Below, in pieces: positions 1-64,000 of a stretch of DNA of 64,000 bases. Below the pieces are notes generated by a model. The model did not search any database. It was not told the origin of the DNA and saw only the letters and a list, made by a program, of their open reading frames with translations. Source of the stretch: Limimaricola soesokkakensis. Lineage in GTDB: Bacteria > Pseudomonadota > Alphaproteobacteria > Rhodobacterales > Rhodobacteraceae. The stretch is taken from NCBI RefSeq assembly GCF_900172345.1, contig NZ_FWFY01000006.1:124001-188000 (forward strand), written 5' to 3'. The translations under genes were made by a program, and so were the position numbers. The stretch's first letter is position 1. The number at the start of each line of letters is the position of its first letter.

Positions 1-107
1 TGTTCGGCGACGTCGCGCGGGACTTCATCGAGCGGCGGCTGGGTCTGGTCTTCACCGTCTTCTGCGCCATGCTCTTCGCCGGTTTCTACGCGACGAGGTA
101 CTTGTGA
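1..107 (+). CDS. C-terminal end of an unidentified membrane protein (partial)
   Basis: An open frame enters from the left edge and ends at the TGA at 105-107. The last 34 or so residues hold a short charged stretch (RDFIERRLG) followed by a hydrophobic segment rich in Phe, Ala and Leu that looks like a final transmembrane helix. Its stop overlaps the GTG start of dsbB (GTGA at 104-107), so the two genes are probably translationally coupled. There is too little sequence to name the family. A DedA/YqaA-type membrane protein is possible but this is a guess. Confidence 0.6.
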   Translation, partial: FGDVARDFIERRLGLVFTVFCAMLFAGFYATRYL

Positions 108-562
108 GCCGCACCCTGACCATTCTTCTCGCGACGCTCGGCTCGGCCGCGTTGCTGGGCGGGGCCTTCATCTTCCAGGCCTTCGGCTACCCGCCCTGCG
201 CCATGTGCATCTGGCAGCGCTGGCCGCACGGCATCGCCATCGTCATCGGCCTGATCGCGCTGATGCTGCCGGGCCGGGTCCTGCCGCTTCTGGGTGCGCT
301 GGCCGCCGTGACCACGGCCGCCATCGGTGTGTTCCACACCGGGGTCGAGCGCGACTGGTGGGAAGGCCCGGCGAGCTGCACCGGCACCGGCCAGAGCCTC
401 GGCTCGCTGTCGGGGGGCGACCTGCTGTCGATGGACGGCCCGCGCCTGGTGATGTGCGACGTGGTGAGCTGGGAGTTGTTCGGTCTGTCGATGGCGAGCT
501 GGAATGCCCTGTTCTCGCTGGTGCTGGTTGGCCTGTGGGTCGCCGCGCTGCGCCGCAGCTGA
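104..562 (+). CDS. dsbB: Disulfide bond formation protein B
   Basis: This 152-residue inner-membrane protein should reoxidise periplasmic DsbA and pass electrons to ubiquinone. It has the expected four hydrophobic helices. The first periplasmic loop carries the quinone-linked pair C32-A-M-C35 (context YPPCAMCIWQRWPH), and the second loop carries a wider pair, C92 and C118. The length is slightly shorter than E. coli DsbB, as is normal in alphaproteobacteria. The GTG start at 104 overlaps the upstream stop. An arginase gene follows about 95 bp downstream. The four cysteines and the helix pattern make the call secure. Confidence 0.9.
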   Translation: MSRTLTILLATLGSAALLGGAFIFQAFGYPPCAMCIWQRWPHGIAIVIGLIALMLPGRVLPLLGALAAVTTAAIGVFHTGVERDWWEGPASCTGTGQSLGSLSGGDLLSMDGPRLVMCDVVSWELFGLSMASWNALFSLVLVGLWVAALRRS

Positions 563-656
563 GCGTGATCTCCGCCGTACGGGCCCCTTCACCGGCGGCA
601 GGGCGACCCAAGGATACCCCTTGCCCGTGCCCCCGCGGGCACGCCATGATCCCGGC

Positions 657-1580
657 ATGACAGATTGCATCCTCATCGGCGCCCCGGTGGATTGCGGCAA
701 GCGACGCCGCGGCTGCCTCATGGGCCCCGACGCCTACCGTACCGCAGGTCTCGCAGAGGCGCTCGCCTCGCTGGGCCACGGTGTCACCGACATCGGCAAC
801 GTCGCCCCCGACCGGGTGGAGGTCGCGCCGCCGCGCAATGGCGCGGTGCACGAGCTCGCGCTCAATGTCGGCTGGACCGCGGCCCTGATGCGCGCCGCGC
901 GTGAGCAGGCGCCAAACGGTTTTCCGATCTTCATGGGCGGCGACCATGCGCTGTCGCTCGGCACAGTGGCCGGGATGGCCGCTCACGCCGAAGAGATCGG
1001 CCGCCCGCTCTTCGTGCTCTGGCTCGACGCGCATAGCGATTTCCACACGCCCGACACCACCACCACCGGCAACCTGCACGGCACGCCACTAGGTTACGTC
1101 ACGGGCCGCGAGGGCTTCGACGCCTTTCCGCCGTTGCCGGCCACGGTGCCGGTGAGCCGGGTCGGAATGATCGGGCTCAGGAGCGTCGATCCCGAGGAGC
1201 GCGCCGCGCTCGAGGATGGCGACGCGATGCTGGTCGACATGCGGATGATCGACGAGATCGGCATCGCGCGCCCGCTCTCGGAATTCCTCGACCGCGTTCA
1301 GGAGGCCGACGGCATCCTGCACGTTTCGCTCGACGTCGACTTCCTCGACCCGGCCGCCGCTCCCGCCGTGGGCACCACGGTGCCCGGCGGCGCGACGGTG
1401 CGCGAGGCGCATCTGGCGATGGAGATGCTGTCCGACAGCGGTCTCGTGGCCTCGCTCGACCTCGTCGAGTTGAACCCCTCGCTCGACGAGCGCGGCCGTA
1501 CCGCGGCGCTGATGGTCGAACTGGCGGCTTCGCTGATGGGTCGCAGGGTGTTCGACCGGCCAACCCCGCGCGGCGCCTGA
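657..1580 (+). CDS. Arginase (ureohydrolase family)
   Basis: A 307-residue manganese ureohydrolase, expected to hydrolyse L-arginine to ornithine and urea in the cytoplasm. Binuclear metal motifs are clear: GGDHALS with H97, WLDAHSDFH with D124, H126 and D128, and SLDVDFLDP near residue 230. The substrate loop NLHGTP resembles arginase more than agmatinase. The frame is open upstream to 504, but the ATG at 657 begins exactly where family similarity begins (MTDCILIGAPVDCGK) and gives the usual length of about 300 residues. There is no strong Shine-Dalgarno sequence. Guanidino-compound specificity within this family is hard to read by eye, so agmatinase or another guanidinohydrolase remains possible. 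Confidence 0.8.
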   Translation: MTDCILIGAPVDCGKRRRGCLMGPDAYRTAGLAEALASLGHGVTDIGNVAPDRVEVAPPRNGAVHELALNVGWTAALMRAAREQAPNGFPIFMGGDHALSLGTVAGMAAHAEEIGRPLFVLWLDAHSDFHTPDTTTTGNLHGTPLGYVTGREGFDAFPPLPATVPVSRVGMIGLRSVDPEERAALEDGDAMLVDMRMIDEIGIARPLSEFLDRVQEADGILHVSLDVDFLDPAAAPAVGTTVPGGATVREAHLAMEMLSDSGLVASLDLVELNPSLDERGRTAALMVELAASLMGRRVFDRPTPRGA

Positions 1581-1583
1581 GCG

Positions 1584-1629
1584 ACTTTGTTCCCGAAATA
1601 CGCCGGGGGACCGGGGGCAGCGCCCCCGG
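1584..1629 (+). repeat. Post-stop repeat element, copy A, with G/C hairpin
   Basis: The core actttgttcccgaaatacg begins 3 bases after the arginase stop. It is followed by a hairpin with arms CCGGGGGC (1611-1618) and GCCCCCGG (1622-1629) around a 3-base loop. The same core recurs after gluQ (7414) and after the DppC-like permease gene (35076). The hairpin could act as a terminator or 3' end stabiliser between the convergent arginase and usg genes. Confidence 0.7.
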
Positions 1630-1650
1630 GGCTTCCCCGCGGCGCCACGC

Positions 1651-1926
1651 TCAATGATAATGGAACTCGCCGGTCACGTTGCGCCACTCACCCGGCGAGA
1701 TCAGCTTTCGGTGGGTGAAACGGACCGAGTGCAGCGGCCCCTCGATCTCGTCCTGCCAGAATTCGATGAATTCGAACAATCTCGGATGGTCCGGCGCCAG
1801 GTCGTATTCCTGCCAGACGAAGCTGTTGAGCACGTGCCTGTAGTCGGGCATGCGGTAGAATAGCTCGGCCGTGGTGAGCCCATAGCCCTTGAGCATCAGT
1901 TCGGTTTCCGAGAGGTCCTGCGCCAT
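1651..1926 (-). CDS. Usg family protein
   Basis: A 91-residue soluble protein of the Usg family, a small alphaproteobacterial family named from its location upstream of trp genes in some species. Its biochemical function is not established. Typical features include the tyrosine/tryptophan-rich core (YRMPDYRHVL, FVWQEYDLAPD) and a C-terminal GEWRNVTGEFHYH. I chose the ATG at 1926 over upstream in-frame starts because AGGAG lies 8 bases before it. It is divergent from gyrA and convergent with the arginase gene. Family assignment is fairly confident, function unknown. Confidence 0.8.
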   Translation of the reverse strand: MAQDLSETELMLKGYGLTTAELFYRMPDYRHVLNSFVWQEYDLAPDHPRLFEFIEFWQDEIEGPLHSVRFTHRKLISPGEWRNVTGEFHYH

Positions 1927-2056
1927 CGAATGGCTCCTGCGTGGCATGCGGGCTTGACCCCGCATCTCGATTCCAGCATAGAACTGCGAAAAGTCAATTA
2001 TCCCAGTTTGTTAGCCACTCTGCCCAGCGGCTGCCAGCGGGCAGCGGCATCCTCTG

Positions 2057-2086
2057 TTGCGCCCCATATGGCGCGGGTGCTATAGG
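2057..2086 (+). promoter_or_regulatory. Putative gyrA promoter
   Basis: TTGCGC (2057-2062) and TATAGG (2081-2086) are separated by 18 bp, 48 bp before the gyrA start. The spacer contains the inverted repeat GCGCC-CCATAT-GGCGC. The region 1927-2133 is the divergent control region for usg and gyrA; nothing coding was seen in it. Confidence 0.4.
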
Positions 2087-2133
2087 TTTGGCTCACAATA
2101 TATAGCAGTCACAAGACAGCAGGCTTTCCCCCC

Positions 2134-4890
<2,757 letters not shown>

Positions 4891-4896
4891 GGCAAC

Positions 4897-4926
4897 GCCC
4901 CGTCCGGTCCGCCGGACGGGGCTTTT
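4897..4926 (+). terminator. Rho-independent terminator of gyrA
   Basis: Perfect 11-bp stem, GCCCCGTCCGG (4897-4907) with CCGGACGGGGC (4912-4922), loop TCCG, followed by TTTT. It starts 6 bases after the gyrA stop. Confidence 0.92.
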
Positions 4927-4957
4927 CATTGGCCGCCGCTGCGCCTATCTGGGCGCC

Positions 4958-6325
4958 ATGACAGAACCTCTTCACATCGTCGGCGGTGGCATGGCCGGCT
5001 CCGAAGCCGCTTGGCAGGCCGCCAATGCCGGCATCCCCGTCATCCTGCACGAGATGCGCCCCAAGACCGGCACCTTCGCGCACCGCACCGGCGACCTTGC
5101 CGAGATGGTCTGCTCTAACTCGTTCCGCTCGGACGATGACGAGCAAAACGCGGTGGGCCTGCTGCATTGGGAGATGCGCGCCGCGAACGGTCTCATCATG
5201 TCGACCGCCGACCGGCACCGCCTGCCGGCGGGTGGCGCGCTGGCCGTCGACCGTGATCCCTTTGCCGCCGATGTCACGGCGCAGCTCAAGGCGCATCCCA
5301 ACGTCACGGTCAGCTACGAGGAGATCACCGATCTGCCCGAGACCGGGCACTGGATCTTCGCCACCGGGCCGTTGACCTCGCCGGCCCTGGCCGATGCGAT
5401 CTCGAAGGTGACCGGCACCGGCGCGCTGGCTTTCTTCGACGCCATCGCCCCCATCGTCTATGCCGAGAGCATCGACATGTCGAAAGCATGGCTGCAGTCG
5501 CGCTATGACAAGGGCGAGACCGAGGAAGAGCGTACCGCCTACATCAACTGCCCGATGACGAAGGACCAGCACGAAGCCTTCATCGACGCGCTGCTTACCG
5601 CCGACAAGGCCGAGTTCCACGAGGGCGAGACGGCGGGCTATTTCGACGGCTGCCTGCCGATCGAGGTGATGGCCGAGCGCGGGCGCGAGACGTTGCGCCA
5701 CGGACCGATGAAGCCGGTGGGGCTGACCAACCCGCACGATCCGGAAAACAAGCCCTACGCCGTGGTGCAGTTGCGCCGCGACAACAAGCTCGGCACGCTT
5801 TACAACATCGTCGGCTTCCAGACGAAGATGAAGTACGGCGCGCAAACCGATGTTTTCCGTATGATTCCAGGCCTCGAGAACGCGCGTTTCGCGCGGCTGG
5901 GCGGGATCCATCGCAACACTTTCCTTAACAGTCCGACGCTGCTGGATGCGGAAATGCGGCTCAAGGCTCGGCCGAACATCAGGTTCGCCGGCCAAGTGAC
6001 CGGTGTCGAAGGATATGTCGAAAGCGCGGCCATGGGGCTGCTGGCGGGTCGCCTCGCCGCTGCGGAGATCCTCGGCGGCTCGGTGCCCGCGGTGCCGCAG
6101 ACCACGGCGATGGGCGCGCTCGTCACCCACATCACTGGCGGCGCCGAGGCCAAGACGTTCCAGCCGATGAACGTGAATTTCGGGCTGTTCCCGCCGCTCG
6201 ACGGCGTGCGCGGCGGGCGGCGCGGCCGCAAGGACCGTTACAAGGGCTATACTGACCGTGCCAAGGATGATTGGCAGGGCTGGCTCGCGGCGCAGGAAAC
6301 CTCCGTGGCGGACGTCGGCGCCTGA
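4958..6325 (+). CDS. trmFO: Methylenetetrahydrofolate-tRNA-(uracil-5-)-methyltransferase TrmFO
   Basis: A 455-residue FAD- and folate-dependent enzyme that makes 5-methyluridine at position 54 (T-loop) of tRNA. The N-terminal dinucleotide-binding motif is [10 protein letters not shown]. Both cysteine contexts known to matter in the family are present: [10 protein letters not shown] and [17 protein letters not shown]. The block GPMKPVGL is also diagnostic and distinguishes it from the related MnmG. ATG at 4958 gives the normal length. It follows the gyrA terminator by about 30 bp, so it probably has its own promoter. It heads a plus-strand run with the small membrane gene and gluQ, suggesting a tRNA-modification unit. 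Confidence 0.95.
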
Positions 6326-6384
6326 ACCCTTGCCGCGCGGCCCCCGTGACCACATCTCGGGGGCAGACAACGAATGGACGATTG

Positions 6385-6570
6385 ATGCTCTACATCCTCG
6401 CGCTGCTGCTACCGCCCGTCGCCATCATGCTCACCGGTCGGGTGATCCTCGGCATGGTGGTGCTGGTGATCTGGTTCCCGGCGATCCTGATCTCGGGCGG
6501 TCTGGGCCACCCGATCTTCATCCTGCTGGCATGGCTGATCATTCACCAAAGCGCGGTGAAGCGCGGCTGA
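6385..6570 (+). CDS. Small YqaE/Pmp3-like membrane protein
   Basis: A 61-residue, very hydrophobic protein with two predicted membrane helices. The N-terminal ILALLLPPVAIML matches the PP-containing first helix of the Pmp3/YqaE (UPF0057) family, whose members affect membrane potential and stress tolerance in other organisms. The function here is inferred only from family resemblance. ATG at 6385 is the first start that places the hydrophobic segment at the N terminus. Its TGA (6568-6570) is immediately followed by the gluQ ATG, so the genes are coupled. Confidence 0.65.
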   Translation: MLYILALLLPPVAIMLTGRVILGMVVLVIWFPAILISGGLGHPIFILLAWLIIHQSAVKRG

Positions 6571-7410
6571 ATGCGAGTCACCCGCTTCGCGCCGTCGCCC
6601 ACCGGGCCTCTGCATCTGGGCCACGCCTTCTCGGCGCTGACGGCCCATGCGCGGGCCGAGGGCGGCACGTTCCTGCTTCGGATCGAAGATATCGACCGCC
6701 AGCGGTCGAAGCCCGAATGGGAGCGGCGGATCTACGACGATCTGCGCTGGCTCGGTCTAGAGTGGCCCAAGCCGGTGATGCGGCAGTCGGAGCGTATTTC
6801 TGACTACCGCGCAGTGCTTGAACGTCTCTGGGCCGAAGGCCTCCTATATCCCTGCTCGTGCAATAGGCGCGACATATTGGAAGCTGCCTCGGCCCCACAG
6901 GAAGGCGGGCCACGTTTTGGGCCCGACGGCATGATCTATCCCGGCACCTGCCGTGGCCATGATCGCTCGGGGCCGTTGCCCGAGGATATGCCACTACGGC
7001 TCGACTTGCGGCAGGCGATGAGGCGGATCGACGGCCGTCTGCGCTGGACCGAGACCGGCACCGATCCCGGCCAACGTGAGATCGACCCCGCCGCATTGAT
7101 CGAAAGCGTCGGCGATCCGGTTCTGGCGCGGCGCGACATGGGCACCTCCTACCATCTCGCGGTGGTGATCGACGATGCGGACCAGGGTGTGACGGAAGTG
7201 GTGCGCGGCCGCGACCTGCTGGAGGCCACGCCGCTGCATGTGGCGCTGCAACGGCTGATGGATCTACCGGTCCCCGATTACCACCATCATCGCCTGATCC
7301 GCGACGAAACCGGCCGCCGTCTCGCCAAGCGCGACGACGCGCGGGCCATCGGCCTCTACCGCGCCGAGGGGGCAAGCCCGGCCGATATCCGAAAGATGAT
7401 CGGCCTCTAG
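6571..7410 (+). CDS. gluQ: Glutamyl-Q tRNA(Asp) synthetase
   Basis: A 279-residue GluRS paralogue lacking the anticodon-binding domain. It attaches glutamate to queuosine at position 34 of tRNA-Asp. The Rossmann signature is APSPTGPLHLGHAFSA (HLGH). Zinc-ligand cysteines are seen in CSCNRR and GTCRGH. The KMSKS counterpart is RLAKRDDA near the C terminus. Length (about 280-300) is right for GluQ and far too short for GltX. The start abuts the upstream stop with no gap. A repeat element follows its stop. Confidence 0.93.
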   Translation: MRVTRFAPSPTGPLHLGHAFSALTAHARAEGGTFLLRIEDIDRQRSKPEWERRIYDDLRWLGLEWPKPVMRQSERISDYRAVLERLWAEGLLYPCSCNRRDILEAASAPQEGGPRFGPDGMIYPGTCRGHDRSGPLPEDMPLRLDLRQAMRRIDGRLRWTETGTDPGQREIDPAALIESVGDPVLARRDMGTSYHLAVVIDDADQGVTEVVRGRDLLEATPLHVALQRLMDLPVPDYHHHRLIRDETGRRLAKRDDARAIGLYRAEGASPADIRKMIGL

Positions 7411-7413
7411 GCT

Positions 7414-7433
7414 ACTTTGTTCTTCAAATACGC
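7414..7433 (+). repeat. Post-stop repeat element, copy B
   Basis: The sequence actttgttcttcaaatacgc starts 3 bases after the gluQ stop. It matches the core of copies A and C with three substitutions and lacks their G/C hairpin. It occupies most of the 42-bp gap between the convergent gluQ and hisI genes. Confidence 0.6.
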
Positions 7434-7452
7434 AAAGGCGACGCTGCCAGCC

Positions 7453-7809
7453 TCACGCCATCGGCCGGGCCAACTCGACCTCCTCACCTTCGCGGATCGC
7501 GGTGTAGAAGCAGTTGCGCCGACCGGTATGGCAGGCAGGACCGGATTGTTCGACCTGCAACAATAGGCAGTCACGGTCGCAATCGAGGCGCATCTCGACC
7601 AGCACCTGCTGGTTGCCCGAGGTTGCGCCCTTTTCCCAGAACTCCTGCCGCGAGCGCGACCAGTAGGTGACGCGACCCGAGGCGAGCGTCTTCTCGATCG
7701 AGGCCGCGTTCATCCAGGCCATCATCAACACCTCGCCCGTGGAGGTCTCCTGCGCGATGGCGGGGATCAACCCGTTGGCGTCGTAGCGAAGCGTCTTGGG
7801 GTCGAACAT
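7453..7809 (-). CDS. hisI: Phosphoribosyl-AMP cyclohydrolase
   Basis: A 118-residue enzyme for step three of histidine biosynthesis, opening the adenine ring of PR-AMP. Signature blocks run in order: MMAWMN, YWSRSRQEFWEKGATSGN, LDCDRDCLL (metal-binding aspartates and cysteine) and GPACHTGRRNCFY (zinc cysteines). There is no HisE domain, so this is the monofunctional form usual in alphaproteobacteria. ATG at 7809 fits the domain start. It is divergent from the IscU-like gene with a 66-bp shared control region. Confidence 0.95.
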   Translation of the reverse strand: MFDPKTLRYDANGLIPAIAQETSTGEVLMMAWMNAASIEKTLASGRVTYWSRSRQEFWEKGATSGNQQVLVEMRLDCDRDCLLLQVEQSGPACHTGRRNCFYTAIREGEEVELARPMA

Positions 7810-7875
7810 CGGCACAAACCTTTTGCATCCCGGGGCGTCGTGCCTATCTAGAGGCACGACTGACGAGAGGCAAAC

Positions 7876-8346
7876 ATGACCGAGCGCGCCAGCGGCGAGA
7901 CCGACCTGATCAAGCTCTATTCGCAGCGCATCCTCGCGTTGACGACGGAGATGCCGCTGACCGAGCGGCTGGATGCGCCCGACGCCACGGTGAAGCGGCG
8001 CGCGCCATTGTGCGGCTCGACCGTAACGGTCGATGTGACGGTCGAGGATGGCCGGGTGAGCAGGTACGGGCAGGATGTGAAGGCCTGCGCGCTGGGTCAG
8101 GCGGCGGCGGCGATCGTCGGCGGCGCCGTGATCGGGCGCGACCATGGCGAGTTGGCCCATGCCCGCGACCAGCTGCGCGCCATGCTGACCGAAAATGCTC
8201 CGGTGCCCGATGCCCCCTTCGACGGGTTCGAGGTGCTGCTGCCCGCGCGGGAATACCGCAATCGGCATGCCTCGATTCTACTGGCGATCGAGGCGGTGAC
8301 CCAAGCGGTAGAGGAAGCCGAAGCGCGCCGACGCGCTGCAGTCTGA
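7876..8346 (+). CDS. IscU/NifU-N-like iron-sulfur scaffold protein
   Basis: A 156-residue protein resembling the IscU/NifU N-terminal scaffold on which Fe-S clusters are assembled. Two of the three family cysteines are visible: APLCGSTVTVDV and KACALGQAA. Where the third would be expected (HCS in IscU, KCA in SufU), this protein reads NRHASILL, with no cysteine. It may therefore be a divergent scaffold or a carrier with another ligand. No isc or suf genes are nearby. Its divergent neighbour is hisI. ATG at 7876 follows a purine-rich GAGAGG. Confidence 0.75.
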   Translation: MTERASGETDLIKLYSQRILALTTEMPLTERLDAPDATVKRRAPLCGSTVTVDVTVEDGRVSRYGQDVKACALGQAAAAIVGGAVIGRDHGELAHARDQLRAMLTENAPVPDAPFDGFEVLLPAREYRNRHASILLAIEAVTQAVEEAEARRRAAV

Positions 8347-8353
8347 CAGCACG

Positions 8354-8390
8354 AAAAAAGCCGCCGCGCATCCTTCGGGATGGCGGCGGC
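8354..8390 (-). terminator. Rho-independent terminator of the small LexA-box gene
   Basis: Read on the minus strand, a GC-rich stem (arms at 8378-8390 and 8360-8373, one bulged base, UUCG-type loop) is followed by six T residues (plus-strand aaaaaa at 8354-8359). Orientation fits termination of minus-strand transcription from the 40-codon gene at 8516-8638. Confidence 0.8.
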
Positions 8391-8515
8391 GAAGGCGGGA
8401 CCCTTCGGGGCTCCGGCCGCGCGCCGAAGCATGGCTTCGGGGCGACGGATGGGCGATCCGCCGCGATTACCCCGCGGGATCAGGGCTGCGGCGACCGGCA
8501 AAGGGTCCGGGCAGA
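8391..8515 (-). other. Structured GC-rich 3' untranslated region
   Basis: No convincing gene. The stretch holds consecutive small hairpins, for example ccgaagc-atg-gcttcgg and cggat-gggcg-atccg. It would be transcribed on the minus strand as the 3' end of the 40-codon gene, before the terminator at 8354-8390. It could be a plain 3' UTR or a small RNA. Confidence 0.4.
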
Positions 8516-8638
8516 TCAGATCAGGCCGGGCAGCCACAATCCGACGAACAACAGGATCATCAGAGACGCCGCGCCCAGCGCGTCGGCAACGAGGGTGTCG
8601 CGAGAGCGGTTCACTGCAAGTTTGAGTTCCTGGGCCAT
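8516..8638 (-). CDS. 40-residue single-span membrane protein, putatively SOS-induced
   Basis: A 40-codon gene with a very good ribosome site (GAGGAG, 6 bases before the ATG at 8638). The product has a charged, helix-prone N-terminal half (K6, R11, R13, D14, D19) and one hydrophobic helix from about residue 20 to the end (ASLMILLFVGLWLPGLI). The positive-inside rule predicts a cytoplasmic N terminus. The gene has its own control region with a perfect GTTC-N7-GTTC LexA box 63 bp upstream and its own terminator. I recognise no family. By analogy with the tiny SOS-induced inner-membrane division inhibitors of Caulobacter (SidA, DidA), a checkpoint role is plausible, but this is inference. Confidence 0.7.
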   Translation of the reverse strand: MAQELKLAVNRSRDTLVADALGAASLMILLFVGLWLPGLI

Positions 8639-8701
8639 CCGCGTCTCCTCTCTGCAAGCTCCTGTTGCTGCTTTGTTCCCATACGAGGCGACTGCTGTAA
8701 A

Positions 8702-8716
8702 GAACTTTATGAGAAC
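8702..8716 (-). promoter_or_regulatory. LexA operator (alphaproteobacterial SOS box)
   Basis: GAAC-TTTATGA-GAAC on plus reads GTTC-TCATAAA-GTTC on minus, an exact match to the known alphaproteobacterial LexA consensus GTTC-N7-GTTC. It lies 46 bp after the recG stop and 63 bp before the start of the 40-codon gene. It therefore most likely controls that gene rather than recG. Confidence 0.8.
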
Positions 8717-8761
8717 ATTGCCGCTAGGCCGAGGTAGTGCTCTGTATTCTACATGAATTTT

Positions 8762-13086
<4,325 letters not shown>

Positions 13087-13126
13087 TTAGAAGTCCGGCG
13101 GGGGAGCGTCCAGATGCCGGGGCGGT

Positions 13127-13840
13127 TCAGGCGCCGATGGCCAGCGGCGGCACCTCCCGCGCCGGTTCCGGATCGCGAAGCACGTAACCGCGCCCCCAGA
13201 CCGTCTCGATGTAGTGCGCCCCCCCGGTGGCCTGGGCCAGCTTCTTGCGCAGTTTGCAAATGAACACGTCGATGATCTTCAACTCTGGCTCGTCCATGCC
13301 GCCATAGAGGTGGTTGAGGAACATCTCCTTGGTGAGCGTCGTGCCCTTGCGAAGGCTCAGCAGCTCCAACATCTGGTACTCCTTGCCGGTGAGATGCACC
13401 GACTGCCCACCCGCCTCCACCGTCTTGGCGTCGAGATTGATCGCAACCTCCCCTGTGACGATCACCGATTGCGCGTGTCCCTTGGAACGACGGATGATGG
13501 CATGAATGCGCGCCACCAGCTCGTCGCGGTGGAACGGTTTTGTCAGGTAATCATCCGCCCCGAAGCCGAACCCCTTCAGCTTGCTCTCGGTGTCGTCGTC
13601 GCCCGACAAGATCAGGATCGGCGTCGAAACCCGGTGCAGCCTGAGCTGACGCAGCACCTCGTGGCCGGTCATGTCCGGCAAGTGCAGATCGAGGAGGATC
13701 AGGTCGTAGTCATAGAGCTTCGCCAAGTCGATCCCCTCCTCCCCCATATCCGTCGCATAGACGTTCAGGTTGGCATGGGTGAGCATCAGCTCGATGCTCT
13801 TCGACGTGGTCGGGTCGTCCTCAACCAGCAAGACGCGCAT
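13127..13840 (-). CDS. ctrA: Cell-cycle response regulator CtrA
   Basis: A 237-residue OmpR-family response regulator. The receiver domain has acidic residues D8-D9, phospho-acceptor D51 ([11 protein letters not shown]) and K in YLTKPF. The DNA-binding winged helix spans about residues 125-225 and contains [17 protein letters not shown] and [14 protein letters not shown], diagnostic of CtrA. In Rhodobacterales CtrA is usually non-essential and governs motility and gene-transfer-agent functions rather than replication. The ribosome site GGAGGG precedes the ATG at 13840. Its inhibitor gene sciP lies immediately upstream on the same strand. Confidence 0.97.
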
Positions 13841-13896
13841 TCCTTACCCTCCGTGCTCCGGGTTCAACCATCGCCGGCGAGTAAGCCACCGGACGG

Positions 13897-13911
13897 TTAA
13901 CACCGTATTAC
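13897..13911 (-). promoter_or_regulatory. Putative CtrA-binding site upstream of ctrA
   Basis: TTAA-CACCGTA-TTAC, one mismatch from the CtrA consensus TTAA-N7-TTAA, sits 57-71 bp before the ctrA start in the 96-bp sciP-ctrA gap. TTAA is rare in this GC-rich DNA. It would fit autoregulation, as known in Caulobacter. Confidence 0.45.
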
Positions 13912-13936
13912 CCTGGGTCAACCATGCCACTGCACC

Positions 13937-14215
13937 TCACGGTTGTCTATACTTCTGTATAGTCGTTACGCGCAGTCCCTCGGGGCCATGACGCCTCGCC
14001 AGTCTTTCCCAGCTTTGCAGCTCCTCCTCGGACAGGCCGTAGGTCTCGATCGCATAGTCCCGTGAAACGAGACCCACGGTGATCGCCAACAATAATCGCG
14101 CCTTGCGCGAGGCGACCCAGCGCTCCGTATCCGGGCTTGGCAGGTCTGCGCGCGTCAGGATGCGCCCGTCAGGCAGCGTCACCGCCCGCGGCCCCTCGAC
14201 TTTCCGTAGATACAT
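13937..14215 (-). CDS. sciP: CtrA inhibitor SciP (DUF1153)
   Basis: A 92-residue helix-turn-helix protein of the DUF1153/SciP family, which binds CtrA and blocks activation of CtrA-dependent promoters in Caulobacter. Conserved blocks are [34 protein letters not shown] and [20 protein letters not shown] chose the ATG at 14215 over the in-frame GTG at 14221, because GGAGG lies 6 bases before the ATG but touches the GTG. The gene lies directly upstream of ctrA in the same direction. Confidence 0.93.
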
Positions 14216-14284
14216 TTTCACCCTCCTCTCACCCCGGCTCCGACCCTGCGCGCGCCAGGGCTAAGGAGCGGTGAAGCCGGGGGG

Positions 14285-14312
14285 TTGGAAATGGGGGGCA
14301 TTTTCCTATATT
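14285..14312 (+). promoter_or_regulatory. Putative mnmA promoter
   Basis: TTGGAA (14285-14290) and TATATT (14307-14312) are separated by 16 bp. Transcription would start about 45 bases before the ATG at 14366, which argues against upstream in-frame starts. Confidence 0.5.
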
Positions 14313-14365
14313 GCGGCCCGATCGCCGCTTCGCGCGCGCCTCCACCCTGCGCCAAGGATCGTCCC

Positions 14366-15517
14366 ATGCCGCTCGACAGCTTCGCCACCACCGGGCTCAA
14401 TTCGCTGGGCTTTGCCAAGCCCGCCTCGCAGACCCGCGTCGTCGTGGCGATGTCGGGCGGCGTCGACAGCTCCGTTGTCGCCGCCCAGCTCAAGGAGGAA
14501 GGCTACGACGTCGTGGGCGTGACGCTGCAGCTCTACGATCACGGCGCGGCGCTGGCCAAGAAGGGCGCCTGCTGCGCCGGGCGCGACATCCACGATGCAC
14601 GACGCGTGGCCGAGGCGATGGGCTTTCCGCACTACGTGCTCGACTACGAGAACACCTTCCGCGAGGCGGTGATCGACGAGTTCGCCGACAGCTATCTCGC
14701 TGGCGCGACGCCGGTGCCCTGCATCCGCTGCAACGAGCGGGTGAAGTTCAAGGACCTGCTGGCCACCGCCAAGGATCTCGACGCCGATTGCATGGCGACC
14801 GGCCACTACATCCGCCGCGAGATGGGCGCCGCGGGCGCCGAACTCCATTCGGCCGCCGATGCGAACCGCGACCAGAGCTATTTCCTGTTCTCGACCACGC
14901 AGGAACAGCTTGACTACCTGCGCTTTCCGCTGGGCGGGCTGAAGTCGAAGGCTGAAACCAGGGCGCTGGCCGCACGCTACGGGCTTTCGGTCGCCGACAA
15001 GCCGGACAGCCAGGACATTTGCTTCGTGCCCAATGGCAACTACGCCGCCGTGATCGAGAAGCTGCGCCCCGGTGCCGCGGAGCCGGGCGAGATCGTGCAT
15101 GTCGACGGGCGAGTGCTGGGCGAGCATCGGGGGCTGATCCACTATACGGTGGGCCAGCGCCGGGGTCTGGGTATCGGCGGTCTAGACGAGCCGCTCTACG
15201 TCGTGAAGCTCGACGTGGAGGCGCGGCGCGTCGTAGTCGGACCCAAGGAGATGCTGGCGACGCGGCGCGTGCCGCTCAAGGAAATCAACTGGATTGGCGG
15301 CGGTAGCTTCACAGATGCCAAGGAACGCGAAGTGCTCGTGCGCGTCCGCTCGACCCGCCCGCCGGCCCCGGCGGTGATCCGTCCGACCAATGAGACGGAG
15401 GCCGAGGTCGAGTTGCTCTCGCCCGAACAGGGCGTCTCTCCCGGCCAGGCCTGCGTGTTCTATGCCACCGAAGGCAGCCGCGTGCTCGGCGGTGGCTGGA
15501 TCTGGAAGGGCCGCTGA
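14366..15517 (+). CDS. mnmA: tRNA-specific 2-thiouridylase MnmA
   Basis: A 383-residue enzyme that thiolates U34 of tRNA-Lys, tRNA-Glu and tRNA-Gln, taking sulfur from a relay. The PP-loop ATP site is [11 protein letters not shown]. The first catalytic cysteine is in [11 protein letters not shown] and the second in [19 protein letters not shown] is also typical. The frame is open upstream, but the ATG at 14366 is just downstream of a good promoter and gives the family length. A TusA-like sulfur carrier is encoded far away at 47 kb. Transcription ends at a pair of palindromes shared with convergent lpxB. Confidence 0.95.
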
Positions 15518-15524
15518 GGCGGGA

Positions 15525-15570
15525 CCAAAACTCTTCCAAGAGTTTTGGCAAATTTCTTCGAAGAAATTTG
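15525..15570. repeat. Two adjacent perfect palindromes (probable bidirectional terminator)
   Basis: First palindrome 15525-15548: 11-bp arms CCAAAACTCTT and AAGAGTTTTGG with a CC centre. Second palindrome 15549-15570: a 22-bp perfect palindrome, arms CAAATTTCTTC and GAAGAAATTTG. They touch each other and fill the space between the convergent mnmA and lpxB stops. They are AT-rich in a GC-rich region, so they look like an inserted element or a two-way terminator. Confidence 0.8.
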
Positions 15571-16719
15571 TCAGCGCATCCGGTCGAGGATGGCGCGTGC
15601 CGCCCGCAGGCCGGGCGGCTCACCCCCGGCGCCCAGCCGCCGCATGGTCTTGGCCAGCGCGTGGCGCTGGGCTTCGGGCCGCTCCAGAAGACGCAGCAAT
15701 GCCCGACCGATCGGCTCGGGACGGCAATCCTTGCCGATGTATTCCGGAACGGTGCGGGTCTCGCTCACCAGGTTCACCAATGTCACCGTATCGGTCAGCA
15801 GCATCCTTCCGATGATGGCGCGTGAGATCCAACCCATGTCATAGGCCACGACCATGGGCGTCCCCGCCGCGGCCAGTTCAAGCGACACCGTGCCTGACGC
15901 CGCGAGCGCTACGTCGGCGGCCCGAAACGCGGCGCGCTTTTCGGCGCCATCCGGGTCCTGCGCGGGATCGATCAGCAGCGGCGCGACCGACCAAGTCCTT
16001 GTCTCGGCGCGCACCAGATCGGCGACTGGGGCTGCACAGGGCAATACGACGCGGGTTTCCGGCAACGCCGCCTGCACGCGTGCCAGCGCTCCACCGAAAG
16101 TCTCCGAGAGCCGCTGAACCTCGCCACGCCGCGAGCCGGGCAGCGCCAGCACCAGCGGCGCATCGCCGATCCCGTGACGCGCCCTGAAGGCATCCGCCTC
16201 CTTGGGGCTCGCCTGCGGGTCGGTCACCACGGGGTGGCCGACGAAATCGCATTCCATCCCGGCAGCTTCCATGTAGGGAGGCTCGAACGGCAAAAGCGCC
16301 AGCACCTGGTCGATGCTACGCGCCATCTTCGCCGCCCGGCCGGGTCGCCAGGCCCAGACGCTGGGCGCCACGTAATGCACACATCGTACCGGCGCACCGG
16401 CCGCCTTGACCCGTCGCGCCACGCGAAGGCAGAAGTCGGGACTGTCGATGGTAAGCAGGATGTCCGGCCGGCTCTCGATCACCGCACGCGCCGTCTCGTC
16501 AAGCCGCCGCATGAGATGGCGGTAGCGGGGCAGGATCTCGGCGATGCCCATGACCGACAGCTCGTCCATCGGAAAGCGGCTCTTGAGCCCTTCGGCCGCC
16601 ATGCCTGGCCCGCCGATGCCATCAAAGCGGATGTCCGGGGCGAGGCTCTTCAGCCCGGCCATCGCGGCGCGGCCCAGCCGATCGCCAGAGGGCTCTCCCG
16701 CGATGACAAAGATCTTCAT
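15571..16719 (-). CDS. lpxB: Lipid-A-disaccharide synthase
   Basis: A 382-residue GT-B glycosyltransferase (family GT19) that joins UDP-2,3-diacylglucosamine and lipid X to make the lipid A disaccharide at the inner membrane. Family blocks include IAGEPSGDRLG at the N terminus, FDGIGGPGM, and LPGSRRGEVQRL. The start overlaps the lpxI stop (ATGA), so it is the last gene of the minus-strand envelope cluster. The substrate lipid X comes from LpxI, encoded next door. Confidence 0.95.
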   Translation of the reverse strand: MKIFVIAGEPSGDRLGRAAMAGLKSLAPDIRFDGIGGPGMAAEGLKSRFPMDELSVMGIAEILPRYRHLMRRLDETARAVIESRPDILLTIDSPDFCLRVARRVKAAGAPVRCVHYVAPSVWAWRPGRAAKMARSIDQVLALLPFEPPYMEAAGMECDFVGHPVVTDPQASPKEADAFRARHGIGDAPLVLALPGSRRGEVQRLSETFGGALARVQAALPETRVVLPCAAPVADLVRAETRTWSVAPLLIDPAQDPDGAEKRAAFRAADVALAASGTVSLELAAAGTPMVVAYDMGWISRAIIGRMLLTDTVTLVNLVSETRTVPEYIGKDCRPEPIGRALLRLLERPEAQRHALAKTMRRLGAGGEPPGLRAARAILDRMR

Positions 16720-17501
16720 GCCTGCACCATCAGCGCGATGCCGTGACGATCGGCGGCGGCGATGGTCGCCGCGCGCTCCAGCACCATCACGCCGCCCACT
16801 TCGATCGCGATGGCCCCGAGACCCGCGCGCGCCGCGCCCGCGATCGTGCCGGGGCCGATGACCGGCAGATCGGCCCGCCGATCCTGACCCGGCTTCGGCG
16901 CCTTGTAGAGCAGCCCGCCCTTCGCCTCTCCGCCCGCGAGGCTGGCCAGCATCCAGTCGGTGCCCGGCAGCGCCTCAACCGAGATGCAGAGCCCGTCGCG
17001 CACCACGCAGGCCTGACCGACATCGGCCTTGGCCATGGCGCGGTGCACCGCCCATGCGCGTCGCGCATCGGCCGCATGGGCTCCGGTGAAAGGCACGGCG
17101 CCCATCAGGCCGGCATTGGGGAGCAGCGTGGGCGCGATCTCGTGCGCCGCGCGCAGGACAAACCCCTGCTCTTCCAGAAGCGCCATCACGGCGCGCAACG
17201 TCGCGTCGTCGCCTTGCCCCATGGCGGCCATCAACCGTGGCACAAGAGGGGCTGTGGCGGCATCGATCCGGGACGGATCGACCTGCGGACGCGACATCGC
17301 ACCGGCAAGACAGATCTCGGTCACCCCCCGTGCCCGCAGATCCTCCAGCAGCGTGCCGAGCGTCTCGATCCGGTAGTCGAGGCGCTCGGTGCCCTTCGGT
17401 GCCGTCACCGGCACGCCCGCCATCTCGCAGACCAGCGCCTCGGGGCGCTCCGCGAGGATCGCGCCCGGCAGCGCACCGGTCCCGGCGAGAAGCGCCAGCA
17501 T
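16716..17501 (-). CDS. lpxI: UDP-2,3-diacylglucosamine diphosphatase LpxI
   Basis: A 261-residue protein of the DUF1009/LpxI family, which hydrolyses UDP-2,3-diacylglucosamine to lipid X in bacteria that lack LpxH. It carries the family N-terminal LLAGTGALPG, the SRPQVDPS block and MGQGDDATLRAV. It lies 4 bp after the lpxA stop and overlaps lpxB, matching its metabolic position between the two enzymes. Confidence 0.93.
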   Translation of the reverse strand: MLALLAGTGALPGAILAERPEALVCEMAGVPVTAPKGTERLDYRIETLGTLLEDLRARGVTEICLAGAMSRPQVDPSRIDAATAPLVPRLMAAMGQGDDATLRAVMALLEEQGFVLRAAHEIAPTLLPNAGLMGAVPFTGAHAADARRAWAVHRAMAKADVGQACVVRDGLCISVEALPGTDWMLASLAGGEAKGGLLYKAPKPGQDRRADLPVIGPGTIAGAARAGLGAIAIEVGGVMVLERAATIAAADRHGIALMVQA

Positions 17502-17505
17502 CGGA

Positions 17506-18288
17506 TCAGCCCTGCGGCGTCAGGAACTGGCGGTCGCTCTGCGCCGAGACGAACTCCGACAATTCGCGAACGAGGTCGCTTTCCCCGGATCCGAGCGCCG
17601 CGGCCCGCTCGTGGAACGTGCCCTCGCCTTCCTTCAGGGCGCGGAACGCGGCGCGCAGCGCACCGATCTCCTCGCGCGAGGTGCCGCGCCGCTTGAGGCC
17701 GACGAGGTTGAGCCCGTCGAGCCGACCGCGCGGCCCCTGGACGAGACCGAAGGGGATCACGTCGTTGGTCACCATCGTGACTGCACCGATAATCGCGCCA
17801 CGGCCGATCCGGACCCATTGATGAATGCCGCAAAGCCCGCCGACGATCACGTCATCGCCGATCTCGCAATGGCCCGCGACCGCGGCATGGTTCACGAGGA
17901 TCACCCGATCGCCCACCCGCACGTCATGCGCGACGTGACAGCCCGCCATCAGCAGGCAGTCGTCACCCACCCGCGTCTCGCCACCGCCACCCGCCGTGCC
18001 GGTGTTGATCGTTACGTGCTCGCGGATGCGGTTGCGTGCGCCGATGCGCAGCCGGGTATGCTCGCCGCCGAACTTCAGATCCTGAGGGATCTCGCCGATC
18101 ACCGAGAAAGGGAAAACCACCGTCTCCGCGCCGATCGCTGTGTCGCCGGTGACGACCACGTGGCTCTTGAGCTCGACGCCATCGCCCAGAACGACTTGGG
18201 CGCCGACATGACAGAACGGCCCGATCCGGCAGTTCTCGCCGATCCGCGCGCCCTCCTCGATCACCGCCGAAGAGTGAATCCGCGCCAT
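17506..18288 (-). CDS. lpxA: UDP-N-acetylglucosamine acyltransferase
   Basis: A 260-residue left-handed beta-helix acyltransferase, first enzyme of lipid A synthesis, adding 3-hydroxyacyl from ACP to UDP-GlcNAc. Hexapeptide repeats occupy the first 190 residues and the catalytic histidine lies in MAGCHVAHD. The C-terminal helical domain follows GLKRRGTSREEIGAL. The frame is open far upstream, but the ATG at 18288 shares its A with the fabZ stop (TGATG) and begins the first repeat (ARIHSSAVIEEG). Confidence 0.96.
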   Translation of the reverse strand: MARIHSSAVIEEGARIGENCRIGPFCHVGAQVVLGDGVELKSHVVVTGDTAIGAETVVFPFSVIGEIPQDLKFGGEHTRLRIGARNRIREHVTINTGTAGGGGETRVGDDCLLMAGCHVAHDVRVGDRVILVNHAAVAGHCEIGDDVIVGGLCGIHQWVRIGRGAIIGAVTMVTNDVIPFGLVQGPRGRLDGLNLVGLKRRGTSREEIGALRAAFRALKEGEGTFHERAAALGSGESDLVRELSEFVSAQSDRQFLTPQG

Positions 18289-18764
18289 CAGCCCTGCAGG
18301 TCCATCATCGCGGTGAACTCGGCTTCGGCCGCCATCTCGCCATCGACCGTCGCCACGCCCTTGAAGCGCCAGACCTTGCCGCCCGGCTTGCCGCGCGTGG
18401 TCTCGACCTTCATCAGCAGCTGGTCGCCCGGGATCACCTTGCGGCGGAACTTGGCGGCGTCGATGCCCATGAAGTAGATCAGCATGTTGCCGTCCACGAG
18501 GTTCATCGTGGTGCCGACCATCACTGCCGCCGTCTGGGCCATCGCCTCGATGATCGTGACGCCGGGCATGATCGGATTGCCGGGGAAATGCCCTTGGAAA
18601 TGCGGCTCGTTCATCGTGACGTTCTTGATGCCCGTGGCGCTCGAGGTGCCGTCGATGTCGATCACGCGGTCCACCAGCAGGAACGGGTAGCGATGCGGCA
18701 GGATACGCTGGATCAGCTGGATGTCTGCGGTAGTCGGCGTGCCCGTCTCGGGGGTGTCGGTCAT
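18288..18764 (-). CDS. fabZ: 3-hydroxyacyl-ACP dehydratase FabZ
   Basis: A 158-residue hotdog-fold dehydratase of type II fatty acid synthesis. [11 protein letters not shown] and the catalytic region [20 protein letters not shown], with active-site His and Glu, are intact. Start at 18764 (MTDTPETG), with GGAAGG about 10 bases upstream. It competes with LpxA for 3-hydroxyacyl-ACP; co-expression with lpxA is a conserved arrangement. Confidence 0.96.
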
Positions 18765-18842
18765 GTCGGTGCGGTCCTTCCGTCGCGGGGCTATTCGCGA
18801 TCTGAGTAGCAACTCGCCCCCCGAGCGGCAAGGCAGGCGCGG

Positions 18843-19448
18843 TCAGGGATCGGCGGGCTCGGCGGGTTCCGGATCGGCGGAAAGGGTCGCGCCGTTGCCG
18901 ATCGCCGCGTCGACCGCCGCGAGCGCGGCATCGGTGACATCGACCGCGCTGGTGGACAGGAAGACCGCGCGCCGGTCGAGGATGATCGAGGCGCCGCGCT
19001 CCAGCATCACCTGCCCCAGCGCCGGACCCGCGGCGGCCAGGAAGATCTCGCGTCCGGAGGCCGCCTCCTGCTGCAGTGCGCGTTCCTTGGCGTCGCGCTC
19101 GCGGCGGATCTCCTGAACCCTGGCGTCGAAGGCCTCGGCCTCGGCCCGGAACGCCTCCGGCGTCATCGACGGGCGGCGGCGCGTCAGATCCTGTTCCTCG
19201 GCGGTAAGCTCCGCCTCGATCCGGCGGTTCTCCTCGACCAGCGCTTCGGTCTGGGCCTGTAGATCTGCGGCCAGACGCTGTCCGAACAGGCTTTCCGAGA
19301 AAAGCCGATCGGTGTCGAGCACGACGATGCCGCCTGCGGCTGCCGGGGTCTGGGCTGGCGCTGGCGCGGCGGGATCGGCCACGCGCTGCGCAAGCGCCGG
19401 CCCGCCGAGCGCCGCCATCAGGCAGATGACCGCCGCCGCGCGCCGCAT
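18843..19448 (-). CDS. OmpH/Skp-family periplasmic chaperone
   Basis: A 201-residue exported protein. A signal peptide covers about residues 1-21 (RRAAAVICLMAALGGPALA), followed by an Ala/Pro-rich linker, a beta segment (GIVVLDTDRLFSES) and a long charged coiled coil, which is the Skp tentacle layout. Skp holds unfolded outer-membrane proteins on the way to BamA. The ATG at 19448 shares its A with the bamA stop (TGATG). It is somewhat longer than E. coli Skp, with an acidic Pro-rich tail (DPEPAEPADP). Confidence 0.85.
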   Translation of the reverse strand: MRRAAAVICLMAALGGPALAQRVADPAAPAPAQTPAAAGGIVVLDTDRLFSESLFGQRLAADLQAQTEALVEENRRIEAELTAEEQDLTRRRPSMTPEAFRAEAEAFDARVQEIRRERDAKERALQQEAASGREIFLAAAGPALGQVMLERGASIILDRRAVFLSTSAVDVTDAALAAVDAAIGNGATLSADPEPAEPADP

Positions 19449-21757
19449 CAGAACCGCGAGGAGATCGTCAGGTCGAAGCCACGGGTCTCGTCGAACTCCT
19501 CGGCCTCCAGAGCCTCGGTGAAGTTGAAGCGCAGCGGACCGAGCGGCGTGTCCCAGAATACCGAGGCGCCGACCACGGCGCGCGGCGTGAACTCGTCGTA
19601 GAGCACGGTCGCACCGGTGCCGCGGGTCGAACCCACATCCCAAACCGAGCCGTAATCCACGAAGGCGCCGCCGGAGATGCCGTAATCCTCGGGCAGACCC
19701 AGCGGGAACTCGGCCTCGAGCCGAGTGACGGCGTATTTGTTGCCGCCCAGTGCGTCATCGGTATCGGCGTCGCGCGGGCCGATGCCGCCGGCTTCGAAGC
19801 CGCGCATGATCCGACTGCCCATGAAGAAGCGGTCGGTGACGCGGGTGGTGCCGTCGGAATGGTTGATGATCCCGCCTTCGACGGTGGCGCGCAGCAGCAC
19901 GTCCTCGCCCAGCACTAGTGTTTCGGCCGAGGCCAGCGCCGTGGTCTTGACGAAGGACTCGTCGCCGACCCCGAACTCCTGCCCGAAGCGCAACAGGATG
20001 CCGGTATCGGGATCGAGCCCAGAGCGGCGGGTGTCGTAGCTGTAGCTATAGCCGAGCGAATTGGTCCAGACGCCGTCCTCGGCCTGCTCGGCGATGATGA
20101 TGTCGCTGGCATCCGGATCGACATCGGTGATGTCGTTGTACTCGGCCGCGTAATAGGTCTGCAACCGGCCGTTCTCGCTCACCGGGAAGGTGAAGGAGGG
20201 CGAGATACGGAAGGTATCGGTGTCGTAGAGCGCCGAGTCGTTGTCGGTCGAGCGGTAATCCACGCCAAAGCCGAAGCGCAGATCGCGCCCGAGGAAGGCG
20301 GGCTCGGCGAAATCGAAGGAGATGACGCGGTTGTTCTCGCTGGTCGAGAGGTCAAGGCTGAACAGCTGACCCCGGCCAAGGAAGTTGCGCTCGGCGAAAC
20401 CCGCGACGAGGCCGAAGCCGTCATCAGTCGAATAGTTGGCGCCGAAGGAGAGCGAGCCGGTGGGCTGTTCCTCGACATCGACGTCGATCACGACCGAGCC
20501 CGGCTCGGTGCCCGGACGGGCATTGACCTGCGCATCGGCGAAATAGCCAAGTGCGCGGATCCGCTCGGCGCTCTCGCGCACGGCGCGCGGGTTGAAGGGA
20601 TCGCCCTCGACGGTGCGGAACTGCTGACGCACCACCCGGTCGAGTGTGGTCGAGTTGCCCTCGATGTCGATGCGCTCGACGAAGATCCGCTCGCCCCGGC
20701 TCAGCACATAGGTCACCTCGAGCGACAGGTCGCGCGGGTTGCGGGTGATGCGCGGCTCGATCCGCAGGAAATCGATGCCGTCGCGGATCGCGATGCGCTC
20801 CATCCGCGCGATGTCGTCCTCGACCGCCGTGGGCGAGTAGTAATCGCCGCGATCGAGGCGGATCGCCTCGTCGAAGCGCGTGGTCGAGAGGCCGGGAATC
20901 TCGCTGGCGATATTCACGTTGTTGACCTGGTAGCGCTGGCCCTCGCGGACGTTGAAGGTCAGCAGATAGGCGTCGCGGGCGCGGGTCAGTTCGGCATCGA
21001 CGTCGAGGATCTCGAAATCCACATAGCCGCGCGAACGATAGAAATCGGTGAGCATCTGCCGGTCAAAGGCAATGCGGTCGGCCACGAAGGTGTCGCTCTT
21101 GATAAGCTGGCGCAGCGGACCGGCCTGACTGGTGGCCAGCACGCCGCGCAGGCGACGGTCGGAGAAGGCGCGGTTGCCGGTAAAGGAAATGCGCTCGATC
21201 TCGGTCACACCGCCCTCGGTGATCTGGTAGACCAGATCGACACGGTTGTCGGAGCGCTCGATCAGCGCCGGGCGCACGACGGCATTTATCCGGCCGCGCT
21301 CGGCATAGGCGGCGGCGATGGCGTCGGCATCGGTCTGGGCCTGCGCGGGGTTGTAGACGCGGCGTTCAGTCGCGGTGACCAGCTGCGCCAACTCCGCGTC
21401 GTCGATCTTCGCGTTGCCCTCGAAGCCGATGCGGTTGATCGTCGGGAATTCGGTCACCTCGATGACGAGGCGGCCGCCCTCGGGCCGGATCTCGACCGAG
21501 CGGAACAGCCCGGTCTCGCGGATCCGCTGGCCCGCATCGTTCAGGGCGGCGGCGCTAACGGTCTCACCGCGCGAGATACCGGCATAGGTCAGGATGGTGC
21601 CGGTCTCGATCCGGCGGTTGCCCTCGACCGAAACTTCCTCGAAGCGGAAATCCTGCGCCAATGCCGGCGCCACGGCGCTGATCGCCGCGATCAGCGCGGC
21701 CGCGCTCGCGGCACCTGTCAACCTACGCGCCAAGGCGCCCCTGCTTCGAGCCGTCAT
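19448..21757 (-). CDS. bamA: Outer membrane protein assembly factor BamA
   Basis: About 769 residues. After a signal peptide ending SAVAPALAQ come five POTRA repeats (first begins RFEEVSVEGNRRIETGTIL) and a C-terminal 16-stranded Omp85 barrel. Seen features include FFMGSRIMRGFEAGGIGPRD (the RGF motif of loop 6) and a C-terminal phenylalanine (TISSRF). BamA inserts beta-barrel proteins into the outer membrane. Possible starts are 21757, 21766 and 21823; 21757 places AGGG 9 bases upstream and gives a normal signal peptide. Confidence 0.95.
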   Translation of the reverse strand: MTARSRGALARRLTGAASAAALIAAISAVAPALAQDFRFEEVSVEGNRRIETGTILTYAGISRGETVSAAALNDAGQRIRETGLFRSVEIRPEGGRLVIEVTEFPTINRIGFEGNAKIDDAELAQLVTATERRVYNPAQAQTDADAIAAAYAERGRINAVVRPALIERSDNRVDLVYQITEGGVTEIERISFTGNRAFSDRRLRGVLATSQAGPLRQLIKSDTFVADRIAFDRQMLTDFYRSRGYVDFEILDVDAELTRARDAYLLTFNVREGQRYQVNNVNIASEIPGLSTTRFDEAIRLDRGDYYSPTAVEDDIARMERIAIRDGIDFLRIEPRITRNPRDLSLEVTYVLSRGERIFVERIDIEGNSTTLDRVVRQQFRTVEGDPFNPRAVRESAERIRALGYFADAQVNARPGTEPGSVVIDVDVEEQPTGSLSFGANYSTDDGFGLVAGFAERNFLGRGQLFSLDLSTSENNRVISFDFAEPAFLGRDLRFGFGVDYRSTDNDSALYDTDTFRISPSFTFPVSENGRLQTYYAAEYNDITDVDPDASDIIIAEQAEDGVWTNSLGYSYSYDTRRSGLDPDTGILLRFGQEFGVGDESFVKTTALASAETLVLGEDVLLRATVEGGIINHSDGTTRVTDRFFMGSRIMRGFEAGGIGPRDADTDDALGGNKYAVTRLEAEFPLGLPEDYGISGGAFVDYGSVWDVGSTRGTGATVLYDEFTPRAVVGASVFWDTPLGPLRFNFTEALEAEEFDETRGFDLTISSRF

Positions 21758-21848
21758 CGTCACCATCCCTGCCACGCGTCGTTTCTTGACTAGGGAGTTA
21801 CCGACCCCGGGAAGCGTTGTCAAAAGCTCCGGTGCTTTCGAAGCATGT

Positions 21849-21974
21849 TCATGGCGCGGCGATCCGTATCGCCACAGTCAGGGCCAGCACCAGCGCGGCC
21901 GGCAGCAGCAGCCGGCCCATGTGGAGCTCGACCAGCAGGCCCAGACCGGCATCATCCTTCAGAATCGTGTTCAT
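21849..21974 (-). CDS. 41-residue single-span membrane peptide between rseP and bamA
   Basis: A 41-codon gene starting at ATG 21974 behind a purine-rich site (GGAGACGAGG). The product has an acidic N-terminal part (K6, D7, D8, E16), an Arg at 21 and one hydrophobic helix from about residue 22 to 36 (LLLPAALVLALTVAI). No known family recognised. Codon use resembles its neighbours. It lies 93 bp from the rseP stop and about 90 bp before bamA, in the same direction, so it is probably part of the envelope operon. Confidence 0.55.
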   Translation of the reverse strand: MNTILKDDAGLGLLVELHMGRLLLPAALVLALTVAIRIAAP

Positions 21975-22067
21975 GCCTCGTCTCCTGAATACGAGGCTCG
22001 AACACTAGGCGGCAAATCCGGCGGAAATTCGACCAAGCGATGGCCCCGCCGCAGCCACGACGCGGCT

Positions 22068-23402
22068 TCAGGGGCAGAGAAACAGGTCGTTGAGCACCGC
22101 GAAAACCGTCATGGTCAGGATCAGCGACAGCCCCAGCGCCATCAGCACGCGCAGCGCCTTGTCGCCCGGCTGGCGGCCGGTGATCGCCTCGTAGCCGAAG
22201 AAGACGAGATGTCCGCCGTCGAGCACCGGGATCGGAAACAGGTTCAGAAGTCCCACCGCGGTCGAGAGCACCGCGACGAACCAGATGAAGCTGGTGGCGC
22301 CCTGCTCCGCCATGGCGCCGGAGGCCTGGGCGATGCCGACGGGGCCCGACAGATTGCACGATGAAATCGCGCCGGTGATCATGTGGCCCAACCCCGAGAG
22401 CGAGGACACGATGATATTCCAGACCTGCGCCACGGCGTCGCCCAGTGCGGTGCCGAGGCCCGGCGTCTCGGTCGCGGCCTCGAAGAAAAGCCCCGACGAG
22501 ATACCCAGAAGCCAGCGTGTCTCGAAGCCGCCCTCGGGGCGCGGCAGGTCGACCCGGCGTGGGGTCAGTGACAGCTCGCGCGTTTCGCCATTGCGCCAGA
22601 TCGTCAGATCGAGCGTGCGGCCTTCCGAGGCGGTGACGATTTCGATCAGCTGGGCGAAGGCGAAGACTTCGCTTCCCTCCAGTTCGAGGATCACGTCACC
22701 GGCGCGCAGACCGGCTGCGTCCGCGGCCGAACGCGGGGACACGCCACCCACCAGCGGCGGCTGCGGATAGGGGCCGCGCACCAGCATCTCACGCCCGTCG
22801 CGGCGCACCCTGTAATCGAGAACCGGCTCGGCCGGGTAGCCCTCGGCCAGCCGCGCCAAGCCATCCTCGCCGGGCAGCTCAGAGCCGCCGATGGCGAGGA
22901 TCTCGTCCCCGGCACGAAGCTCATTCACATAGGTGGCGGGCAGCGGCAGCATCCGCTCGATCGTCAACGGATCGGCGGCGCGGCCTTGGGTGAGGATCAC
23001 CGCTGCGAAAATCAGGATCGACAGGATGAAGTTGAAGATCGGGCCCGCCGCCACGGTGGCCGCGCGGGCCCAGAGCGGCGCGCCCAGCATGGTATGGCGC
23101 AGCTTGGCCGGATCGGTGCCAGCCGCCTGCCCGACCGAGGCCGCGTTGGCGTCCCCGAGGAACTTCACGTAGCCACCGAAGGGCAGCGCCGCGATCTGCC
23201 AGAGCGTGCCGTGCTTGTCGCGCCGCGACACCAGCACCGGGCCGAAGCCGAGGCTGAAGACCTCGGCGTGGATGCCAGACCAGCGGCCGACGATGTAGTG
23301 GCCGTATTCGTGGATCGCCACGATCACCGAAAGCGCCACCACGAATGCGGCGAGGGTGAAGGCCACGTTGCCGAACTGCGGCAGGATCTGGGTCAGGTCC
23401 AA
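22068..23402 (-). CDS. rseP: RIP zinc metalloprotease RseP
   Basis: A 444-residue site-2-type intramembrane protease. The zinc motif HEYGH lies in the first membrane helix (VIVAIHEYGHYIVGRW), a PDZ region sits around residues 125-270, and the second catalytic motif is NLFPIPVLDGGHL near the C terminus. In E. coli it cleaves the anti-sigma factor RseA and clears signal peptide remnants; the alphaproteobacterial substrates are less defined. It lies 9 bp after dxr. The C terminus ends in an unusual LFLCP. Confidence 0.94.
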   Translation of the reverse strand: MDLTQILPQFGNVAFTLAAFVVALSVIVAIHEYGHYIVGRWSGIHAEVFSLGFGPVLVSRRDKHGTLWQIAALPFGGYVKFLGDANAASVGQAAGTDPAKLRHTMLGAPLWARAATVAAGPIFNFILSILIFAAVILTQGRAADPLTIERMLPLPATYVNELRAGDEILAIGGSELPGEDGLARLAEGYPAEPVLDYRVRRDGREMLVRGPYPQPPLVGGVSPRSAADAAGLRAGDVILELEGSEVFAFAQLIEIVTASEGRTLDLTIWRNGETRELSLTPRRVDLPRPEGGFETRWLLGISSGLFFEAATETPGLGTALGDAVAQVWNIIVSSLSGLGHMITGAISSCNLSGPVGIAQASGAMAEQGATSFIWFVAVLSTAVGLLNLFPIPVLDGGHLVFFGYEAITGRQPGDKALRVLMALGLSLILTMTVFAVLNDLFLCP

Positions 23403-23411
23403 GGGGTCGTC

Positions 23412-24590
23412 CTATGTGGTCTGGAGATCGGTCCGGGAGATACGCGCGGCGCGCTCCCGCGCCTCCGCATCGGCCCCAAGGACCGCGTCGAGGCCCGGGA
23501 TGTCAACCCGCAGGGCGCCCGCGCGCGACATCGTGTCCAGCACCTGCTCGACCACCTGCGCCATCTGCAAGAAGCCGATGCGCCGGTCGAGGAAGGCGTC
23601 GAGCGCGGCCTCCTTTGCGGCGTTGAAGGCCGCCCCGGCGAGGCCGCCCTCCTCCATCACCCGCCGCGCCTGTCGCAGCGCCGGATAGCGCGCCTCGTCC
23701 GGCGCCCGGAAGGTCATGGAGCCGGTGGCGGCGAGGTCGAGCCGCGCCACGGGCAGGTCGCGTCGCTCGGGCCAGTTCAGCGCGTAGCCGATGGCGTGGC
23801 GCATGTCGGGCGCGCCCATATGGGCCATCAGCGCGCCATCGTTGAAGCCCACCAGCGCGTGGATCAGGCTTTCTGGATGGATCACCACCTCGACCTGATC
23901 GGGCGCGAGGCCGAACAGCTCGCGCGCCTCGATGACCTCTAGCGCCTTGTTGAACATCGAGGCGCTGTCGATGGTGATGCGCTGCCCCATCGACCAGTTG
24001 GGATGCGTCGCCGCCTGTTCGGGCGTAGCCGTGGCCAGCCGCTCCAGCGGCCAATCGCGAAAGGCCCCGCCCGAGGCGGTGAGGATCACCCGTTCGACCG
24101 CTGCGCGGTCCTCGCCCACGAGCGCTTGGAACACGGCGGAATGCTCGCTATCCACGGGCAGCAGGGTCGCGCCATGGGCACGCGCCGCCTCGAGCACCAG
24201 CGGGCCGGCGGCGACCATGGTTTCCTTGTTGGCGAGCGCCAGCGTCGCGCCCTGCCGGATCGCCGCGAGGCCCGGCACGAGACCCGCAGCGCCGACGATC
24301 GCGGACATTACCCAGTCCGCCTGCATCCGCGCCGCCTCGGCGACGGCGGCATCGCCCGAGGCCACCTCGATGCCGGTGCCCAACAGCCGCTCGGTCAGCT
24401 CGGCCCGGCAGTCATCATGGCAGGTGACGGCGAGGCCGGGGCGCAGGCGCTTCGCCTGTTCGGCCAGGAGCGCGACGTTGCGCCCGCCCGTAAGTGCGAC
24501 CACCTCGAAGCGCTCGGGCGCGGCCTCGATCAACTCGATGGTCTGGCAGCCGATCGAGCCGGTGGCGCCCAGAATGCTGACGCGTTTCAA
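23412..24590 (-). CDS. dxr: 1-deoxy-D-xylulose 5-phosphate reductoisomerase
   Basis: A 392-residue NADPH-dependent enzyme of the MEP isoprenoid pathway. The NADPH motif is GATGSIGCQT. Metal and substrate contacts are recognisable in LLPVDSEHSAVFQ and LTASGGAFRDWP. Length is normal. The product feeds UppS via isoprenyl diphosphates. The dxr ATG overlaps the cdsA stop (ATGA at 24587-24590). Confidence 0.96.
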   Translation of the reverse strand: MKRVSILGATGSIGCQTIELIEAAPERFEVVALTGGRNVALLAEQAKRLRPGLAVTCHDDCRAELTERLLGTGIEVASGDAAVAEAARMQADWVMSAIVGAAGLVPGLAAIRQGATLALANKETMVAAGPLVLEAARAHGATLLPVDSEHSAVFQALVGEDRAAVERVILTASGGAFRDWPLERLATATPEQAATHPNWSMGQRITIDSASMFNKALEVIEARELFGLAPDQVEVVIHPESLIHALVGFNDGALMAHMGAPDMRHAIGYALNWPERRDLPVARLDLAATGSMTFRAPDEARYPALRQARRVMEEGGLAGAAFNAAKEAALDAFLDRRIGFLQMAQVVEQVLDTMSRAGALRVDIPGLDAVLGADAEARERAARISRTDLQTT

Positions 24591-25423
24591 AAATGCACCC
24601 CGGGAATGAAGCCCAGAGCCGCGACCAGCAGCATGAAGAGCGAGGCCCCGAGCATCGCATCGAAGCGATCGAAGAGACCGCCATGGCCGGGGATCAGCGT
24701 CGAGCTGTCCTTGACCTTCATGCGGCGCTTCAGCGCGCTTTCGGCGATGTCACCCATCTGCGAGGCAAAGCTCAGCAGCATCGAGATCCAGATCAGGTGC
24801 CACGGGCTGTGAGTCATCAGCACGAAGCCGAAGCCGACGAGACCGGCCGCGAGCCAGCCCGCGGACGTGCCCGACCAGGTCTTCTTGGGGCTGACCTTGG
24901 GCCAAAATTTCGGCCCGCCCAGCGCCCGGCCGGCAACATAGCCGAACACGTCGGTGAAGATCACCACGAGGATCAGCCAGAGCAGCCACTGGAACCCGTA
25001 TTCGGCTCGGAACGTGACCAGACCCCAGCCCGCCACCTCGATGCCCAGCGCGAAGGCGAAGAAGGTACCGCGTTCGCGGCGCAGCATCGCCGCCCCGGCG
25101 ATCGGCGCCACCAGAAACAGCAGCAGCACCCAGTTGCCGTCGCCCGAGAGCTGACCCGACAGCACCGAGGCGCAGAGCGCCGCGAGCAGCATGCCTGGCG
25201 TCGGCTTGCCCGGCTCGATCATCATCCAGAGTTCCCAGACCATCACCGCCGTGACGAAGACCGTCAGCATCTGGAACCAGACGCCGCCCATCATTACCGC
25301 GAGCGCGCCCAGCACCGCCATGCCGGCACCGGAAGCCATGCGCACGCCCAGATCGCTCCAGCGGCCCGGATCGGCCAGCGCCGCCGTCACCGCGACGCCC
25401 TCCTTGTCTCCCCCCTCCGCCAT
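24587..25423 (-). CDS. cdsA: Phosphatidate cytidylyltransferase
   Basis: A 278-residue multi-span membrane enzyme that makes CDP-diacylglycerol, precursor of all phospholipids. The C-terminal family signature is present: SPKKTWSGTSAGW and the block from KRRMKVKDSSTLIPGHGGL to FDRFDAM with its metal-binding aspartates. About seven to eight hydrophobic helices are visible. I placed the start at ATG 25423 (MAEGGDKEG), one base after the uppS stop, because further upstream the frame is antisense-like Arg/Ser-rich sequence. Confidence 0.93.
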   Translation of the reverse strand: MAEGGDKEGVAVTAALADPGRWSDLGVRMASGAGMAVLGALAVMMGGVWFQMLTVFVTAVMVWELWMMIEPGKPTPGMLLAALCASVLSGQLSGDGNWVLLLFLVAPIAGAAMLRRERGTFFAFALGIEVAGWGLVTFRAEYGFQWLLWLILVVIFTDVFGYVAGRALGGPKFWPKVSPKKTWSGTSAGWLAAGLVGFGFVLMTHSPWHLIWISMLLSFASQMGDIAESALKRRMKVKDSSTLIPGHGGLFDRFDAMLGASLFMLLVAALGFIPGVHF

Positions 25424-25424
25424 G

Positions 25425-26159
25425 TCAGGCCTTGACGGCGCCGAAGCGGCGGTCGCGATGGGCGTAGCTCGCGCAGACCCGCGCGAACTCTTCAGGCGTG
25501 AAATCGGGCCAGAGCGTGTCGACGAACTCGTATTCCGCATAGGCCGACTGCCACAGCAGAAAGTTCGATATGCGAGCCTCGCCGGAGGTACGGATCACGA
25601 GATCGGGATCGGGCAGCACATGGGTGTCGAGAAAGCGTGACAGCGTTTCGGCATCGACATCCTTGTGGGTGAGCCGCCCCTGTTCGATCTCGTAGGCGAG
25701 CCGCTTGGCGGCGCGGGTCACCTCGTCGCGACCGCCATAGTTCAGCGCCACGGTGAGATGCACGAGGTCGTTGTGGCTGGTGATCAGCTCCAGCTCGTCC
25801 ATCATCGCGACCAGCTTCTCGTCGAGACGGATCCGGTCCCCGATGAAGCGCACCCTGACGCCCTGGCTCAGAAGCGCCCGCGCCTCGCGCACGATGTAGC
25901 GCCGGAACAGCGCCATCAGCCCCGAGACCTCGGTCTGGGTGCGTTTCCAGTTCTCGGTCGAGAAGGCGAAGATCGTCAGATACTTGACCCCGAGATCGGG
26001 GCATGCCTCGACGATGTCGCGGACCCGGCGAGCCCCGGCCTGATGGCCGAACAGCCGCGGTCGGCCGCGGCTCTGGGCCCAGCGCCCATTGCCGTCCATG
26101 ATGATCGCGACATGCTCGGGGCCGCCCTTCGGTGTCTTGTCTTGCGCGTCGGCAGCCAT
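25425..26159 (-). CDS. uppS: Di-trans,poly-cis-undecaprenyl-diphosphate synthase
   Basis: A 244-residue cis-prenyltransferase making the C55 lipid carrier for peptidoglycan and O-antigen. Signature sequences are IIMDGNGRWAQSRGRPRLFGH (catalytic Asp, N and R), FAFSTENWKR, and near the C terminus DLVIRTSGEARISNFLLWQ. Length is typical. It lies 33 bp after frr and 1 bp before cdsA. Confidence 0.97.
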   Translation of the reverse strand: MAADAQDKTPKGGPEHVAIIMDGNGRWAQSRGRPRLFGHQAGARRVRDIVEACPDLGVKYLTIFAFSTENWKRTQTEVSGLMALFRRYIVREARALLSQGVRVRFIGDRIRLDEKLVAMMDELELITSHNDLVHLTVALNYGGRDEVTRAAKRLAYEIEQGRLTHKDVDAETLSRFLDTHVLPDPDLVIRTSGEARISNFLLWQSAYAEYEFVDTLWPDFTPEEFARVCASYAHRDRRFGAVKA

Positions 26160-26192
26160 GACGGCCTCCCTGCAACTGGTGAGGCGCGAGCC

Positions 26193-26756
26193 TCAGACCT
26201 GCATGATCTCGGCCTGCTTGGTCTCGAGCTGCTGGTCGACCAGCTTGATGTAGCGATCGGTCAGTTCCTGAACCTCCTGCTCCCAGAACTTCTGGTCATC
26301 CTCGGAGAGGCCGTCATTCTTGGCCTTCTTGATCTGGTCCATGCCGTCGCGGCGCAGGTTGCGGATCGCGACGCGGGCGTGCTCGGCATACTGGCCTGCC
26401 ACCTTGGTCAGCTGGGTCCGGCGCTCCTCGTTCAGCTCGGGGATCGGCAGCATGATGATGGTGCCGTTGAGCTGCGGGTTGATGCCGAGCCCGCTTTCGC
26501 GGATCGCCTTTTCGACCTTGCCCACGAGCGCCTTGTCCCAGACGTTGATCGTCACCATCCGCGGCTCGGGCACGTTAACGGTGCCGACCTGGTTGATCGG
26601 GGTCATGCTGCCATAGGCATCGACCATCACCGGCTCGAGCATCGAGGCCGAGGCACGGCCCGTCCTGAGCGAGGCGAATTCGGTGCGCAGCGAGGCGATC
26701 GCGCCGTCCATGCGGCGCTGGAGGTCGTCGGTATCGAGTTCGAAATCGTCTGCCAT
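26193..26756 (-). CDS. frr: Ribosome recycling factor
   Basis: A 187-residue protein that splits terminated ribosomes with EF-G. Clear family blocks: [56 protein letters not shown]. The frame is open to 26831, but the ATG at 26756 (MADDFELD) gives the standard length. It lies 135 bp after pyrH in the conserved pyrH-frr order. Confidence 0.97.
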
Positions 26757-26891
26757 CGGTCTCTTCTTGTCTTTTGAGGGCGAGCTGTTGGCGCCGGTGA
26801 TAGCGTCAACAGCCTGCGCATTCCAGAACACTTTGCCCGGTGCTAGCCGCGTCCCGTGTCAGTCACGGGGCGAAACCGGGAAGAGTTTCGC

Positions 26892-27617
26892 TCAGCCATG
26901 CACCCGGGTCGAGGTCCCCTCGCCCGCGAGAATGCCACGGAAGCCGCCGGGCTCATCGAGCGAAAAGACGATGATCGGCAGGCTGTTGTCGCGCGCCAGC
27001 GCGATGGCGCTCGCATCCATCACCCCCAGATGCTTCTGCAGCACCTCGTCATAGGTGATGGTCTCGTAGCGCTTGGCATCGTCGAATTTCTTGGGGTCCT
27101 TGTCATAGACGCCGTCCACCTTGGTGCCCTTGAAGATCGCTTCGCAGCTCATCTCGTTGGCCCGCAGCGTCGCCGCGGTGTCGGTGGTGAAATAGGGGTT
27201 GCCGGTGCCGGCGGCAAAGATGCAGACGCGCTTCTTCTCAAGGTGCCGCACGGCACGGCGCCGGATATAGGGTTCGCAGACCTGGTCCATCGGGATCGCC
27301 GAGATCACCCGCGTGAAGACGCCCAGCTCCTCGAGCGCCGACTGCATCGCCAGCGCGTTCATCACCGTGGCGAGCATGCCCATGTAGTCGGCGGTGGTCC
27401 GCTCCATCCCCTGCGCCGAGCCGGACAGCCCGCGAAAGATGTTGCCGCCGCCGATCACCATGCAGATCTCGACGCCGAGATCATGCACCGACTTGACCTC
27501 GCGCGCGATGCGTTCGACGGTCGGCGGATGCAGACCGAACGCCGTGTTCCCCATCAGCGCCTCCCCCGAGATCTTCAGCATCACCCTGCGGAAGGCAGGC
27601 TTTTGGGTATCGGTCAT
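26892..27617 (-). CDS. pyrH: Uridylate kinase
   Basis: A 241-residue amino-acid-kinase-fold UMP kinase. Features: [10 protein letters not shown] at the phosphate-binding loop, [10 protein letters not shown], and [19 protein letters not shown] near the C terminus. The ATG at 27617 has GGAG 5 bases upstream and overlaps the stop of a short upstream open frame (ATGA). Unlike the common rpsB-tsf-pyrH-frr order, no rpsB or tsf is present; the upstream neighbour is divergent miaA. Confidence 0.96.
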
Positions 27618-27724
27618 GGGGGCTCCGTGCGTGTTTCGGGGGAAATCGGGTCGCGGCGCAAGATGGACGAAAGCAGGTCCATGTTCAATGCCATGCAGGC
27701 GGCTTCGGCGACCGGCAGCCGGGG
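27618..27724. other. Divergent control region pyrH/miaA with two coupled short frames
   Basis: On minus, a 26-codon frame (27614-27694, begins [12 protein letters not shown]) stops in an ATGA overlap with pyrH. On plus, a 21-codon frame (27663-27728, begins MDESRSMFN) stops in a GTGA overlap with miaA. Neither has a strong ribosome site. They may be leader peptides or coincidence. Confidence 0.3.
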
Positions 27725-28609
27725 GTGAGCGGCTGGCACGAGATCGCGCGCGGCCTCGATCCCGCGCGCCCGGTGCTGATCGCCGGGCCTACCGCCTCCG
27801 GCAAGTCGGCGCTGGCGCTCGCAGTGGCGGAGACGGGGGGCGGCGTCGTGATCAATGCCGACGCGCTGCAGGTCTATGCCGACTGGCGCGTGATCACCGC
27901 GCGCCCCTCGCCCGATGAGGAGGCCCGCGCTCCGCATGCACTCTACGGCCATGTCGGACGCGACCAAACCTATTCGGTCGGGCACTGGCTGCGAGACGTG
28001 GCACCGATGCTGGGCGGTGCGCGACCGATCATCACCGGCGGCACTGGACTCTATTTCTCGGCGCTGACCGAGGGGCTGGCCGAGATCCCCGCGACGCCAC
28101 CCGAAATCCGGGCCGAGGCGAACGCCATCCCCCTGCCCGACCTCGTGGCCGGGCTCGATGCGGCCAGCGCCGCGCAGATCGACCTTCTGAACCGTGCCCG
28201 GGTCCAGCGCGCATGGGAGGTGCTGCGCGCCACCGGGCGTGGCATCGCCGAGTGGCAGGCCGACACGCCGGCACCCTTGCTCCCGCTCGATCAGGCCCAG
28301 CCGCTGGTGCTCCGTCCCGAGCCGGCATGGCTGAATGCCCGTATCGCGCGGCGCTTCGACGCGATGCTCGAAGCGGGCGCGCTCGACGAAGCGAGGGAAG
28401 CGCTGCCGCACTGGACCCCGGAGGCGCCTTGGGCGCGCGCCATCGGCGCGCCGGAGCTGATCGCGCATCTGCGAGGCGAGACCGACCTCGCCACCGCGCG
28501 GGAGGCCGCCATCATCGCGTCTCGGCAATACGCAAAACGGCAGCGCAGCTGGTTTCGCGGCCGCATGCGGGAGTGGCGCGAGATCGATCCCGCGGCACCG
28601 ACCGGATGA
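27725..28609 (+). CDS. miaA: tRNA dimethylallyltransferase
   Basis: A 294-residue enzyme adding dimethylallyl to A37 of tRNAs that read UNN codons. P-loop [12 protein letters not shown], catalytic Asp in [14 protein letters not shown], and [11 protein letters not shown] are present. The C-terminal [15 protein letters not shown] is also typical. Start is GTG at 27725, within a GTGA overlap with an upstream 21-codon frame. The protein is shorter than the E. coli enzyme, as usual in Rhodobacterales. Confidence 0.94.
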
Positions 28610-28712
28610 CGCCGCCACCGCCCGCTGCGCCCCATTCTCGTAGCGAGGCTATCAGCGCCATACCCGATCCTCCGGACCGGCTCATGGAGCCGTGATTAAC
28701 GCGAAGCTCGCA

Positions 28713-28740
28713 TTGACGCTTCAACCTGACCACCCAGATC
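28713..28740 (+). promoter_or_regulatory. Putative promoter of the first binding-protein gene
   Basis: TTGACG (28713-28718) and CAGATC (28735-28740), spacing 16 bp. The same arrangement with the same spacing occurs before the second paralogue (30710-30737), showing that the duplication included the upstream region. The rest of 28610-28836 shows nothing coding. Confidence 0.45.
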
Positions 28741-28836
28741 CATCGGCAAGTCTCGTCGCCCGAGCGACGCGAAACCCGGGTCCGGAAGGGACCCGCGACG
28801 GCGGCCGTCGACGCGCCGCTCAACAGGGAGACGCAG

Positions 28837-30489
28837 ATGACGATCCACCACAACCCACGGGGCACGGCGCATCCCGCCGCCAGGATGTACGCCGCCGAGC
28901 ACGAGGCGGGGCAGCTGTCGCGCCGCGAATTCATGACCCGCGCCACCGCGCTGGGCCTCAGCTCCTCCGCCGCCTTCGGCCTGATCGGCCTGCCTGCCCC
29001 CGTCCGCGCCGAAAGCCATGCCCAGATGGGCGGCACGCTGCGCATGGAGATGGAAACCAAGGCGATGAAGGATCCGCGCCTCGCGGATTGGGGCGAAATC
29101 CATAATTTCTACCGCGGCTGGCTCGACTATCTTGCCCAATACGAGGCCGATGGCTCGATCACGCCGATGCTGCTCGAGAGCTGGGAGGCGAATGACGACG
29201 CCACGCAGTTCACGCTCAAGGTCCGGCCCGGCGTGACCTGGAACAATGGCGATCCGTTCACGGCCGAGGACGTCGCCCGCAACATCACCTTGTGGTGCGA
29301 CGGCACGGTCGAGGGCAACTCCATGGCCAGCCGCATGGTCCAGCTGGTAGACCCCGAGACCAACATGGCCCGTGAGGGCGCGATCGAGGTGGTCGACGAC
29401 CTTACGGTCCGGCTCAACCTTGCAGCGCCCGACATCACCGTGATCGTCTCGATGGCCGATTACCCGGCCGCCATCGTGCATTCGAGCTTCGACGGCGGCG
29501 ATCTGTCCGCGAACCCGATCGGCACCGGTGCCTATCTGCCCGTGATCAACGAGGTCGGGGTGCGGCAGGTGCTGGAGCGCAACCCCGACCATACATGGTG
29601 GGGCACCAAGGTGTTCGGCGGCCCCTATCTCGACCGGATCGAATACATCGACTACGGCACCGACCCCGCAGCCAAGGTTGCGGCGGCTGAATCGGGCGAG
29701 ATCGACATCACTTACGAGACGACGGGCGATTTCATCGACATCTTCGACGCGATCGGCTGGCAGAAATCCGAGGTGGTGACGGCCTCGACGATCGTGGTGC
29801 GCTTCAACCAGGACAGCCCGCCCTTCGACAATCGCGACGTGCGCCGCGCCCTGCAGATGGCGGTCGACAACGAGATCGTGCTGGAGCTTGGCTACAACGG
29901 CCGCGGCGAGGTGGCCGAGAACCACCATGTCTGCCCGATCCACCCCGAATACGCGCAGGTCGACGGCCCGGCATACGACCCTGCGGTCGCCAAAGCGATG
30001 CTGGACGAGGCCGGCTTTGGCGACGAGACGTTCGAGCTGATCTCGCTCGACGACGCCTGGCAGGCATCGACATGCGACGCGGTGGCGGCGCAGCTGCGAG
30101 ATGCCGGCATCGACGTGCAGCGCCGGGTGATGCCCGGTTCGACCTTCTGGAACGGCTGGCTGGAATATCCTTTTTCGGCGACCGACTGGGCTATGCGACC
30201 ACTGGGCGTGCAGGTGCTGGCGCTGGCCTACAAATCCGGCGTGCCTTGGAACGAAACCGCCTATTCCAGCGAGGAGTTCGACGCGCTGTTGGCCGAGGCG
30301 ATGTCGCTTGCCGATGTCGAGGCGCGGCGCGAGGTCATGGCCAGGATCGAGACCCTGCTGCAGGAGGACGGCGTGGTGATCCAGCCCTACTGGCGCTCGA
30401 TCTTCCGCCACTACACCGAAAAGGTGCAGGGTGCCGAGATGCACCCGTCCTTCGAGCACCACCATTACAGGTGGTGGATCAAGGCCTAA
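28837..30489 (+). CDS. ABC transporter substrate-binding protein, family 5 (paralogue 1)
   Basis: A 550-residue periplasmic binding protein of the peptide/nickel family (SBP_bac_5). The N terminus carries a twin-arginine signal, LSRREFMTRATALG with R29-R30, and a cleavage site near residue 58 (PAPVRA), so it is predicted to be exported folded. The mature part has family blocks ITPMLLESWEANDDATQFTLKV and NPIGTGAYLP. It lies at the head of an ABC operon with a second binding protein, two permeases and a double ATPase. Substrate unknown: peptides are the default for this family, but opines, glycosides and metal chelates are also possible. Confidence 0.88.
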   Translation: MTIHHNPRGTAHPAARMYAAEHEAGQLSRREFMTRATALGLSSSAAFGLIGLPAPVRAESHAQMGGTLRMEMETKAMKDPRLADWGEIHNFYRGWLDYLAQYEADGSITPMLLESWEANDDATQFTLKVRPGVTWNNGDPFTAEDVARNITLWCDGTVEGNSMASRMVQLVDPETNMAREGAIEVVDDLTVRLNLAAPDITVIVSMADYPAAIVHSSFDGGDLSANPIGTGAYLPVINEVGVRQVLERNPDHTWWGTKVFGGPYLDRIEYIDYGTDPAAKVAAAESGEIDITYETTGDFIDIFDAIGWQKSEVVTASTIVVRFNQDSPPFDNRDVRRALQMAVDNEIVLELGYNGRGEVAENHHVCPIHPEYAQVDGPAYDPAVAKAMLDEAGFGDETFELISLDDAWQASTCDAVAAQLRDAGIDVQRRVMPGSTFWNGWLEYPFSATDWAMRPLGVQVLALAYKSGVPWNETAYSSEEFDALLAEAMSLADVEARREVMARIETLLQEDGVVIQPYWRSIFRHYTEKVQGAEMHPSFEHHHYRWWIKA

Positions 30490-30829
30490 TCCCGACCTTT
30501 GGGCCCGGGGCGGGGCGACACCGCCTCGGCCCACGGCCCGCCGAACTGACTTGGCCATGCATGACGCCCGACCGGGATCGACCTCTGGCCGGCGGATGTG
30601 ACGCAACGGTGAATCCCCGTTTCGAATCCTCGCGTTGACACCAATGCCCCTTTGCGACACCTAATGTCGCATTCAGGCCTCGGAACAGCGGTTTTGCGCA
30701 ATTGTCGCGTTGACGCCGCGACCTCGCCGCACAGATGCTCATGCAAGCACCGTTGCGCAGATGACGAGGCCGGGCCCGCAAGAGGCCCGTGAAGGCGGCC
30801 ATGATGCGCCGTCCAACAGGGAGATGACC
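30490..30829 (+). other. Gap between the two binding-protein genes
   Basis: About 340 bp with no convincing gene. It begins with a GC-rich inverted-repeat-like stretch (30500-30545) and ends with a region visibly homologous to the upstream region of paralogue 1 (similar bases leading into caacagggaga and the ATG). It holds the second copy of the promoter-like pair at 30710-30737. Confidence 0.5.
30710..30737 (+). promoter_or_regulatory. Putative promoter of the second binding-protein gene
   Basis: TTGACG (30710-30715) and CAGATG (30732-30737) with a 16-bp spacer, matching the pair before paralogue 1. An internal promoter here would let the second binding protein and the permease genes be expressed separately. 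Confidence 0.45.
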
Positions 30830-32482
30830 ATGACGATCCACGACCCCCGCCGGGCCGGACTTCACCCCGCCGCGGAGATGTATGCCGCCGAGCACCGTGC
30901 CGGCCGGTTGTCGCGCCGCGAGTTCCTGACCCGCGCCACCGCGCTGGGCGTCGGCTCCTCCGCCGCCTTTGGCCTGATCGGCCTGCCTGCCCCCGCCCGC
31001 GCCGAAAACCACATGCCGATGGGCGGCACGCTGCGCATGGAGATGGAGACCAAGGCGCTCAAGGATCCGCGCCTCGCGGATTGGAGCCAGATCTCCAACT
31101 TCTACCGCGGCTGGCTCGATTATCTCGTGCAGTACGAAGCCGACGGTTCGATCACGCCGATGCTGCTCGAGAGCTGGGATGCCAACGAGGACGCCACACA
31201 GTTCACGCTCAAGGTCCGCCAAGGCGTCACCTGGAACAACGGCGATCCCTTCACTGCCGCCGATGTGGTGCGCAACATCACTCGCTGGTGCGACGGCACC
31301 GTCGAGGGCAACTCCATGGCCGGGCGGATGAGCCAGTTGGTCGATGCCGAGACCAACATGGCGCGCGAGGGTGCCATCGAAGAGGTCGATGAGATGACCG
31401 TGCGGCTCAACCTCGCAGCCCCGGACATCACCGTGATCGTCTCGATGGCTGATTACCCGGCCGCCATCGTGCATTCGAGCTACGAGAGCGGCGACCCGTC
31501 CGAGAACCCGATCGGCACCGGCCCCTACCTGCCCGAGGTCAACGAGGTTGGCGTGCGCCAGGTTCTGGTGCGCAACCCGGATCACCAGTGGTGGGGCACC
31601 GAGGTGTTCGGCGGGCCCTATCTCGACCGGATCGAATACATCGACTACGGCACCGACCCCGCGGCCAAGCTGGCGGCGGCGGAATCGGGCGAGATCGACA
31701 TCACTTACCAGACCACCGGCGATTTCATCGACATCTTCGACGCGATCGGCTGGCAAAAGTCCGAGGTGGTGACCGCGGCGACGCTGGCGGTGCGGTTCAA
31801 CCAAGACAGCCCGCCCTACGACAACAAGGACGTGCGCAACGCACTGCAAATGGCGGTCGACAACGCGATCGTGCTGGAGCTCGGCTATAACGGGCGTGGC
31901 ACGGTGGCCGAGAACCACCATGTCTGCCCGATCCACCCCGAATACGCGCAGATCGATCCGCCCGTGCACGATCCCGCCGCCGCGAAGGCGCTGCTCGACG
32001 AGGCCGGCTTCGGCAACGAGACCTTCGAGCTGATCTCGATCGACGACGCCTGGCAGGCGGCAAGCTGCGACGCGGTTGCGGCCCAGCTGCGCGACGCGGG
32101 CATCCAGGTCGAGCGGCAGGTGCTGCCCGGCTCGACCTTCTGGAACGACTGGCTCGAATACCCCTTCTCGGCCACCGAGTGGAACATGCGTCCGCTCGGC
32201 GTGCAGATCCTCGGGCTCGCCTACAGGTCCGGCGTGCCGTGGAACGAGACCGCCTATTCCAGCGAGGAGTTCGACACGCTCTTGGCAGAGGCGATGTCGC
32301 TCGCCGATGTCGAGGCTCGGCGCGAGGTCATGGCCAAGATGGAGAAGCTTCTGCAGGATGACGGCGTGCTGATCCAGCCCTACTGGCGTTCGCTCTATCG
32401 CCATTACACCGACAAGGTGCAGGGCGCCGAGATGCATCCGACCTTCGAGCATCACCACTACAAGTGGGCGATCGCTTCGTGA
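30830..32482 (+). CDS. ABC transporter substrate-binding protein, family 5 (paralogue 2)
   Basis: A 550-residue protein, the same length as paralogue 1 and alignable without gaps by eye at well over 80 percent identity. The Tat signal is again at R29-R30 (LSRREFLTRATALG) with cleavage near residue 58. Differences cluster in scattered surface-type positions. I chose the ATG at 30830 over the in-frame ATG at 30824, because the ribosome site GGGAG touches the latter and because paralogue 1 starts at the matching codon. The permease gene begins 79 bp downstream. Confidence 0.88.
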   Translation: MTIHDPRRAGLHPAAEMYAAEHRAGRLSRREFLTRATALGVGSSAAFGLIGLPAPARAENHMPMGGTLRMEMETKALKDPRLADWSQISNFYRGWLDYLVQYEADGSITPMLLESWDANEDATQFTLKVRQGVTWNNGDPFTAADVVRNITRWCDGTVEGNSMAGRMSQLVDAETNMAREGAIEEVDEMTVRLNLAAPDITVIVSMADYPAAIVHSSYESGDPSENPIGTGPYLPEVNEVGVRQVLVRNPDHQWWGTEVFGGPYLDRIEYIDYGTDPAAKLAAAESGEIDITYQTTGDFIDIFDAIGWQKSEVVTAATLAVRFNQDSPPYDNKDVRNALQMAVDNAIVLELGYNGRGTVAENHHVCPIHPEYAQIDPPVHDPAAAKALLDEAGFGNETFELISIDDAWQAASCDAVAAQLRDAGIQVERQVLPGSTFWNDWLEYPFSATEWNMRPLGVQILGLAYRSGVPWNETAYSSEEFDTLLAEAMSLADVEARREVMAKMEKLLQDDGVLIQPYWRSLYRHYTDKVQGAEMHPTFEHHHYKWAIAS

Positions 32483-32561
32483 CCCGATACAGGTGCGCCC
32501 CGGCATTGGGCCGGGGCGGCCTCCCGACATTCCACCTCATGCGTACCGGACCCATGCTCAA

Positions 32562-33605
32562 ATGATCCGATTTCTCCTGTCGCGTCTTCTGACGTTGCTG
32601 GTCACGACCTTTGCCCTGACCTTCATCGTCTTCTTCCTGACCAATCTAGAGCCCAGCCTGGAGAAGATCGCGAAATCCGAGATCGGGACCCGCGTCTCCG
32701 ATGCCGAGGTAGAAAGCTGGCTCGACCGCAACGGCTATGGCGAGCCGATGCTGGTACGCTATGGCGAATGGCTCGGCGTGGTACCGGGCTGGACCCATAC
32801 GGTCGATGGCGAGGTGGTGGCCGGGCGCTGCGAGGCGCCGGCCGGCGCGGTCGAGGCCGGGGCTTTCTGCGGCATCATGCAGGGCGATTGGGGCTGGTCG
32901 ACCGTGTTTCGCCGCGACGTGGCCGAGATCATCGGCCGCAGCCTCGCGCTGACCGGCAAGCTGATGTTCTGGGTAATGATGGTGATGGTCCCCGGCGCGC
33001 TGATCCTCGGCGTGCTGGCGGGGATGCGCGAGGGCTCGAAGCTTGACCGCTCGCTCTCGACCGTGTCGATCCTGACCACCGCGACGCCGGAATACGTCTC
33101 GGGCGTGGTGTTCATCGCCGTCTTCGCCTCCACGGCGGTCGGCCTGCGATGGTTCAACGGCTCGGCCACTTCCGCGATGGAAGACGCCACTTTCGAGAAC
33201 TTCACCCTGCCGGTTCTGACCATCGCGCTATACGGCATGGGCTACATCGCCCGGATGACGCGGGCCTCGATGACCGAGGTGATGACCGCGCAATACATCC
33301 GCACCGCCCGGCTCAAGGGCGTCTCGTTTCCCATGATCGTGCTGCGCCACGCGCTCAGGAACGCGCTGATCGCCCCGTTCACGGTGATCATGCTGCAGTT
33401 CCCGTGGCTGCTGAACGGCGTGGTGATCGTCGAGACCCTGTTCAACTACAAGGGCTTCGGCTGGACGCTGGTGCAGGCGGCCGGCAACAACGACATCGAG
33501 TTGCTGCTCGGCGTCTCGGTCGTCTCGGTGGTGGTGGTGCTGCTGACGCAGCTCATCTCCGACATCGGCTATGTCTATCTCAACCCGCGCATCCGCGTCT
33601 CGTAA
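32562..33605 (+). CDS. ABC transporter permease, DppB type
   Basis: A 347-residue inner-membrane permease of the BPD_transp_1 family. The first helix begins MIRFLLSRLLTLLVTTFALTF. The ATPase-contacting EAA loop reads YIRTARLKGVSFPMIVLRHALRNAL. A roughly 100-residue periplasmic stretch between helices 1 and 2, with two cysteines, is typical of DppB-like proteins. ATG at 32562 was chosen because it begins the first helix. It pairs with the next permease gene. Confidence 0.88.
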   Translation: MIRFLLSRLLTLLVTTFALTFIVFFLTNLEPSLEKIAKSEIGTRVSDAEVESWLDRNGYGEPMLVRYGEWLGVVPGWTHTVDGEVVAGRCEAPAGAVEAGAFCGIMQGDWGWSTVFRRDVAEIIGRSLALTGKLMFWVMMVMVPGALILGVLAGMREGSKLDRSLSTVSILTTATPEYVSGVVFIAVFASTAVGLRWFNGSATSAMEDATFENFTLPVLTIALYGMGYIARMTRASMTEVMTAQYIRTARLKGVSFPMIVLRHALRNALIAPFTVIMLQFPWLLNGVVIVETLFNYKGFGWTLVQAAGNNDIELLLGVSVVSVVVVLLTQLISDIGYVYLNPRIRVS

Positions 33606-33617
33606 GGAGGTCAGCCC

Positions 33618-35069
33618 TTGGAACCGCTGAGCTGGACCGGCCCTTGGGGCGCTTGGTTGAACCCGCTGCTGGGACTGTCGGTCGCGGGCCTCGTGGCCGC
33701 GTCGCTCCTGTCGCTCGTGCTTTCGCTGGTCAGCGCGCCGGTGCGGCGCCAGAGCCTGCCCGATGGCACGCTCGCGGCGCGCGCCGGCCTGCACGGATTG
33801 GCCGATCTCGCCGGCCGCGCCTTCTTGTGGCTCACCGCGCTGGTGCTGGCGCTTTACCTAATGTTGCCGCTGCTTCTGCCCTATGGCGCGCTGGGCATTC
33901 TCGGCGAGATGTCGCAGCGCTTCCTGCCGGTCTGGATCGCCCTGGCCCTGACCTTCGGCCTGTCGATCGCTTTCAAACGGCGCCTCGGCCTTTATGGCAA
34001 GCTGTTCGACAGCACGATCGGCATGGCGGGCTTCGCATTGGTGATGTTCTGGGTCTTCACCGCGCTCTTCGCGGGGCTGTTCGACATGATTGCTACCCAT
34101 GATCCGCTGACCGCGCTGTCGGGGATGAAGAACAAGGTACCCGGCACGCCACTGGCGATGGCCGATGACGGGGTCTATCCGCATTACCTTCTGGGCGGCG
34201 ACAATCTCGCGCGTGACGTGTTCTCGCGCATGGTGCACGGCTCGTGGATCGTGGTGCAGATCGCGCCGCTGGCGACGATTTTCGCTTTCTTGGTCGGCAT
34301 CACGCTCGGTCTTCCGGCGGGCTTCTACGCGGGCCGCCTCGATACGTTACTGTCGTTTCTCGCCAACCTGATCCTCGCCTTTCCGGTGATCCTGCTGTTC
34401 TACCTGCTGGTCACGCCCGAAATGGTGCAAACGGGCGTACCGGCCTACATGGCAATGGTGCTGTTCCTGTTCCCCATCGCCTTTTTCGGGGTGCTGCTGA
34501 ACGCGCGGCTCGCGCCGCGCCCGATGCTGCGCCTCGTCGTGCTGGCCACGCTGCTGCTGTTCGGCGGCTGGCTCTATCTCTCGATGGTGAGCCAGGACGG
34601 CACACCGGTCGATTTCTGGCCCGACGCGCTCGACCTGTTCGACGTGCCCGGCGGCATCCTCGTGGTCTTCGTAAGCGTCGTCTTCGTCAATGCGCCCACG
34701 GTGTTCCGGATCGTCCGCGGCCTGACCATGGACATCAAGACCCGCGACTACGTCGCCGCGGCCCAGACCCGCGGCGAGAGCCCGTGGTACATCATGCTGT
34801 GGGAGATCCTGCCTAATGCGCGGGGTCCGCTGATCGTCGATTTCTGCCTACGCATCGGCTACACGACGATCCTCTTGGGCACGCTCGGCTTCTTCGGTCT
34901 CGGCCTGCCGCCGGACAGCCCCGACTGGGGCTCGACCATCAATCTCGGTCGCCGCTTGCTGTCGATCTACCCGCATGCCGCGATGGTACCCGCACTTGCG
35001 CTCTTGAGCCTCGTCCTCGGCCTGAACCTTCTGGCGGACGGTTTGCGCGAGGAGAGCCTGAGGGACTGA
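33618..35069 (+). CDS. ABC transporter permease, DppC type, unusually long
   Basis: A 483-residue permease; normal DppC-like proteins have about 290-310. The core is recognisable: HYLLGGDNLARDVFSRMVHG and the EAA loop RDYVAAAQTRGESPWYIML, ending with GLGLPPDSPDWGSTI. Extra material consists of about three additional hydrophobic helices before the core (residues 1-155) and an insertion of roughly 75 residues with further helices before the EAA loop. Start is TTG at 33618, supported by AAGGAGG 7 bases upstream. Elongated permeases of this kind occur in some peptide-type importers (YejE-like), which may be its closest relatives. Confidence 0.85.
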   Translation: MEPLSWTGPWGAWLNPLLGLSVAGLVAASLLSLVLSLVSAPVRRQSLPDGTLAARAGLHGLADLAGRAFLWLTALVLALYLMLPLLLPYGALGILGEMSQRFLPVWIALALTFGLSIAFKRRLGLYGKLFDSTIGMAGFALVMFWVFTALFAGLFDMIATHDPLTALSGMKNKVPGTPLAMADDGVYPHYLLGGDNLARDVFSRMVHGSWIVVQIAPLATIFAFLVGITLGLPAGFYAGRLDTLLSFLANLILAFPVILLFYLLVTPEMVQTGVPAYMAMVLFLFPIAFFGVLLNARLAPRPMLRLVVLATLLLFGGWLYLSMVSQDGTPVDFWPDALDLFDVPGGILVVFVSVVFVNAPTVFRIVRGLTMDIKTRDYVAAAQTRGESPWYIMLWEILPNARGPLIVDFCLRIGYTTILLGTLGFFGLGLPPDSPDWGSTINLGRRLLSIYPHAAMVPALALLSLVLGLNLLADGLREESLRD

Positions 35070-35075
35070 TGGCCG

Positions 35076-35125
35076 ACTTTGTTCCCGAAATACGCCACGG
35101 GGGTCCGGGGGTGTGAAACCCCCGG
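35076..35125 (+). repeat. Post-stop repeat element, copy C, with G/C hairpin
   Basis: The core actttgttcccgaaatacg at 35076 is identical to copy A and starts 6 bases after the permease stop. It is followed by a hairpin with arms CCGGGGG (35105-35111) and CCCCCGG (35119-35125). It sits inside an operon, between permease and ATPase genes, so it may attenuate or process the mRNA rather than end it. Confidence 0.7.
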
Positions 35126-35165
35126 TCCCGCAGTTTCCGCCCGCGCGCCGCATCAGGAGTGCAAG

Positions 35166-37271
35166 ATGACCGATACCGCGACAGATCCCGCCCTCGAGGT
35201 CGCTCCCGGCGAGCCGATCCTCGAGATCCGCAACCTGTCCATTTCCTTCTTCACCCGCACGCGCGAGATCCCGGCGGTGATGGACTTCTCCGCCACCGTT
35301 CGCGCCGGCGAGGCGCTGGGCCTCGTCGGGGAATCCGGCTGCGGCAAGTCCACCGTGGCACTGGGCGTGATGCAGGATCTCGGCGTCAACGGCCGCATCA
35401 CCGGCGGCTCGATCAAGTTCCGCGGCGAGGAGCTGACGACGATGTCGCCCGCACGCCTGCGCGAGATCCGCGGCCGCGACATCGCGATGATCTACCAAGA
35501 GCCGATGGCCTCGCTGAACCCGGCGCTCAAGATCGACCGGCAGCTCATGGAGGTGCCGATGATCCACGAGGGGATCTCGGCCGAGGAGGCGCGCGCCCGC
35601 GCCCTCGAGGTGGTGCGCGACGTGCGCCTGCCCGACCCCGAGCGGATCCTCGACGCCTACCCGCACCAGCTCTCGGGCGGCCAGCAGCAGCGCATCGTCA
35701 TCGCCATGGCGCTGATGTCGAAGCCCGCGCTGCTGATCCTCGACGAGCCCACTACGGCGCTCGACGTCACCGTCGAGGCGGCGGTGATCGATCTGGTGCG
35801 CGAGTTGGGAGTGAAATACGGCACTTCGATGCTGTTCATCAGCCACAATCTCGGGCTGGTGCTGGAGACCTGCGACCGGATCTGCGTGATGTATTCGGGC
35901 GAAGCGGTCGAGCGCGGCCGTATCGGCGAGGTCTTCGACGAGATGCGCCACCCCTATACGCAGGCGCTGTTCCGGGCGATCCCCCTGCCCGGCGCTGACA
36001 AGGCGACGCGGCCGCTGATCGCCATTCCCGGCAACTTCCCCCTGCCCGACGAGCGCCCGCCGGGCTGCAATTTCGGCCCGCGCTGCGACTACTTCCAACA
36101 GGGCCGCTGCGACGCGCAGCCGATCCCGATGATCGAGGTGCCCGGCGACGGTCACGAAGCCCGCTGCATCCGCACCAACGAGATCGACTGGGACGCGCCA
36201 CCGGAGGTTTCCGATCACCGTGAAAGCACGGAGATCGGCGAGGTGGTCCTCAAGGTCGATGGGCTGCAGAAGTATTATCAGGTTTCGCGCCCCGGCCTTC
36301 TGGGCGGCGGCGAGGCGCAGGTGGTCAAGGCCAACGAGACGCTGAGCTTCGAGGCGCATGAAAGCGAAACGCTGGCCATCGTCGGCGAATCCGGCTGCGG
36401 CAAGTCCACCTTGGCCAAGGTGCTGATGGGGCTGGAGACGGCGACGGCGGGCGGCGTCGAGCTCGATGGCCGCGCCGTGGGCGACGTGCCGATCGAAAAG
36501 CGCGACACGCGCACCGTGGCTGATGTGCAGATGGTGTTCCAGAACCCGTTCGACACGCTGAACCCGTCGATGACGGTGGGGCGGCAGATCATCCGGGCGC
36601 TGGAGATCTTCGGCGTCGGCGACAGTCCACGCGACCGCAAGCGGCGGATGCTGGAGCTTCTCGATCTCGTGAAGCTGCCGCGCGAATTCGCAACCCGGAT
36701 GCCGCGCCAGCTCTCCGGTGGCCAGAAACAGCGGGTGGGCATCGCGCGCGCCTTTGCCGGCGGCGCCCGGATCGTCGTGGCCGACGAGCCGGTCTCGGCG
36801 CTCGACGTTTCCGTCCAGGCCGCCGTCACCGACCTGTTGATGGAGATCCAGCGCGAGCAGAAGACGACGCTGCTTTTCATCAGCCACGACCTATCGATCG
36901 TGCGCTACCTCGCCGACCGGGTGATGGTGATGTATCTCGGCCATGTGGTCGAGATCGGCACGGCGCGGGAGGTCTTCGCGCCGCCCTACCACCCCTATAC
37001 AGAGGCGCTGCTCTCGGCGGTGCCGATCGCCGACACCCATATCGAGAAGAAGCACATCGTGCTGGAGGGCGACGTGCCCTCGGCGATGAATCCGCCTTCG
37101 GGTTGCCCGTTCCAGACGCGTTGCCGCTGGAAGTCCCGGGTCCCGGACGACCTGTGCGAACGCGAAGTGCCGCCGATGGTCGAGTTCGCGCCGGGTCACA
37201 AGGTGAAGTGCCACCTGAGCCAAGAAGAATTCGCCTCGATGGAGCCGGTGATCACGCTCGCCGAAAACTAG
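35166..37271 (+). CDS. ABC transporter double ATP-binding protein (DppD-DppF fusion)
   Basis: A 701-residue cytoplasmic ATPase with two complete nucleotide-binding domains. Domain 1 has Walker A GESGCGKST, signature LSGGQQQRIVIA and Walker B LLILDEPTTALD. Domain 2 repeats GESGCGKST, LSGGQKQRVGIA and VVADEPVSALD. Each is followed by an oligopeptide-type C-terminal segment with cysteines (CNFGPRCDYF, CPFQTRCRW). One polypeptide thus replaces the usual DppD plus DppF pair. ATG at 35166 follows AGGAG. It completes the importer operon. Confidence 0.93.
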   Translation: MTDTATDPALEVAPGEPILEIRNLSISFFTRTREIPAVMDFSATVRAGEALGLVGESGCGKSTVALGVMQDLGVNGRITGGSIKFRGEELTTMSPARLREIRGRDIAMIYQEPMASLNPALKIDRQLMEVPMIHEGISAEEARARALEVVRDVRLPDPERILDAYPHQLSGGQQQRIVIAMALMSKPALLILDEPTTALDVTVEAAVIDLVRELGVKYGTSMLFISHNLGLVLETCDRICVMYSGEAVERGRIGEVFDEMRHPYTQALFRAIPLPGADKATRPLIAIPGNFPLPDERPPGCNFGPRCDYFQQGRCDAQPIPMIEVPGDGHEARCIRTNEIDWDAPPEVSDHRESTEIGEVVLKVDGLQKYYQVSRPGLLGGGEAQVVKANETLSFEAHESETLAIVGESGCGKSTLAKVLMGLETATAGGVELDGRAVGDVPIEKRDTRTVADVQMVFQNPFDTLNPSMTVGRQIIRALEIFGVGDSPRDRKRRMLELLDLVKLPREFATRMPRQLSGGQKQRVGIARAFAGGARIVVADEPVSALDVSVQAAVTDLLMEIQREQKTTLLFISHDLSIVRYLADRVMVMYLGHVVEIGTAREVFAPPYHPYTEALLSAVPIADTHIEKKHIVLEGDVPSAMNPPSGCPFQTRCRWKSRVPDDLCEREVPPMVEFAPGHKVKCHLSQEEFASMEPVITLAEN

Positions 37272-37310
37272 CGGATGCCAATGGAACAAGCGGGCCCCGC
37301 ATCCGCTTGT
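37271..37310 (+). terminator. Possible weak terminator after the ABC operon
   Basis: Inverted repeat GCGGATGC (37271-37278) and GCATCCGC (37299-37306) with a 20-base loop, followed by TTGT. It begins in the stop codon of the ATPase gene. The T-run is poor, so function is uncertain. Confidence 0.3.
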
Positions 37311-37316
37311 CCGGGC

Positions 37317-38150
37317 ATGACACAGCAGAATCTCCAATGGGCAGTGCCCGTCATGCGCGCTGGCTATGCCGGTCGCGGTCTCATTTACCTTGTCGTGGCG
37401 GTGCTCTCGCTTCTGGCGATCTGGCGCGGATCGACGCCGGAGGGCACCGGCGAAGCGATGGCGTCGCTGGAGCGGGCCTGGTGGGGCATCGCGCTGCTGG
37501 CGCTGATCGCCATCGGCCTCGCGGCCTACGGGATCTGGCGCCTCGTCGCCGCCTTCTGGGATCTCGAGGCGCATGGCAGCGAGGCCAAGGGCATCATCGC
37601 GCGGATCGGCCAGGTGGTGACCGGCCTGATCCATCTCGGCCTCGCCTTCACGGCGGCGGCGATCCTGATGCCGTCCTCCTCCGGCTCGAACGGCGGCTCC
37701 AGCCTCGACAAGTGGACCGCCAAGATCATGCAGATGCCCTTCGGCCAGTGGATCGTCGGCATTGCCGGGCTGATCGGCCTCGGCGCGGGCATCTATTACA
37801 TTTGGAAGGGCGTCTCGCACAAATACATGGAGAACCTGCGTGCCAAGCCGATGACGCTGAAGCTGCAACCGGCGCTGACCACCGGTCTCGTCGCCAATGG
37901 TGCAGTGATCGCCATCGTCGGCTTCCTCTTGGCCTATGCGGCATGGACGCTGAACCCCAGCGAGGCCGGCGGCCTGGCCGAGGCCTTCGACTGGCTGCGC
38001 GAGAAACCTTACGGAACGGTGCTCGTGACCGCTCTCGCGGTGGGGCTTCTGGGCTTTTCGCTATTTTGCTTCGTCAACGCCGTCTACCGGATCGTGCCGA
38101 AGCTGAAGACTGACGACATGGAGACGCTGGCACGCCGCCTCGCCTCCTAA
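37317..38150 (+). CDS. DUF1206 membrane protein
   Basis: A 277-residue protein with six hydrophobic helices in three similar pairs, the layout of DUF1206. Repeated themes such as [38 protein letters not shown] and [18 protein letters not shown] show the internal triplication. No biochemical function is established for the family. ATG at 37317 was chosen over 37275 because the latter lies inside an inverted repeat. Its stop overlaps the convergent transglycosylase stop (CTAA, 38147-38150). Confidence 0.8.
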
Positions 38151-38746
38151 CGGCCCAGAATCGCTTTCACATAATGCTGCGTCTCGGCATAGGGCGGGAC
38201 GCCGCCATACTTCTGCACGGCGCCGGGCCCGGCATTATAGGCCGCGAGCGCGAGGCGCCAATCGCCGAAGGCGTCGTGCTGCATCCTGAGATAGCGCGCA
38301 CCGCCTTCGAGATTCTGGCGCGGGTCCGTCGGATCGACACTCAAAAGCCGTGCCGTATCGGGCATCAGCTGCGCCAAGCCCAGCGCGCCCACCCGGCTTA
38401 CCGCACCGGCGTTCCACCCGCTTTCCTGCTGCACGAGGCGCAAGAACAGGTCTTCGGGGATGCGATGCTTGCGGGCCGCGTCGCGGGCCAACGTGAGATA
38501 GGGCCCGGCATAGCGGCCGGTAAAGGCCGGAGCCGCCACGACCTGCAACTCCTGCGGTATTTCGGCACGAGGCGGCTGCAGCCGAGAAGAGCTCGCATAT
38601 TGCGAGGCGGCCCGGCCGTCGAGCACGTTGAGTTGCGAGGCGAAGAGGCCCGGGGCCGAGCTGGTCGAGACCCGGTCGGCCGAGGCCGGTGTTGCGCAAA
38701 AAAGGCTCAGCGCCGCCAGCGCGGCGCCCGTCAGGTAATGGTACAT
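38147..38746 (-). CDS. Lytic transglycosylase, SLT family
   Basis: A 199-residue exported peptidoglycan-cleaving enzyme. The signal peptide spans about residues 1-23 ([15 protein letters not shown]). The catalytic SLT domain occupies the C-terminal half, with catalytic E108 in [20 protein letters not shown], then AQLMPDTA and [13 protein letters not shown]. It should generate 1,6-anhydromuropeptides, whose sugar is recycled by AnmK, encoded 0.7 kb away. ATG at 38746 has GGAGG 6 bases upstream. It is divergent from ssb. Confidence 0.92.
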
Positions 38747-38919
38747 CGCGTCCCTCCGTTCCACCGGCTGGTTCCGGCGCTGGTGCGTTCGCTGCGCTCA
38801 CGCTAGCCGGGTTCGTGGCGGAAAGGGAAGCCGGAACCGGCGTTTCCCCTGTCATCCGATGCGCGCGGCGCATATTGTCGGCGCAACGAAATACGAGATT
38901 CGACAAGGCAGGAGGCGTT

Positions 38920-39426
38920 ATGGCCGGTTCCGTGAACAAGGTGATCCTCATCGGCAATCTGGGCCGCGACCCGGAGGTGCGGACCTTCCAGAATGGCGGC
39001 AAGGTGGTGAACCTGCGCGTCGCCACCTCCGAGACATGGAAGGACCGCAATACCGGCGAGCGTCGCGAGCGCACCGAATGGCATTCGGTCGCGATCTTCA
39101 ACGAGCCGCTGGGCCGGATCGCCGAGCAATATCTCAAGAAGGGCTCGACCGTTTATCTCGAGGGCCAGCTGGAAACCCGCAAGTGGCAGGACCAGCAGGG
39201 CAACGACCGCTATTCCACCGAGGTGGTGCTGCGGCCCTTCACCGGCAACCTCACCCTGCTCGGCGGCCGCGGCGATGGCGGTTCGGGCGGCGGTTATGGC
39301 GGCGATGACCGGGGCGGCTATGGCGGCGGCTCGGGTGGCTATGACGACCGCGGCGGCTATGGCGACAGCAACCAGGGCGGCAGCGGCGGTGGCAGCCGCG
39401 ATATCGACGACGAGATTCCGTTCTGA
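38920..39426 (+). CDS. ssb: Single-stranded DNA-binding protein
   Basis: A 168-residue SSB. The N-terminal OB fold starts [20 protein letters not shown] and continues to about residue 110. It is followed by a Gly/Tyr/Asp-rich disordered linker and the acidic tip DDEIPF, which recruits RecG, RecO and other partners. ATG at 38920 has AGGAGG 5 bases upstream. No LexA box was seen upstream. A strong terminator follows. Confidence 0.97.
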
Positions 39427-39450
39427 GATCGGCCCCTTCCGACGACCAGG

Positions 39451-39483
39451 CGCCGCCCCCTTCGGGGCGGCGTCTTTCGTTTT
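39451..39483 (+). terminator. Rho-independent terminator of ssb
   Basis: Stem CGCCGCCCC (39451-39459) with GGGGCGGCG (39464-39472), loop CTTC, followed by a T-rich tail (tctttcgtttt). It reaches the stop codon of convergent anmK. Confidence 0.88.
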
Positions 39484-40606
39484 AGCCCAGCGCCACCGCG
39501 AGTTCGCCGGGACGGCTGAGCGTGCCGCCGCCCACCGCCGCGCGCACGCCGGTGGTGCCCGGAGCCGAGGTCGGCAACCCGCGCGCCACGCGCACGGCGA
39601 GATAGGCGAAGGCCTGCGCTTCCAGCATGTCGCCGTCGAGCCCCACTGCCTCGACCGGCGCGACCGGGCAGTCGCAGCCTGCCGCGATCATCTTCATCAT
39701 CACCGGGTTGTGGCGCCCGCCGCCCGTCGCCAGCAGCCGGTCGGGCGGTGTCGGGCAATGCTCCATGCCGCGCATCACGCCTGCGGCAACGCAGGCGGTA
39801 AGCGTCGCCGCCGCATCCGCATCCGACAGGTTGGTCACCTCGCGCGACAACCCGGCAAAGGCATCGCGGTCGAGCGATTTCGGCGCCATGCGGAAGAAAT
39901 GCGGGTGCTGCAGGAAGCGCTCCACGATGGCGTCCTTCACCTCGCCCTTGGCGGCCAGCGCCCCACCCTCGTCCAGCGCCCAGCCCAGCCGCGATCGCAC
40001 GAGATCGTTGATCGGCGCATTGGCGGGGCCGGTGTCGAAGGCCAGCAGCGCGCCCTCGGCCTCGGGGCGGGCGAAGCCCGGATCGGCAAAGGTCAGATTG
40101 CCGACACCGCCGAGATTGAGAAATGCCAGCGGCGCCTCGGCGCCCACGAATTTCGCCAGCGCGAAATGGTAGAACGGCGCCAGCGGCGCGCCTTCGCCGC
40201 CGAAGCGCACATCCGAGCTGCGGAAATCCCAGACCACGGGCACGCCCAGCGCCTCGGCGAGGATTGCGCCGGAACCGGCCTGATGCGTGCCGCGTCCCTT
40301 GGGATCATGCGCCAGCGTCTGGCCATGAAACCCGATCAGATCGACGCCATCGAAGCCGGACAAGATCTCGGCATGGGCGGTCTCGACCACCTCCGCCGCC
40401 GCCTCGACCGCCTCGCCCTCCCACAGGCCGAGAGCGGCGCGCAGCACCTCGCGCTCGGCCTCCGAATAGGGCCTGTAGGCGCTCTCGCCAAAGCCGAAGA
40501 CGGTCTCGCCATCGGTTTCGATGATGGCGGCGTCGACCCCGTCGAGCGAGGTGCCCGACATCGCGCCCAAGGCCCTGATCCTGTCGCCTGTTCCGATCCG
40601 CCGCAT
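39482..40606 (-). CDS. anmK: Anhydro-N-acetylmuramic acid kinase
   Basis: A 374-residue sugar kinase that opens and phosphorylates 1,6-anhydro-MurNAc during cell-wall recycling. ATP and substrate motifs: [51 protein letters not shown] and [12 protein letters not shown]. Length is normal. It is divergent from tyrS with a 63-bp control region. Its product normally goes to MurQ, which is not in this window. Confidence 0.95.
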
Positions 40607-40669
40607 CGCGCTTTCCCTCGCCCCGCTTGATGCCTATAGAGTGGCGCGACCAAGAGAGGGGCACAAGAC

Positions 40670-41920
40670 ATGACCTACCACCCCAAGAGCGACTTCATGT
40701 CCGTGATGATCGAGCGCGGCTATCTTGCCGACTGCACCGATTACCAGGGCTTGGACGAGGCGCTGTCGAGGGGGGTCGTGCCCGCCTATATCGGCTATGA
40801 CGCTACCGCGGCGTCGCTGCATGTGGGCCACCTGCTCAACGTGATGATGCTGCGCTGGCTGCAGAAGACCGGGCACAAGCCGATCACCCTGATGGGCGGC
40901 GGCACCACCAAGGTGGGCGATCCGAGCTTCCGCTCGGACGAACGGCCGCTGCTGGGCCCGGACCAGATCGCGTCGAACATCGCCGGTATGCAGAAGGTCT
41001 TCGCGCGCTACCTCTCCTATGGCGAGGGGCCGACCGACGCCCTCATGCTCGACAACGCCGAGTGGCTCGACAACCTCAACTACCTAGAGTTCCTGCGCGA
41101 CATCGGGCGGCATTTCTCGGTCAACCGGATGCTGAGCTTCGAGAGCGTGAAGTCGAGGATCGACCGCGAGCAGTCGCTGTCCTTCCTCGAATTCAACTAC
41201 ATGGTCCTCCAAGCCTACGACTTTCTCGAACTGAACCGCCGCTATGGCTGCGTGCTGCAGATGGGCGGCTCGGACCAGTGGGGCAACATCGTCAACGGCA
41301 TCGACCTGACGCGCCGCGTGCTCGACCACGAGATCTACGGGCTGACCTCGCCGCTGCTGACCACTTCGGACGGCCGCAAGATGGGCAAGAGCGCCGGTGG
41401 CGCGGTCTGGCTCAACGAGGATATGCTGAGCCCTTACGAGTTCTGGCAGTTCTGGCGCAACACCACCGATGCCGATGTCGGTCGCTTCCTCAAGCTCTAT
41501 ACCGAGCTGCCGGTGGCGGAGTGCGAGCGCCTTGGCGCGTTGTCCGGCTCCGAGATCAACGAGGCCAAGATCGTGCTGGCCGACGAGGTCACGGCGCTGC
41601 TGCATGGTCGCGAGGCCGCCGAGACCGCGAAGGCCACGGCGCGCGAGGTGTTCGAGAAGGGCGGCGTGGGTGACGACCTGCCGACGCTTACCCTGACCGA
41701 GGCCGAGGTGGCCGAGGGCATTTCGGTGGTGCAGCTGATCGTGCGCGCCGGGCTTGCCGCCTCGGGCAAGGAAGCCAAGCGGCTGATCTCTGACAACGGG
41801 GCAAGGCTCGACGACGCGCCGCTGACCGATGCCGGTCTGATGATCGACCGCGCGGCGCTGACCGCGCCGATCAAGCTCTCTGCGGGCAAGAAGCGTCACG
41901 CGCTGGTGCGGCTGGGCTAA
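40670..41920 (+). CDS. tyrS: Tyrosyl-tRNA synthetase
   Basis: A 416-residue class I synthetase. The HIGH counterpart is [12 protein letters not shown], the tyrosine pocket includes [10 protein letters not shown] and [12 protein letters not shown], and the KMSKS loop is [11 protein letters not shown]. An S4 RNA-binding domain closes the protein ([21 protein letters not shown]). Start at 40670 follows GAGAGGGG. A TATAGA at 40635-40640 may be its -10 box. A terminator follows the gene. Confidence 0.97.
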
Positions 41921-41947
41921 GACGACAGATCCAACATGGTGATGGCG

Positions 41948-41976
41948 AGGGCGGCGAAAGCCGCCCTTTCCTTTTG
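41948..41976 (+). terminator. Rho-independent terminator of tyrS
   Basis: Stem AGGGCGGC (41948-41955) with GCCGCCCT (41960-41967), tetraloop GAAA, followed by ttccttttg. Confidence 0.82.
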
Positions 41977-42046
41977 GACCAACCCGGCCCGCCGCAAGGA
42001 ACCATGCCATCCCCCTCCCGTTGGCCTGCCATCAGGGAGAGTTTTC

Positions 42047-42694
42047 ATGAAGGATGCCCTCGGACAACCGATCGATGCGGAGCGGCCCTATCTTCTGCTG
42101 CTGCTCGCCGGGCTCGGCTTTTTCGGCTGCGCCTCGCTCGTCGGCGGCACCATCGCCGCGCAGATCGTCGTGCCGGGACATGACTGGATCGCCGACACGA
42201 TCAGCGATCTCGGCGCGGGCGAATGGGAGATCATCATGGATGTCGCGCTCTACGGTTTTGCCGCGGGGCTCTTCGCCATGGCGCTGGCGGCGTCGCATGC
42301 GCATCTGGGCGGCATCGGCTGGTCCGCAGGCGTCGTGTCGCTCGCGATTCTCGCGGCGCTGGTCGTGGTGGTCGGCGCCCGAAACGAATACGGCGATGGG
42401 GATAGCGATGGCGTCGTCATCCACATATATCTCGTCTACGGGCTCGGCGCGCTGTTCCTCGCGGCACCGCTCAGCATGGCGGCGGGGTTCGGACGCGACC
42501 ATCCTTGGGCCCGGCTGGCCCTGATCGGTCTCGCGATCGCATGGGCGGTCGGCGTGCCGCTGTTCCTGATGGCGCCCACGACGATCGACGGGCTGGCCGA
42601 GCGGATCCTCGGCCTCATCGCCTGCGCCATCCTCGCGGTGATGGCATATGTGTTCTGGCGTCGCGGGCTCGATGCCCGCGAGGGCCGGCACTAA
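42047..42694 (+). CDS. DUF998 membrane protein
   Basis: A 215-residue protein with about six membrane helices. The first loop (PGHDWIADTISDLGAGEW) resembles the conserved D-x-I-S-D-L block of DUF998. The family has no proven function. ATG at 42047 follows AGGGAGA at a good distance. It is the only gene between the tyrS terminator and the convergent DUF3179 gene, with which it shares a 4-base stop overlap (CTAA, 42691-42694). Confidence 0.75.
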   Translation: MKDALGQPIDAERPYLLLLLAGLGFFGCASLVGGTIAAQIVVPGHDWIADTISDLGAGEWEIIMDVALYGFAAGLFAMALAASHAHLGGIGWSAGVVSLAILAALVVVVGARNEYGDGDSDGVVIHIYLVYGLGALFLAAPLSMAAGFGRDHPWARLALIGLAIAWAVGVPLFLMAPTTIDGLAERILGLIACAILAVMAYVFWRRGLDAREGRH

Positions 42695-43653
42695 CCGCCG
42701 AGCATCCATTCCCCGTCTGGCCAAAAGGCGTGAAAGGCAAAGGCGAAGAGCACGTCGTGGGGAAGGTCCCGGCCCTGCGCGTCGCGCACCCGGACATTGC
42801 CCACGTCGCGGCCTTGCGCGACCTGCGCCGCATCGAGCGCGCTGGCCTGCCCGGCCTCCCAAGTGATCGTGACGCCCGCCTCCGTCACGGTTCCCGCCTC
42901 CCGCAGCCGTGAGAACGGCCAAGCACGGTCACCGACGCGCACCACCCGCATCAGAGGCGCGATGCCATGCGGCGGCATCTCGCCCCCGTAGAGGAAGGGT
43001 CGCGAGGAGCTGTCATAGCTCACATAAGGGTTGCGCCCATAGGCCCGGCTCCAATCCGGCTCGTCCATTACCAGCCCGTCCGGATAGGCCACCCGGAACC
43101 GCTCCCAGCTATCCATCCAGGCGGGCAGCAATTCCAGTTCGGCCCCGGTCATTTCGCCGACGATGCCGGTGCCGATGGCCTGCTGCCACCAGCTTTCGGT
43201 TTGGCGGTCATACATCACCATGTCCGAGGCGCGCAGCATGCCCGAGACTCCGAAGGACAGCGTCTGCCCCGCGACCCGGCGGTCGAACACCATGCCGGAA
43301 TTACACAGTGGGCAATAGGTGACGGCTACCGGCACCCCGCCGGCCGTGTCGTTGACGATCTCGTGCCACAGCAGGTAGCGGATCGGATAGGCCCGGGCCG
43401 GACCGCCGGGGGCCGGCCAGACCATGACCGGCTCGGTCGCCCCCAGTCGCGTCTCCGAGTCCGCGGGGATCATCCTCGGCTCGTCGATCGCCGGGATGCC
43501 ATCCTTGGGTGGGCCACCGGACATGATCTCGGACCAGTCGGAAATGCTGGTCTCGGTGAAATCGGTGTCCGGCCATTGGCCTTGCCAGCGTGCCGGCTCG
43601 GCGCTGGCCGCCCCGGCCAGAGCGATGGCAGCGATAATCGTCCAGATGCGCAT
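42691..43653 (-). CDS. Exported DUF3179 protein
   Basis: A 320-residue protein with a signal peptide of about 18 residues (MRIWTIIAAIALAGAASA). The DUF3179 core contains PIRYLLWHEIVNDTAGG, the cysteine block VTYCPLCNSGMVFDRRV and YDRQTESWWQQ, all hallmarks. The function of the family is unknown; the CxxC could bind metal or be redox-active in the periplasm. ATG at 43653 follows GGAGG and starts the signal peptide. It is convergent with the DUF998 gene and divergent from the Fur-type regulator. Confidence 0.85.
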   Translation of the reverse strand: MRIWTIIAAIALAGAASAEPARWQGQWPDTDFTETSISDWSEIMSGGPPKDGIPAIDEPRMIPADSETRLGATEPVMVWPAPGGPARAYPIRYLLWHEIVNDTAGGVPVAVTYCPLCNSGMVFDRRVAGQTLSFGVSGMLRASDMVMYDRQTESWWQQAIGTGIVGEMTGAELELLPAWMDSWERFRVAYPDGLVMDEPDWSRAYGRNPYVSYDSSSRPFLYGGEMPPHGIAPLMRVVRVGDRAWPFSRLREAGTVTEAGVTITWEAGQASALDAAQVAQGRDVGNVRVRDAQGRDLPHDVLFAFAFHAFWPDGEWMLGG

Positions 43654-43794
43654 GTCGCGTCCTCCCCCGGGCCCAGCCTGCCCGACGCTTGGCACCGCCG
43701 TCACCCTGCCTCACCGCAAGGTGACGGCGCGCGAGACGGCGTGTACCCTCAGGGTGGCGCCGCCGTGACGAACCGGCTAGACGGGCCGCGAGAC

Positions 43795-44229
43795 ATGCCA
43801 CGGACCACGCCCATGCCCAAGACCATCCTGAAGCGCTGCGAGCAGAACGGCCTGCGCCTGACCGAACAGCGCCGGGTGATCGCGCAGGTACTGGAGGCGG
43901 CGGACGACCATCCCGATGTCGAGGAGCTGCACGCCCGCGCCGCCGCCGAGGATGCGCGGATCTCGCTGGCCACGGTTTATCGCACGGTGAAGCTGTTCGA
44001 GGAGGCGGGCATCCTCGAAAAGCACGAGTTCGGCGACGGGCGTGCCCGTTACGAGACCACCGACCGCGAGCATCACGACCACCTGATCGACATGCATTCG
44101 GGCGAGGTGATCGAGTTCGTCGATGACGAGATCGAGGCGCTGCAGGAGCGCATCGCCGAGCGGCTCGGCTACAAGCTGATCGGGCACAGGCTCGAACTCT
44201 ACGGCGTACCCGCCAAGAAAGAGAGCTGA
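43795..44229 (+). CDS. Fur-family metal-responsive regulator (Fur/Mur type)
   Basis: About 144 residues. The N-terminal winged helix includes GLRLTEQRRVIAQVLEAADDHPDVEEL and ISLATVYRTVKLFEEAGI. The metal-binding region has HHDHLIDMHSGEVIEF, and the C terminus HRLELYGVP. In Rhodobacterales such proteins usually act as the manganese regulator Mur, or as Fur; Irr differs in this region. The start is uncertain: ATG at 43795 or 43813, or GTG at 43765, none with a strong ribosome site. The transporter gene follows after one base. Confidence 0.85.
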   Translation: MPRTTPMPKTILKRCEQNGLRLTEQRRVIAQVLEAADDHPDVEELHARAAAEDARISLATVYRTVKLFEEAGILEKHEFGDGRARYETTDREHHDHLIDMHSGEVIEFVDDEIEALQERIAERLGYKLIGHRLELYGVPAKKES

Positions 44230-44230
44230 G

Positions 44231-45121
44231 ATGGAGAACCTGCGCGGCAGTCTTCTCATGGTCGCGGCGATGCTCGGCTTCGCGCTCGAGGACATGTTCA
44301 TCAAGCTCCTCGCCGGCGCACTGCCGGTGGGCCAGATCCTGATGCTGCTGGGCCTAGGCGGCGGGCTGGCCTTCGCGCTGATGGCCCGTGCGCGGGACGA
44401 GGCGCTGTGGTCGCCCGATTTCCTGCATCCCGCCGTGATGGCGCGCAATCTGGGCGAGGTGATCGGAACGGGAAGCTTCATCACCGCCGTCGCGCTTTCG
44501 CCGCTCGCCACGGCCACCGCGATCGCGCAGTCCATCCCGCTTCTGGTGACGCTGGGCGCGGCGCTGTTCTTCTCGGAGCCGGTGGGCTGGCGGCGCTGGA
44601 GCGCGATATGTGCGGGCCTCGTCGGCGTGCTGCTGGTGATCCGCCCCGGCGCCGACGGCTTCACCCCGATGTCGCTCTTCGCGCTCCTGGGCGCGATCGG
44701 ACTGGCAGGCCGCGACCTCGCCTCGCGCCGGGTGCCGCGCGCGATCTCGTCGACCAAGCTGTCGGTCTATGCCTTCCTGATCCTCGTTCCGGTGGGCTAC
44801 GCGATGGTTCTCGTCGCCGGAGAGCGGCTGGTCCAACCCAACCCGACCCAGCTGGCGATGCTGGCGGGCGGCGTCGTGATCGGCGTGGCGGCCTATTACA
44901 TGCTCACCGCCGCGACGCGGATGGGCGAGGTCTCGGTGATCGCGCCCTACCGCTATACCCGCCTCATCTTCGCGCTGGTGATCGCCGTCTCGGTCTTCGG
45001 GGAACGGCCCGACGCGCTCACCTATCTCGGGGCCGCGATCATCGTCGGCTCGGGGATCTACACGCTTCTTCGCGAGGCTCGGCTCAGGCGCGCTTCACGC
45101 CGGGTCACGCCCGCGTTATAG
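44231..45121 (+). CDS. EamA/DMT-family transporter
   Basis: A 296-residue permease with ten hydrophobic helices and two EamA repeats (first about residues 8-138, second about 148-280). The second repeat contains SVIAPYRYTRLIFALVIA, typical of the family. The substrate is unknown; relatives export amino acids or metabolites. The ATG lies one base after the regulator stop, so the pair is co-translated and the permease may be metal-regulated. Confidence 0.85.
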   Translation: MENLRGSLLMVAAMLGFALEDMFIKLLAGALPVGQILMLLGLGGGLAFALMARARDEALWSPDFLHPAVMARNLGEVIGTGSFITAVALSPLATATAIAQSIPLLVTLGAALFFSEPVGWRRWSAICAGLVGVLLVIRPGADGFTPMSLFALLGAIGLAGRDLASRRVPRAISSTKLSVYAFLILVPVGYAMVLVAGERLVQPNPTQLAMLAGGVVIGVAAYYMLTAATRMGEVSVIAPYRYTRLIFALVIAVSVFGERPDALTYLGAAIIVGSGIYTLLREARLRRASRRVTPAL

Positions 45122-46429
<1,308 letters not shown>

Positions 46430-46450
46430 GTTCGCGCCCAGTAAAGAATG

Positions 46451-46480
46451 AAAGGGCCGCGACAGATGCCGCGGCCCTTT
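46451..46480. terminator. Bidirectional terminator between eno and the PRC-barrel gene
   Basis: Arms AAAGGGCCGC (46451-46460) and GCGGCCCTTT (46471-46480), with one extra G-C pair inside, and T tracts in both directions. Confidence 0.8.
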
Positions 46481-46513
46481 GTACGTGTCCGGGGCGTCAA
46501 GCCCCGAGCGCCA

Positions 46514-46993
46514 TCAGTTCCACCAGTTGTAGTAGCCCTCATTGGCCTCCGGCAGCGCTTCGAGCTGCTCCTGGCTCATTCGCGTGACGAGCGAGAAGTC
46601 ACCGCCGACATAGTCACCGGCCAGACGCACCTCGCTGAAGTCCAGAACGACCTCCTCGTCGCCGATATCGAGCCAACCGCCGGTCTCGATCACGAGGCCG
46701 ATCATCTGGCCGTCGGCGGAGATCACGATGTCCTCAACCTCGCCGATCTCTTCCCATTCGGCATCGACTTCCTCGTAATAGGGCGTGTCGACCCAGACCG
46801 TCTCGTCATATTCCGCCTCGAGCGTGTAGACGTTCGAGCCAATCAGGCTTTCCGCGCGGATCGTGTTCGACAGGTTGTCGGCAGTCAGGCGGCCCGAGCC
46901 CATGCCCATCTCGGTATGGGCTTCGGCAAGAGCGCCGCCGGCAGCCATGGTGAGTCCGAGAGCGAGAGCGGTGGTGTTCATCATGCGGGTCAT
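46514..46993 (-). CDS. Exported PRC-barrel domain protein
   Basis: A 159-residue periplasmic protein. The signal peptide spans about residues 1-23 (ALALGLTMAAGGALA). The rest is very acidic and carries a PRC-barrel-like segment: VEDIVISADGQMIGLVIETGGWLDIGDEEV. PRC barrels bind protein or RNA partners; the role here is unknown. ATG at 46993 follows AAGGAAA; an in-frame ATG at 47019 would extend it. It shares a terminator with eno. Confidence 0.78.
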   Translation of the reverse strand: MTRMMNTTALALGLTMAAGGALAEAHTEMGMGSGRLTADNLSNTIRAESLIGSNVYTLEAEYDETVWVDTPYYEEVDAEWEEIGEVEDIVISADGQMIGLVIETGGWLDIGDEEVVLDFSEVRLAGDYVGGDFSLVTRMSQEQLEALPEANEGYYNWWN

Positions 46994-47074
46994 GACGTTT
47001 CCTTCTTCTTGCGTTTTCATATTCGGCGGGTCAACGATGCCCGCCGCCACCAGTTCCAAGACGAGGCCGATCCC

Positions 47075-47320
47075 TTGACCGTGACACCGCTTTCTCCCGA
47101 CCCGAGGCACTACGATGCCCGCGGGCTCATCTGTCCGCTGCCGGTGCTCAAGGCGCGAAAGATCCTCGCCGGGATGGCGCAAGGCGAGGTCCTCGAAATC
47201 ATCTGCGACGATCCCGTGGCGCGGATCGACCTACCCCATTTCTGCGCCGAGGCGGGGCATGAGCATCTGGGCCTGGTCGAAGAAGATGGCGCGCAGCGGC
47301 ATCGCATCCGCCACGGCTGA
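47075..47320 (+). CDS. TusA-family sulfur carrier protein
   Basis: An 81-residue TusA/SirA-like protein. The active-site motif is DARGLICPLPVLKARKIL (CPxP), and the C-terminal strand region is DLPHFCAEAGHEHLGLVEE. TusA-type proteins carry persulfide sulfur for tRNA thiolation or other sulfur transfers; MnmA, a thiolation enzyme, is encoded at 14.4 kb. The start is probably TTG at 47075, with ACGAGG 8 bases upstream; GTG at 47081 is an alternative. Its partner protein is unknown. Confidence 0.82.
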   Translation: MTVTPLSPDPRHYDARGLICPLPVLKARKILAGMAQGEVLEIICDDPVARIDLPHFCAEAGHEHLGLVEEDGAQRHRIRHG

Positions 47321-47381
47321 GCGAACGAAAGCGGTTGTTTCGTTCCGCTGCAGCGGCGATCCAAGTGTAGTCCCGAATAAG

Positions 47382-47416
47382 AAAGGCCGGGCAGGTTTCC
47401 CTGCCCGGCCTTCTTG
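47382..47416. terminator. Bidirectional terminator between the tusA-like gene and rne
   Basis: 13-bp perfect stem, AAGGCCGGGCAGG (47383-47395) with CCTGCCCGGCCTT (47400-47412), loop TTTC, with pyrimidine-rich or T-rich flanks in each direction. Confidence 0.85.
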
Positions 47417-47437
47417 TTTCTGCTCAGCCAGCCCGGC

Positions 47438-50197
47438 TCAGCGACCGATCGACCACCAGCCGCGGCGACGCGGCTTCTTGCCGTCATCCTCGGCCCCGGC
47501 ATCCACCGTCTCGCGCGGGGTCTCGGCCTCAGGCTCGGGCGCCTTGCGAGTTTCGGCGACCGTCTCAGCCACCTGCTCGGCCACTTCCGGCATCACCTCG
47601 GGTGCATTGGAAGCCGGCGCCTGCTCGGGCTTGTCGCCGCCGTGGGTTTCGGCGGCCCCTGCAGCTGCCGGCTCTGCCTCGGCCGGAACCGGCGCGGTCT
47701 CGGCGACCTCTTCGGGCTTCGGCTCGGCCTTCTTGCGACGCGTGCGCTTGGGCTTCGGCGCGGGCTCGGCCTCACCGGCAGGCACGGCCTCGGCCTCGGT
47801 CGGCTCGGCCTTCTTGCGACGCGTCCGCTTGGGCTTCGGTGCCTCTTCGGCAACGGGCGCGTCGGCCTCGCTAGGCGCGGCGGGCGTAGCGTCCTCAGCC
47901 GGTTCCTTCTTACGGGTCCGGGTACGGGTCCGCTTCGGCTTGGCTTCCGGCTCGGGTGCCGCTTCTGCCGCTGCCGCAGGCGCGGTTTCGGCGGTCTCTG
48001 GTTCCACTGTCGCTTCAACCTCGGCCACCGGCGCGGCCGTCGGCTCGGCAACCACCTCGGGGACTTCGGCAGGCGCCTCGTCGGCTTCGGCCTCGGTCAC
48101 GTTCCGATCCTCGGACTGTTCCTCGCCCTGCGTCTCGGCCCCTTCGCCATTGCCGCTACGACGACGACGACGACGACGACGCTTCTTACGCGGTTTGTCA
48201 TCCTCATCCGTCGCCGCGCGCGGCTCGTCCTGAGATGCGCTCTCGGTCGCGGCCTCGGTGCCCTCCTCGTCTTCTTCGTCCTCCTCCTCGATATCGATAT
48301 CGAGATCGAGATCGATCTCGGCGTCGAGTTCCTCCATCAGGGCGGCGGTCGAGACGACGGGTGCGGCTTCGGGCACGGTCCGGGTGGCGGTCTTGAACTT
48401 CTCGACCACGAAGTCGGGCGACACCAGCGTCGGATCTCCCTCGACCCGCACGGCCATGCCGTAGCGCTGCTCGATGGCGGCCACGTGCTCGCGCTTGTGG
48501 TTCATCAGGAAGTTCATGATGGCGTAGGGCACGCGCACCAGCACTTCCTTGGTACGACCGCGAACGCCCTCTTCCTCAAGCTGGCGCAGGATCGCCAGGG
48601 CGACGTTCTCGTCAGAGCGCAGCAGGCCGGTGCCGTGGCAATGCGGGCAAGGCTGGGTGGTGGCCTCGAGCATGCCGGGGCGCAGGCGCTGGCGGCTCAT
48701 CTCCAGCAGGCCGAAGCCCGAGATGCGCCCAACCTGGATGCGGGCGCGGTCGGTCTTCAGCTTGTCCTTGAAGCGCTTTTCGACCGCGGTGTTGTTGCGC
48801 CGCTCGTCCATGTCGATGAAATCGATCACGATCAGACCAGCGAGATCGCGAAGACGCAGCTGGCGCGCCACCTCGTCCGCCGCTTCTAGGTTGGTCTTGA
48901 GCGCGGTCTGCTCGATCGAGCCTTCCTTGGTGGCGCGGCCCGAGTTCACGTCGATGGCGACCAGCGCCTCGGTGACGCCGATTACGATGTAGCCGCCGGA
49001 GGGAAGCTGCACGGTCGGGTTGAACATGCCCGCGAGGTAGCTCTCGACTTGATAGCGCGCGAAGAGCGGCAGGCTATCGGTATAGGGTTTCACGTTTTTC
49101 GCATGCGACGGCATGATCATCTTCATGAAGTCGCGTGCGATCCGGAAGCCCTCGACGCCTTCGACGATCACCTCGTCGATATCCTTGGAGTAGAGATCGC
49201 GGATCGACCGCTTGATGAGGTCGCCTTCCTCGTAGATCTTGGCGGGTGCGATCGACTTGAGCGTCAGCTCGCGGATCTGCTCCCACAAGCGCTGCAGGTA
49301 TTCGTAGTCGCGCTTGATCTCGGACTTGGTGCGCTGCGACCCGGCGGTACGGATGATCAGACCTGCGCCTTCCGGCACATCCATTTCGGCCGCGATCTCC
49401 TTGAGTTTCTTGCGATCAGCGGCATTGGTGATCTTGCGGGAGATGCCGCCACCACGGGCGGTATTGGGCATCAACACGCAGTAGCGACCGGCGAGAGACA
49501 GGTAGGTGGTCAGCGCCGCGCCCTTGTTGCCGCGCTCTTCCTTGACCACCTGGACCAGCATGATCTGCCGGACCTTGATCACTTCTTGGATCTTGTAGCG
49601 CTTGGGCCGCGGCTTGCGCGCCGGGCGCACATCCTCGCTGTCATCCTCGTCGGCGACGCTTTCGATGTCCTCGTCCTTGGTGTCGGCGTCGGTCTCGTCC
49701 TCGTCGTCGCCCTCGGGGTCGATGGTCTCCATGCCGGAGACGGCGTCGCTGTCTTGGCTGGCGACGGCGTCGGTGTTGGCATCGGACGCGCGGCGGCGCG
49801 AGCGCGAGCGGCGGCGGCGCGGGCGGTCGCCCTCCTCGCCATCGGTCTCGCTCTCGTCCACGTCAGCATCCGCGGACGCGGCCTCAGCCTCGGCCTTCAG
49901 GCTCTCGGCATAGGCCTTCTCTTCCGCGAGCAACGCTTCGCGGTCGGCCACGGGAATCTGGTAGTAGTCGGGGTGGATCTCGGAGAATGCGAGAAATCCG
50001 TGCCGGTTTCCGCCGTAATCGACGAAGGCCGCCTGCAGCGACGGCTCTACGCGCGTGACCTTGGCGAGGTAGATGTTTCCGGCGAGCTGACGGCGGCTCT
50101 GGCTTTCGAAGTCGAATTCCTCGACCTTGTTTCCGTCACAGACCACGACGCGGGTTTCCTCCGCGTGCGTGGCGTCGATGAGCATTTTCTTTGCCAT
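47438..50197 (-). CDS. rne: Ribonuclease E
   Basis: A 919-residue endoribonuclease, core of the RNA degradosome. The S1 domain (residues 35-80 and after 205) is split by an insertion of about 125 residues of acidic and Arg/Ser-rich repeats, as in alphaproteobacterial enzymes. The catalytic region has VAIDVNSGR and VIDFIDMDE (metal aspartates) and the zinc-link CPHCHGTG. The C-terminal 320 residues are disordered: an acidic block (DLDLDIDIEEEDEEDEEG), eight arginines in a row, and repeats of KPKRTRRKKAEP. It ends RRRGWWSIGR. The start is ATG at 50197 (MAKKMLIDATHAEE); 50212 is an alternative. Confidence 0.95.
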   Translation of the reverse strand: MAKKMLIDATHAEETRVVVCDGNKVEEFDFESQSRRQLAGNIYLAKVTRVEPSLQAAFVDYGGNRHGFLAFSEIHPDYYQIPVADREALLAEEKAYAESLKAEAEAASADADVDESETDGEEGDRPRRRRSRSRRRASDANTDAVASQDSDAVSGMETIDPEGDDEDETDADTKDEDIESVADEDDSEDVRPARKPRPKRYKIQEVIKVRQIMLVQVVKEERGNKGAALTTYLSLAGRYCVLMPNTARGGGISRKITNAADRKKLKEIAAEMDVPEGAGLIIRTAGSQRTKSEIKRDYEYLQRLWEQIRELTLKSIAPAKIYEEGDLIKRSIRDLYSKDIDEVIVEGVEGFRIARDFMKMIMPSHAKNVKPYTDSLPLFARYQVESYLAGMFNPTVQLPSGGYIVIGVTEALVAIDVNSGRATKEGSIEQTALKTNLEAADEVARQLRLRDLAGLIVIDFIDMDERRNNTAVEKRFKDKLKTDRARIQVGRISGFGLLEMSRQRLRPGMLEATTQPCPHCHGTGLLRSDENVALAILRQLEEEGVRGRTKEVLVRVPYAIMNFLMNHKREHVAAIEQRYGMAVRVEGDPTLVSPDFVVEKFKTATRTVPEAAPVVSTAALMEELDAEIDLDLDIDIEEEDEEDEEGTEAATESASQDEPRAATDEDDKPRKKRRRRRRRRSGNGEGAETQGEEQSEDRNVTEAEADEAPAEVPEVVAEPTAAPVAEVEATVEPETAETAPAAAAEAAPEPEAKPKRTRTRTRKKEPAEDATPAAPSEADAPVAEEAPKPKRTRRKKAEPTEAEAVPAGEAEPAPKPKRTRRKKAEPKPEEVAETAPVPAEAEPAAAGAAETHGGDKPEQAPASNAPEVMPEVAEQVAETVAETRKAPEPEAETPRETVDAGAEDDGKKPRRRGWWSIGR
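47719..47839 (-). repeat. 40-bp direct repeats in the rne C-terminal region
   Basis: 47719-47758 and 47800-47839 are 40-bp direct repeats differing at one base. They encode the KPKRTRRKKAEP arginine/lysine motif. A third, diverged copy lies near 47904-47950. Confidence 0.85.
48157..48182 (-). repeat. Trinucleotide (CGA/TCG) run in rne
   Basis: About eight consecutive acg/cga units that encode eight arginines in the RNA-binding tail of RNase E. Slippage here would change the number of arginines without a frameshift. Confidence 0.8.
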
Positions 50198-50538
50198 GTT
50201 ATCCATTCGCATGATGCACCGGGCGGCGCCCCCGGAGGGAGGCCTGTCGGGCGTTCATGTCCGATTGTGGCGATCAAGCGCGTATCGGCCTCCGCGCGGC
50301 CCCTCGGGGCCGTCATCGGGTCGCCTGCATGCTGCGCGCGTTGCATCGCGGTTCTTCCTCGCCCCCTCGGGGGCCGTTCATGCCCGTCGGCCACCTCCGC
50401 GGAGGCGGGTCGACCGGGGTCAGGTATGCGGTCCCTCTCGGGGCCGGTCTCGTCCGCCGCCGGTGCCGGGGTACCCCGTCGCAAAGGTGGCGGAAAATCC
50501 GTCCGGGCCGGGGCGCCAAGCGCCCGCCCGTTCCGACC
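50198..50538 (-). promoter_or_regulatory. Long hairpin-rich 5' leader of rne
   Basis: A stretch of about 340 bases upstream of rne with no gene. On the minus strand it has three similar GC hairpins built on GGCCCC(C)GAGGGG, near 50319-50335, 50370-50386 and 50430-50445, plus other inverted repeats. In E. coli the rne leader is folded and lets RNase E control its own mRNA. A similar role here is inference. Confidence 0.55.
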
Positions 50539-50568
50539 TTCATAGCGGCACTTGTCCACATGACACAA
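50539..50568 (-). promoter_or_regulatory. Putative rne promoter
   Basis: On minus, TTGTGT (50568-50563) and TATGAA (50544-50539) are spaced by 18 bp. It is the only AT-rich patch in the gap and would produce a leader of about 335 bases. Confidence 0.45.
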
Positions 50569-50582
50569 TGACGAATGTGAAA

Positions 50583-50602
50583 GACCGCCCCGAAGGGCGG
50601 CC
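50583..50602 (-). terminator. Possible terminator of the dctB-dctD operon
   Basis: On minus, stem CCGCCC/GGGCGG with a 4-base loop (50585-50600), followed by TCTTTC. It lies 28 bases after the dctD stop. The T-run is short. Confidence 0.55.
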
Positions 50603-50628
50603 CTATCCGTGGCAGATGCCGTTGGTTT

Positions 50629-51963
<1,335 letters not shown>

Positions 51964-51972
51964 TCGAGCCCC

Positions 51973-53721
51973 CTATTCCGCCGCAGCCATACCTTCTTCC
52001 AAGATAGGCAGTTGCACTTCGAAAACAGCCCCGCCGCCGGATGCATTCCGCGCGGTCAGCCGTCCGCCGAGATCGTTGACGATCCCCGATGAGATCGCGA
52101 GCCCCAGACCGACACCGTCGCCGGGCTGCTTGGTTGTATAGAACGGCTCGAACAGCGCATCGAGATTCTCGATGCCCGGGCCGTTGTCATGCACGGTCAG
52201 AACGACGGCATCCTCGACCGTGAGCGTGATGTCGATGCGCGGGTCGCGCACCTCCTTGGTCGCGTCAAGCGCGTTCCGAAGCAGGTTGATGATCACCTGT
52301 TCGAAGCGCAGCCGATCCCCGAGGATCATCGCCGGCCCCGAGGGCAGCGTGCGGTTGATCGCGACCGACCGGGTCTTGAGCTGCGGCTCCATCATGGCGA
52401 GCGCCGAGGACAGCGCAGCTCGGGCATCCACCGGCTCGAAGGCCTGATTGCCCTTGCGGGCATAGGATTTGAGCTGGCGGGTGATCGCGCCCATCCGGTC
52501 GATCAGATCGTCGATGCGCTGGAACGAGGAAAGCGCCTCCTCCGGGCGGCGGCGCTGCAGCAGCAGCCGCGCCCCGGCAAGATAGGTCTTCATCGCCGCC
52601 AGCGGCTGGTTCAACTCGTGACTGACGCTGGCCGACATCTCGCCCAGCACCGCGAGCTTCGAGGATTGCGCGATGGTCTGCTCGGCGCTCTCGAGGTTGC
52701 GCTCGACCTGCTGGCGTTGCGCGATCTCGCGCTGCAGCCGCATGTTGAGCCGCCGCAGCTGGTCGCTTTCCCGGCGCACCAGCAGGAGCCGCGAGGCCGA
52801 TTTGCGTGAGCTGAGCCAGAAGGCGAAGGCCAAAAGCATCGCGAAGCCCATGATCTCAAGCGCCAGCACGCCGTTCACCTTCTCGCGGACGCTGCTATAG
52901 GCGGTGAAGGTGACCATCTTCCAGCCCTGGAACGGCACCCGCAGTTCGCGGCGCATCACCGCCTCGCCGCGCAGATAGGCGTCGATCGGCAGGGCGGTCC
53001 AGTCGGTGGCGAGGAAGGCGCGCTCGATCGCCGAGGGCGCGCTCTGACGCTCCAGCGCCTCGCTCTCGGGCAGGCCGCGCCAGCGCGGCTCGGTCGAGAG
53101 GATGATCTCGCCCGAACTGTCGGTGACCAGAACCGCGTCGGATGTGCCGGCCCAGCTGCGTTCGAGCTTGGCAAGGTCGACCTCGACCGAGATCACGCCG
53201 AGCGTCGCGCCGTTGCTGTCGACCTTGCGCGAATAGAGGAAGGCATAGCCGCCGGTTTCGCGCCGGAAGATGGTGAAGACCGTGGAATTGGCGCGCATCG
53301 CATCGACGAAATAAGGCGCCGCGCGATGCGTCTCGCCAAGCCGGTTGCGATCGGTCGCCGCTACGATGCGACCGTCGCGATCGTAGAGCACGAGGCTCGC
53401 CGCGCCGATCTCGTCGACGAATGAGAGCAGCCTCTGGGTCGAGCGCGAGAAATCCGACGAGGACAGCGCGCCGATCAGCTCGGGGTCGCGCGCGAGCAGC
53501 TGTGGCACGATGGAGTTGCGTTGCAGCTCGGAAATCAGGTTGCCGACATAGAGGGTAAGCCTGACCTCGGCGCGATTGCGCGTGGCCTCGGTAAAGCGCT
53601 CGGTCAGCAGCACGTTGGTGATCCAGATCACCGCCATCGCGGCGAGGCAGAACAGGGCCAGCGCGATGCGCGGGCCCCAGCTGCGCCTCGGCCTGGGCGG
53701 TCTGGGTATCTGGGTCGACAT
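51973..53721 (-). CDS. DctB-type sensor histidine kinase
   Basis: A 582-residue membrane sensor. Two membrane helices (about residues 16-38 and 285-305) flank a periplasmic double-PDC-like sensor domain. A coiled-coil linker leads to the H box SASVSHELNQPLAAMKTY, then N box NLLRNALDA, and the ATP-binding glycines DNGPGIEN and GDGVGLGLAIS. The HELNQPL context is typical of DctB. The frame is open to 53772, but the ATG at 53721 gives a normal short cytoplasmic tail. The transport genes it would regulate (dctPQM or dctA) are not in this window. Confidence 0.88.
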   Translation of the reverse strand: MSTQIPRPPRPRRSWGPRIALALFCLAAMAVIWITNVLLTERFTEATRNRAEVRLTLYVGNLISELQRNSIVPQLLARDPELIGALSSSDFSRSTQRLLSFVDEIGAASLVLYDRDGRIVAATDRNRLGETHRAAPYFVDAMRANSTVFTIFRRETGGYAFLYSRKVDSNGATLGVISVEVDLAKLERSWAGTSDAVLVTDSSGEIILSTEPRWRGLPESEALERQSAPSAIERAFLATDWTALPIDAYLRGEAVMRRELRVPFQGWKMVTFTAYSSVREKVNGVLALEIMGFAMLLAFAFWLSSRKSASRLLLVRRESDQLRRLNMRLQREIAQRQQVERNLESAEQTIAQSSKLAVLGEMSASVSHELNQPLAAMKTYLAGARLLLQRRRPEEALSSFQRIDDLIDRMGAITRQLKSYARKGNQAFEPVDARAALSSALAMMEPQLKTRSVAINRTLPSGPAMILGDRLRFEQVIINLLRNALDATKEVRDPRIDITLTVEDAVVLTVHDNGPGIENLDALFEPFYTTKQPGDGVGLGLAISSGIVNDLGGRLTARNASGGGAVFEVQLPILEEGMAAAE

Positions 53722-53805
53722 GCCGAAGGGTTTACGCGGCCCCGCGCCTCGCGGCAAGCGGGGCCCGATCACGCCACCTTCGGGCGGGCGTGAGGCGCAT
53801 CGAGG

Positions 53806-54474
53806 TCAGGCCGAGACCAGCGCGCCCACGAGGCCGTCGAACAGGCCGCGCCCGTCGGTGCCGCCATGGCCGGCATCGACCGCCCGCTCGGGATGCGGCA
53901 TCATGCCGAGCACGCGGCGGTTCTCGGAAAGGACGCCGGCGATGTCGCCGGTCGAGCCGTTGGGGTTGTCGCCATAGGTGAAGGCGATCCGATCCTCGAC
54001 CCGCAGCCGCTCCAGCGTCGGCTGGTCGACGAAGTAATTGCCGTCGTGATGCGCAACCGGGATCTGCAGCGATGCGCCCTTGGCGTAACTACGGGTGAAG
54101 TCGCTTTCCGTGGTCGCCACTTCGAGCGGCACGGTCTTGCACACGAAGCGAATGCCGGCATTGCGCATCAGCGCACCCGGCAGCAGCCCGGTCTCGGTCA
54201 ACACCTGAAAGCCGTTGCAGACGCCGAGCGCATAGCCGCCCTTGTGGACGTGATCGATCACGGCGCGGCAGACCGGAGACTGCGCGGCGATGGCGCCGCA
54301 GCGCAGGTAATCGCCGAAGGAAAAGCCACCCGGCACGGCGACCAGATCGATGCCGCGCGGCAGACCGGCATCCTTGTGCCAGACCATCTCGACATCGGCG
54401 CCGGCGGCGCGCAGGGCGACGGCCATGTCGCGGTCGCAGTTGGAGCCGGGGAATACGATGACGGCAGCCTTCAT
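53806..54474 (-). CDS. purQ: Phosphoribosylformylglycinamidine synthase subunit PurQ
   Basis: A 222-residue class I glutamine amidotransferase supplying ammonia to PurL in purine synthesis. N terminus [14 protein letters not shown], oxyanion and catalytic Cys in [13 protein letters not shown], and the His/Glu end of the triad in [11 protein letters not shown]. The ATG at 54474 gives the family length. It is 224 bp from purS. PurL itself is not in the window. Confidence 0.96.
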
Positions 54475-54698
54475 GGCGGGCATCCTTCGGGATCTGGGGC
54501 GGCGGCGCCGCGAAAGGGAAATCGGGGCGAGGGGCGGCGACGCCCCTGCTCGGGAAGTCAGGTCGGCGGTGGCGCCCTCCCCTGCAACCACCGCCGCATC
54601 GCTCCCGGTGCTCAGGCCCCTCAAAGGAGCCGAGCGGTGCCCGAAAGCGAAACCTGGTCCGAAGACGCGAACGCCGCCCCGAGAGGCGGCGTGCGACC
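54475..54698 (-). other. Intercistronic region between purS and purQ with hairpin
   Basis: A 224-bp gap in an otherwise tight pur cluster, without a convincing gene. Six bases after the purS stop there is a perfect 8-bp hairpin, ACGCCGCC (54671-54678) with GGCGGCGT (54685-54692), without a T-run. Further GC inverted repeats follow. It may be an attenuator, a processing site or a plain spacer. Confidence 0.45.
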
Positions 54699-54938
54699 TC
54701 AGCTCAGGTCGATCTTGTAGCTCTCGATCACCGTGTTGGCGAGAAGTTTCTCGCACATCTCGGTCACTTGGGCCTCGGCCGACGCCGCGTCGGTCTCTGC
54801 GAGGTCCAACTCGATCACCTTGCCCTGCCGGACGCCCTCGACGCCGTCGAAGCCCAGCGCGCCCAGCGCGTGGCGGATCGCCTCGCCCTGGGGGTCGAGA
54901 ACTCCGGTCTTCAGCATCACCTGCACGCGAGCCTTCAT
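54699..54938 (-). CDS. purS: Phosphoribosylformylglycinamidine synthase subunit PurS
   Basis: A 79-residue small subunit that bridges PurL and PurQ. It starts [20 protein letters not shown], typical of PurS, and contains [23 protein letters not shown] at 54938 has AGGAG upstream. It lies 54 bp after purC in the conserved purC-purS-purQ order. Confidence 0.96.
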
Positions 54939-54992
54939 GCGCGCCGCTCCTTCTTGTCGATCTGGCTTGTCGGTCTGGTCTCGCCCGGGGCG

Positions 54993-55754
54993 TCAGTTGA
55001 TCAGCGTCGGACGGGGGCGATGGGTCACGTTGGAGGGCAGCACGCCCAACCGCCGCGCCACCTCGGTATAGGCGTCAGTGAGGCTGCCGAGATCCTTGCG
55101 GAACACGTCCTTGTCGAGCTTCTGGCCGGTCTCGATGTCCCACAGCCGGCAGCTGTCGGGCGAGATCTCGTCGGCCACCACGAGGCGCTGGAAGTCGTTG
55201 TCCCAGATCCGGCCGATCTCGATCTTGAAATCCACCAGCTTGATGCCGACGCCGTGCATCACGCCCGACATGAAGTCGTTGACCCGCAGCGCCAGCGCCA
55301 CGATGTCGTCGAGATCCTGCTGGGAGGCCCAGCCGAAGGCGATGATGTATTCCTCGGGGACCAGCGGATCACCGAGCTTGTCGTCCTTGTAGGAGAACTC
55401 GATGATCGGACGCGGCAGCGGCGCGCCCTCCTCCAGACCCAACCGCTTGGCCATGGAGCCGGCGGCGAAGTTACGCACGATGACCTCGAGCGGAATGATT
55501 TCCACCTGACGAATCAACTGCTCGCGCATGTTCAGCCGCTTGATGAAGTGCGTCGGCACGCCGATCGACTGCAAACCGGTCATGAAGAACTCGGACAGGC
55601 GGTTGTTGAGCACGCCCTTGCCCTCGATCACCGCCTTCTTCTCGGCGTTGAAGGCGGTCGCATCGTCCTTGAAATACTGGACCAGCGTTCCCGGCTCGGG
55701 GCCTTCGTAGAGGATCTTCGCCTTGCCCTCGTAAATCTTCTTGCGACGTGCCAT
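54993..55754 (-). CDS. purC: Phosphoribosylaminoimidazole-succinocarboxamide synthase (SAICAR synthase)
   Basis: A 253-residue ATP-dependent ligase joining aspartate to CAIR in purine synthesis. Blocks: [13 protein letters not shown] at the N terminus, [15 protein letters not shown], and [13 protein letters not shown] through [13 protein letters not shown] near the C-terminal third. The frame is open upstream, but the ATG at 55754 has GGAGAG 3-8 bases upstream and gives the standard length. It is first in the purine cluster and divergent from the ATPase zeta-subunit gene. Confidence 0.96.
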
Positions 55755-55848
55755 GCGCTCTCCACGGGGTTCGCGCGCCAGGGCCCCGGATGTCGGGGCG
55801 ACGCAACGTTTCCGTGACAGGATTGCTGCGTGACGCGGCCTTGGCCGC

Positions 55849-55897
55849 CTCATAGTGCAAGCCCCCCTTGCGGGCAAGGTGTCGCGGGACGTATCCT
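55849..55897. promoter_or_regulatory. Putative divergent promoters for purC and the zeta-subunit gene
   Basis: Minus: TTGCCC (55877-55872), 17-bp spacer, TATGAG (55854-55849) for purC. Plus: TTGCGG (55868-55873), 18-bp spacer, TATCCT (55892-55897) for the zeta gene. The two overlap face to face, so they may interfere. Confidence 0.35.
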
Positions 55898-55933
55898 TGT
55901 GGCCTAGGACGGAAGCGTGGAAAGGCAAGTCAC

Positions 55934-56248
55934 ATGACACTTTTCGATGAACGCGAGCACGCTTTCGAGGCGAAGTTCGCCCATGACGCCGAGATGAAGT
56001 TCCGCGCGGAGGCGCGGCGCAACCGCAAGCTCGGCTTCTGGGCCGCCGGTCTGCTAGGCAAGGAGGGCGACGAAGCCGCCGCCTATGCGCGCGAGGTCAT
56101 CAAGGCCGAGTTCGAGGAGGCGGGACAGGACGACGTGTTCCGCAAGCTGCGCCGCGACATCGGTCATCTGCTCAGTGACGCCGAAATTCATGAGAAGATG
56201 GCAGCCTTCAACGCGGAGGCTAAGGCCGAGCTCGTCGAGGAAAACTGA
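55934..56248 (+). CDS. F1Fo-ATPase inhibitory zeta subunit (DUF1476)
   Basis: A 104-residue protein of the DUF1476 family, shown in Paracoccus to inhibit the F1-ATPase by blocking reverse rotation. The N-terminal inhibitory region begins [18 protein letters not shown], followed by [10 protein letters not shown] and a four-helix core ending near [14 protein letters not shown] at 55934 is the conserved start. The ATP synthase genes are not in this window, as is common. A GC hairpin (8-bp stem, 56279-56299) lies 30 bases after the stop. Confidence 0.93.
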
Positions 56249-56383
56249 ACCATCTCAACCAAGCGCTGTTAGCGGCGCCGCGCGCCCTGATGGCGCGCGC
56301 TTAAATTCCCCTTCACCCCTGACCGATACCGTCCCGCGGAGCGCCGCGGCAGTATCCCTGCCTGCCATTGCCCAGGAGACGCC

Positions 56384-58357
56384 ATGACCGCCTCGCCCGG
56401 CCCGCAACTTGCCTCCCGACTTGGCCGCCTCGCGCTTCGGCTCCTGCCGCTCGCCGCCTTGGCCTTGGGCGGGCTGCTGCTTGCCCGGCGGCTGGAGACG
56501 GTCGATCTGGGTGCGGTGGTGCCGGCGCTTGGCGCCTTGCCGCCAGCGCAATGGATCGGCGCCTTGCTCTGCACCGGTCTGAGTCTCTGGGCGCTGGGCC
56601 AGTACGACGTGGTCCTGCACCGCGCCATGGGCACCGGCGTGGAGCCTCGCCGCGCCCGCGCCGCGGGCATCCGCGCCATGGCCATCGCGCAGACTGTCGG
56701 CTTCGGCAGCCTCACGGGGGCTTTGGTGCGCTGGCGCAGCCTGCCGGAGTGCGACCTGTGGCTGGTCACGCGCCTGTCGCTCTGGGTTTCGGTCTCCTTC
56801 ATGGGCGCGCTTGCGATGCTCGGCGGGCTGTCGCTCCTGCTGCTCGACGGACGTGTGCTGCTGGCAACGGTGCTAGCGCTTGCGGTGATCGTGCTGGCGC
56901 CGAGGCTGCCACGGCTGCCCGGCCTGCCGCAGATGCGCGCGGGCACCCTGCCCCGGCTGATCGGCTGGACCGCGATCGACACCTGTGCCGCCGGCGCGGT
57001 GATCTGGCTGCTGCTCCCACAAGGGGTGGACGTGCCGATTTCGGCGGTGGTCTTCGCCTATCTGGCGGCGCTGGGCGCAGGTCTGGCAAGCCAGAGCCCC
57101 GGTGGCGTCGGGGCCTTCGAGCTGTGCCTGCTGGCGCTGCTGCCGCAGATCGCCGAAACGGATCTCGTCGCGGCGATGCTTGGCTACCGGCTGATCTATC
57201 ACGCGATCCCGGCCCTCGTGGCGCTGGCGCTGCTGGTGCGGCCGGTGGCCCCGGTCGAGCGTCCGGCGTTGCTGCTTGCCACCGGTACGGCGCGGCATCA
57301 GGCCATGGCGCGCGCGCCGCAGGCGGAATGGGGCCTTGCGCATCAAGGTGCGGCGATCTTGCTGTCGCGCAGCCTCGAGCATGGCTGGCTGGTGCGCCGG
57401 GCCGGCGGGACCCTGACCGCGATAGGCGAACCGCTCGGCCGACCCTGCCTGGCCGAACTGCGCGCCCATGCGCAGCGCGCCGGGCTTGGCGTCGCGCTCT
57501 ACAAGGGTGGCGCCCGGCTTGCCGTGCGGGCCCGCCGCGCAGGCTGGGCGGTGGAGCGCATCGCCACCGAGGCGGTGATCGACCTCACCCGCTGGAGCCC
57601 TGACCGACCCGCCTGCCGCAACCTGCGTCGCAAGCTCAAATCGGCGGCGAAGTCCGGCGTTCGAACCGAACTGGCCACCGGGCCGCTGCCGCTCGCGGAC
57701 ATGGAAGCCGTGCATGGCGACTGGGCCTTGCGCAGTGGAGGCGAGCGCGGCTTTTCAATGGGGCGGTTCTGCCCGGAGTTGCTGGGCCAGCAAATGGTGG
57801 TGCTGGCTTGGCAGGGCGAATGCCTGCTAGGCTTCGCGAGCTTTCATGGCGGCCGCGAGGAATGGACGCTCGACCTGATGCGTCAATCGGCCGGGGCGCC
57901 GGACGGCACGATGATGGCGGCGATCTCGACCGCGATCGAAGCCGCGCGCGCGGCCGGCATGGCGCGAGTTTCGCTCGCCGCCCTGCCCGAGCTGCCGGGT
58001 TGGCTGCCCGGCTGGGCACGCGCCCGGATCGCGGCGCGGCCCGGCTGCGCCGGTCTGGAGCAGTTCAAGCGTGGCTTCGGCCCCGAGTGGCGCCCGCTAT
58101 ACATCGCCGCGCCGCACCGCGCGGGGCTCTTGCGGGCGGTGATCGAGATCGCCCGCGCCGTGCATGATCCCGCTCCGCTTGGTGCCGAGCCGCCGATCGC
58201 CGACATTGAAATCGGGGGCCGTCCGGTGCAGAAGGACCCGGACACCGCCCGGCGGCCGATCCGGCTTCCGGTCCTTCGCGGCGCCACGCCGCGCTTCACT
58301 GACCAGACAGGCCCCGTTCATGACCGACGCGCTTACACGACTTCTCGAAACCCGTGA
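56384..58357 (+). CDS. MprF-like membrane protein with DUF2156 aminoacyltransferase domain
   Basis: A 657-residue protein. The N-terminal half has seven to eight membrane helices of the lysylphosphatidylglycerol flippase type (LASQSPGGVGAFELCLLALL is the family hallmark). The C-terminal half, from about residue 310, is a cytoplasmic DUF2156 GNAT-like domain (LRRKLKSAAKSGVRTEL, LLGFASFHGGREEWTLDLMR, LEQFKRGFGPEWRPLYI). MprF enzymes transfer lysine or alanine from tRNA to phosphatidylglycerol, lowering surface negative charge and protecting against cationic peptides. The substrate here is unknown. Its 3' end overlaps the next gene by 38 bp. Confidence 0.85.
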   Translation: MTASPGPQLASRLGRLALRLLPLAALALGGLLLARRLETVDLGAVVPALGALPPAQWIGALLCTGLSLWALGQYDVVLHRAMGTGVEPRRARAAGIRAMAIAQTVGFGSLTGALVRWRSLPECDLWLVTRLSLWVSVSFMGALAMLGGLSLLLLDGRVLLATVLALAVIVLAPRLPRLPGLPQMRAGTLPRLIGWTAIDTCAAGAVIWLLLPQGVDVPISAVVFAYLAALGAGLASQSPGGVGAFELCLLALLPQIAETDLVAAMLGYRLIYHAIPALVALALLVRPVAPVERPALLLATGTARHQAMARAPQAEWGLAHQGAAILLSRSLEHGWLVRRAGGTLTAIGEPLGRPCLAELRAHAQRAGLGVALYKGGARLAVRARRAGWAVERIATEAVIDLTRWSPDRPACRNLRRKLKSAAKSGVRTELATGPLPLADMEAVHGDWALRSGGERGFSMGRFCPELLGQQMVVLAWQGECLLGFASFHGGREEWTLDLMRQSAGAPDGTMMAAISTAIEAARAAGMARVSLAALPELPGWLPGWARARIAARPGCAGLEQFKRGFGPEWRPLYIAAPHRAGLLRAVIEIARAVHDPAPLGAEPPIADIEIGGRPVQKDPDTARRPIRLPVLRGATPRFTDQTGPVHDRRAYTTSRNP

Positions 58358-59333
58358 CTGGCTGCTGGCCGACGGGGCGACCGGGACCAACCTGTTCAAC
58401 ATGGGGCTGAGCTCGGGCGATGCGCCGGAGCTGTGGAACACCGATCAGCCCGAGAAGATCCGCAAGCTCTATTCCATGGCGGTCGAGGCCGGCTCCGACC
58501 TGTTCCTCACCAACAGCTTCGGCGGCAACGCCTCGCGGCTCAAGCTGCACCAGGCGCAGGACCGTGTGTTCGAGCTCAACAAGGCCGCGGCCGAGCTGGG
58601 CCGCGAGGTCGCCGACAAGGCGGGCCGCCCAGTGATCGTCGCGGGCTCGGTCGGACCGACCGGCGACATCATGGCACCGATGGGCAGCCTCACCCACGAA
58701 CTCGCGGTCGAGATGTTCCACGAGCAGGCCGAGGGCCTCAAGGCCGGGGGCGCCGACGTGCTCTGGGTAGAGACGATCTCGGCCGGCGAGGAGTTCCGCG
58801 CCGCGGCCGAGGCCTTTGCCAAGGCCGACATGCCTTGGTGCGGCACCATGAGCTTCGACACGGCCGGGCGCACGATGATGGGGCTGACCAGCGCCGACAT
58901 GGTCAAGATGGTCGGCAAGATCCCCAATACCCCCGTCGCCTTCGGCGCCAATTGCGGCACCGGCGCCTCGGACCTGATGCGCACCGTGCTGGGCTTTACC
59001 GCCGCCGGTGCCGAGCAGCCGATCATCGCCAAGGGCAATGCGGGCATCCCCAAATATCAGGATGGTCATATCCATTACGACGGCACGCCAGAGCTGATGG
59101 CCGATTACGCCTGCCTCGCCCGGGACGCCGGCGCGACGATCATCGGCGGTTGCTGCGGCACCATGCCGGACCACCTGCGCGCCATGCGCGAGGCGCTGGA
59201 GACGCGACCCGCGGGCGAGCGTCCGACGCTCGAGACCATCGTCGAAAAGCTGGGCGGCTTCTCCTCGGCCTCTGACGGCACCGATGGCGCGGGGCCCGAA
59301 CGCGCGGCACGGCGCGGTCGCCGCCGGAACTGA
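58320..59333 (+). CDS. bmt: Betaine-homocysteine S-methyltransferase
   Basis: A 337-residue zinc-dependent methyltransferase making methionine from homocysteine with glycine betaine or a related donor. The N terminus has LADGATGTNLFNMGL. Zinc cysteines are in GANCGTGASD and the pair GGCCGTMPDH. The ATG at 58320 begins the homology and lies inside the end of the MprF-like gene. Similar to cobalamin-independent enzymes of Rhodobacterales. The tail (AARRGRRRN) is basic. A very strong terminator follows. Confidence 0.88.
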   Translation: MTDALTRLLETRDWLLADGATGTNLFNMGLSSGDAPELWNTDQPEKIRKLYSMAVEAGSDLFLTNSFGGNASRLKLHQAQDRVFELNKAAAELGREVADKAGRPVIVAGSVGPTGDIMAPMGSLTHELAVEMFHEQAEGLKAGGADVLWVETISAGEEFRAAAEAFAKADMPWCGTMSFDTAGRTMMGLTSADMVKMVGKIPNTPVAFGANCGTGASDLMRTVLGFTAAGAEQPIIAKGNAGIPKYQDGHIHYDGTPELMADYACLARDAGATIIGGCCGTMPDHLRAMREALETRPAGERPTLETIVEKLGGFSSASDGTDGAGPERAARRGRRRN

Positions 59334-59344
59334 GCCTAGGTACG

Positions 59345-59382
59345 AAAAAGCCCCCGCGACCATCCGGTCGCGGGGGCTTTTT
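59345..59382. terminator. Strong bidirectional terminator
   Basis: A 17-bp perfect stem including the A and T tracts: AAAAAGCCCCCGCGACC (59345-59361) and GGTCGCGGGGGCTTTTT (59366-59382), loop ATCC. It serves convergent bmt and the M32 carboxypeptidase gene. Confidence 0.95.
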
Positions 59383-59399
59383 CATCGGCGGCTGGCAGA

Positions 59400-60869
59400 T
59401 CAGAGATCGTAGAGCGCGCCGAACTTGGTTTCGAGATAGTCGAGCAGCGGCGCTTCGGAGGGCGCGGCACCGCAGGCCACCTGGATCGTCTCGCGTGGCG
59501 ACATCAGCGCCCCGTGGCGCTGCACCTTATCGCGCAGCCATGTCGTGGCACCGGACAGGTCGCCGCGCGCCAGCTCCGCGTCGAGCTCCGGACGGTCGGC
59601 CCGCAGCGCGGCGTGCAGGCAGCCCGCATAAACATTGCCAAGACTGTAGGTCGGAAAGTACCCCATCAGCCCCACCGACCAATGCACGTCCTGCAGGCAA
59701 CCGTTGGAGGGCTTGTCGACGGCAAAACCGAAATCGGCAGCGAAGCGGTCGTTCCAAGCCGCCTCGAGATCGTCCATCGCGAGGTCGCCGGACATCAGCG
59801 CCCGCTCGAGATCGAAGCGCATCAGCACATGCAGATTGTACTGCACCTCGTCCGCCTCGGTGCGGATATAGCCGTTCGAGACGCGGTTGAGGGCGCGGGC
59901 GAACTCCATCGGGTCGTCGATGCCGATATCGCCGAAGCTGTCGCGCATGCGTCCCAGCAGCCAGTCCGCGAAGGCCGGCGAACGGGCCAGCTGGTTCTCG
60001 TAGATCCGGCTCTGGCTCTCATGCACGCCCATCGACACGCCGCGTCCGATCGGCGTCAACAGGTAGTCGGGCTCGACATTCTGCTCGTAGCTGGCGTGAC
60101 CCACCTCGTGGATCGTTGAATAGAGGCAGTTGAACGGATCGGCCGGATCGGTGCGAGTGGTGACCCGCACGTCGTTGCCAGAGCCCGAGCAGAAGGGATG
60201 CACCGCCTTGTCGATGCGCCCGCGCGCGAAGTCGTAGCCGAAGACCCCGGCCAGCTCGCGCGACAGGGCGAGCTGCGCCGCCTCGTCGAAGTTGCCCGAC
60301 AACGGCGCGGGCTGCGGCCGGTCGAGGATCGCCGCGCGCAGCGCGACGAGGCGCGGGCGCAGCGCGCCGAACATCGCGTCGAGCTCGGTCGCCTTTGCGC
60401 CCGGCTCGTAGTCATCGAGCAACGCGTCGTAGACGTCGCCGCCCTGCGCCAGCGCCTGCCCCTCTTCCTGCCGGAGCGCCACGACGCGCTGCAGGGTCGG
60501 CAGGAAGGCCGCGACATCCTCGTCGGCGCGGGCCTGCGCCCATATGCCCTGCGCGACGGAGGTGACGCGGGCGATCTCGGCGGCGAGCTTGGCGGGCACC
60601 TTGTTGGAACGCTCAAAGGCGCGGCGGATCTCGCGGAGATTGGCCGCGGCAACCTTGTCGGTGGCCTCCGCCGCCTCCAGCCATTCGCCGATGCGCGGAT
60701 CGGTGCGGCGGGCGTGCAATACGCCCTCCATCGCCGCGCTCTCCTCGCCGCGCTGGGCAGCGGCGCCGCGCGGCATCACCGTCTCCTGGTCCCAGCCGAG
60801 TCGTCCCGCGACCTGCGCCAGCGCCTCGGTCTCGCGCGCATGCGCCATCAGATCGTCGTAAGCGGTCAT
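59400..60869 (-). CDS. Carboxypeptidase Taq, M32 family
   Basis: A 489-residue zinc metallocarboxypeptidase releasing C-terminal residues from peptides in the cytoplasm. The zinc motif is STIHEVGHASYEQN, with a following GVHESQSRIYENQLARS block that supplies the third ligand. Also typical are AFERSNKVPAKLAAEIA and NGCLQDVHWSVGLMGYFPTY. Length is normal. Its ATG overlaps the ctaA stop (ATGA), so the genes are coupled though functionally unrelated. Confidence 0.95.
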   Translation of the reverse strand: MTAYDDLMAHARETEALAQVAGRLGWDQETVMPRGAAAQRGEESAAMEGVLHARRTDPRIGEWLEAAEATDKVAAANLREIRRAFERSNKVPAKLAAEIARVTSVAQGIWAQARADEDVAAFLPTLQRVVALRQEEGQALAQGGDVYDALLDDYEPGAKATELDAMFGALRPRLVALRAAILDRPQPAPLSGNFDEAAQLALSRELAGVFGYDFARGRIDKAVHPFCSGSGNDVRVTTRTDPADPFNCLYSTIHEVGHASYEQNVEPDYLLTPIGRGVSMGVHESQSRIYENQLARSPAFADWLLGRMRDSFGDIGIDDPMEFARALNRVSNGYIRTEADEVQYNLHVLMRFDLERALMSGDLAMDDLEAAWNDRFAADFGFAVDKPSNGCLQDVHWSVGLMGYFPTYSLGNVYAGCLHAALRADRPELDAELARGDLSGATTWLRDKVQRHGALMSPRETIQVACGAAPSEAPLLDYLETKFGALYDL

Positions 60870-62023
60870 TTGCGGATCTTCCTAAGCGACTGGACACGGG
60901 GATAGCGAGCAAGGAAACGGGCGCGCAGGATCAGCACCCACAGCAGCACCGCACCGAGCTGGTGGGTGATCGCGGCGTGCAGCGGCGCGCTGTAGAGCGC
61001 GGTCACGATGCCGAGCACCATCTGCACCACCAGCATCGCCAGCACGGCGTTGACCGCGAAGCGGGTCGCGCGGTGCGGCGAGCGGCTGCCGCGGAACCAC
61101 ACGACGACCCCGAGGATCAGCAGCAGGTAGCCCGCCATGCGGTGGATGAACTGCACCAGACCCGCATCCTCGAAGAAGTTGCGCCATAGCGGCTCGAGCT
61201 GGAACGGATCAGGCGGAAAGAAGCTGTCGCCCATCAGCGGCCATGTGGGAAAGGCCCGTCCGGCGTCGATCCCGGCCACCAGCGCGCCGAGGATGATCTG
61301 CACGAAGCCCAGATGCATCAGCCCGGTCATGCCGCCCCAGACCTTGCGCTCGGCCGAGCGGCGCGCCTGCAGCAGGTCGACTTCGCGACGCCCGAGCTTG
61401 AGCATGTACCAGGTGATCAGCCCGAGGATCGCGAAGGCGAGGCCGAGATGGGTGGCAAGGCGGTACGAGGCGACGCTGATCATGCCGTCCTGCAGCCCGC
61501 TATGGACCATCCACCAGCCGACCGCGCCCTGCAGGCCGATCAGCACGCCCAGGCCGAGAAAGCGGCTCGACCAGCCGGCCGGAACCCGGCGCGTCAGAAG
61601 GAAACCGGCGAAGCCCAGCGCCCAGACGAGGCCGATGGTCCGACCGAGCTGCCTGTGCCCCCATTCCCACCAGAAGATCGGCTTGAACTCGGCCAGCGTC
61701 ATGCCCTGGTTCATCAGCTCGTATTGCGGGCTGGCCTGGTAATTGGCGAACTCGACCTCCCAATCCTCGGCCGAGAGCGGAGGGATCGCGCCGGAGACCG
61801 GGGCCCATTCGGTGATCGACAGCCCGCTGTCGGTGAGCCGCGTCATGCCGCCGACGAAGACGATGCAAACGACCAGCGCGAACAGCAGGCCGAGCCAGAT
61901 CCGCAGCCCACGGCGCGCATCGGCGCGGCCCCGGTCGATGCCGCCGGGGGTGGCGACTGATTTGCGGGTCGTGCCGACCTCCTCGAAGATGGAGCGGGGC
62001 CGTTTGTCCGCCTGTTTCGCCAT
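60866..62023 (-). CDS. ctaA: Heme A synthase
   Basis: A 385-residue, eight-helix membrane enzyme that oxidises the C8 methyl of heme O to make heme A for cytochrome aa3 oxidase. The signature is GMTRLTDSGLSITEWAPVSG. Conserved histidines are in WWEWGHRQLGR, LATHLGLAF, FIHRMAGYLL and AITHQLGAVLLW. ATG at 62023 has GGAGG upstream. It is of the type-2 form without the paired loop cysteines of Bacillus. The partner ctaB is not in this window. Confidence 0.95.
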   Translation of the reverse strand: MAKQADKRPRSIFEEVGTTRKSVATPGGIDRGRADARRGLRIWLGLLFALVVCIVFVGGMTRLTDSGLSITEWAPVSGAIPPLSAEDWEVEFANYQASPQYELMNQGMTLAEFKPIFWWEWGHRQLGRTIGLVWALGFAGFLLTRRVPAGWSSRFLGLGVLIGLQGAVGWWMVHSGLQDGMISVASYRLATHLGLAFAILGLITWYMLKLGRREVDLLQARRSAERKVWGGMTGLMHLGFVQIILGALVAGIDAGRAFPTWPLMGDSFFPPDPFQLEPLWRNFFEDAGLVQFIHRMAGYLLLILGVVVWFRGSRSPHRATRFAVNAVLAMLVVQMVLGIVTALYSAPLHAAITHQLGAVLLWVLILRARFLARYPRVQSLRKIRK

Positions 62024-62123
62024 GTGGATGCCTCCGGTCTGATCGGCGCGCAGCCTAGGCGCGCGCCCTTCGGGCGGCAACACCCGCCCCGTCAACGGCT
62101 TGGAACGCAGGAGGGCTACGCCC

Positions 62124-62867
62124 TCAGCCGCGCTCCTTCCAGCGGACCATCTGTCGCATCACCCCGTGCAGCGTCTGCACGTCCGATCGGGTCAGCGGCA
62201 TTCGGCTCCACAGGTTGCGCATGGTCTGCTTCATATGTGCGGCCTTGTGCGCGGGAAAGAAGAACCCGGCCTCGTCGAGGCGCTCCTCGTAATGCTCGGC
62301 CAGCTTCTCGACCTCGTGCGCCTGCGCCCATTCGGCCCCTGCCATCTCGATCCGTCGATCGGCGGTCTCGCTGCTGGCGCGGCGCCACTCATAAGCCAGC
62401 AGCAGCACGCATTGCCCGAGGTTGAGCGAAGCGAATTCGGGGTTCACCGGCACCGAGACAATGGCATTGGCGCGAGCGATGTCGTCGTTTTCCATGCCTG
62501 CCCGCTCGGGTCCGAACATCACCGCGACCTTCTGGCCTTGGGCGATCCGTTCGGCGGCGTCGCGCATCGCGGCCTCCGGCGTCATCACCTCCTTGGTGAG
62601 GCCGCGTGGCCGCGCGGTGGTGGCATAGACGAAGGTGCAGTCGGACACCGCCTCGGCCGTGTCGCCCGCCAGCATCGCCTCGTCGAGCAGCCGGCCGGCG
62701 CCCGAGGCCAGCGCCACCGCGCGTTCCTGAGGCCAACCGTCGCGCGGCGCCACGACGCGCATTCGGTCGAGGCCGAAATTCCACATCGCGCGGGCGGCCG
62801 CGCCGATGTTCTCGCCCATCTGCGGGCGGATCAGGACGAAAGCGGGTTGCGGCGAATGCTCGGTCAT
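62124..62867 (-). CDS. trmJ: tRNA (cytidine/uridine-2'-O)-methyltransferase TrmJ
   Basis: A 247-residue SPOUT methyltransferase that methylates the 2'-OH of position 32 in tRNA. RPQMGENIGAAARAMWNFGL, VAVMFGPERAGMENDDI and SLNLGQCVLLLAYEW form the SAM-binding knot. A C-terminal extension with HVEKL-like helices is typical of TrmJ rather than TrmL. ATG at 62867 gives the family length; the ribosome site is weak. It lies 100 bp upstream of ctaA on the same strand and is divergent from the TfoX-like gene. Confidence 0.9.
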   Translation of the reverse strand: MTEHSPQPAFVLIRPQMGENIGAAARAMWNFGLDRMRVVAPRDGWPQERAVALASGAGRLLDEAMLAGDTAEAVSDCTFVYATTARPRGLTKEVMTPEAAMRDAAERIAQGQKVAVMFGPERAGMENDDIARANAIVSVPVNPEFASLNLGQCVLLLAYEWRRASSETADRRIEMAGAEWAQAHEVEKLAEHYEERLDEAGFFFPAHKAAHMKQTMRNLWSRMPLTRSDVQTLHGVMRQMVRWKERG

Positions 62868-62938
62868 GGCGGTCCGGTCTGTGCGAGGGATACCGCGCGG
62901 TGTAGCCTCGGGGGACGGCCGAGACAAGGAGTGGACCC

Positions 62939-63268
62939 ATGGCGTATGACCAAGGACTGGCGGAACTGCTGCGCGACGATCTCGACGGGCGGCCCGGAAT
63001 ATCAGAACAGGAGATGTTCGGCGGGCTGGCATTCATGCTATTCGGCAACATGCTGTGCGGGGTGACCTCGCACGGCGCCATGTTCCGGGTGGGCAAGGAC
63101 CGCCAGGCCGAGGCCATGGAAATACCCGGCACCGGGCCGATGGAATTCACCGGCAAACCCATGGGCGGTATGGTTTCGGCCAGCGACGAGACCATGGCCG
63201 ACGAAGAGGCGCGCGGCACGCTGCTGGCCTTGGCTCTGGCGCATGCCGAGGATCTGCCTGCGAAGTAG
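62939..63268 (+). CDS. TfoX N-terminal domain protein
   Basis: A 109-residue protein matching the TfoX/Sxy N-terminal domain: KEMFGG-like EQEMFGGLAFMLFGNMLCGV, MFRVGKDR, and MEFTGKPMGGMVSAS. It lacks the C-terminal TfoX domain of the competence regulators. Stand-alone proteins of this type are common in alphaproteobacteria and their role is unknown. ATG at 62939 has AAGGAG upstream. Confidence 0.88.
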   Translation: MAYDQGLAELLRDDLDGRPGISEQEMFGGLAFMLFGNMLCGVTSHGAMFRVGKDRQAEAMEIPGTGPMEFTGKPMGGMVSASDETMADEEARGTLLALALAHAEDLPAK

Positions 63269-63320
63269 CCAAGCGTCGCGAAGCCGGATATAGGGCGGCC
63301 TCGAAGTGCAGGAGGCCCTC

Positions 63321-63947
63321 ATGAGCGACCAAGACGACGCGCCGCAGATCTATCTCGTCACCCCGCCCGAATTTGAACTGTCGGAGTTTCCCGACCGGCT
63401 CGCCGCCTGCCTCGACGCGACGCCCGTCGCCTGCGTGCGGCTCGGGCTCGCGACGCGCGACGAGGACCGGATATCCCGCGCCGCCGACGCGCTGCGCGAG
63501 GTCACGATCGCCCGCGACGTCGCCCTGGTGATCGACAGCCATGCCCGGCTCGTCACCCGGCTCGGGCTCGACGGGGTGCACCTGACCGACGGTGCCCGCT
63601 CGGTGCGCGCCACCCGCAAGGAGCTTGGCGAGGACGCGATCGTCGGCGCCTTTTGCGGCAATTCCCGCCATGACGGCATGACGGCGGGCGAGCTTGGCGC
63701 CGACTACGTCTCGTTCGGCCCGACCGGTGCGACCGATCTCGGCACCACGCCGCAGGCCGAGGCCGAGCTGTTCGAATGGTGGTCGATGATGATCGAAGTG
63801 CCGGTGGTGGCCGAAGGGGCGCTCGACCCCGAACTGGTGCGCCGGCTAGCGCAGCATGCCGATTTCTTCGGTATCGGCGAGGAGATCTGGCGCGAGGAGG
63901 ATGCGGCCGAAGCGCTGCGCCGCTACGCCTCGGCGATGGCCGGCTGA
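63321..63947 (+). CDS. ThiE/TenI-like thiamine phosphate synthase family protein
   Basis: A 208-residue TIM-barrel protein. It matches the ThiE/TenI fold: IYLVTPPEFE at strand 1, VALVIDSHARLVTRLGLDGVHL, YVSFGPTGATD (phosphate loop) and VVAEGALDPELV. The usual ThiE pyrophosphate-binding residues are only partly visible, so TenI-like or another activity is possible. ATG at 63321 has AGGAGG upstream. No other thi genes are nearby. Confidence 0.78.
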   Translation: MSDQDDAPQIYLVTPPEFELSEFPDRLAACLDATPVACVRLGLATRDEDRISRAADALREVTIARDVALVIDSHARLVTRLGLDGVHLTDGARSVRATRKELGEDAIVGAFCGNSRHDGMTAGELGADYVSFGPTGATDLGTTPQAEAELFEWWSMMIEVPVVAEGALDPELVRRLAQHADFFGIGEEIWREEDAAEALRRYASAMAG

Positions 63948-64000
63948 GACCGGCCCAGCGCGCCGGCGGCATCGAGCCCGGCGCGCACCTGTGCCTCCAG
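63923..64000 (-). CDS. Possible C-terminal end of a minus-strand gene (partial)
   Basis: A minus-strand open frame enters from the right edge and ends with TAG at 63923-63925, giving about 25 residues (LEAQVRAGLDAAGALGRSQ and onward). It would overlap the end of the ThiE-like gene by 25 bp. Too short to identify or to be sure that it is coding. Confidence 0.3.
   Translation of the reverse strand: MEAQVRAGLDAAGALGRSQPAIAEA

Follow-up and report, generated by a model that had tools for sequence, protein, structure and literature searches.

A conserved 40-codon membrane-peptide gene with an SOS-type promoter behind recG in Rhodobacteraceae, a possible checkpoint of cell division

The window analysed here, i.e. 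the whole stretch of 64,000 nucleotides of Limimaricola soesokkakensis DNA, contains a compact minus-strand unit between recG and a convergent gene. The unit consists of a promoter, one very small gene, and a terminator. Its elements and immediate neighbours are the following:

8762–10858, minus strand: recG, the conserved upstream neighbour (context, outside the unit)
8702–8716, minus strand: putative LexA operator 1, GTTCTCATAAAGTTC (GTTC-N7-GTTC), found in 79 of 80 loci selected by their recG, with 0.28 expected
8696–8701, minus strand: -35-like hexamer TTTACA abutting operator 1, from the promoter alignment (presumed function)
8664–8678, minus strand: second conserved element, GAACAAAGCAGCAAC (GAAC-N7-CAAC), from the promoter alignment (putatively bound by LexA)
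8645–8650, minus strand: ribosome-binding site GAGGAG; a Shine-Dalgarno-like motif is found in 117 of 122 relatives
8516–8638, minus strand: 40-codon gene with an ATG start, identified by its frame and conservation, with modelled helices at residues 2–11 and 13–39 and a break at 12
8354–8390, minus strand: intrinsic terminator from folding, a 13-bp stem interrupted by one bulge and followed by six T
7876–8346, plus strand: SufU/IscU-like convergent neighbour, from a match to the SufU model (context)

On the minus strand, recG is followed in order by the box, TTTACA, GAACAAAGCAGCAAC, GAGGAG, the 40-codon frame, and the hairpin with its six T, the recG stop lying 45 nt from operator 1. The coordinates given by the first-pass annotation for the 40-codon gene, the GTTC-N7-GTTC box, and the terminator were all right. 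The terminator hairpin has a folding energy of -26.8 kcal/mol (z -3.39) and contains a single bulged base, which is probably why a pattern scanner for terminators did not list it. The neighbour at 7876–8346, previously called IscU-like, does match the SufU model, but with 45.8 bits this match is under the cut-off of 92.5. A SufU/IscU-like gene adjoins the peptide gene in 22 of 29 loci that were chosen by their peptide and in which the peptide was re-found (30 loci were fetched, and tblastn did not re-find the peptide of L027, even if it is present). The box is found in 28 of these 29 peptide-chosen loci, the exception being L030.

The 40-codon frame has the features of a protein-coding gene. 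We compared 122 frames, corresponding to 142 loci minus 20 without a frame scoring above 25. All of them start with ATG, and 114 of the 122 products have exactly 40 residues. The median dN/dS is 0.335 (3933 pairs), the two wrong frames giving 1.04 and 2.02. Only the true frame has a ratio well under 1, so its codons are under purifying selection. The entropies at the three codon positions are 1.07, 0.66, and 1.57 (116 distinct frames). Codon-position entropy and dN/dS rule out non-coding conservation or an RNA gene as explanations, and Rfam gave no match at 8200–8900 (E ≤ 1).

The alignment of 66 members has two invariant residues, D19 and G22, and a pair, L36-P37, conserved in at least 90% of the rows. 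A relative added later (L299) has E at position 19, so D19 and G22 are nearly invariant. The best hydropathy is 2.24 over 19 residues, from which a single membrane helix is predicted. Positively charged residues average 2.7 in residues 1–18 and are absent from residues 23–40 (114 members). From this distribution the N-terminus is predicted to be inside. AlphaFold2 places helices at residues 2–11 and 13–39 (mean pLDDT 86.7, pTM 0.48), and the predicted topology is one membrane helix, within residues 13–39, with the N-terminus inside. The N-terminal half modestly exceeds shuffles in its amphipathic moment (0.535 vs 0.439). Several species of one genus, g24 (L169, L174, L176–L178, L181, L182), encode a 31-residue peptide that has lost most of the N-terminal amphipathic part. 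Judged from these shorter forms, the data suggest that the membrane helix with its D-x-x-G motif is the essential part of the protein.

Searches in family libraries returned little. The window protein matched 0 families of Pfam and NCBIfam at E ≤ 1. When the 66 members were searched, each family match concerned one member only, with best E-values of 0.041 (NCBIfam), 0.015 (Pfam), and 0.0021 (PHROGs). None of the 33 members submitted to PADLOC was matched, and the PDB gave no match at E ≤ 1. Among the matches listed in the open-licence literature, no paper appears to describe the peptide gene and none names an SOS division inhibitor for Rhodobacterales. The main text of the paper on the LexA sites of D. 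shibae (PMC6473078) does not mention recG.

We then assessed how widely the gene is distributed. With one sequence as query, 163 of 198 family genomes gave a match (E ≤ 1). A profile of 27 rows identified the gene in 354 of the 390 genomes of the order sample (E ≤ 0.01), and all the genomes listed belong to this same family. Most of the 36 profile misses reflect divergence: 31 of the 34 that were traced have a diverged copy behind recG. Among 20 of them, 19 have the box and 19 have a diverged short membrane peptide behind recG; the 14 others include 13 with the box and 12 with the peptide. The total is 385 of 390 genomes when weak diverged copies are counted and with two of the 36 misses left out. 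The diverged copies in the first 20 misses score only 9.6–18.4 bits, and their assignment rests partly on position and on the D-x-x-G motif. Some of the diverged forms have 31 residues, e.g. MTRDTAVDLVGGAALGVTLILLLWLPAILQI.

Loci selected independently of the peptide gave the same association. We took the best 80 of 478 RecG relatives, picked by RecG alignment only and leaning to closer relatives, and found the peptide in all these named loci (80/80). Altogether we examined 161 loci (61 picked by the peptide, 80 by RecG, and the 20 misses): recG is always present and the box lies ≤200 nt past its stop in 158, the adjacency to recG being a property of the fetched loci. Six further genomes lacking a single-sequence match, which we chose ourselves, include four with box and peptide (the one of L299 being weak) and two with neither (L301, L302). 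Among the recG loci inspected, those of L173, L287, L300, L301, and L302 have no peptide gene behind recG; L300 has the box there, and the four others have neither box nor peptide. The first-pass annotation had staked its proposal on the frame or the box being conserved in relatives, and the proposal strongly survived this comparison (354/390 genomes, peptide in 80/80 loci, box in 79/80).

The recG loci of 30 genomes from other alphaproteobacterial families, which we chose for their size and completeness, have a box within 200 nt in 0 of the 29 testable cases. Three of the 30 loci have some hydrophobic short frame, none of them alike by eye. A class-wide search with one profile (A1) gave a best outside match of E = 6.0e-4, within a frame of 495 residues, and no convincing one. 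Another profile (A3) gave E ≤ 0.05 in 20 of 380 other genomes (best 0.0035), mostly in parts of longer frames, and none was taken as real. The peptide family is restricted to Rhodobacteraceae in the samples searched. Peptide distances track RecG distances (118 loci, r = 0.47, 0/999 permutations), which points to vertical inheritance.

These results bear on whether the gene encodes a toxin. TisB of E. coli is an SOS-induced tiny membrane protein, the toxin of a type I toxin-antitoxin pair. A protein of this kind would lower the membrane potential and lead to dormancy. The size of the peptide, its amphipathic N-terminal half, and its SOS-type promoter would all suit such a role. Yet the gene is present in most genomes of the family, stands behind recG wherever it was fetched by the peptide, and has one match in its own genome. 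Rfam gave no known RNA family at the peptide locus (8200–8900, E ≤ 1), no antitoxin was seen there, and the folding of the leader is ordinary (z 0.29). We regard a TisB-like toxin as improbable because of the conservation and inheritance of the gene. A mobile toxin is likewise disfavoured by the RecG-like distances and by the lack of any match in phage and plasmid collections (one relative's peptide as query, E ≤ 1). The alternative offered by the first-pass annotation, a damage-induced toxin in the TisB sense, therefore fits less well than its other proposal, a checkpoint of division.

Taken alone, the box is weak evidence because the window contains four GTTC-N7-GTTC repeats, with 1.14 expected and four or more found in 3 of 100 shuffles. 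Its significance comes from conservation: the box lies 5–110 nt past the recG stop in 79 of the 80 recG-selected loci, and the background rate of the same DNA predicts 0.28, which rules out a chance box. Its A-rich form, GTTCYNNNNAAGTTC, occurs a single time in the 3.94-Mb genome, at this locus. Another of the four repeats, at 8815–8829 within the end of recG, has T before the second half-site and recurs in two of the five named Limimaricola loci (L088 and L089, not L090–L092); it may be a chance occurrence or a local extra LexA site. The two others, at 4749–4763 in a frame (2134–4890) that we take to be gyrA-like and at 11749–11763 in ligA, are probably due to chance.

Several observations connect the box with LexA. 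The protein is encoded in 30 of the 30 family genomes tested, and the direct repeat GTTC-N7-GTTC precedes lexA in 30/30 and recA in 28/30 of them. The same arrangement, which defines operators of the LexA regulon, is what we find at 8702–8716. The fit is nonetheless incomplete. The box had been described as a perfect LexA box. Both of its GTTC half-sites are indeed perfect, but the second one is preceded by A, in the window as in 131 of 142 distinct relatives, whereas 26 of 30 lexA boxes and 27 of 28 recA boxes have T there. The extended consensus of Caulobacter, quoted as (T/A)TGTTC-N6-TGTTC in the accessible text of PMC13384398, is thus not matched, the second half-site reading AGTTC in the window and these 131 relatives. 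A matrix built from the lexA and recA sites scores its own sites at about 19.5, the family boxes at a mean of 10.1, and the window box at 11.4; the three other repeats of the window outscore the latter (12.1 in the gyrA-like frame, 17.4 in recG, 12.4 in the ligA-like frame). As far as sequence scores go, this speaks against a strong LexA site, even if the matrix, built from the sites of just two promoters, is too narrow for judging affinity. In summary, the earlier description of the gene as SOS-controlled is likely correct, given LexA in all 30 genomes and the same repeat before lexA and recA, with the off-consensus base and the low matrix score counting against it.

The rest of the promoter is informative. 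With the box as anchor, we aligned 142 distinct promoters (the 161 loci minus L030, L157, and L173, which lack the box, and minus 16 duplicates); the GTTC half-sites are at 100% in this set by construction. The promoters have far more in common than the box. The box has a conserved A-rich spacer and is directly followed by TTTAC or TTGAC in 115 of 142 promoters, and by TTGACA in L185. About 38 nt past its start, GAAC-N7-CAAC occurs in 127 of 142, and GAAC-N7-GAAC in only 2 of 142. An extra GTTC is found 10 nt upstream of the box in 111 of the 142, and the window is without it. The second element is a box-like repeat in the opposite orientation, lying over the presumed -10/start region, such that the two, mutually inverted, flank the interval presumed to run from -35 to -10. 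The locus of a Rubellimicrobium MAG (L157) has no GTTC-N7-GTTC box, yet it keeps GAAC-N7-CAAC and has a TTGACA, and provides a natural test of which promoter element matters.

One could argue from these details that the gene is real and that another regulator acts at its promoter, the GTTC repeat being a look-alike of LexA sites. This would account for the conserved A where T is usual ahead of the second half-site, for the low matrix score, for the A-rich spacer, and for the sequence of the second element, GAAC-N7-CAAC rather than GAAC-N7-GAAC. However, the lexA and recA boxes of the family have these same half-sites and the same N7 spacing, which 79 of 80 loci keep, and the two-promoter basis of the matrix lessens the weight of its low scores. 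We find a different regulator quite unlikely. On the pattern of its motifs, the promoter is very probably controlled by LexA, which would bind an operator that is a conserved variant. On this reading the gene would be a core member of the SOS response of Rhodobacteraceae.

Some expression may escape this control. The pattern scanner listed no terminator between recG and the operator (8717–8761); because of this and of the short gap of 45 nt, expression independent of damage could occur by readthrough from recG. The box starts ≤30 nt from the recG stop in 55 of the 80 named loci. A stable leader fold in the readthrough RNA was considered and is unsupported (z 0.29).

The known proteins that most resemble the peptide are small inhibitors of cell division; we describe them from the accessible portions of the papers cited. 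SidA of Caulobacter crescentus is a very small inner-membrane protein of an alphaproteobacterium, is SOS-induced, and acts on FtsW (PMC4211646). It has 29 residues, compared with 40 here, and the likeness is one of description, not of sequence comparison. In Caulobacter lexA mutants, filamentation depends on sidA (PMC12700426). DidA of the same species is also small, with one predicted membrane helix and short flanks, and interacts with FtsN, but it has 71 residues and is induced by DriD independently of the SOS response (PMC4211646). YneA of Bacillus, SosA of Staphylococcus, and ChiZ of Mycobacterium are small membrane inhibitors of late division induced by the SOS response or by damage (PMC13396833). 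They belong to other phyla. The LysM domain of YneA and ChiZ is missing from the peptide described here, and SosA has an extended helix. The membrane helix of YneA binds TM7 of FtsW, and SidA was also modelled on TM7, with low confidence (PMC13396833). In its probable way of working, a vertically inherited single-pass peptide of the SOS type, whose D-x-x-G at the edge of the membrane is nearly invariant, is closest to SidA and DidA, and it also resembles YneA.

By analogy with these systems, our preferred reading, in which we place about even confidence, is that the gene encodes a LexA-repressed small membrane protein that would, in the manner of SidA, block division at the step of FtsW/FtsI. 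To keep the gene off, LexA would bind the direct repeat next to the -35 and possibly also the second element, which lies inverted across the start region. Upon damage, RecA filaments on the DNA would trigger the self-cleavage of LexA and turn the gene on. A short terminated mRNA would then give the 40-residue protein, which would insert with its N-terminus inside, laying the amphipathic positive helix at the inner face and passing one helix across the membrane. Through contacts involving D19, G22, and L36-P37, the transmembrane helix would bind a protein of the late divisome, FtsW or FtsW/FtsI being the most likely, and septal wall synthesis would be halted until repair is complete. The peptide had been proposed as a Rhodobacterales counterpart of SidA and DidA: its size, topology, and control fit this proposal, and the arrest of division through FtsW/FtsI is what we infer from the analogy, giving it about a one-in-two standing.

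Other targets have been weighed against the divisome. The peptide could be an SOS-induced small membrane regulator of, e.g. a sensor kinase, a membrane protease, a transporter, or a DNA-uptake complex, tuning the cell during repair. The same promoter and conservation evidence would apply, the strong conservation of D19 and G22 suits any helix-helix contact, and in this order LexA has links to CckA/CtrA and to gene transfer (PMC6473078 and PMC9638019, in their accessible parts). Against this, SidA, YneA, SosA, and ChiZ all act on late division (PMC13396833, accessible part), and the locus points to no specific partner, so we hold a non-divisome target to be unlikely, if the most plausible of the alternatives. 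A narrower version of the link to gene transfer would make the peptide a part of the gene transfer agent, acting in lysis or release; it draws on the requirement of LexA for the production of this agent in Rhodobacter capsulatus (accessible text of PMC9638019). The GTA_TIM family was not found in 25 of 197 genomes of the family, of which four listed as ≥99% complete (G036, G123, G076, G141) carry the peptide. A role in the gene transfer agent is disfavoured by such peptide-bearing genomes, to the point of being scarcely credible.

The division-arrest reading can be extended into a fuller proposal, to which we give slightly less than even weight: Rhodobacteraceae would have their own SOS checkpoint protein, of 31–45 residues, encoded behind recG, controlled by two inverted LexA-type operators on either side of the site of RNA polymerase in a conserved promoter, and stopping division through a helix contact with FtsW/FtsI. 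The case illustrates that a conserved gene of around 40 codons can remain outside curated family libraries. A near-universal membrane peptide of the SOS type makes the arrest of division after DNA damage testable in Rhodobacteraceae with one small gene. If the proposal is true, the peptide may be a brake on division while the DNA is broken, across a large family of Bacteria.
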